Virus record (IMG/VR): IMGVR_UViG_3300006925_000107
Location: 1-27,862 of that record
Direction: 5' to 3' (one strand)
Length of the DNA: 27,862 nt
From: a virus
A program made the position numbers and the translations under genes. Below the pieces are notes generated by a model. That model was not told where the DNA came from. It saw only the letters and a list, made by a program, of their open reading frames with translations, and made no database searches. This document shows, in pieces, positions 1 through 27,862 of this stretch (position 1 is its first letter; every line of letters begins with the position of its first letter).

Positions 1-28
1 GCTGCATTCACCAGATTGCTAAGGAAGC
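1..28 (-). tRNA. Probable tRNA, 5' part only (runs off the left edge)
   Basis: Read on the minus strand from 28, the sequence gives a possible 7-nt acceptor strand GCTTCCT, then T8-A9 and a D-arm-like block, GCAATCTGGTGAATGC, in which GCA pairs with TGC around a loop holding the GG pair. This is the canonical first third of a tRNA. It starts 3 nt after the 3' end of the next tRNA, as expected in a phage tRNA array. The anticodon lies outside the window, so its identity cannot be given. Confidence 0.5.
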
Positions 29-31
29 AGA

Positions 32-119
32 TACCCGTGGATGGATTTGAACCATCTCAAAGCCTCTAATCTGGAGGAAAAGGTTTATAAAACCTCTCTG
101 ACTACCAAGTCTCACGGGC
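32..119 (-). tRNA. Class II-like tRNA, apparent anticodon UAU, shortened D-loop
   Basis: On the minus strand the ends pair as GCCCGTG/CACGGGT, with discriminator A at 32 and no encoded CCA. The T-arm is textbook: GATGG, loop TTCAAAT, CCATC. The anticodon arm is GAGGT, loop TTTATAA, ACCTT, so positions 34-36 read TAT. A 23-nt variable region contains its own CCTC/GAGG hairpin, as in Leu, Ser and bacterial Tyr tRNAs. The total of 88 nt also suits class II. Two things are odd. A UAU (isoleucine) anticodon does not belong with a long variable arm. The D-arm is GACT-TGGT-AGTC with only four loop bases, and position 8 is A rather than U. It may be a decayed Leu or Ser tRNA or an unusual functional one. 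Confidence 0.7.
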
Positions 120-129
120 TGATAATGAA

Positions 130-303
130 CTACTGAGCGTCGTTATTACTCTCAGTGTGTATTCGTATCAGTTCATCATCAGCAGGCATCATTACTGCTG
201 CTTTACCATCTTCTCTTATAATACCTATGGTTTCACCTTTTTCAACTCTTTCTAAGAGTTTGTCAAAATTATCTTCCCATTCTTTTAGAGTAAAAACTTC
301 CAT
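130..303 (-). CDS. Phd/YefM-like antitoxin family protein, 57 aa
   Basis: The minus strand from ATG at 303 to TAG at 130 encodes 57 residues beginning MEVFTLKEWEDNFDKLLE. The layout fits the short prevent-host-death (Phd/YefM) fold: an N-terminal strand, an amphipathic helix (about residues 6-22), then GETIGIIREDGKAAVMMP, matching the family pattern of a 'G' turn, a short strand and an 'A(V/A)(L/M)(M/V)' strand. Phd proteins normally neutralise a partner toxin and repress their own operon. No toxin-like gene is adjacent here. Similar short Phd-like proteins occur in T4-like cyanophages (recalled, not searched). The gene starts directly after the stop of the 62-aa gene, and its ribosome site (GGAGG) lies inside that gene's last codons, so the two are translationally coupled and share the promoter at 517-545. 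The tRNAs follow 10 bp downstream. Confidence 0.7.
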   Translation of the reverse strand: MEVFTLKEWEDNFDKLLERVEKGETIGIIREDGKAAVMMPADDELIRIHTESNNDAQ

Positions 304-492
304 TTACACCTCCAGTGGTTCTGCATAAACCAAAGCATCTTCTGGACAAGTATTGCGAATGACTTCAAGAACACTCATAAACTGATCTACAGTATCACAA
401 ATAATCTCTTTGGTGTCTCCTTCACTAGAATAGATGTAGAATGTGCGTTTGGTAGGGTCTACAACACAACGTGTGAGAAACTCGTCTTGCAT
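304..492 (-). CDS. Conserved small early protein, 62 aa, unknown function
   Basis: This is a 62-residue acidic protein with no signal peptide, membrane segment or recognisable catalytic motif. It looks like a compact alpha/beta protein: a strand-rich start around TFYIYSSEGDTKEIICD, then a helix, DQFMSVLEVIRNTC. It is the first gene behind the consensus early promoter at 517-545, with a leader of only about 18 nt. The AAGG sequence about 4 nt before the ATG is a weak ribosome site. Its stop codon abuts the ATG of the Phd-like gene with no gap, so the pair forms an operon with the tRNAs. No function is assigned. Confidence 0.7.
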   Translation of the reverse strand: MQDEFLTRCVVDPTKRTFYIYSSEGDTKEIICDTVDQFMSVLEVIRNTCPEDALVYAEPLEV

Positions 493-516
493 GATGCCTT
501 GGTTGCTTACTCATAT

Positions 517-545
517 ATTATAGAGCATTCAGGCACGGGTGTCAA
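517..545 (-). promoter_or_regulatory. Consensus sigma-70 (early) promoter
   Basis: On the minus strand a perfect -35 TTGACA (545-540) and a perfect -10 TATAAT (522-517) are separated by exactly 17 bp. Transcription would start near 510 and run through the 62-aa gene, the Phd-like gene and the tRNAs. The -35 lies only 8 bp beyond the stop codon of the LamG structural gene, with no visible terminator between, so late read-through into this operon is possible. Confidence 0.9.
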
Positions 546-553
546 CTGTGCCA

Positions 554-2281
554 CTAAGAGAAGCGGTTCCTAACGCCATTATATAAAGATTGAACTTCAT
601 TTGATGTTAGTGCTCTGTTATATACACGAAACAGGGATAATTCCATTGGAATTCGATAAAGATTATTACTTTTCCATCCAGCAATTCTTCCGTTACCAGA
701 ATTAAAGTTTCTATCTGATGAATCTTCGTTTGTGGGTAAAATTTTCGTTAATGATTGAAGATTGCCATTAATATAAATTTTGTTATTTGTATACGAAACA
801 TCAGATCTCATTTCAAATACATAATGAATAAAATTATCAATCAGACCTAAATTATTAACATTCGTAGAATTAATACCATAAAGATCACTATTACTAGTGT
901 TAAATCCTAATGCAATTGGTGTTCCATTACCTGAAATGGGACCAGACCATACACTATACTTATTCCAACCAAATAGTATATGTCCTTCTAGATCAGTGGT
1001 ATCAATATCCGATTCTAATCTTGCAAGTAATTCTACTGTAACTGTAGGTGTATTAGATGTGACATTAGCAACTGTAAAATCTATAAAATCATCAGTGCCA
1101 TCAAAATCAAAGCGATTTCGTTCTTCCGATATAGGATCTCGTATGAAATTTGCTGGTGGACTACCACCAAGATTCGAATCATTATTATCAGTCAAATCAT
1201 ACCAAATAGTTCCTGATCCATAATATGAAGAATTGTTTGATGCATCCAAATGAAGGAAAAGACCTTGAGGAATAGGTAATCCTCCTGGAGTATCTAAATT
1301 TTGAATTGCACTAATTGCAGAAGCATTTTTTGTTTTTCTTATGTTAACTTCATTTTTAGTATTTTGTATCCCCCAATGAGATAATTCTTTTTCCGATTTA
1401 TTATCTTTTAAAGTATTAAGTGTATCACGAAGTGAATCTCGTTCTATTCTTTTTTCTATAATTTGGTCGTAAAGAGAATTAATTTCAGTTCTAATTTCAA
1501 CACACCTATTTTGTGCTGCTACACCTGTAAGAGACGTGTTTGTTGCTAGAAGACCACCTGCTCCAGGATAAGACCAACCAATAGCTGGAGTTCCTAGTCC
1601 ATGTGTTGCTGCTGGAGTTGTAAGATCAAATCTTCCATCACCAATGTTCGCACCACTGCCATCAGTTCCCAGACCAGTTACAGCACCAGAAGTATTTCTA
1701 AATTCTTTATTATCTCTTACATTTCTATATCCATATCCAGAATATGATGAATCTAATATTACAGTACTATCTGGATCAAAAGGATTTTCTGCTCCAGCAT
1801 CATAACCAGGTCCTGCCATTTTTTCATATATTTTTACAAATTCAACATCATTATTAATAGTAGTAATTGATGAGAATGATGATACAACACCTACATTTCC
1901 AACACTGTGTGCAATTCCAGGATTACAATTGCGACCTGTTGCTTCAGTTGATAAAGTTACTATTTGTTGTTTTAATAAATTAATATCATTATTGAAAGTA
2001 ATGATTTTATTGTCAACCGATGCACATAGTTTTCGTAAAACCTCTGCGTTATTTTTTATTTCTCGTTCTTTATCAGAAATTACATTTTCATCATAAAAAG
2101 TTTCCTTTGGTGTATATTGTGTTTTTGACCAAGTCCCATCTTCAGATTGTTCAATCTTATCAAATATAAGACCTTCTGGTGCTGTTTCGTCCGATTGCTT
2201 ATCAAAAGCACCATCTAAAGAGTTTTGCTCATTTTCAAGAATTTTTATCCCTTGTCTTCTTATTGAGTCATCAATATCCAT
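554..2281 (-). CDS. Virion structural protein with C-terminal LamG/concanavalin-like domain, 575 aa
   Basis: The N-terminal half is helical and polar, with predicted coiled-coil stretches near residues 70-112 and 255-320. A Gly/Ser/Asn-rich segment (about 155-250) separates them. Residues about 338-572 look like a LamG/concanavalin A-like jelly roll: GLFLHLDASN at the first strand, RFDFDGTDDFIDF in the middle, KIYINGNLQ as the typical 'ING' hairpin, and a closing LSLFRVYNRALTSNEVQ helix. Such domains bind glycans in phage fibres and adhesins. Its ATG directly abuts the stop of the S74 fibre gene upstream, so the two are likely made together as distal tail or baseplate-attached parts. The receptor is unknown. 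It has no clear T4 counterpart. Confidence 0.75.
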   Translation of the reverse strand: MDIDDSIRRQGIKILENEQNSLDGAFDKQSDETAPEGLIFDKIEQSEDGTWSKTQYTPKETFYDENVISDKEREIKNNAEVLRKLCASVDNKIITFNNDINLLKQQIVTLSTEATGRNCNPGIAHSVGNVGVVSSFSSITTINNDVEFVKIYEKMAGPGYDAGAENPFDPDSTVILDSSYSGYGYRNVRDNKEFRNTSGAVTGLGTDGSGANIGDGRFDLTTPAATHGLGTPAIGWSYPGAGGLLATNTSLTGVAAQNRCVEIRTEINSLYDQIIEKRIERDSLRDTLNTLKDNKSEKELSHWGIQNTKNEVNIRKTKNASAISAIQNLDTPGGLPIPQGLFLHLDASNNSSYYGSGTIWYDLTDNNDSNLGGSPPANFIRDPISEERNRFDFDGTDDFIDFTVANVTSNTPTVTVELLARLESDIDTTDLEGHILFGWNKYSVWSGPISGNGTPIALGFNTSNSDLYGINSTNVNNLGLIDNFIHYVFEMRSDVSYTNNKIYINGNLQSLTKILPTNEDSSDRNFNSGNGRIAGWKSNNLYRIPMELSLFRVYNRALTSNEVQSLYNGVRNRFS

Positions 2282-3082
2282 TTAATTCTCCAACGCAATA
2301 ATTCTTGTTTTTAATAATTCTATTTCTTTTTGTTGTTCTTGAACTGCACCAACTAGTAATGCTGTAAGTTTATCATATTTTATTGATTTATATGATTTAT
2401 CGTAAAATACTTTAGTTCCAGTCACTTCCGGAACATATTTATCCATTTCCTGTGCAATGAACCCTATTTCTCTTTTTAACACATCATTTTCATCACGATG
2501 ATCTTTTAAAAAGATAGAAGGTATTTTTTCCTCTCTCCAATCAAATGAAACGGGATTTAGTTGCATGATTTTATTTAAACATTCTAAATCATCAAGTCTT
2601 TTAATATTTTTTTTCAGTCTAATATCAGAATGCCCGTGAGCTATTGTTTCAACTGGACTACCATTTAAAAACCAAAAACCGTTCAATAAACCTTTAGCTG
2701 CACAATTATTTGATGATGGAGTTACTTCTTTAGTCCCTGGAACAATTTTTGAATACAATCCTGTAATTTTCTGGCAAACAGCATTATATGATGCTTCTAA
2801 AGCACCCAAAGATAAGTTTGAACCAATCTTAATGTGTGATCCTGTATTATTATAAATTCCAACATGATTATTCAATCCAATTGAATTGAAAGATAATGGC
2901 GATGTAATAGAGGGTCCACAAACTAATGAAGCAGTGAATGGCAATGCAGTAGCACCTGCACCAAAGTGTCCCTTATGGCATGATAATGATCCTGGTTCCC
3001 AAAGACCAAGAGGTAATTGTAAAGCGCCACCACCAAGTGGAGTTATTATATCGATACTACCTACTGTCAGACTATCAATCAT
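2282..3082 (-). CDS. Tail fibre/spike protein with C-terminal S74 self-cleaving chaperone domain, 266 aa
   Basis: The C-terminal third (from about residue 150) is an intramolecular chaperone of the peptidase S74 family. SDIRLKKNI carries the Ser (about 152) and Lys (about 157) of the autocleavage dyad. It is followed by NPVSFDWRE, EIGFIAQEMDKYVPE and a closing helix with IKYDKLTALLVGAVQEQ. In phage fibres this domain trimerises the chain, then cuts itself off. The N-terminal part is Gly/Ser/Asn-rich, with imperfect beta repeats such as HVGIYNNTGSHIKIG. I chose the ATG at 3082 because GAGG lies about 8 nt upstream. The longer frame to 3121 would overlap the preceding gene and lacks such a site. 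It lies between the beta-helix gene and the LamG gene. Confidence 0.85.
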   Translation of the reverse strand: MIDSLTVGSIDIITPLGGGALQLPLGLWEPGSLSCHKGHFGAGATALPFTASLVCGPSITSPLSFNSIGLNNHVGIYNNTGSHIKIGSNLSLGALEASYNAVCQKITGLYSKIVPGTKEVTPSSNNCAAKGLLNGFWFLNGSPVETIAHGHSDIRLKKNIKRLDDLECLNKIMQLNPVSFDWREEKIPSIFLKDHRDENDVLKREIGFIAQEMDKYVPEVTGTKVFYDKSYKSIKYDKLTALLVGAVQEQQKEIELLKTRIIALEN

Positions 3083-3095
3083 TTTGTTTCCCTCG

Positions 3096-3671
3096 TTATT
3101 TGCAAGATTGTAAGATAGCATTCGTAATAGATGCCCAGTTTCCTGAAAGAATGGCTTTCAAAAATCCTGCGCTAGCAACAGAACTTCCTTTAGAGAAACC
3201 ACCACTAATCATAACTGAACCTACAAAATTTATATTGCCTTCACTTATGATACACATTCTACTTGCAGAAACTCTGAACTCACCACCAGTAGATAATTGT
3301 AAATATCCATTACATTCTGCCATTATATTACCTTTACCTGCCTCACCATCACTGGCAGTAAAGTAAATATTTCTACCTTTCAGAAAAATATCTCCTGCTT
3401 CTGCGTTTAAAACAATATCTCCAGACTTAGCAACAATTGCTTTACTAGTTAAACCTTGCTTAGATGGATCTCCGTTAACACCAACTACTTCTCCACTAAA
3501 TCCTTGAATAACTTCTTTATAATTGCCGTTTTTTGCATGTGTAAGAGTATTTCCACCAGAAGTTATAGTTGTCAAATCGCGTTTATGATCAACACTATCC
3601 ACTTCAAGTGGTCCACAATGAATAAGTGCATGTGGATTTCTTGCTAATGTATAATCGGGTGCATTTGCCAT
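3096..3671 (-). CDS. Baseplate spike/needle-like beta-helix protein, 191 aa
   Basis: Residues about 85-155 show short beta repeats of the type seen in gp5 and VgrG spikes: SGDIVLNAEAGDIFLKGRN, then GNIMAECNGYLQLSTGG and EFRVSASRMCIISEGNINF. In T4 the equivalent beta-helix is the C-terminal part of gp5 and forms the membrane-piercing needle with gp5.4. Here it is a separate gene two positions from the gp5 OB-domain gene, which ends without a beta-helix. I infer that it supplies the central spike shaft. A late-type octamer at 3691-3698 lies just upstream, overlapping the stop of the 948-aa gene. No strong ribosome site precedes the ATG at 3671. An alternative role is a peripheral short-fibre part. 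Confidence 0.6.
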   Translation of the reverse strand: MANAPDYTLARNPHALIHCGPLEVDSVDHKRDLTTITSGGNTLTHAKNGNYKEVIQGFSGEVVGVNGDPSKQGLTSKAIVAKSGDIVLNAEAGDIFLKGRNIYFTASDGEAGKGNIMAECNGYLQLSTGGEFRVSASRMCIISEGNINFVGSVMISGGFSKGSSVASAGFLKAILSGNWASITNAILQSCK

Positions 3672-3690
3672 ATTATATTATTATTTTAAG

Positions 3691-3698
3691 TATTTATT
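3691..3698 (-). promoter_or_regulatory. T4-type late promoter octamer AATAAATA
   Basis: On the minus strand AATAAATA matches T4 late consensus TATAAATA at 7 of 8 positions. It overlaps the stop codon of the 948-aa gene by 2 bp and lies about 20 bp before the ATG of the beta-helix gene. The early-type -35 element is absent, as expected for gp55-dependent promoters. Confidence 0.6.
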
Positions 3699-6543
3699 AG
3701 TAACCAGAATATCCGGAGGAGGACGATACATCACTAGATGATGATGAATTAGTGCTACTAGATGGCGATGAATTAGTGCTACTAGATGTGTTTGAATCAG
3801 TAGATGGTGATGAATTAGTGCTACTAGATGTGTTTGAATCAGTAGATGATGGAGAACTAGTGCTACTAGATGTGTTTGAATTAGTATATGATGCTGAAGT
3901 AGATCCAACAACTCTTTGCATATTCTCTAAACTTTCTAATACAGTATCATAAATTATTTGATGAGGTTGAATAGTATGGACCGCACCAACCATTTTTCTT
4001 TTGGTATCAGGGTGATAATGGAATGGACCTGAATATGCATCTCCATTTACATAACCAATATTTGGTCTAGTTTTTCCAACACAATCAATAACTTGAACTA
4101 ATTTATTAGAGTCGACAAGTTTATCATTCTCATTTTCCAAGAAAATATTTAGTGGAATAAACTTCAATCTTGCCCTAAATTCTGCACCTGCTCCACTTTT
4201 ACTAATTATAGAAATATTAGGTATAGTTGTATATCCGTATCCAGTTTCAAGAATATTAAAAGCAACAATTTGCCCCAATGGATTAATATCAACATAAAAT
4301 TCTCCACCATCACCATCACTTATAACAACCGTATCACCACCAGTATATCCAATACCAGTTGAAATGATATCAACATCGCTAATAATTGCAACAGTATCTC
4401 CAGTGCCTGGTTGAGTAGTGTCAGAACTACCAGGATCTGTAGGATTAGTAGGATCTTCAATTATAACTGATGGAGGATCTACTATTGGATTATTGGGATC
4501 TGTGGGATCTGTTATTGGATTATTGGGATCTGTGGGATCTGTTATTGGATTATTAGGATCTATTGTTGGATCATTGGGATCTGTGGGATCTGTTATTGGA
4601 TTATTAGGATCTATTGTTGGATCATTAGGATCTATGGGATACGTTATTGGATTATTAGGATCAAGTTGTTTAGATACAACTATATTGAGTGTTCTAACAT
4701 CAGTTTGAATAATCGATCCTTCATTCTGACTTTTAATACCATTATCATTTTCTGCTACTAATCTATAAGTTAAAGTAACTCCATTTCCATTTGATGGAAT
4801 CACTATATCTTGTGGAATAACTACTGTTAAAGATCCATTTGCAGGGATTTTGGTTATAGTGTTATCAAAAGTAGTATTTTGTAAAGTAGTTTTTTCAGAA
4901 TTTGTCGTTTTCCAATCAAGTGTTACAAGATCACCAGGAGTAGCTTTATATGATGTTGCTTTAAACAATGTAATTTTTGGCGGAAGTATATTAATTGGTT
5001 CATCTACTTGTCCATTTCTTAAAACAGTTATAATAATTGTTTTTTCTGTGACTTGAGTTGAAGAATTTTTATTATTATTGCTAGCAACTAAAGTTATCTT
5101 CTTTGTTGTTAAATTTTCTTCGGGACCGAAAGAGACCTCTGATTCTAAAATTGGGAAACTTACAGTACCAACATTAGGTAAATCATCATATAATTCCATA
5201 CCTTTTATATAAATTTTATCAGCATTTATCACACTCCAATTTAAACTTATAGTTCCATCAACTTGTAATGGATTTGGTGATCCAAAAAATGTTTCAATAA
5301 CGGGTGATCCACCATTATAACTATTATTATAATCCGATCCTGGATTGTCTATTACAATCTCTGATATACTTCCAGTTTGATATCCATCTGCATCTAATTC
5401 CATAATAACAAATCCAGATGCATTAGATCCACAACCTGCTGGATCAACAATTTGCACAAAAGGTGGTGTCGTATAATCACTTCCACCACTTATAAGATTT
5501 GTCCCTATAACTTGCCCGATTGTATTAACAACAGCATCTGCAACTGCACCAGATCCACCACCACCAAAAATTTTAACCTGGGGTAATCCACATTCAAATG
5601 TTCCTGTATAACATTCACCTGGACTTTGTGATGAATTACCATCTTCACCAAAGAAATCGTCTAATAAACCATCCGCACCTGCAGTGATTTCTCCTGCAAA
5701 TGATGGGGAAATACCAAAATTGAAATTTGAAAAATTATCTTTTTCTGTTTTAGATGGTCCACCCCAAGGCGATAGTGAAAATTCTTTAATTTCTGGACAC
5801 TCTGGACCACCACATAAGAAACCTTGGAATCCAAGAATAAAATCAATAGCAGAAGAAACAGAACCAAAGATTTTACCAACACCACCCAAAATATCATTAA
5901 TGTTATCAAAAATAGGTTCCAATATTTTATCAATATCACCAACTAACCTATTAATGAGTGCATTAGTCCATTGTTCCATAGCACAAAATGGTGCCTGCAC
6001 AATTTGTCCGATAAGTGAGTATAAGAAATCACCAACTAATCCAAATAATCCTTTAATTATTTTTTCAAAAGAACAGAAAATTTGATCTACGATTGCAGCA
6101 ACAATAGATTCCTTAATTGTTTTCAAGAAATTTGTCATAATCATTTCAAGAGCTGCACTAATAAGTGATTTAATCTTATTAAGAATCCAATTTCTTAATC
6201 TTTGAACTAATGATTTTAAGACTCCAGCAATAGCACCAGTAATAGCATAAATTGTACTCTTTAAATTTGAAACAGCATTTGTTGCCGCATTAATATAGAA
6301 GTTACCATACTTTTGAATACCACGTAAGACAACAAAAATTTTCTGTATATTAGTATTAATTTCGCCTAATTTTCCTTGAGATGAACATGGATCACCCTTT
6401 TGGTAAATTTCATCATCTAGTATTTTGGATTTATTATCTATTGCACTACGCCAATACTGCTGCCCAAATAAATTCTGTGCTTCCTCAGAAGTTGCATTAC
6501 CACCATAAGGTGTGTGACTAGTTGTTACATTTGATTTTGCCAT
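3697..6543 (-). CDS. Large virion structural protein (tail tip/baseplate), 948 aa
   Basis: I do not recognise a T4 counterpart. Residues about 60-240 are strongly hydrophobic and helical with many Ile, Leu and Phe, resembling tape-measure or injected-protein helices. Cysteines cluster at CGGPEC (about 244-249). Residues about 320-625 are beta-rich with Ig-like strands such as TISLNWSVINADKIYIKG and TPGDLVTLDWKTTNSEKT. Residues about 627-700 are tandem DPNNPITDPT-type decapeptides, likely an extended linker that may bind calcium. Another beta domain follows, with a conspicuous GPFHYHPDTKRKMVGAVH motif (about 839-856). The last 65 residues are almost only Ser, Thr, Asn and Asp. It is preceded by a strong ribosome site (AAGGAGGT) and a GATAAATA octamer. 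Its place between the gp5 OB gene and the spike gene suggests a central tail-tip role. Confidence 0.75.
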   Translation of the reverse strand: MAKSNVTTSHTPYGGNATSEEAQNLFGQQYWRSAIDNKSKILDDEIYQKGDPCSSQGKLGEINTNIQKIFVVLRGIQKYGNFYINAATNAVSNLKSTIYAITGAIAGVLKSLVQRLRNWILNKIKSLISAALEMIMTNFLKTIKESIVAAIVDQIFCSFEKIIKGLFGLVGDFLYSLIGQIVQAPFCAMEQWTNALINRLVGDIDKILEPIFDNINDILGGVGKIFGSVSSAIDFILGFQGFLCGGPECPEIKEFSLSPWGGPSKTEKDNFSNFNFGISPSFAGEITAGADGLLDDFFGEDGNSSQSPGECYTGTFECGLPQVKIFGGGGSGAVADAVVNTIGQVIGTNLISGGSDYTTPPFVQIVDPAGCGSNASGFVIMELDADGYQTGSISEIVIDNPGSDYNNSYNGGSPVIETFFGSPNPLQVDGTISLNWSVINADKIYIKGMELYDDLPNVGTVSFPILESEVSFGPEENLTTKKITLVASNNNKNSSTQVTEKTIIITVLRNGQVDEPINILPPKITLFKATSYKATPGDLVTLDWKTTNSEKTTLQNTTFDNTITKIPANGSLTVVIPQDIVIPSNGNGVTLTYRLVAENDNGIKSQNEGSIIQTDVRTLNIVVSKQLDPNNPITYPIDPNDPTIDPNNPITDPTDPNDPTIDPNNPITDPTDPNNPITDPTDPNNPIVDPPSVIIEDPTNPTDPGSSDTTQPGTGDTVAIISDVDIISTGIGYTGGDTVVISDGDGGEFYVDINPLGQIVAFNILETGYGYTTIPNISIISKSGAGAEFRARLKFIPLNIFLENENDKLVDSNKLVQVIDCVGKTRPNIGYVNGDAYSGPFHYHPDTKRKMVGAVHTIQPHQIIYDTVLESLENMQRVVGSTSASYTNSNTSSSTSSPSSTDSNTSSSTNSSPSTDSNTSSSTNSSPSSSTNSSSSSDVSSSSGYSGY
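3743..3892. repeat. 42-bp tandem repeats within the 3' end of the 948-aa gene
   Basis: A 42-bp unit starts at 3767, 3809 and 3851, and a shortened 24-bp unit starts at 3743. Each full unit encodes a 14-residue Ser/Thr/Asn-rich block (STDSNTSSSTNSSP type) on the minus strand. Because the unit is a multiple of three, recombination between copies would change tail length without shifting frame. Confidence 0.85.
4480..4665. repeat. 30-bp tandem repeats encoding a DPNNPITDPT linker
   Basis: On the plus strand the words 'ggattattgggatctgtggg' and 'ggattattaggatctattgt' recur with a 30-bp period. On the coding strand this gives decapeptides of the form DP-T/N-DPNNPI-T/V. Copies differ mainly at third positions (gga/ggg, tct/tat), so they have been retained for some time. 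This is in-frame protein repetition, not a CRISPR array. Confidence 0.85.
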
Positions 6544-6568
6544 CTATAATTTTACCTCCTTATGCTCG

Positions 6569-6576
6569 TATTTATC
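6569..6576 (-). promoter_or_regulatory. T4-type late promoter octamer GATAAATA
   Basis: On the minus strand GATAAATA (7 of 8 to TATAAATA) lies in the 40-bp gap between the gp5 OB gene and the 948-aa gene. It is about 25 bp before the latter's ATG and upstream of its AAGGAGGT ribosome site. Confidence 0.65.
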
Positions 6577-6583
6577 AATCATA

Positions 6584-7126
6584 TTATATTCCACTAGGTA
6601 TTGATGCTCGTGTTGGTTTCTTCGTATAAAAATCAGTCTCTGGAAGTTGAGCTGGAGATTGAGAATCATTCCCCTTTCCACCTGCAGTCACAAATGGAGC
6701 AGGTTTTATATCATCCCAATAAGGATATAATTCTTGAAATTCAGTGCTTTTCTTCTCTCCAGCTTCATCGGCAGTTAAAAGGTCATCTTTAGCAAATGTT
6801 GTAGGCAAAACTCCCATAATAACGGGATCTTTCAAAGTAGTTCCATCCACACGGAGAAATATACCAATAACCATCTCACCACCTATAAGTGCAGTTGACA
6901 TCATATTCAAATTTCCATGACTATTTGGATGCAACACATGTGCATAATCTAGTGTGGAGTCGGGATTTATATTTCCATCAGGAGAATGTATCCCCATGAT
7001 TCTAACTCGCACTCTAGATCCTAATCTGGTTAGATCTCTTTTATTTTTTTCTTGTTTTGGTGCAACTTGTCCAATAAAAAATATTGGAGTAGATCTAAGA
7101 AGACCGTTATTTCTTTCCATTGACAT
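6584..7126 (-). CDS. 5: Baseplate hub gp5, OB-fold domain only (no lysozyme), 180 aa
   Basis: The sequence RSTPIFFIGQVAPKQ, then RLGSRVRVRIMGIHSPDG, GGEMVIGIFLRVDG and DPVIMGVLP follow the OB-fold found at the N-terminus of T4 gp5 and in VgrG, where it sits on the gp27 trimer. T4 gp5 is 575 residues, with lysozyme and beta-helix domains after the OB-fold. This protein stops after an extended polar tail, so both are missing. I chose ATG 7126: it lies 4 nt after the stop of the gp27-like gene, with GGAGG upstream. ATG 7120 is also possible. The frame extending to 7168 overlaps that gene and is unlikely. Position directly after the gp27-like gene reproduces the hub pair that forms the torus and spike. 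Confidence 0.8.
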   Translation of the reverse strand: MSMERNNGLLRSTPIFFIGQVAPKQEKNKRDLTRLGSRVRVRIMGIHSPDGNINPDSTLDYAHVLHPNSHGNLNMMSTALIGGEMVIGIFLRVDGTTLKDPVIMGVLPTTFAKDDLLTADEAGEKKSTEFQELYPYWDDIKPAPFVTAGGKGNDSQSPAQLPETDFYTKKPTRASIPSGI

Positions 7127-7130
7127 TGGA

Positions 7131-8474
7131 TTAATTATCCTCCGAACTATATATTCCATCAGTATCACGAACGATGGTCATATGAGTTAATGATCCAGTT
7201 TGTCCAGTTCCATTAAACTTATGTGACAAATGCATAATTAAATATCTTCCACTAAGTTTTTCATCACTTGCACCTTGTTCTGGTTGCGCGGTTTTTTTCA
7301 TCCAAGCACAATCAATAACTTGTCCAACACGTAACTCAAGATTGCAAGGAACAACGATATCGATAATTTTATTTAAAAGAGAATTATATCTCGTTAATGC
7401 TTGAACTCTCCAAATTTCTGGATTATTGTTTATTTCTGAAGAAATACCAACGTTACCGCTATCATATGCAAAGAAATCAACATATGTTGAAGGATTCACC
7501 ATTTTTTCTACAATCTCAGTTTGAAGAGAGTTTCCACCAAGATTAAATCCACCATCTTCTACTACTTTTAATGTTTCGTTCCAGTTAAGAGTTACTGGAT
7601 TAAATGTTGCATGATTCATTTCCTCACCATAATTAAGTGATTTGAATAAATCTCTCATACTAGATTTGACTTGGTATTCCAATATTCTAAAATTAGATCC
7701 TTCACAAAATGTTGCTGTTCCACCACTAACATAAGCAAATGCTGATGGTTGATTAATTAAATTGTCAATACCTTTAAAATTGAACCCATCTTGTGTTTCA
7801 AAGAAAAAACATCCAGGTTTTGCATTTGCAGGAATTGCAGGAATTGCCTGCCGTGCTAAAGAAATAATTACATCAAAAGGTTTTCTACCTTGCCCACTTT
7901 CAGTGCATTTATTTACAGTGTCATCATATCTTTCCATACCTCCGGGATCTATACCAAGTCCACCATTTTCTGGTGAACCTGCTATGAGATCAATTATGTT
8001 ATCACGAATTTTATTCACATATGTTTTATATGCTTTAGTTTTTTCATTATTAATTGCATATTGTGGTCTCAATTTAAATGTTAAGATTTCCACCTTATCA
8101 GAATCAAGCACAAGAGGTATATCTAAAATCTTCCATGGATTATCTGCACTAAACTCTAAACCATCACCTTCAATATTAGATTGTTTTGATGGATGAGATA
8201 TTTTAACTGTTAAAGTTTTTCCCTTCAATGTCTCCGCAGATGACCGTATTGTTCCCAATCTTTCTTGGAGATCTTCTTGAGCACCTGCCAAGACAGCATA
8301 ACCGGTATCAATAAAAAGTAAATTTGCAGTAGTATATGGTGATAATAATGATTCAAAATATTCAAATTGCAAAAATCCGCCAAGAAGTTCTATTTCTTCA
8401 TTCTGACCTGTGGTTAGATTTAAATCATCTATACTTAATTGTGTTATTGTTGCGGGACTTGACCAGTTTGACAT
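7131..8474 (-). CDS. 27: Baseplate hub protein, gp27-like, 447 aa
   Basis: The length and position, directly before the gp5 OB gene and after the tape-measure-like genes, match the T4 hub gene 27. The protein is beta-rich. An early part (IEGDGLEFSADNPWKILDIPLVLDSDKVEILTF, seen in two segments around residues 105-140) and the end GRYLIMHLSHKFNGTG followed by LTHMTIVRDTDG resemble the tube-like domains of gp27 and gpD-type proteins, whose last strands carry a 'G-x-Y-x-(I/V)-x-x-(L/V)-x-H' pattern. In T4 gp27 is a trimer that adapts the six-fold tail tube to the three-fold spike. A good ribosome site, AAGGAG, precedes ATG 8474 and overlaps the end of the upstream gene. The assignment rests more on context and length than on a specific motif. 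Confidence 0.65.
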   Translation of the reverse strand: MSNWSSPATITQLSIDDLNLTTGQNEEIELLGGFLQFEYFESLLSPYTTANLLFIDTGYAVLAGAQEDLQERLGTIRSSAETLKGKTLTVKISHPSKQSNIEGDGLEFSADNPWKILDIPLVLDSDKVEILTFKLRPQYAINNEKTKAYKTYVNKIRDNIIDLIAGSPENGGLGIDPGGMERYDDTVNKCTESGQGRKPFDVIISLARQAIPAIPANAKPGCFFFETQDGFNFKGIDNLINQPSAFAYVSGGTATFCEGSNFRILEYQVKSSMRDLFKSLNYGEEMNHATFNPVTLNWNETLKVVEDGGFNLGGNSLQTEIVEKMVNPSTYVDFFAYDSGNVGISSEINNNPEIWRVQALTRYNSLLNKIIDIVVPCNLELRVGQVIDCAWMKKTAQPEQGASDEKLSGRYLIMHLSHKFNGTGQTGSLTHMTIVRDTDGIYSSEDN

Positions 8475-8480
8475 TGCTTA

Positions 8481-10364
8481 TTATCTCCTTATATATCTAG
8501 TCGGACCAGGAATAATGATCGGTTGTGTATTATTAATAATGATTACATCAGTCATACCTTCACCATCAAATGTTTGTGTTAGTTGCTCAGATCTTCTTAA
8601 TCCATCACCTTTTCCGCTAGAGAATTGAAATGATGACATATTTCTGTTTCCACCATTACCAGCACCAGTTATTACAGGTCCCTGATGTGTATTAGTTGAA
8701 CCTGCAGATGATGAAGTAGATTTAGCTGTGCCGGTTGCTAATCCATTAGCAAACCACTTCAATGTGGCATTACCTGCCATAAAACCAATACCATTTACAT
8801 GCAATGAAATGTGTGGATAAACACCATTAGTATTAGATACCGATCTTCCAGATGCACCCTGATATCCTAATAATGTTCCTTTTGGAATTTTCTCGCCATC
8901 TGCGGTTCCTTTATATGGAAGATCCCTAAAGTGTCCCATCACGACTTCATGCTGCTTACCATCTTTTTCAAAAAAGTAAGCACCATAGTATCCAAATCCG
9001 CTACCTGCAGGACCCAACACATTAGAAGTTCCTTGCAATCCAACAGCAGGATTTCCATCAGTTCCAGTTGTTTTATAAACCATATCTACTGGAGCATAAA
9101 TTGGTGTTCCAATTCCACCAGGAAGGTTCATGTTTAGACCAGTTTGTTCTCCATCTGGATCGCCAGCAGGTCCAATATACGTTCCAGATGCATAACTACC
9201 ATTTTGAGTAGTAGATTGTGTAGTGGTAGGTGGTGTAGTGGTGGTAGATGGTGTAGTAGTGGTAGGATTATCTTTTTTATCTTTATCGTTTTTATTCAAC
9301 TCTGTGAAATTTTTAACTAACTCTTTAAAAGATTCATTATTTTTTTGTTGAGTTTCAATTATCATACTCTGATTGTTTGCATTATTTTTGGCATCAGAAA
9401 ATGATTTAACTCCTATTTTTGCTTTTTTTGCTGTTGGACTTTCGGGTGAAGAAGAAGCAGTTCCACCTTTAGAGTATCCTTCAACACCTGCATCTCTTAA
9501 TTTTTCTACTACAGATGCAAAATTACTACCAGAGATAGACTCATACCTATTAATAAACTCTTCGGTAGGTATTTCAGTTCCACTAGTATCCGTTGTTTTT
9601 ACCGCCAAAGTTGATCCAATTCCAAAGAGACCACCAGTTTTTACTTTTTGATATGATCCGATACCAGGAATAACAACTCTTTGAGTTGGTTCTTTGGACA
9701 TTTTTGCTTGAATTAATGATTTTCCTGCCTCTACAAAATCAATTCTACTTATTTCTTGCTTTTTGATAGCATATGCAACATCATTCCTAACCTCCTCAGA
9801 TGATTTTGGTTGAAATTTTAGTGCTTTATCAAGATCCGATTCCACACTTTTCAAATCTTTCTCAATATTTTTATTGAGACCCAAAAGTTTATCAATAGAA
9901 TCAGTGAGTTCACTTCTATTTTTTTCCATCTCTGCTCTTTTTGATGGGTTAAAAAAGTTTACAATATTTTTAAATGTAGGAACAATAAATTCTATTGACT
10001 TGAAGAATACTTCAAAAATTTTAGATATCCATTGATTATCTTCTATAAATTTTTCAATACCTTTAATTAATCGTGGTGCATTATTTACTGCAAAACCTAA
10101 TAAAACTAAACTAAGAAATTCTTTTATTTTATCAAAAAATCCCATTACTGGTGCTGCAATTGCCTTAGCAGCATTACCAATTTTACTTGATTGAGATTTT
10201 TTACCCTCTACAAAGTTTTCTTTTTGTATTTTTTGTTGTTCTTTCTTTTGTTTTAGTAAAAGAGTTTTTTCCTGTATACGAATTTTTTTTAGATTCTTAT
10301 TTCCTCTAATAAGGGTACTTTTGATATTATTGACGTTAAGTTTTAATTGCTTTGTTTCTATCAT
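8481..10364 (-). CDS. Tail-tip/hub structural protein with degenerate M23 (LytM-like) domain, 627 aa
   Basis: The N-terminus is basic and coiled (residues 1-55). FFDKIKEFLSLVLLGFAVNN (76-95) closely parallels a segment of the 713-aa neighbour, so the two are paralogous in part. A hydrophobic and helical stretch continues to about 140. A Thr/Pro linker spans about 366-388. Residues about 390-545 resemble an M23 endopeptidase: GTPIYAPVDMVYKT, VVMGHFRDLP, IPKGTLLGYQGASG and YPHISLHV. The usual first zinc motif HxxxD is replaced by sequence around EQTGLNMNLP, and HxH has become HxxxH (H518, H522), so normal peptidase activity is doubtful. The C-terminus has VIIINNTQP, echoed in the neighbour. It probably sits at the tail tip and contacts peptidoglycan during infection. 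Confidence 0.7.
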   Translation of the reverse strand: MIETKQLKLNVNNIKSTLIRGNKNLKKIRIQEKTLLLKQKKEQQKIQKENFVEGKKSQSSKIGNAAKAIAAPVMGFFDKIKEFLSLVLLGFAVNNAPRLIKGIEKFIEDNQWISKIFEVFFKSIEFIVPTFKNIVNFFNPSKRAEMEKNRSELTDSIDKLLGLNKNIEKDLKSVESDLDKALKFQPKSSEEVRNDVAYAIKKQEISRIDFVEAGKSLIQAKMSKEPTQRVVIPGIGSYQKVKTGGLFGIGSTLAVKTTDTSGTEIPTEEFINRYESISGSNFASVVEKLRDAGVEGYSKGGTASSSPESPTAKKAKIGVKSFSDAKNNANNQSMIIETQQKNNESFKELVKNFTELNKNDKDKKDNPTTTTPSTTTTPPTTTQSTTQNGSYASGTYIGPAGDPDGEQTGLNMNLPGGIGTPIYAPVDMVYKTTGTDGNPAVGLQGTSNVLGPAGSGFGYYGAYFFEKDGKQHEVVMGHFRDLPYKGTADGEKIPKGTLLGYQGASGRSVSNTNGVYPHISLHVNGIGFMAGNATLKWFANGLATGTAKSTSSSAGSTNTHQGPVITGAGNGGNRNMSSFQFSSGKGDGLRRSEQLTQTFDGEGMTDVIIINNTQPIIIPGPTRYIRR

Positions 10365-10375
10365 TTTTTTAATAC

Positions 10376-12517
10376 CTATACATCAATACCATAATTCACA
10401 TACGAATTCATAATATATGGATTACTAGAATCTGTTGATGAAATATTGATACTTGTCTGCGATCTTTCTGTTGATTCAGTCTCAATTGGTTCTGGAGATT
10501 GATTAGCTAAAGTTATTCCTGGTTGAGTATTATTAATGACACTTACCTGTGAAGTTCCTCCACCATTTCTTGAAGCACCCCTATAACCTCCAATATCGGG
10601 AGAAGGTTTAGGCACAACTACTATAGGTGGCACAGATGTTATTGGTGATTCTCCAGGTGGGTTATTTGAATCAAATTCAATTACCGGGAATTGAATTGGT
10701 CTACTTGGTCCAGATTTACGTTCTCCTCCATTACCATTACCACCTGGAGTATTCTGTGCCGCTTCTCGTGTTCTCTTTTCAAGTTCTTTTAACTTGTCTT
10801 TTTTTCTTTCGTTAAGTATTTTTATTATTTCATCATTAAATAATTTAATTGTACCTTCAAATTTTTCATTCACTTCTTCCTGAAGAATATTATTTTCATT
10901 CTGTTTTCTAATTGCAGTTGTAAAAGAATTCCACATTCTACCTGCATTATCATTAATATCTTTCAAAAGTGGTCGGAAAAGATTTGATGATGATGTACGA
11001 ATAACTTCTTCACCTGGTGCAAGAAGTGCTTTTACCGTATCTTTATTTCCAGATCCAGTTCCACTTACGGTTCCTTTAACACGTTTAAAAACTGAACCGC
11101 CTTTAGAATAACCTCGGACTTCTTTAGCATAATCTGGTAGATCAATTCCATCTGCCAGATTACTATATCCAAGTACCTTAAGGCGCTGTAAATTCTTTGT
11201 AACTTTGAATTCAGATAATGTCCTACCACCACCCTTTAAAATTTTATCTGTTAAATGTAAAGGTGATTGTTGAAAATCTAATTCTTTTTTGATTTCTGCA
11301 ATTAATCTCCCAGATTTTTCTTCTTTTTTTTCTTGTGAAGCATTTGCCCAATATTCTGCAAATCCTTTGTCTTGGGATTCTTCAATTCTATCAAACGTAT
11401 AGTCTATTGCAAACTGTCCAGAAAGATCAGCAACAACTCCAATACCCATCCCTGCCAAACCGACAGCAAGACTTTTTAAGTTTGCAGGATTTAAAAGATT
11501 TTTCATTATTCCAGGATTGATTCCAGGATTGGGATTAACCTTAGGTGTGATACCTTGTCCTGGTTTTGGTATAGATGGTCCCCTACCAGAAGTAGTCCCT
11601 GCTAATTGAGATTGAAAAGGTTTCCCAGTAGTAGGATTAATAATTGATCCATCACTTCCCGGTAATACCGGTTTTATAGGACGAGGAATAGATTTTGGTG
11701 GTTTTGGTTTTGGTACTGATGCTGGTGGTGCTGGTGCTGGTGGTGCTGGTGCTGGTGGTTTTGGTCCTTTACCAAGTATCCTTGCAGCAACTGCAACAAG
11801 TTTTGCTCCTATAGCATATAATAATGTTCCAAATCCAATAAAACCAACGATGGATTGTATTAACTTAATACCAACAAGAGTTACTAGTATTTCTTTCCAA
11901 TAAGTTTTTAAAAACGCAAATATCTCTACAATTTTTTCTCTATTTTTTTCATCTTTTAAAAATTCCCACAAATTATTGACGACAAAACCAACTCCAACTA
12001 GTGTGAGAAAATCTAAAATTTTATCAAAAATACCTTTAATAGGTTGCAGTGCTTTTTTACCAAACTCTGCTATTGGTTTTAATAAACCTTTTCCCTTTTC
12101 TACAAATTTTTCCTTTTCACCTAATTTTTTTGTTCTTATCTTTTTCTTTTCTGTAGCAAGTTTATCTTTTCTTTCTTCTATTCTTGCAGCAAAATCTAAT
12201 GCAAGTTGTTTTTGAATTTCTACAAGAATTGAATTAGTTTCTGCAAGTTCAGATCCTTTCGATTTTTCTGGTTTTAAAACTATTTTATCAACAATTTTTA
12301 AAGTATTCGTTGATATAACTGGTTTTTCAACAGTCTTTAAAGATTCTGCTGTGATAATTGAAATTCCAAGTCCTTTAACAAAGGACATTTTGGATGTTTT
12401 TAATTTTGGTCCTTTAACAACAGAATCAATTTTTTGACTAGAGGAATTCAATGGGGAAGAATTTTTCCCCATTTTTGGAAGTGATGGTGCTTTATAAATT
12501 TGAGATTGTATTGCCAC
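10376..12517 (-). CDS. Probable tape-measure protein (gp29 position), 713 aa
   Basis: The start is GTG at 12517, immediately after the gp51 stop. Residues 95-160 are a charged coiled coil. GIFDKILDFLTLVGVGFVVNN (162-182) and following hydrophobic helices run to about 248. A Pro/Ala run (250-285) follows. Residues about 469-506 contain GYSKGGSVFKRVKGTVSGTG and NKDTVKALLAPGEEVIR, the classic 'GGxV-G-GSGDTV-A-L-PGE-V' signature found in phage tape-measure proteins. Helices follow, then a Gly/Asn-rich end with SVINNTQPGI. Tape-measure genes normally follow a tail-assembly-chaperone pair, and here gp26/gp51 precede it, matching T4 order 26-51-27-28-29 loosely. T4 gp29 is 590 aa, so this is longer. 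Direct sequence identity to gp29 could not be judged. Confidence 0.7.
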   Translation of the reverse strand: MAIQSQIYKAPSLPKMGKNSSPLNSSSQKIDSVVKGPKLKTSKMSFVKGLGISIITAESLKTVEKPVISTNTLKIVDKIVLKPEKSKGSELAETNSILVEIQKQLALDFAARIEERKDKLATEKKKIRTKKLGEKEKFVEKGKGLLKPIAEFGKKALQPIKGIFDKILDFLTLVGVGFVVNNLWEFLKDEKNREKIVEIFAFLKTYWKEILVTLVGIKLIQSIVGFIGFGTLLYAIGAKLVAVAARILGKGPKPPAPAPPAPAPPASVPKPKPPKSIPRPIKPVLPGSDGSIINPTTGKPFQSQLAGTTSGRGPSIPKPGQGITPKVNPNPGINPGIMKNLLNPANLKSLAVGLAGMGIGVVADLSGQFAIDYTFDRIEESQDKGFAEYWANASQEKKEEKSGRLIAEIKKELDFQQSPLHLTDKILKGGGRTLSEFKVTKNLQRLKVLGYSNLADGIDLPDYAKEVRGYSKGGSVFKRVKGTVSGTGSGNKDTVKALLAPGEEVIRTSSSNLFRPLLKDINDNAGRMWNSFTTAIRKQNENNILQEEVNEKFEGTIKLFNDEIIKILNERKKDKLKELEKRTREAAQNTPGGNGNGGERKSGPSRPIQFPVIEFDSNNPPGESPITSVPPIVVVPKPSPDIGGYRGASRNGGGTSQVSVINNTQPGITLANQSPEPIETESTERSQTSINISSTDSSNPYIMNSYVNYGIDV

Positions 12518-12691
12518 TTACTTATTCTGCTGTGCTTTTAGGTTTTCTTCTTCAATATGCTGTTGAAGTAATGTCACATATACTTCCCGCTCCCACGGAA
12601 TCATATTTTCAAGTTCTGTTAATGAGTATTTATGATATTGAAGTAAGGCAAAATTTGTCTTGTAATATACTTCAAGACTAGTATGCGACAT
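12518..12691 (-). CDS. 51: gp51-like baseplate hub assembly protein, 57 aa
   Basis: The frame from ATG 12691 to TAA 12518 encodes MSHTSLEVYYKTNFALLQYH and continues with SLTELENMIPWEREVYVTLL. The helical build and the 'IPWEREVY' motif resemble second-frame tail assembly chaperones. In T4 gene 51 lies directly after 26 and is needed catalytically for hub assembly but is not found in the virion. The ATG is 2 nt after the gp26 stop, and the next gene starts directly after its own stop. The frame is open upstream of the ATG to the slippery heptamer in gp26, so a gp26-gp51 fusion is possible through a -1 shift. Confidence 0.75.
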   Translation of the reverse strand: MSHTSLEVYYKTNFALLQYHKYSLTELENMIPWEREVYVTLLQQHIEEENLKAQQNK

Positions 12692-12693
12692 GC

Positions 12694-13416
12694 TTAACTG
12701 AAAAAAGATGCTAATCCCTCAAGTGTTATCTCATTAGTCTTCTTAGTATTTGGATTTTTAACTTTAACAACATGAGAAAGTTTAGGCATTGATGTAAAGA
12801 AATTCTCAATTTCTTTAAACTGCTTTGTGCTCATTTGATCTACAAAATCATGCATTTCCTGTTTAGTGCAGTCAGAAGAAGACCAACATTCATCTTGATT
12901 GTAAACCATTTCAATACAAGAACTAATCATATCGAGAGATTGGTCCACACCATTTAGATTATTTTCAACTTCAAAATTATTTTCAATAAACTGATCTATA
13001 GATGGATACTTCATCTTCATAGAGAGTGAATCATCCAGTTTAATAATATTATTATGGTCTTTATTTTTTAAAACTTTAATCAAATCAATGTCAATTTCCG
13101 TCTGAACTTGTGTTTCTTCATCATCTGGACATGTCACATTAACTTCAATTGTTTCACCGACAGACTTTCCACGGATATTTAAGAATAAGTATTCAATATC
13201 AAATGTGGCGAGATCAGCAACTTTTACACCTTTAGAGAGAATACATTCAGATAAAATATCAATGATAGCGTTTGTAATTTGCTTCATATCTTCTGATTCT
13301 AGTGCCATTACTAGGATCTTTTCTTCCTTTACTAGAAAAGGTCGATATCTAATTTTTTTCCCAGTTGAAGGAATCTCCAATTCATATGTTGGAGTACTAA
13401 TTTTTGGTAAAGGCAT
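12694..13416 (-). CDS. 26: gp26-like baseplate hub/tail assembly protein, 240 aa
   Basis: The start MPLPKISTPTYELEIPSTGK followed by IRYRPFLVKEEKILVMALES is the hallmark opening of the T4 gp26 baseplate family (T4 gp26, 208 aa). Later, HDFVDQMSTKQFKEIENFF and MPKLSHVVKVKNP complete the typical C-terminal part, where the family has a conserved 'lP-l-h-v-v-k-n--T' strand. I chose ATG 13416; a longer frame begins with TTG at 13425 without a better ribosome site. T4 gp26 is required for the central hub and may act as a chaperone rather than a stable part. A late octamer lies 27 bp upstream. The last codons, TCT-TTT-TTC-AGT-TAA, hold a slippery heptamer leading into gp51. Confidence 0.85.
   Translation of the reverse strand: MPLPKISTPTYELEIPSTGKKIRYRPFLVKEEKILVMALESEDMKQITNAIIDILSECILSKGVKVADLATFDIEYLFLNIRGKSVGETIEVNVTCPDDEETQVQTEIDIDLIKVLKNKDHNNIIKLDDSLSMKMKYPSIDQFIENNFEVENNLNGVDQSLDMISSCIEMVYNQDECWSSSDCTKQEMHDFVDQMSTKQFKEIENFFTSMPKLSHVVKVKNPNTKKTNEITLEGLASFFS
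12700..12706 (-). other. Putative -1 ribosomal frameshift site (T-TTT-TTC)
   Basis: On the coding (minus) strand the last gp26 codons are TCT TTT TTC AGT TAA. The heptamer T-TTT-TTC is in the correct phase for simultaneous -1 slippage. After slippage the codons are CAG TTA AGC ATG, and the ATG is exactly the gp51 start, so a gp26-gp51 fusion of about 299 residues would result. A hairpin GTCTTG/CAAGAC with a 10-nt loop lies about 21 nt downstream. Confidence 0.6.
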
Positions 13417-13442
13417 AATCTGCAATACAATTCAGTTATTTT

Positions 13443-13450
13443 TATTTATT
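13443..13450 (-). promoter_or_regulatory. T4-type late promoter octamer AATAAATA
   Basis: On the minus strand AATAAATA lies in the short gap between gp54 and gp26, about 27 bp before the gp26 ATG. Seven of eight bases match the T4 late consensus. It would drive the long gp26-gp51-tape-measure-hub transcript. Confidence 0.65.
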
Positions 13451-13454
13451 ATGG

Positions 13455-14306
13455 TTATCCAGATACACCAGTTGGTTTACCATCAGGACCATAAATGAAT
13501 GAACCAATACCATTATAATTAGGATTATTTTGTGCTTGAACTATAGCATCCTGTGCAAGACCAAGTTGTAAATCTGCTTGTTGTTGTTCTGTATATACTA
13601 CAGGAGTAATATTCTGTCTCCAAACTCTATACCTATCATAATACATGGTAACAGTTATTTTACTTACTTCAGAATCTCCATATTGAAGTGGTATTGAAGA
13701 TACTGATTTAGGGAACGCATCAATTAATTGATATGTAATTTGAGTTGACCCTGCTACATTATAATTTTTTTCAAATTTTGTTATATACACTCCACTGGCA
13801 TTTTTATAAAATTTTGGATACTGAAATCTACGGTAATAATTACTAGTAATTTGTTCATTATATAAACTTGGTTCTCTCAATTCAGCACTATTACCACCAG
13901 AAACGAAATTCATCCATGCTTCAAAAAACATTAGGACTTTATAATCTCTATCAACATAAAATGAAAAATCTATATCAGTATTAATTCTAGTATGAGCAAA
14001 CTCTTGAACAATACCTTGAAAATTATCTTTTACTTCCCCAGTAGCATATGTTGATGATGGCAAAGTTGCATTTGCACAAGAAAATGATAAAAGTTTTTTA
14101 AAATCATTATCCCAATTAAAACCATAAATTGGTGATAATGATGGAATCTTAAGGTGCTCTACAAAAGGTTGTTTTCCAGATGTATCAGTTCCCCATCCAT
14201 TTTCAATATAAACTTGATATAAATTACTCCGCGCAAATCCACCCTGCCCTAATGTTGATTGAACATTTTGAGAAGTGAGGGTTTGTATATTTGGTATATT
14301 AGGCAT
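13455..14306 (-). CDS. 54: Baseplate tail-tube initiator gp54-like, 283 aa
   Basis: The protein opens with GFARSNLYQVYIENGWG and has INTDIDFSFYVDRDYKVLMF followed by EAWMNFVSGG. It then has SVSSIPLQYGDSEVSKITVT and MYYDRYRVW. This is the tail-tube-type fold shared by gp19, gp48 and gp54, with its 'F-v--D-----f-e-W-n-i' signature. T4 gp54 (320 aa) sits on the gp48 cap and starts tube polymerisation. Here gp48 is just across the divergent gp4 operon. The C-terminal part has a Gln-rich helix (TEQQQADLQLGLAQDAIVQ) and a Gly/Asn-rich end. A late octamer at 14339-14346 precedes it. An alternative would be another tube-like protein, but the neighbours favour gp54. Confidence 0.75.
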   Translation of the reverse strand: MPNIPNIQTLTSQNVQSTLGQGGFARSNLYQVYIENGWGTDTSGKQPFVEHLKIPSLSPIYGFNWDNDFKKLLSFSCANATLPSSTYATGEVKDNFQGIVQEFAHTRINTDIDFSFYVDRDYKVLMFFEAWMNFVSGGNSAELREPSLYNEQITSNYYRRFQYPKFYKNASGVYITKFEKNYNVAGSTQITYQLIDAFPKSVSSIPLQYGDSEVSKITVTMYYDRYRVWRQNITPVVYTEQQQADLQLGLAQDAIVQAQNNPNYNGIGSFIYGPDGKPTGVSG

Positions 14307-14307
14307 T

Positions 14308-14315
14308 TCTAAATA
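14308..14315 (+). promoter_or_regulatory. Late-type promoter octamer TCTAAATA, reading right
   Basis: TCTAAATA (7 of 8 to TATAAATA) begins 2 bp upstream of the gp54 start codon and 38 bp before the gp4 ATG. The same octamer occurs on the opposite strand at 14339-14346, so the two form a divergent pair in a 39-bp intergenic space. Confidence 0.7.
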
Positions 14316-14338
14316 TTAATACAGCCTTTGTTATTAGT

Positions 14339-14346
14339 TATTTAGA
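14339..14346 (-). promoter_or_regulatory. Late-type promoter octamer TCTAAATA, reading left
   Basis: On the minus strand TCTAAATA overlaps the first base of the gp4 ATG and lies 32 bp before the gp54 ATG. It mirrors the rightward octamer at 14308-14315 almost symmetrically. Confidence 0.7.
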
Positions 14347-14783
14347 TGTCATATAAGGGAAAATTCCAACCATCATATCCTCAAAAATATAAGGGAAATA
14401 TTTCAACTATCATCTATCGTTCCCTTTGGGAAAGAAAGTTTATGGTATATTGTGATTTGAATGAAAATATTATTGAATGGGGATCTGAAGAAATTGCTCT
14501 TCCATATCGATCTCCACTAGATAATAGAGTGCATCGATACTTTCCAGATTTTTATATTAAAGTTAAAGAAAACACTGGTGTAATAAAGAAGTATCTAATT
14601 GAAATAAAACCAAAAAAACAAACTGTAGAACCAAAAATTCAAAAAAGAAAAACAAAGTCATACATCTATGAAGTTACAGAGTATGCAAAGAATATGGCAA
14701 AATGGAGAGCAGCAGAAGAGTTTTGTAAAGATAGAATGTGGGAATTTAAAGTTTTAACCGAAGATGAACTAGGTATCCGCTAA
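14346..14783 (+). CDS. 4: Head completion protein gp4, PD-(D/E)xK nuclease-like, 145 aa
   Basis: The sequence is very close in pattern to T4 gp4 (150 aa): IIYRSLWERKFMVYCD, then WGSEEIALPYRSPLDNR, HRYFPDFYI and LIEIKPKKQT. Pro67-Asp68 and Glu86-x-Lys88 form a PD-(D/E)xK nuclease-like core related to the TnsA N-terminal fold. In T4 gp4 joins the filled head, together with gp2 and gp50, before tail attachment. It is the first gene of a four-gene rightward operon with a TCTAAATA octamer 30 bp upstream. No clear ribosome site precedes the ATG. The stop overlaps the next start as TAATG. Confidence 0.9.
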   Translation: MSYKGKFQPSYPQKYKGNISTIIYRSLWERKFMVYCDLNENIIEWGSEEIALPYRSPLDNRVHRYFPDFYIKVKENTGVIKKYLIEIKPKKQTVEPKIQKRKTKSYIYEVTEYAKNMAKWRAAEEFCKDRMWEFKVLTEDELGIR

Positions 14784-15154
14784 TGGCAAATCCAACAGAC
14801 GATAAATCAAATCGTATTCGTTCTGTAATAGATAACGTTATTGGGATGGAAGATCCTGATGATTTAATGATTGAATTGATGTCAGTATTAGAAGAAGGGG
14901 GCAAGATACCAGAGTCTGGAAAATACTATGTTTTTGTGTATAAACCCAAAACTCCTAACATCAGATATGATCAGAATCCTTTAGTAGCAGTTACTGATAT
15001 ATTCTCGTGGGGATTTAGAGGCATTAACTATCATTGGGGTAAAGTGCGCCAATATACTTGGAATGAAATTATTGGACAGATTTATGAAATATCATCAAAC
15101 GAACTTGCAGATGCACGAGAGATACCTTTTGGGAAATTCCGTCTAAATAGTTGA
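14783..15154 (+). CDS. Conserved protein between gp4 and gp48, 123 aa, unknown function
   Basis: This is a small soluble protein with an N-terminal acidic helix region (MEDPDDLMIELMSVLEEGGK) followed by an aromatic alpha/beta part: YYVFVYKPKTPNIRYD, then FSWGFRGINYHWGKVRQYTW. It starts in a TAATG overlap with gp4, so the two are translationally coupled. I recall a protein of this type at this position in other T4-like cyanophages, but I know no function. The context suggests a role in virion assembly. The late octamer for gp48 lies inside its last codons. Confidence 0.7.
   Translation: MANPTDDKSNRIRSVIDNVIGMEDPDDLMIELMSVLEEGGKIPESGKYYVFVYKPKTPNIRYDQNPLVAVTDIFSWGFRGINYHWGKVRQYTWNEIIGQIYEISSNELADAREIPFGKFRLNS
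15142..15149 (+). promoter_or_regulatory. Late-type promoter octamer TCTAAATA
   Basis: TCTAAATA lies within the final codons of the 123-aa gene and 29 bp before the gp48 ATG. It gives gp48 and gp53 their own late start in addition to read-through from gp4. Confidence 0.65.
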
Positions 15155-15178
15155 TAATAGACTAATTGGATATATTAG

Positions 15179-16246
15179 ATGTCAGAAGCACATAGGATTC
15201 CTACCGCTATATTAAGATATCCATATGAGGCAATAACAGAAACAACTGATTTTTTACAGTTGTCTATTTTTAGATATGATACTAATGCAAATGGTGGTTC
15301 TAATACACTAGTTGCAACCGATACAACTAATAAAAATCCATTTTCTACTTTAAATATTGCTAAATCAAATATATCTAAATCTAAGGTGCTGACTGAAGGC
15401 GGTGTAATTGCTTTACCGATGCCATCCAATATTCAAGATTCTAATGCAGTTTCTTATGAATCTGGTGAGATGAATAATATTACCGCAGCAGGACTTAAAG
15501 CTTTCAATGACGCGACTGCAGTAATTCCTTCGGCAGGAGAGGGTGGAGTAGCGGCAGCAATGCAGAAAGGGGGTGAACAAATATTGAAAGGAGGTGCAGA
15601 TTTTCTCAGATCACCTGCGGTTGCAGATAGTCGGGAATTGATTATGAAAGCATTATCTGCACAAGCAGTTAATATTTTTGGTGCTAATGTGAGTGTAAAT
15701 CAGTTACTTGCAAGAAGTGGAGGTAAAATCCTCAATCCAAATATGGAGTTACTGTTTAACAATGTAACTTTGAGAACTTTTAGATTTTCTTTTAAAATGA
15801 CTCCACGAGATGAAAATGAGGCCACATCTATCAAGTCTATTATTAGAACTCTAAAAAGAAATATGGCAGCAAAAAATAAAGAGTTATTTCTAGAAACACC
15901 AAATATTTTTGAACTTCAATATAAAAAAGGAAATAGACCTCATCCATTCTTAAACTTATTTCAACCATGTGCCCTTAGTGACATGAGTGTAAATTATACT
16001 GGTGAAAATGTTTATGCAACATATGCAGATGGAACACCAATTTCTATGATTATGACTCTAACATTCAAAGAATTATTTCCAATCTATCAAGGAGATTATG
16101 GAGAATATGATGCGGATACTATGACGTGGAAGGGTGGAAAAGCATCTTTTAATGGTAAAACAGGTGGAAACTTCCAAGATACCGATCTAATTTATGGTGT
16201 TACTGGTGACACCCAAAACGACAATGTTCAAGGAGTAGGATTATAA
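15179..16246 (+). CDS. 48: Baseplate tail-tube cap gp48, 355 aa
   Basis: The opening LRYPYEAITETTDFLQLSIF and the central block MELLFNNVTLRTFRFSFKMT, followed by PRDENEATSIKSIIRTLKRN, are typical of gp48 (T4 gp48, 364 aa). The end has MIMTLTFKELFPIYQGDY. gp48 closes the upper face of the baseplate dome, where it supports gp54 and the first tube ring. The tube-like fold explains the resemblance of its core to gp54. A long Ala/Gly-rich stretch (about 100-170) separates two beta parts. gp53 follows after 1 bp, with AGGAGT inside the end of this gene, so the two are coupled. Confidence 0.85.
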   Translation: MSEAHRIPTAILRYPYEAITETTDFLQLSIFRYDTNANGGSNTLVATDTTNKNPFSTLNIAKSNISKSKVLTEGGVIALPMPSNIQDSNAVSYESGEMNNITAAGLKAFNDATAVIPSAGEGGVAAAMQKGGEQILKGGADFLRSPAVADSRELIMKALSAQAVNIFGANVSVNQLLARSGGKILNPNMELLFNNVTLRTFRFSFKMTPRDENEATSIKSIIRTLKRNMAAKNKELFLETPNIFELQYKKGNRPHPFLNLFQPCALSDMSVNYTGENVYATYADGTPISMIMTLTFKELFPIYQGDYGEYDADTMTWKGGKASFNGKTGGNFQDTDLIYGVTGDTQNDNVQGVGL

Positions 16247-16247
16247 A

Positions 16248-16952
16248 ATGGGATATTTCAGAGAACTACCGAATTTTGAATATCTTTCACCTCTTTCTGA
16301 CCGCAACTCAGCATCAGAATATATTGAGGCAAAAAATTTATTTAAAAGAGTAAAACTTAGAGAAGATTTTTATAATTCAATAACTAATTTTGAAAAATAT
16401 TATATCAAAGGTAATGCAAGACCAGATCAAGTTGCAAACGATTTATATGGATCATCAGATCTTGATTGGGTTGTTTTGATTAGTGCAAATATTGTTAATG
16501 TAAGAAATCAATGGCCATTGAGCACAAATGATTTATATGAGTATGCAAAAGATACTTACGGTGATACTCTCACGCATACTAGATATTATGAAACTATAGA
16601 AGTAAAAGATAGTAAAGGAAGAACAATTCTTCCCAAGGGACAAATTGTTGATTATAACTTTAAATCACCAAAACCAAAAATTGATACCGCAGTAACATCA
16701 TCTTATGTGCAATATTGGGATAGTGGATTAGATTCTGCGGTTACTAAAACAAATATAACAAAATCGATTACAAATTTTGATTATGAAACAGATTTGAACA
16801 ATGAGAAAAGAGGAATTTTTGTACTACGTCCAAGTTATCTACAATCATTCTTAATAGATCATAGAAGAATTATGGGGTATAAAAAATCTTCTAGTCAGTA
16901 TATTAATTCCAAGACTAAGAGATCAGAAAATATTAGAGTTAAATCACCATAA
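16248..16952 (+). CDS. 53: Baseplate wedge protein gp53, 234 aa
   Basis: The N-terminus (GYFRELPNFEYLSPLSDRNS) and the block ARPDQVANDLYGSSDLDWVV, then LISANIVNVRNQWPLS, match the gp53 family. There 'P--iA---YG----dW-i---N-i-dp--wP' is a LysM-like motif (T4 gp53, 196 aa). In T4 gp53 binds the finished wedges and clamps them to each other and to the hub. The C-terminal extension (about residues 160-234, lysine- and serine-rich) is longer than in T4. It is the last gene of the rightward late operon and meets gp32 head-on, with hairpins at 16957-17026 between them. Confidence 0.85.
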   Translation: MGYFRELPNFEYLSPLSDRNSASEYIEAKNLFKRVKLREDFYNSITNFEKYYIKGNARPDQVANDLYGSSDLDWVVLISANIVNVRNQWPLSTNDLYEYAKDTYGDTLTHTRYYETIEVKDSKGRTILPKGQIVDYNFKSPKPKIDTAVTSSYVQYWDSGLDSAVTKTNITKSITNFDYETDLNNEKRGIFVLRPSYLQSFLIDHRRIMGYKKSSSQYINSKTKRSENIRVKSP

Positions 16953-16956
16953 GACA

Positions 16957-16985
16957 TAAAAAAACCGCAGAAGTAAATCTGCGGT
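16957..16985 (-). terminator. Rho-independent terminator of gp32
   Basis: On the minus strand ACCGCAG, an 8-nt loop, then CTGCGGT forms a perfect 7-bp stem followed by seven T. It stands about 38 bp after the gp32 stop codon. Confidence 0.85.
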
Positions 16986-16989
16986 ATAG

Positions 16990-17026
16990 AATTTGATTAC
17001 ACTGTTATTCTACAATCAAATTTTAC
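16990..17026 (+). terminator. AT-rich hairpin after gp53, possible weak terminator
   Basis: AATTTGATT (16990-16998) and AATCAAATT (17014-17022) form a perfect 9-bp stem with a 15-nt loop. On the plus strand it is followed by a short T run. Low GC makes it a weak terminator at best, but it would stop rightward late transcripts entering gp32. Confidence 0.4.
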
Positions 17027-17958
17027 TCTTCAGCAAGTTTCTGGAAATATGAGAGTGCATCATCATCTTCATCGAGAGAAGATGAGGAACTAGAACTCAA
17101 AATATCTTCAGCATTGAAGTCACCAGGTGTAGAAGTTACCTGAGGTGCAGGACCACGGTTAGAAGCACGGAAATCTTCCTCTGCCTCAACAGTTTCCTGA
17201 TCTTGGAAACGAGGAGTGCCTTTGTTACCAAGAACATAATCGAGACGCTTCTTCAGTTCATCATAGGTCTTGAACTGATCAGCAGCAACAAACTCTTCCA
17301 GAGAATACTGCTTCTTCCAGATTGCTTCCATGGCATCATCATCATCCAACAAGGCACTCTGTGCAGCAAATTCGGATGAATCATAGTTGCGGTAACCAGC
17401 AACGTTCTTTGCCTTCAGTTTGAAGTTAGCACCCTGCCAGAAGTCAAATGGATCAATTGCTTCCTCGTCCTCAAACTCGGGTTGCATTGCTGCAGTGATC
17501 TTATCAAAGATCTTCTTACCGAACTTGTAAAGCATTGCTCTACCTTCATTAGAAGGATTAGCAGGATCTTTTACAACATAGATGTTTGCAACGTAGGTCA
17601 GTTTACGCTTTTGCTTACGTGCAGCATCTTTGCCAGCATCAGTGCCGTTGTTCCACAACAAAGAATTATATTCAGAAACAGGATCTTTCTGACCGAGAGT
17701 GGTGAGTGAGTTCTCGATAAACCAACCACCAGGACCTTGGAAGGCATGGGAGTATAGTTTCACGAATGGAAGATCTTCGCCGTTGGGAGCAGGTAGGAAA
17801 CGAATAACGGCATAACCATTGCCGCCTTTATCACATTCAAGTTTCCAGAGACGGTCATCTCCTGAACCGCCAGTATTATTCATTTTTTCAACTTCTTTAA
17901 CCAGTTTAGCGGTCAAAGAACCAAGTTTGGATTGCTTTTTAAGGTCTGCGAAAGACAT
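17023..17958 (-). CDS. 32: Single-stranded DNA-binding protein gp32, 311 aa
   Basis: The order is that of T4 gp32 (301 aa): a basic N-terminal interaction segment (KKQSKLGSLTAKLVKEVEK), an OB-fold core with ANIYVVKDPANPSNEGRAML and YKFGKKIFDKI, and an acidic tail (LDEDDDALSYFQKLAEE after a serine run) that recruits replication partners. T4 gp32 binds zinc through His64, Cys77, Cys87 and Cys90. Here the aligned region reads WFIENSLTTLGQKDPVSEYN and the whole protein has one cysteine only, so the zinc site is absent. It is expressed from a TTGACA/TATACT promoter with a 36-nt leader holding GAGGT and a tandem repeat. gp59 and gp33 lie just upstream as in T4. Confidence 0.95.
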   Translation of the reverse strand: MSFADLKKQSKLGSLTAKLVKEVEKMNNTGGSGDDRLWKLECDKGGNGYAVIRFLPAPNGEDLPFVKLYSHAFQGPGGWFIENSLTTLGQKDPVSEYNSLLWNNGTDAGKDAARKQKRKLTYVANIYVVKDPANPSNEGRAMLYKFGKKIFDKITAAMQPEFEDEEAIDPFDFWQGANFKLKAKNVAGYRNYDSSEFAAQSALLDDDDAMEAIWKKQYSLEEFVAADQFKTYDELKKRLDYVLGNKGTPRFQDQETVEAEEDFRASNRGPAPQVTSTPGDFNAEDILSSSSSSSLDEDDDALSYFQKLAEE

Positions 17959-17970
17959 TAGATACCTCGG

Positions 17971-17988
17971 ATGGGTTGGATGGGTTGG
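17971..17988 (-). promoter_or_regulatory. Tandem 9-nt repeat in the gp32 leader (candidate autoregulatory site)
   Basis: Two perfect copies of CCAACCCAT stand in the gp32 mRNA leader just before the GAGGT ribosome site. The leader has almost no G and little ability to fold. T4 gp32 represses its own translation by binding unstructured leader RNA, so this repeat is a plausible operator. That is inference. Confidence 0.4.
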
Positions 17989-18000
17989 ATTTACTTAGGT

Positions 18001-18029
18001 AGTATAGCAAAAATGCGCTCAACTGTCAA
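18001..18029 (-). promoter_or_regulatory. Sigma-70 promoter of gp32
   Basis: On the minus strand TTGACA (18029-18024), 17 bp, TATACT (18006-18001). The -35 lies inside the last codons of the DUF1825 gene. The start point would be near 17994, giving a leader of about 36 nt. Confidence 0.9.
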
Positions 18030-18351
18030 TCTGATTTTTGAGCGAATCAATGGTTTCTTTCATGCTATTGAAAAGCATGTTCAAATCGGTTCCAGGGGGA
18101 AACCCCATAGTAATGACCGATTTACGCAAATTCTCTTTCATCTCAACCGCTTGAGGGTCATCTGAAAGAGATAATCTAGTATACATCACTTTTTGCTTTT
18201 CTAATAGTCGTGATAACTTTTCAACGTTTTCCAATTGTTCTTTAGGATCCATCATAGAAAAAGTTAAAAAAGTTCCATAGATCTCCTCTTGAAGATCATT
18301 AATCTCTTTTAACTCTTCTTGAATTATATTTGAATCAAAAAATTCACTCAT
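18019..18351 (-). CDS. DUF1825 family protein, 110 aa
   Basis: MSEFFDSNIIQEELKEINDL followed by QEEIYGTFLTF and LLEKQKVMYTRLSLSDDPQA matches the DUF1825 family, small helical proteins conserved in cyanobacteria and carried by many T4-like cyanophages. MGFPPGTDLNMLF near the end is also characteristic. The function is unknown. Its constant place between gp59 and gp32 in these phages suggests a role in replication, or takeover of a host function. It overlaps the end of gp59 by 8 bp. The family is one of the clearest signs that the host is cyanobacterial. Confidence 0.85.
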   Translation of the reverse strand: MSEFFDSNIIQEELKEINDLQEEIYGTFLTFSMMDPKEQLENVEKLSRLLEKQKVMYTRLSLSDDPQAVEMKENLRKSVITMGFPPGTDLNMLFNSMKETIDSLKNQIDS

Positions 18352-18946
18352 GAACTATGGACCTTAATATTTTTTTATATTGGAATACATTAATATTTAT
18401 GAAAGGATCATATTTTTTTATTTTTAATCCGATAGTTTCCCATACAGGATCATTTAACTGTTTATCGAATTTTTTTGAAAAATGAAAAATTCTTTCGTAT
18501 ATTACGAATGTTTCTAGAGATAATTTCCCGCTTAGAAGTTTTTTTAGTATAATCGGATGACCTTTGGAACATTTGAATAGTTCTTCCAATTCGATCTCCG
18601 ATAGTAATTCGGTGCTTTGTTCTTTGAACAAGTAGCTCAAACTCTGTTGTCGTCTCATCCATTCGGCGTAAGTCCTTTCGCCAGAATTGATAATTTCTCC
18701 AATCCATAGATTTTGTGGGTTATCGGTGGAAACAAAATTAGATACAAGAAAGTTGACAACTTCTTTATCGGAATATTTACGGGAGGTTTTTTCAAACCAA
18801 TACTTATCCTTTCTCTTATTAAAAGATGATACAGTTGCACGGGTTTTAGCACCATACTTAAAAAAATCATACTTTGGATTAGTAAAGTGATTTTTCAGAG
18901 ACAAGTAATGTTGATAAGCATCAAATGGAGTCACTTTCAGTTTCAT
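18344..18946 (-). CDS. 59: Replicative helicase loader gp59, 200 aa
   Basis: The opening VTPFDAYQHYLSLKNHFTNP, then KYDFFKYGAKTR and FNKRKDKYWFEKTSRKYSDK correspond to the T4 gp59 N-terminal domain (T4: KYDVIKYNW..., KRRDKYFFQKLSEKY; 217 aa). LWIGEI is also shared. gp59 recognises forked DNA, binds gp32 and loads the gp41 helicase. I chose ATG 18946; an in-frame TTG at 18967 gives seven more residues. The start lies inside the 3' end of the 65-aa gene (26-bp overlap). The C-terminal half (about 120-200) is helical, with a basic end. Confidence 0.85.
   Translation of the reverse strand: MKLKVTPFDAYQHYLSLKNHFTNPKYDFFKYGAKTRATVSSFNKRKDKYWFEKTSRKYSDKEVVNFLVSNFVSTDNPQNLWIGEIINSGERTYAEWMRRQQSLSYLFKEQSTELLSEIELEELFKCSKGHPIILKKLLSGKLSLETFVIYERIFHFSKKFDKQLNDPVWETIGLKIKKYDPFININVFQYKKILRSIVHE
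18394..18401 (-). promoter_or_regulatory. Possible late octamer CATAAATA inside gp59
   Basis: On the minus strand CATAAATA matches seven of eight late-consensus bases. It lies 43 bp before the DUF1825 start and could add late expression of DUF1825 and gp32. It is inside coding sequence, and similar octamers occur inside other genes, so it may be chance. Confidence 0.3.
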
Positions 18947-19118
18947 CAATTCTTTCAAATTCTTCAATCATATTAACAGGAACACTATGCGTATCAGAAA
19001 TACGATACCAATGAGTTCCCTCACTAGGACCAATATACTTGATCTCAGTTTCGGGAATATTGTGTTCTCTTATAGCAGCTTGCATTTTGAGATGCAAGAG
19101 TTCATCACGAGAAATCAT
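18921..19118 (-). CDS. Small conserved protein, 65 aa, unknown function
   Basis: This is a 65-residue protein with a basic helical start (SRDELLHLKMQAAIREHNIP) and a compact beta part (KYIGPSEGTHWYRISDTHSV). The acidic end is ERIDETESDSI. Its ATG overlaps the gp33 stop in an ATGA arrangement, and gp59 begins inside its last codons, so the three are translationally linked. No motif gives a function. Placement between gp33 and gp59 would fit a DNA or RNA polymerase accessory role, but that is only context. Confidence 0.7.
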   Translation of the reverse strand: MISRDELLHLKMQAAIREHNIPETEIKYIGPSEGTHWYRISDTHSVPVNMIEEFERIDETESDSI

Positions 19119-19375
19119 ATAGGAAGTTTAGCACGAGATGTTTTTTTCATGAAATTAAGACGAATAGCGTCCCACTTCAAACGTTCCTTTAAGGATTTTG
19201 AAACTAGTTTCGTTACAGAATCTACTTCAAGTTCATTGATTTCACAATAATGACAGATAGCATCAATATAATTGAATTTCTCTTCTGCCACAATTTTTTC
19301 AATTTCCAAAGCAAATTTTGATGGAGTTAGAAATTTACTCGCAATTGCCTTTTCCAGTTCTTTATTCGGTTCCAT
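19115..19375 (-). CDS. 33: Late transcription accessory protein gp33-like, 86 aa
   Basis: From MEPNKELEKAIASKFLTPSK, the body IVAEEKFNYIDAICHYCEIN, then VDSVTKLVSKSLKERLKWDA and a basic end (NFMKKTSRAKLPI) fit the short gp33 proteins of cyanophages. T4 gp33 (112 aa) bridges the beta flap of RNA polymerase and, with gp55 and the sliding clamp, activates late promoters. T4 also has 33 beside 59 and 32. I chose ATG 19375; it lies inside the end of the nuclease gene (14-bp overlap). The longer frame to 19480 would overlap that gene by 119 bp. Its targets would be the TCTAAATA-type octamers in this window. Confidence 0.75.
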   Translation of the reverse strand: MEPNKELEKAIASKFLTPSKFALEIEKIVAEEKFNYIDAICHYCEINELEVDSVTKLVSKSLKERLKWDAIRLNFMKKTSRAKLPI

Positions 19376-20042
19376 AGAGTTCCAATTTATCTGTAACAAA
19401 CTTTCTAATGTATTCGGTGAGAAGTTTGATGTACTTCGATTTGTCTCTTTCTTCATAGACGACGCATTCTCCATTTTCACAAGCCATAATGATTACAAAT
19501 TTTTTAACTGGGATACCAGTCATTTCGTATAGCATACATGCATATGCTGCACATTGGACAAAATAATTTTCGATCCAATTTCTTGGTTTCGGTTTTTTAG
19601 AAGTCTTAAAGTCAATTATTGCTAATTCACCCTCGTATTCCGCAATACAATCGACGGTTCCAGCAATACCTAACTGCTTACTATATAGGGAAGTTTCCAG
19701 AGCATGAATATTATCAATATTATTTAAAGTTCCTTTAGAAATCTTAAATAAAAAATCGGAAATAGGACGAACTTTTGGAAGTTTTTCATTCTTGAGATGA
19801 TACTCTACAAGTGTATGCATATCAGTGCCACGACCAGTTGCAGCCTTTGTGACACGATTTGCTTCTTCCTCACCTACTTTTTTACGCCATTTAACAAAGA
19901 TTTCTTTATTATAATGACTAGTTACTGAAGTAATAGAAACTAATTTTAAAAGTTTTTCTTCGTTAGGAACAGAATAATATCGGACTCCATCAATAGTCTC
20001 CCTCTCAAGTTGAGGAAGATTCAAATCAACATGATTAAACAT
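19362..20042 (-). CDS. RecB-family PD-(D/E)xK exonuclease, 226 aa
   Basis: The motifs follow the RecB nuclease pattern in order: RGTDMH (His about 76), LGIAGTVDCI (Asp131), AIIDFKTSK (Asp144-x-Lys146) and QCAAYA (Gln163, the QxxxY motif). These residues bind metal and position DNA. Such nucleases are common in T4-like cyanophages beside PhoH and probably degrade host DNA or process recombination ends. The whole protein is the bare nuclease domain with no helicase. The ATG overlaps the PhoH stop as TAATG, and gp33 begins inside its 3' end. The exact substrate cannot be told from sequence. Confidence 0.8.
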   Translation of the reverse strand: MFNHVDLNLPQLERETIDGVRYYSVPNEEKLLKLVSITSVTSHYNKEIFVKWRKKVGEEEANRVTKAATGRGTDMHTLVEYHLKNEKLPKVRPISDFLFKISKGTLNNIDNIHALETSLYSKQLGIAGTVDCIAEYEGELAIIDFKTSKKPKPRNWIENYFVQCAAYACMLYEMTGIPVKKFVIIMACENGECVVYEERDKSKYIKLLTEYIRKFVTDKLELYGTE

Positions 20043-20797
20043 TAAAAACCTGCATCAATTTTTGCAACGATGTATTCTTTGACCAAACCAGAACGAACAA
20101 TATCATCAAGACCAAACTCAATAATATCAAAAGAAGGCATTGCTCTCAAAATTCTCATAAAGTCAACAATACCATTTCTTTCATTAGTTTTTTGCAAATC
20201 AGATTGAGTTGCATCACCACAGAAACAAATGCGGGTATTTTCGCCAACTCTTGTAATTATACTATCAAGTTCATGAAAATTCAAGTTTTGAAACTCATCA
20301 ACAATAACAATGGCATTATCTAACGTTGTTCCACGAAGGAATGATGTGCTCCAGAATTTAATTGATTCCTGTGCTTTTAAATTGCCATAGAGCATTTCAA
20401 AGTCTGCATCACTAGACATCTGGAACATATACTTCACCATATTCTTATATGGTATTTGATAGATGTCTGCCTTATCTTCATGAGAACCAGGAAGAAAACC
20501 AATCTCTCTGGTTGCTACAAGAGATCTTACAAGATAAATTCTTTCATATGGAGTAGTATCACTTAAAACATCTTGAAGAGCATTATAAAGTGTAATAAAT
20601 GTCTTACCCGTTCCAGCACAACCATAAGCAATTAAATGTTTTCCTTCTTTATATGAAGAAAATAATTTTTTTTGATTCTCAGTAAGAGGATCAATATTAA
20701 CGAGAAGATCAGTATTAATTGGTTTTTTTCTTCTCATTTGCTTGGCAGTCATGCCAATTCCGATTGGAGAATCATTCTTTCTTTTTCTAGTTGCCAT
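20042..20797 (-). CDS. phoH: PhoH-like P-loop ATPase, 251 aa
   Basis: Walker A is YGCAGTGKT (about 58-66), Walker B is IVIVDEFQN, and a sensor-like segment ICFCGDATQSD follows, all typical of PhoH/superfamily 1-like ATPases. NIDPLTENQKKLF is the usual opening of the domain. PhoH-like genes are widespread in marine phages; an RNA-related ATPase or helicase role is suspected but not settled. The first 30 residues are basic (ATRKRKNDSP and MRRKKP). I chose ATG 20797 because it stands 7 bp after the upstream stop; a longer frame to 20995 would overlap that gene almost completely. It is coupled to the nuclease gene downstream. Confidence 0.9.
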   Translation of the reverse strand: MATRKRKNDSPIGIGMTAKQMRRKKPINTDLLVNIDPLTENQKKLFSSYKEGKHLIAYGCAGTGKTFITLYNALQDVLSDTTPYERIYLVRSLVATREIGFLPGSHEDKADIYQIPYKNMVKYMFQMSSDADFEMLYGNLKAQESIKFWSTSFLRGTTLDNAIVIVDEFQNLNFHELDSIITRVGENTRICFCGDATQSDLQKTNERNGIVDFMRILRAMPSFDIIEFGLDDIVRSGLVKEYIVAKIDAGF

Positions 20798-20804
20798 AAG
20801 TTGT

Positions 20805-21053
20805 TTAGATCTTTTTGACAGTTGAACGAGGCGCTTTTGATGCTTTTTCAAGTACATCATTCCAACCAGGATTCTTAGCAACGAGTTTATCTCGCCACTC
20901 TCCAACTTCTCCAGGTTGTGGACAAGTTGAAGGATCCGACCAATCCCTTTTCCATTCGGGATTGTCTTTACACCATTGAGGCCAATCATGAACACTAAGA
21001 ACTACTTCTTTTTGTTCACCTGATTCTTTGTTAATTATAGGATATGTCGCCAT
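20805..21053 (-). CDS. Conserved protein upstream of phoH, 82 aa
   Basis: The sequence is MATYPIINKESGEQKEVVLS, then VHDWPQWCKDNPEWKRDWSD, PSTCPQPGEVGEWRDKLVAK and a basic end (SKAPRSTVKKI). It is tryptophan-rich and starts like a small zinc-ribbon protein, but only two cysteines (about positions 28 and 44) are present, so metal binding is not supported. I recall such proteins next to phoH in T4-like cyanophages, with no known role. It is the first gene behind the TCTAAATA octamer at 21085-21092 and leads an operon with phoH, the nuclease, gp33 and gp59. Confidence 0.75.
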   Translation of the reverse strand: MATYPIINKESGEQKEVVLSVHDWPQWCKDNPEWKRDWSDPSTCPQPGEVGEWRDKLVAKNPGWNDVLEKASKAPRSTVKKI

Positions 21054-21084
21054 GAGTTAAGAAATAATAAAATTCATATATTTT

Positions 21085-21092
21085 TATTTAGA
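21085..21092 (-). promoter_or_regulatory. Late-type promoter octamer TCTAAATA before the phoH operon
   Basis: On the minus strand TCTAAATA covers the thyX stop codon (its TAA is part of the octamer) and lies 32 bp before the 82-aa gene. It is identical to the octamers around gp54/gp4 and gp48, although the genes it precedes are DNA-metabolism genes. Confidence 0.6.
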
Positions 21093-21723
21093 CCCACTCA
21101 AGTGCTTCTGCACAAGTTGGGAATTGATCTGTAAAGATCTTTTTGCAACCTTCTGCAAGATCCATATGCTCTTTCTGAGTCCCGTTTGCAGTTCTTAAAT
21201 TTATATAGTGAATCCATGATCGAACTGATCCCGTCATATAAATTTTGGTCCCTACGGCGAGAGGAAGCACAAAACGAGCACACTCCTTTGCAATCGATGC
21301 ATCAAGCATCTCTTGATACAGTTTCATTCCTTCTTCAAAGTGTTTTTGCATTTTGATCTGGAACTCTTGACGGACAAACGGGTCAATATCATCAATAGAA
21401 TTCTGACGATTCTTGGTGTCTTGTCTGCGTAATTCAGGTAGAGGGATCTTCTCCGCGAGTAAGGAAGAATCAGCATAGCGTTGTGAAAATTCTTGATATG
21501 TGAACGAACGGTGACGAAGCACTTGAGCTGCCAATCCTCTAGTAGTTTCAATCTCAAGAGTCATGAATGCTTGTTCAAACACTGACCAGTGATTGTGCTT
21601 AATACAATAACCCAACAATTTTGCATAATTAGGATTCTCTTGATTATTTGGGTTAGACACACGAGCAACGTATGCCATCATTTTCTCCGCATCGGGAGTT
21701 ACGCTAATAAGTTTTACAGTCAT
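21088..21723 (-). CDS. thyX: FAD-dependent thymidylate synthase ThyX, 211 aa
   Basis: The ThyX signature RHRx7S is present as RHRSFTYQEFS (Arg70-Ser80), followed by QRYAD. Other family parts are NHWSVFEQAFMTLEIETTRG upstream and GSVRSWIHYINLRTAN near residue 165, where Arg residues hold dUMP. The enzyme makes dTMP from dUMP using methylene-tetrahydrofolate, FAD and NADPH. It supplies thymidine for replication of this AT-rich genome. I chose ATG 21723, 2 nt after the upstream stop; an in-frame TTG at 21729 is less likely. No clear ribosome site precedes it, so coupling to the 60-aa gene is likely. Confidence 0.95.
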   Translation of the reverse strand: MTVKLISVTPDAEKMMAYVARVSNPNNQENPNYAKLLGYCIKHNHWSVFEQAFMTLEIETTRGLAAQVLRHRSFTYQEFSQRYADSSLLAEKIPLPELRRQDTKNRQNSIDDIDPFVRQEFQIKMQKHFEEGMKLYQEMLDASIAKECARFVLPLAVGTKIYMTGSVRSWIHYINLRTANGTQKEHMDLAEGCKKIFTDQFPTCAEALEWV

Positions 21724-21725
21724 AA

Positions 21726-21908
21726 TCAATTAGAATAATTATCATCGTCGTTAAAAATTTCATCATAATCTTGTATGTGTTGAGATATTTCAACATATTC
21801 AGATTCAGATGGTTTATATGAACCTACATCAGAATATACTTCTGCTTTAAGACCATCAACTAAAAGTTCCAAATTGCGGACAATAAGTTTTAAACGTTCT
21901 TTATCCAT
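21726..21908 (-). CDS. Small conserved protein upstream of thyX, 60 aa
   Basis: The first half is a helix (MDKERLKLIVRNLELLVDGL) and the second half is acidic and tyrosine-rich (EYVEISQHIQDYDEIFNDDD). The length, acidity and position just before thyX are as I recall for other T4-like cyanophages, but no function is known to me. It is the first gene after the terminator at 21938-21962 and has a -10 element 20 bp upstream of its ATG, so it likely leads the thyX transcript. Its stop is 2 nt from the thyX ATG. Confidence 0.7.
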   Translation of the reverse strand: MDKERLKLIVRNLELLVDGLKAEVYSDVGSYKPSESEYVEISQHIQDYDEIFNDDDNYSN

Positions 21909-21927
21909 AAAAAAAGTTCTTTCAGTA

Positions 21928-21957
21928 ATTATAGCACAAAAAAAGGGGGGTTGTTAC
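21928..21957 (-). promoter_or_regulatory. Probable sigma-70 promoter embedded in a terminator
   Basis: On the minus strand a perfect -10 TATAAT (21933-21928) lies 20 bp before the 60-aa gene. The best -35 is GTAACA (21957-21952, 4 of 6) with an 18-bp spacer, and it falls in the loop and stem of the terminator hairpin, whose T run forms part of the spacer. The weak -35 keeps confidence moderate. Confidence 0.55.
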
Positions 21958-21962
21958 CCCCT
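21938..21962 (-). terminator. Rho-independent terminator after the 58-aa gene
   Basis: On the minus strand AGGGGG, a 6-nt loop and CCCCCCT form a GC stem followed by a run of T. It stands 16 bp after the stop of the 58-aa gene at 21978 and separates that group from the thyX transcript. Confidence 0.85.
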
Positions 21963-21977
21963 GTTATGCTTTTTAAA

Positions 21978-22154
21978 TTAATCCGATACTAGTATGTCCC
22001 TGCAAATACGTTTACATGTGGACTGATCTTCATCGCATTCTATCAAACAACCAAAATAATCATTTACCAAATCTAATTCATCGGTACAACGGTTTAGTGT
22101 GTTCTCAAAATGATTCCATTCTGCTAATTGATTGCGAGAAATAATATTGTGCAT
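21978..22154 (-). CDS. Small Cys-rich protein, 58 aa, unknown function
   Basis: ATG 22154 to TAA 21978 encodes MHNIISRNQLAEWNHFENTL followed by NRCTDELDLVNDYFGCLIEC and DEDQSTCKRICRDILVSD. It is helical and acidic, with five cysteines, four of them as CLIEC and CKRIC. This looks like a paired-cysteine helical hairpin, perhaps disulfide-linked or metal-binding, but no family is assigned. The codon usage and composition match the neighbouring phage genes. A terminator follows 16 bp after its stop. The upstream region contains a possible small reading frame (22196-22324) and a TATAAT without a good -35. Confidence 0.6.
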   Translation of the reverse strand: MHNIISRNQLAEWNHFENTLNRCTDELDLVNDYFGCLIECDEDQSTCKRICRDILVSD

Positions 22155-22195
22155 AATTGATCTCAGTAATTGAACATATAATAAAGATTAAATTT

Positions 22196-22324
22196 TCAAT
22201 GCATACGCATCTCCACGCCTATTATATCTAGCATAGTTTGTGTTAATTCACTAACATTTGTTAAGTCGTCACCTAAAGACAAAGAAAGAAAAAGATTGTA
22301 ATATTCTCTGAAATGTAAGTTAAT
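22196..22324 (-). CDS. Possible small protein with ATT start, 42 codons
   Basis: A frame opens directly after the HNH stop codon (same frame) and runs 42 codons to TGA at 22196. It reads INLHFREYYNLFLSLSLGDD, then LTNVSELTQTMLDIIGVEMR and MH. The composition is protein-like, not random AT-rich translation. The first codon in a plausible place is ATT, with no ribosome site; a TTG further in (LSLGDD) is an alternative. Its first 19 bases are one copy of the direct repeat that brackets the HNH gene, so it may be a gene damaged or separated from its start by the HNH insertion. Confidence 0.3.
   Translation of the reverse strand: MNLHFREYYNLFLSLSLGDDLTNVSELTQTMLDIIGVEMRMH
22306..22324. repeat. 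Direct repeat, left copy (19 bp)
   Basis: The word CTCTGAAATGTAAGTTAAT occurs here, 3 bp beyond the HNH stop, and again at 22760-22778, 3 bp beyond the DUF4278 stop. The two copies are identical over 19 bp and have the same orientation, bracketing the HNH gene. Confidence 0.9.
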
Positions 22325-22327
22325 AAT

Positions 22328-22696
22328 TCACATGTAACCCATATTTTTTCTTCTCATACGATATAGAATCGGTGCTGGTGGATCGATCCAATCTTCTATT
22401 TTATTAAAATTGTTCTCATCGTAAAAATCTTGTTGAATATACCATAACTTCCAATGTTCATGTCCCTTCGATTGATTACATGAATGACAACAACATACAA
22501 TATTTCTTGTTACATCTTCTCCACCTTTACACTGTGGAACAACATGATCTAGTGTTAAATTTTCTTCCGAACCACAATAGGCACACTGATAATTCCAACT
22601 TTGTTTTATTTGGTTTCTCCACAATCGTTTAGCTTCTGATGAACTTGATGTGTATAGATTAAACAAGTATTCATCAGGCGATTGGAGAAGATCCAT
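22328..22696 (-). CDS. HNH homing endonuclease, 122 aa
   Basis: The HNH core is clear: WNYQCAYCGSEENLTLDHVV, then PQCKGGEDVTRNIVCCCHSC and NQSKG. CxxC and CxxC pairs bind structural zinc, and the His of LDHVV and the Asn residues form the active site. The C-terminal end (DFYDENNFNKIEDWID) is usual for the free-standing HNH enzymes of cyanophages. Such enzymes cut at specific sites and spread their own gene by recombination. I chose ATG 22696; a TTG at 22708 would add four residues. Neither start has a strong ribosome site. The gene has its own late-type octamer and is bracketed by 19-bp direct repeats, so it looks like an insertion between the DUF4278 gene and the small frame to its left. Confidence 0.9.
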   Translation of the reverse strand: MDLLQSPDEYLFNLYTSSSSEAKRLWRNQIKQSWNYQCAYCGSEENLTLDHVVPQCKGGEDVTRNIVCCCHSCNQSKGHEHWKLWYIQQDFYDENNFNKIEDWIDPPAPILYRMRRKNMGYM

Positions 22697-22716
22697 AAGT
22701 GTTCGCAACTTATGAG

Positions 22717-22724
22717 TATTTAGT
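22717..22724 (-). promoter_or_regulatory. Possible late octamer ACTAAATA before the HNH gene
   Basis: On the minus strand ACTAAATA (6 of 8 to the T4 consensus, 7 of 8 to the local TCTAAATA form) lies 20 bp before ATG 22696 and just after the terminator at 22734-22763. The same ten bases, ACTAAATACT, also occur at the riboswitch promoter. Confidence 0.45.
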
Positions 22725-22733
22725 TTTTAAAGA

Positions 22734-22763
22734 CAAAAAAAGAGAGGGTATGTAACCCTCTCT
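22734..22763 (-). terminator. Rho-independent terminator of the DUF4278 operon
   Basis: On the minus strand AGAGAGGG, a 7-nt loop and CCCTCTCT form a perfect 8-bp stem followed by seven T. Its 5' arm overlaps the end of the right copy of the 19-bp repeat. Confidence 0.9.
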
Positions 22764-22778
22764 GAAATGTAAGTTAAT
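22760..22778. repeat. Direct repeat, right copy (19 bp)
   Basis: Identical to 22306-22324. It lies between the DUF4278 stop codon and the terminator stem and supplies the first bases of that stem. The spacing to the preceding stop codon is the same as for the left copy. Confidence 0.9.
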
Positions 22779-22781
22779 GAA

Positions 22782-22949
22782 TCACTTAGTATAAGTGCGA
22801 CCACGATAGCAGAATGTACCGTGCGACTCTTTGTTTTCTACACAACGAGTAGAATACTCAACACCACGATATGAGGTGTGACTAATTTGTGCGTTATGCA
22901 GTGCGGCAGCTTTATTGATCTGCCTTTTTACCATTTGAAGGGTGTTCAT
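22782..22949 (-). CDS. DUF4278 family protein, 55 aa
   Basis: The C-terminal half carries two YRGxxY boxes: SYRGVEYSTRCVENKE, then HGTFCYRGRTYTK. The paired YRG box is the sign of DUF4278, a small family almost limited to cyanobacteria and their phages. The N-terminal helix (LQMVKRQINKAAALHNAQIS) is basic. The function is unknown. I chose ATG 22949, which has CAGGAG 9 nt upstream; a longer frame reaching 23015 lacks a ribosome site and overlaps the upstream gene. It is the second gene of the riboswitch-led transcript, 41 bp after the 55-aa gene, and is closed by the terminator at 22734-22763. Confidence 0.8.
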   Translation of the reverse strand: MNTLQMVKRQINKAAALHNAQISHTSYRGVEYSTRCVENKESHGTFCYRGRTYTK

Positions 22950-22990
22950 GTTGTTACTCCTGAAGTTAGGGTGGTTTAATCCCCGTTCCT

Positions 22991-23158
22991 TCAGTCGTTT
23001 GCGTCCCAATACCACTCACATTCTGGAGCAGAATCCTTTAAGGTTTCTACTAACTCAACCTTTAGTAAATTACTAAGGTTTGGATTTGCCTCAATCTTCA
23101 GCATGATAGCATCAGTTTGAGTGCAAGTGAGTGTTGTATAGAATAATAGTTCTAGCAT
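22991..23158 (-). CDS. Riboswitch-controlled small protein, 55 aa
   Basis: ATG 23158 to TGA 22991 encodes MLELLFYTTLTCTQTDAIML, then KIEANPNLSNLLKVELVETL and KDSAPECEWYWDAND. The ending YWDAND and the 'LEL--Y--LTC' start are familiar to me from small proteins in cyanobacteria and cyanophages. The function is unknown. Two helices with a conserved Cys in each half are predicted. It lies directly behind a glutamine-riboswitch-like element of the downstream-peptide type, known for preceding short conserved reading frames. Its ribosome site GGAG lies within the switching region, 11 nt before the ATG, so the peptide is probably made in response to nitrogen status. Confidence 0.8.
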   Translation of the reverse strand: MLELLFYTTLTCTQTDAIMLKIEANPNLSNLLKVELVETLKDSAPECEWYWDAND

Positions 23159-23163
23159 GGGAT

Positions 23164-23213
23164 GAACGGCTCCGTTCCGCGACTTACTTGCGTCCGATCT
23201 CTCGGATGAACGA
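23164..23213 (-). promoter_or_regulatory. Glutamine riboswitch-like leader (glnA/downstream-peptide type)
   Basis: On the minus strand the elements appear in order: CGTTCATC, hairpin CCGA-GAGA-TCGG, the core GACGCAAGTAAG, then GGAACGGA. CGTTC (23212-23208) pairs with GAACG (23177-23173) to close the fold. This is the arrangement I know for the glutamine-binding RNAs of cyanobacteria and marine phages. A second CGTTCATCC follows at 23169-23161 and can pair with the same GAACGG strand, which would trap the GGAG ribosome site. The start point of the sigma-70 promoter lies a few bases upstream, so the RNA begins with the aptamer. Confidence 0.75.
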
Positions 23214-23220
23214 CAGGTCT

Positions 23221-23249
23221 ATTATAGACCTCATACAGTATTTAGTCAA
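23221..23249 (-). promoter_or_regulatory. Sigma-70 promoter of the riboswitch operon, overlapping a late-type octamer
   Basis: On the minus strand TTGACT (23249-23244), 17 bp, TATAAT (23226-23221). The expected start is near 23214. An ACTAAATA octamer (23246-23239) shares three bases with the -35, so the operon may have both an early and a late start. Confidence 0.85.
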
Positions 23250-23336
23250 GAGTAAATGTAATATGAGATACGGTTTTTTTATAAAATCCTGAGAAGGTGA
23301 AAATTTTGCCGGGAATTTTTGCCCCGATATTTGGAA

Positions 23337-23543
23337 TTAAGAGTCTATTTTAGTTTCAGTATCATCAGCGAGATCTTCAACACCCTTTAACAATTTACTA
23401 ATAACCTTTTCATTATCATCCATCTTTTTGATTTCAAATAAAGGAGACTTCATATATTTTTTAAGTTTCTTATATTTTTTTATCACTTTCTTCATCTCAT
23501 CTGGATCGATGTTGACGTTCAGTGGTATAGAATTTTCACTCAT
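23337..23543 (-). CDS. Small basic/acidic helical protein, 68 aa
   Basis: It has a lysine-rich helix in the middle (MKKVIKKYKKLKKYMKSPLF) and an acidic end (KGVEDLADDTETKIDS). There is no membrane segment or known motif, and the function is unknown. The ATG overlaps the upstream stop (ATGA type, 23540-23543), so it is translationally coupled to the 84-aa gene and is the last gene of a five- or six-gene early group. About 90 bp with no gene separate it from the promoter at 23221-23249. I see no convincing terminator in that gap. Confidence 0.65.
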   Translation of the reverse strand: MSENSIPLNVNIDPDEMKKVIKKYKKLKKYMKSPLFEIKKMDDNEKVISKLLKGVEDLADDTETKIDS

Positions 23544-23794
23544 CGTTTTTTCACTTCTTTTTTTGGTTTGTTACCCCATAGTTTAGGACTAATTCTTCCC
23601 TCTGCTTGTGTTATATTCTTGAAATCACTACGATAGTTGTCATAATAATGATCAAAAATATCAGTTTGCTTTGTTGCTATAACAATATCAAATTTAGTTA
23701 CTCCATCCTGAAGATATTCAATTAGAAATGCACTAGTAGGTAACGAACGATCCTGTGCTTGTGTGGGATCACAATCTTGATGTATGATTTTCAT
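23540..23794 (-). CDS. Conserved small protein, 84 aa, unknown function
   Basis: MKIIHQDCDPTQAQDRSLPT, then SAFLIEYLQDGVTKFDIVIA is a beta-rich start. It is followed by a helical part with FDHYYDNYRSDFKNITQAEG and a basic end (KPKKEVKKR). I chose ATG 23794, one base after the stop of the DUF6433-like gene, with AGAGG upstream. A longer frame to 23824 would overlap that gene. No catalytic motif is seen. Tight coupling on both sides puts it in the early group with the DUF6433-like protein. Confidence 0.7.
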   Translation of the reverse strand: MKIIHQDCDPTQAQDRSLPTSAFLIEYLQDGVTKFDIVIATKQTDIFDHYYDNYRSDFKNITQAEGRISPKLWGNKPKKEVKKR

Positions 23795-23795
23795 A

Positions 23796-24359
23796 CTAAC
23801 CTCTTCCACCCCACTTAATATCACTATATGCTTGACTTACAATTTCTTTTGAAATTTTGTATTTTTCTTCAAGTTTCTTATCCTTTACAAGGCAAAGAAT
23901 TTCTGCTTCTAGAGGATGCAAACCCTGAAGAACGTTGATAAACATAGTCTCTCTACGAAGAGAACTTAATGAATCATTTCCACCACGAATGAAATTATAA
24001 AACTTTTCATATTCTTTACGAATAGATGAACGACCTTGATCTTGAGATCCAAGAGAGTTTGATCCGAGTTCATTCATCATACCAACTGCATCGCTGATAT
24101 TACCCGTAACAGTGCCGCTAAAAGAGTTTTGCTCTCCTACACTGGCATAAGGAACTTCGCCTGGTGGAAGGGCAGATACAAGGGTCTCATCAAAGTTCCA
24201 GATGAACAATGCTTTAAGAGATGGATGCTCATATTTTTTGAGAAGTTCAACCTTCTTTGCTTTTGATCTTTGCTTTGATACAAGTTGAAAAACTTCAAAT
24301 GCAAAGGGATTAACTGCCAATTCAGTGGTGGAAGTTGTTTTTGTTTTTGTTGTGGGCAT
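23796..24359 (-). CDS. DUF6433-like conserved phage protein, 187 aa
   Basis: NPFAFEVFQLVSKQRSKAKK followed by VELLKKYEHPSLKALFIWNF and DETLVSALPPGEVPY is the characteristic first half, as I recall it, of a protein shared by many T4-like phages (DUF6433). The second half is helical, with YEKFYNFIRGGNDSLSSLRR, MFINVLQGLHPLEAEILCLV and KDKKL. The function is unknown; the LLKKY...FDPS-like opening is reminiscent of small DNA-metabolism proteins but no motif supports that. A Ser/Gly-rich loop lies in between (about 85-110). There is no clear ribosome site before ATG 24359. The family name is from memory and was not checked. Confidence 0.65.
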   Translation of the reverse strand: MPTTKTKTTSTTELAVNPFAFEVFQLVSKQRSKAKKVELLKKYEHPSLKALFIWNFDETLVSALPPGEVPYASVGEQNSFSGTVTGNISDAVGMMNELGSNSLGSQDQGRSSIRKEYEKFYNFIRGGNDSLSSLRRETMFINVLQGLHPLEAEILCLVKDKKLEEKYKISKEIVSQAYSDIKWGGRG

Positions 24360-24392
24360 AACTTATAATTAATAAAAAAATTTATTGAGAGG

Positions 24393-24623
24393 TTAATCCT
24401 CTTCATCTTCTGCTTCATCGGAAGAAAAGAATCCTTCTTCAAAACGGAGAGCTAGAACTTCGTCAGGAACAACATTACCATGTTCATCAAAAAATTCTGG
24501 ATGCAATCTAGGAGTATCCTGATAATTCATCAAATATTCCCTAGCAACCCACCCACCAATAACACCTATGATTAAAAAAAGAACGGATACAAGTGAACCG
24601 AAAACTAAACTTACTGCTAACAT
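24393..24623 (-). CDS. Small single-pass membrane protein, 76 aa
   Basis: Residues 3-27 form one hydrophobic segment (VSLVFGSLVSVLFLIIGVIG), followed by GWVAREYLMNYQDTPRLHPE and an acidic end (FSSDEAEDEED). With positive charge soon after the segment (Arg, about 28), the C-terminus is probably cytoplasmic. GGAG stands 7 nt before the ATG. I recall similar proteins in other T4-like cyanophages between nrdC-type and sigma-factor genes. The function is unknown; an inner-membrane effector in early infection is possible. Confidence 0.75.
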   Translation of the reverse strand: MLAVSLVFGSLVSVLFLIIGVIGGWVAREYLMNYQDTPRLHPEFFDEHGNVVPDEVLALRFEEGFFSSDEAEDEED

Positions 24624-24640
24624 TGTTCTACTCCGAGAAA

Positions 24641-24859
24641 TTACTTAATTTTCTTTATATTCAAAGAAAATTCGAAATAGATATTTACTTCTCGATTGAA
24701 AAAGCAAACTATCTTATTCAAAATTATATGAAATGGTTTTGGTTGCTTTTTTTTACCCTCGTTAAGAATGAATTCAATACCACGATTAAAGTGATCTGTA
24801 GACTTATTTATGCCTTCTTCAGACGATTTGATGTTTTTTGAGGAATCTGATTGTGTCAA
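24641..24859 (-). CDS. Small protein with TTG start overlapping the glutaredoxin gene, 72 aa
   Basis: The frame starts with TTG at 24859, 41 bp before the end of the glutaredoxin gene. A strong ribosome site, AGGAGG, stands 5 nt upstream, inside glutaredoxin codons, which decides for this start. The protein has a polar first half (TQSDSSKNIKSSEEGINKST) and an amphipathic, aromatic second half (FHIILNKIVCFFNREVNIYF) with a lysine end. It may bind a membrane or nucleic acid; no family is recognised. An unusual start plus a good ribosome site suggests that expression is deliberately coupled to glutaredoxin. Confidence 0.55.
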   Translation of the reverse strand: MTQSDSSKNIKSSEEGINKSTDHFNRGIEFILNEGKKKQPKPFHIILNKIVCFFNREVNIYFEFSLNIKKIK

Positions 24860-25055
24860 CGCATCCTCCTAAATTTTCTTGATCACATTGTACCTGGGGA
24901 AATGTAGATCCTTCTCCAAATTGAGAATAAAATTCTTTTTTGTTGAAGTCTTCATCTAAAGTATAAACTGTAAAGTCTCTACCTGTTAATTCTAACACTT
25001 GTTTGATTTTATAGCAATGGGGGCAATCACTTTTTGAATAAATTGAAAATTTCAT
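24819..25055 (-). CDS. Glutaredoxin, 78 aa
   Basis: The active-site motif CPHC (Cys11, Cys14) follows the first strand FSIYSKSD. TFPQV gives the cis-proline, and LGGCVDTI gives the GG glutathione-binding turn. The size is that of the short phage glutaredoxins (T4 nrdC is 87 aa). These reduce ribonucleotide reductase and so support dNTP synthesis, fitting the presence of thyX. Its only visible promoter is at 25198-25226, and a terminator at 25097-25119 stands between, so expression may need read-through. A gene with AGGAGG and TTG begins inside its 3' end. Confidence 0.9.
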   Translation of the reverse strand: MKFSIYSKSDCPHCYKIKQVLELTGRDFTVYTLDEDFNKKEFYSQFGEGSTFPQVQCDQENLGGCVDTIRFLKKHQIV

Positions 25056-25096
25056 ATCAACTAAAAAAATTTAAACACAATACTTGTTAAGTATAA

Positions 25097-25119
25097 AAGA
25101 AAAGGGAGGAAAACCTCCC
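25097..25119 (-). terminator. Rho-independent terminator before the glutaredoxin gene
   Basis: On the minus strand GGGAGG, loop TTTT, CCTCCC then TTTTCTTTT: a perfect 6-bp GC stem with a tetraloop and a T-rich tail. It lies about 75 nt after the start point expected for the promoter at 25198-25226 and 42 bp before the glutaredoxin ATG. Confidence 0.85.
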
Positions 25120-25191
25120 GAATCTTTCACCAACTACCTTTCTCACCACAGAAAGGATCTTTATTCCCAAAGATACAAGGATTATAAAGAT
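25097..25191 (-). ncRNA. Candidate small RNA or attenuator leader, about 95 nt
   Basis: Between a consensus promoter and a terminator, the minus strand has no ATG and three perfect hairpins in a row: ATCTTT/AAAGAT with a 6-nt loop (25174-25157), CCTTTCT/AGAAAGG with loop GTGGTG (25156-25137, 7 bp), and the terminator GGGAGG/CCTCCC. The first two stems are directly adjacent. The unit could be a discrete small RNA or a regulated leader whose terminator controls glutaredoxin and the genes beyond. It does not resemble Yfr1 (no ACTCCTCACAC) and I do not recognise a family. Confidence 0.55.
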
Positions 25192-25197
25192 ACGAAT

Positions 25198-25226
25198 ATT
25201 ATACTCTATAAAAAACTAAGTGTCAA
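25198..25226 (-). promoter_or_regulatory. Consensus sigma-70 promoter of the small-RNA/leader unit
   Basis: On the minus strand a perfect TTGACA (25226-25221), 17 bp and a perfect TATAAT (25203-25198). The start would be near 25191. The -35 is half of a 16-bp perfect palindrome. Confidence 0.9.
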
Positions 25227-25236
25227 CCGGTTGACA
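25221..25236. repeat. 16-bp perfect palindrome TGTCAACCGGTTGACA over the -35
   Basis: The two arms are exact inverted copies without a spacer. One arm is the -35 of the leftward promoter. The other places a TTGACA facing right, though only a poor -10 (TAGAGT) follows it. Such a palindrome could be a repressor site. Confidence 0.7.
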
Positions 25237-25294
25237 ACATAGAGAATGTTGAGTAGAGTTGCTTTGTTAGTTTTCAAGACCAGGTATAGCTTTT

Positions 25295-25882
25295 TTATTC
25301 TCTCTTAACCTCTGTTGCCATAAGAAATCCACCAGGTCCATAACTTACATTATGCATAGTGACGTCATGTGCTGTAGTTTGTGATTTTGCTTCAACTTTA
25401 TATGTTACTTTTCCAGTTGTTCCTGGAGTATCAAATCCAAAGATTGGTTTATTTCCCATTGATCTTTGTGTAGTGGTAGAAACATAAATTGATTCATCAT
25501 AAGTTCCCCCTGAGGTCACAGTTTCTATGAATACATCATCTACATATTTTCTTATTCTATATATTACTCCACTCCAATCAGGAGCACTAGAATTACTAAC
25601 AATATACCAATGACTAGATCCTTGAATAATAATTCTACTTGTTGCTAGTCTAGGATAAATTGTTATTTCAAAATTAACACTATCAGATCCTGCACCAGTT
25701 CCACCTGTAATTTCGGCGTAATTTTCGTCAACAGTTTGTCCACCTGAGTTTCGTATATGCCTTATTGTAGCAATTTGAAGTACACTACCAGGAGGCATCT
25801 TCTCATAAGGAACATGAGCATAGTCAAGTTCCGAGAGTTTCTCCCTGACATTAAAACTATCTTTATTAACTCTGACTGTCAT
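25295..25882 (-). CDS. Structural (fibre-associated) protein, 195 aa
   Basis: MTVRVNKDSFNVREKLSELD, then YAHVPYEKMPPGSVLQIATI is a linker-like start, followed by a beta-sandwich-like body with VNFEITIYPRLATSRIIIQG, IYRIRKYVDDVFIETV and TGKVTYKVEAKSQ. I recall proteins with this opening behind fibre genes in marine myoviruses; no function is established. The ATG is 3 nt after the stop of the large fibre gene and has GGAG upstream, so the pair is co-translated. After its stop, about 60 bp lead to the palindrome and early promoter, with no clear terminator. Confidence 0.65.
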   Translation of the reverse strand: MTVRVNKDSFNVREKLSELDYAHVPYEKMPPGSVLQIATIRHIRNSGGQTVDENYAEITGGTGAGSDSVNFEITIYPRLATSRIIIQGSSHWYIVSNSSAPDWSGVIYRIRKYVDDVFIETVTSGGTYDESIYVSTTTQRSMGNKPIFGFDTPGTTGKVTYKVEAKSQTTAHDVTMHNVSYGPGGFLMATEVKRE

Positions 25883-25885
25883 TGA

Positions 25886-27862
25886 TTATTGCTCCGCTAC
25901 AAGTCCATTGGATGCTGATATAGCGGTAGTAACTGCATCCGTTGTATTATTTATTCGGGATAGTCCCCGGAATTCACTGCGTCCTGCTGATGTTCCTACG
26001 TGTAATAAATTGGTAGTATCATCAGATGCAAGTGCAGTCACAGCATCTGATGAACCATATAAGGTTGCCTTTGCATTCTCTTGGAACAAGAACTTCTCAT
26101 CCTCATATATCTTTTTGACTTGTTCTGCGGATGGTGCTGATAATGAATATCTCAATAAAGCAACTTTTGCATCACCACCATACTCATTATATCCAATACC
26201 TCTAAACACTGTTAGATATGTATCAGTTAAATTGGTAGTCCAAGAATTTCCAGTTGTCATCAATTCTCCATCGTGGTATATATAAGCCACACCACCACGC
26301 CTCACTGCAATAAGTTGTGACCATTTACCTAAGGGAATATATTCGGAAGTATCATAAGTTCCGTGATTGGTTCCACCATCACCATTGTAAAGATAGGGAC
26401 TATATCCATTGGCGTTTCCACCAGTATGTGTTGTTATTTTTAAAGTAAAACCAGTGCTTCTTCCTTGTCCACCTGTAGCAGAAGTTCCTAAACTAAAAAT
26501 ATGAACATAATTGCCAGTTCCAGCATCTAAAGTACCTGGTTTGATCCAACAGGTTACTGAAAAATCACCAGTTCCAGGTGCAGTTATACTAGGTTGAACA
26601 AGGTAATTAGAAGAACTATATCCACTATAAGCAACCAAGTCTGCACCAGTCGCAACGGGAGTCTTGGTGATTGTTCCAATGACTGCGAGTCCTTTGTTGT
26701 TTATTGAACGATCTAATTCTGTGCTCTCAATGACTGTAAAATTATCATACGTTCCCCATCCACTACCCCTACTCCTCCATTCAATCAATGTTGATGCAGT
26801 TGATGTTGCTGTGTAATAAAGCGTATTTGTTCCTCCTGCTGTTATTTGATCATCAAGTGCGACAGATGCTCCAGAAGGAACATAAATTCCAAGTCTTTGA
26901 GCACCAGTTGATTTATTAACACAATCATATGAGATTTTGTATACTCTTCCAGCAACTAAATTGTAAGTTGTTTTTAATTGTGCGGAATTGCCCATTACAA
27001 CTTGATTACTTCCGTTAACATATGGTGCTGAACTGGCTTCAGTTCCACCATTAGCATCAGAATTGACCAATGTAAAGTAATTGGATAAATTAGTGTCGGC
27101 AAAATCTCCATTATTAACTAGATTTGACGAAGGACTTGCATTCGTAGTATCAGTATCAGACAGGAAAGCACTTTTGATGTCTCCGTGCATCCATCCGGTG
27201 TTGTAGGAAGTTGTGGCGTATGCAACCATTCCACTTCCTGTAGATGCTGTTCCATCTGCATGATCAATTATTGATAATCCAACAGGAGAACCATAGGCAT
27301 AACTATCAAATATATTTCCTTTAGTATTTGAAGGATATAAACCTGGGTTTGAATTTGGACCATAACTAACAGTAGTAGTTATATCTGCTGTTGGTATTTC
27401 AAAATACCGAAGTAGGTCATAATTAACACCAGATGGATTTTCAACTGCCCAAACTAGATTGTCTGGTGAAAAATACACAGATGAATATTTACGGTTAGAA
27501 ACATTTAAATCAACAACAGTTCCATCATCCTTAATAATACTCACACCACCAGCAGTCGCAACTGCAATGGTGGGAACAGGGAGTCCAGTAGAAGGATCAA
27601 TTGGTGCATTAGGTAGCACTGTCATTGCTACGTCGTTTGTATTCTCTGCAACAATGGCAGGTAAATCATTCCCCCCAGAACCGTTACTATAATTATTAGA
27701 ACTATAATCATTTCTACCAGCGATATTATCTTTCCAGAAACCTTCAGTGTTATTACTAGATGCTAATGCTCTATAAGATCTAGCAGTATCAGATATAAAA
27801 TAAATTGCTATTAATCCATTATATGTTCCAACAGTAGATAGTGCTATAATACCATTTTTTAC
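25886..27862 (-). CDS. Large tail fibre/adhesin-like protein with LamG-like domain, partial (5' end outside window)
   Basis: The reading frame is open to the right edge, so at least 658 residues are encoded and the N-terminus is missing. The visible Met at 27625 is internal: the upstream codons continue in protein-like sequence such as GIIALSTVGTYNGLIAIYFI. The middle has a carbohydrate-binding-type block (NLVNNGDFADTNLSNYFTLV) and then a LamG-like domain (TGDFSVTCWIKPGTLDAGTG, followed by GKWSQLIAVRRGGVAYIYHD and KVALLRYSLSAPSAEQVKKI). The end, KATLYGSSDAVTALASDDTT and LLHVGTSAGRSEFRGLSRIN, is a familiar module of marine phage fibres. It probably contacts the host surface. The 195-aa gene follows. 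Confidence 0.8.
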   Translation of the reverse strand, partial: VKNGIIALSTVGTYNGLIAIYFISDTARSYRALASSNNTEGFWKDNIAGRNDYSSNNYSNGSGGNDLPAIVAENTNDVAMTVLPNAPIDPSTGLPVPTIAVATAGGVSIIKDDGTVVDLNVSNRKYSSVYFSPDNLVWAVENPSGVNYDLLRYFEIPTADITTTVSYGPNSNPGLYPSNTKGNIFDSYAYGSPVGLSIIDHADGTASTGSGMVAYATTSYNTGWMHGDIKSAFLSDTDTTNASPSSNLVNNGDFADTNLSNYFTLVNSDANGGTEASSAPYVNGSNQVVMGNSAQLKTTYNLVAGRVYKISYDCVNKSTGAQRLGIYVPSGASVALDDQITAGGTNTLYYTATSTASTLIEWRSRGSGWGTYDNFTVIESTELDRSINNKGLAVIGTITKTPVATGADLVAYSGYSSSNYLVQPSITAPGTGDFSVTCWIKPGTLDAGTGNYVHIFSLGTSATGGQGRSTGFTLKITTHTGGNANGYSPYLYNGDGGTNHGTYDTSEYIPLGKWSQLIAVRRGGVAYIYHDGELMTTGNSWTTNLTDTYLTVFRGIGYNEYGGDAKVALLRYSLSAPSAEQVKKIYEDEKFLFQENAKATLYGSSDAVTALASDDTTNLLHVGTSAGRSEFRGLSRINNTTDAVTTAISASNGLVAEQ

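Follow-up and report, generated by a model that had tools for sequence, protein, structure and literature searches.

The window analysed here is a stretch of 27,862 nt (IMGVR_UViG_3300006925_000107), and the RNA unit under study occupies its minus strand from 25236 to 25097. Tail-type genes lie upstream of the unit. Its neighbour downstream is nrdC (24819–25055, minus strand), which encodes a glutaredoxin of 78 aa (Pfam PF00462) and is the usual, not obligatory, gene to follow the RNA; a DUF2973-like gene (just under the Pfam cut-off) and a DUF6433 gene are also found downstream. A sequence-only reading of this DNA had placed a promoter and a terminator before the glutaredoxin gene and had proposed that the unit is a small RNA of the phage or else a switch, based on the terminator, that controls the glutaredoxin operon. 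All of these elements were found again, on the minus strand and in the same place.

The promoter (25198–25226, minus strand) is a perfect TTGACA-17-TATAAT match (12/12). Among 72 distinct homologues, 55 match at all 12 positions and 15 at 11, i.e., an 11- or 12-of-12 promoter is kept in 70/72 distinct cores. When the whole window was shuffled 300 times, the mean number of perfect promoters was 0.057, and none of the shuffles contained one with a terminator behind it; the real window has two perfect promoters, one of them with a terminator behind it. The sole other perfect TTGACA–TATAAT promoter of the window is located at 545 (minus strand). In a 213-kb relative (G016), there are only five such perfect promoters, of which, by inspection, one precedes the RNA and one a tRNA-like sequence. 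The distance from the end of the −10 box to the first base of the first helix (P1) is exactly 6 nt in 22/22 members tested. Given this fixed distance, the RNA should begin with helix P1, which puts its probable 5′ end at about 25191. The −35 box is overlapped by a perfect 16-bp palindrome, TGTCAACCGGTTGACA (25221–25236, minus strand), which is operator-like and occurs as a single exact copy in the window. The exact sequence TGTCAANNNNTTGACA is likewise found only once in the 240 kb of the isolate Synechococcus phage S-SRM01, at the corresponding promoter, and members in which the upstream gene reaches right up to the −35 box lack the palindrome. An upstream AACAAAG-TCTACTC block does not recur within the window. 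Both the palindrome and the twofold UGGUG motif described below had been overlooked in the sequence-only reading.

The predicted RNA has a folding energy of −32.4 kcal/mol, compared with a mean of −21.2 kcal/mol for shuffled sequences (z = −3.5), and none of 200 shuffles folded as low. Hairpin 1 (25157–25191, minus strand) has covarying pairs and had been described as a plain stem of 6 bp. It is instead composed of an 8-bp helix (P1, 25191–25184 with 25164–25157), an internal loop and a 4-bp helix (P1b, 25181–25178 with 25168–25165), closed by the conserved 9-nt loop UGUAUCUUU (25177–25169, minus strand), which is nearly invariant across the family as UGYRWCWUU. The second stem does have the 7 bp given earlier: hairpin 2 (25137–25156, minus strand) is formed by P2, in which four of the seven pairs show a double compensatory change, and its loop GUGGUG (25149–25144, minus strand) is nearly invariant and carries the first UGGUG motif (25148–25144). 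This loop motif is mostly retained where the second stem varies. A single-stranded linker of 17 nt (25120–25136, minus strand) contains the second UGGUG (25132–25128), and at least two copies of the motif, in the hairpin-2 loop and the linker, are present in 65/72 distinct cores. The unit is completed by the intrinsic terminator GGGAGGUUUUCCUCCC and its U-rich tail (25097–25119, minus strand; hairpin 25119–25104, tail 25103–25097), and the 3′ end of the RNA is thus probably near 25097. The terminator hairpin and the U tract are kept in nearly all homologues despite changing sequence. In agreement with the earlier description, ATG is absent from the stretch; GTG and TTG are present. Homologues differ by 1-nt indels, and the stretch is therefore not coding. 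A leader peptide (GUG-GUA-UAA in some members) was considered and rejected, as it is not kept across members.

A scan of IMG/VR for glutaredoxin returned 80 loci, a minority of which have the RNA upstream, and S-SRM01 also carries it. The covariance model, a 70-nt core built from 11 sequences, recovered the remaining relatives, including a divergent group with an 8-bp P1 on which it had not been trained. The collected loci amount to about 70 distinct cores from IMG/VR cyanophage contigs and S-SRM01; wider pattern searches yielded at least 119 RNA matches, and the family is thus larger than counted. Of the stem cells, 99.2% are paired in 22 sequences and 98.9% in 66 distinct sequences, against 41–64% in slid controls; the alignment was fitted to the structure of the covariance model, so that these pair counts lean towards that structure. 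Double compensatory changes were observed in 8/18 pairs, with 70 such cells in the 66 distinct sequences and 17 in shuffles. The covariance search of relatives proposed with the first description has thereby recovered homologues with compensatory stem changes, and the stems, whose lack of conservation in homologous phages would have spoken against an RNA, are conserved. Taken as a whole, the unit combines a promoter and a terminator of its own with compensatory stem changes and lacks a conserved reading frame; these are the marks of a phage small RNA.

Among the matches listed, 97/119 lie directly before nrdC, and the genes upstream of the RNA differ although nrdC follows. Other copies occupy different positions. 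On four contigs (G328, G329, G332 and G337), nrdC is found elsewhere and the RNA units are about 4–35 kb away from it; three of them (G328, G332 and G337) have a reading frame that ends immediately ahead of nrdC. In the L314 group, the gene behind an intact promoter–RNA–terminator unit has a promoter to itself (TTGACACC...CTATAAT), and L344 (on G337) shows the same arrangement. G328 and G329 have two strong RNA copies each, one of the two without a consensus promoter. At three loci (L089, L095 and L338), an ORF of 213 aa separates the RNA terminator from nrdC. This ORF, which has no Pfam match (tested on L095), is inserted at the start of nrdC and took over the nrdC leader; in L089 and L095, nrdC stands directly behind it. 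The consensus promoter is lost in the L317 group and the terminator in the L301/L395 and L400 copies, so that not every copy is a functional gene. In L124–L128, L130 and L131, the 3′ arm of hairpin 2 and one of the UGGUG motifs are missing, owing to a deletion between the two GGTGGT repeats. In L301 (12554–12651, minus strand) and L395, the RNA extends from the promoter to the hairpin-2 loop and is then continued by Gly-rich coding sequence, apparently joined at GGTGGT. Upstream of nrdC in L064 and L066, a similar promoter is followed by diverged sequence that the model does not match, possibly a decayed relative of the RNA.

The frequent position before nrdC, downstream of varied genes, is what a cis-acting leader would lead one to expect, in which the hairpins sense a metabolite, a protein or the stage of infection and gate the polymerase past the terminator into nrdC and the genes that follow. 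The terminator between promoter and gene, and the inserted ORFs in L089 and L095 that took over the nrdC leader, also fit such an arrangement. Against it stands the search for an antiterminator, in which the transcripts of 22 homologues were folded as if ended before the 3′ terminator arm: the 5′ arm pairs upstream with a chance of 0.04–0.92, its partners differ, and P1 and P2 usually stay intact. Furthermore, the conserved bases are found in the hairpin loops and the linker rather than in a junction, and units are also found in front of unrelated genes at a distance of 3–35 kb from nrdC, where some of those genes have promoters of their own. A terminating riboswitch or attenuator was rejected, given that no antiterminator exclusive with the terminator is common to the 22 homologues and that the RNA is not always the leader of one gene, with intact units before genes that have their own promoters. 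A cis-acting leader is accordingly quite unlikely, and the switch for the glutaredoxin operon suggested at the outset is not borne out. With no shared antiterminator, distant units, double copies and an intervening ORF, the unit behaves as a gene of its own. A decayed or mobile element, passing from one cyanophage locus to another and having no function as an RNA, would account for the ectopic and double copies, the shortened copies in L301/L395 and the repeat-mediated deletion in L124; the compensatory changes in the stems, the invariance of the loops and the rigid spacing of promoter and helix point instead to selection on the RNA and make such an element extremely improbable.

Both roles could also be combined, the RNA being autonomous and its terminator hairpin serving in addition as a 5′ stabilizing hairpin of an nrdC mRNA, for which TGGTATAAT, an extended −10 box immediately ahead of the hairpin, would be the start signal. 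This box lies just before the terminator hairpin in many members, and TGNTATAAT directly precedes the hairpin in about half of the first 22 members. At several nrdC loci that lack the RNA (L009, L018, L059 and L065), a promoter is followed at once by a hairpin and a T-rich run near the start codon. On these two grounds, the terminator hairpin may have a second role at the 5′ end of an mRNA. Since the −10 box is missing in the window, L007, L039, L046 and the L101–L104 group, the combined arrangement is possible but somewhat unlikely. Of the readings considered, an autonomous small-RNA gene fits the unit best, ahead of a glutaredoxin switch; the unit is probably a conserved stand-alone small-RNA gene of T4-like cyanophages, which represents a new RNA family and would act in trans. 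The small-RNA alternative of the sequence-only reading is thus backed by stem covariation, by the fixed start relative to the first helix and by intact units away from nrdC before genes with their own promoters.

As for nrdC itself, the earlier statement that no other promoter for glutaredoxin is visible holds for the window, which shows neither a late-type element nor TGGTATAAT clearly, but not for nearly all relatives, which carry TATAAATTA between the terminator and nrdC. This sequence differs at a single position from TATAAATA, the phage late box; in S-SRM01, TATAAATA shows strong enrichment ahead of genes (25/269 starts vs 1 in control windows). The coding region of nrdC also contains a promoter-like sequence, which matches at 10/12 positions in the window (24989–24960, minus strand) and is perfect (TTGACA-18-TATAAT) in G016 at 189728 (minus strand) and in S-SRM01 at 11177 (plus strand); it may drive the genes behind nrdC.

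For the autonomous small RNA, a mode of action can be outlined from its sequence features. Host RNA polymerase would start at the consensus sigma-70 promoter, and the use of such a promoter suggests that the RNA is made early in infection. The transcript would run from the first base of P1 through two hairpins, a single-stranded linker of 15–17 nt and the terminator hairpin, ending after about 92–105 nt, and it should be stable because its 5′ end is predicted to be buried in a helix. Action in trans might proceed through the exposed hairpin-1 loop and the two UGGUG copies, which could pair with RNAs that contain CACCA or capture a protein that reads UGGUG twice. The terminator would insulate the RNA from the downstream genes, with nrdC expressed mostly via its own late-type element or by read-through. 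Many mature tRNAs end in CACCA, the complement of UGGUG. It is very unlikely that the RNA is a decoy or guide whose two UGGUG motifs engage host tRNAs or a UGGUG-reading protein during infection, and we know of no precedent for a phage RNA mechanism of this kind. A target scan confined to phage start sites, in S-SRM01 and G016, revealed none above shuffled controls. The RNA occurs widely among contigs of environmental cyanophages, its anatomy is tight and can be tested, and S-SRM01, a phage in culture, has it as well, so that RNA-level takeover of cyanobacteria can be approached directly.

To our knowledge, few noncoding RNAs of cyanophages have been described. Among RNAs of other origin, decoys of the Csr/Rsm type likewise repeat a short motif in a hairpin loop and linker; their motif is GGA, whereas that of the new RNA is UGGUG. 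RsmZ aligned with L101 over the terminator at 14 bits (cut-off 44), which is chance level. PreS (LPR1) of phage lambda, a trans-acting RNA of ~88 nt that needs Hfq and targets host dnaN (PMC12197685), is a phage-encoded small RNA of similar length, whose sequence was compared with the new RNA only through Rfam. CfrI of cyanophage S-PM2 is an antisense RNA of about 225 nt at the 3′ end of psbA (PMC12197685). Like the new RNA, it is a noncoding RNA of a T4-like cyanophage; unlike CfrI, the new RNA is intergenic, about 92–105 nt long and antisense to no known gene, and the covariance model has no match in the record of S-PM2. Cyanophages of this kind also carry the structured RNAs wcaG, manA, glnA (glutamine) and PhotoRC (PMC9964418); the unit does not reach the threshold of any Rfam family. 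The reported cyanophage RNAs CfrI, PhotoRC, wcaG, manA, glnA and abiF (PMC9964418, PMC12197685) are different from the new RNA.

In Rfam 15, no family reached its gathering threshold over the unit in the window and its homologues, and permissive thresholds gave sub-threshold matches only. The best of these by E-value that bears on the core is nadA (NAD+ riboswitch, RF03013), with 20.9 bits against a threshold of 37.5 in L101 and no match in the window or S-SRM01; the outer helix aligns, while 15 nt replace 42 inner positions, and the candidate was rejected. The same applies to the PreQ1-I riboswitch (RF00522; 18.3 bits against 39), whose match lies across the promoter region and on the other strand. 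ARAGORN reported only a tRNA-Ile at 32–119 in the window, so that a tRNA or tmRNA was likewise discarded. In the data searched, the RNA is restricted to phages: the model found it in 0/10 genomes checked for a host origin and in 0/300 host-family genomes (strict filters, run without a positive control), and a pattern scan of GTDB gave no matches. Twelve other nrdC-bearing records of isolated cyanophages or single-cell viruses gave no strong model match, nor did S-SKS1 and S-T4. Weak matches occur in S-SSM7, S-CAM3 and S-SCSM2R; on inspection of those in S-SKS1 and in contigs G005, G010 and G018, the unit was not present. The RNA is unreported in the open-access literature searched, a subset beyond which a report may exist. 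Promoters, terminators and glutaredoxin go unmentioned in the S-SRM01 paper, and the unit is absent from the annotation of that phage, though its sequence occurs there. L101, which carries the new RNA, also has a glutamine riboswitch (RF01739) at 3330–3433 (minus strand), and in the window an HNH endonuclease gene (22328–22708, minus strand) has a strong terminator-like hairpin just upstream, at 22763–22741.
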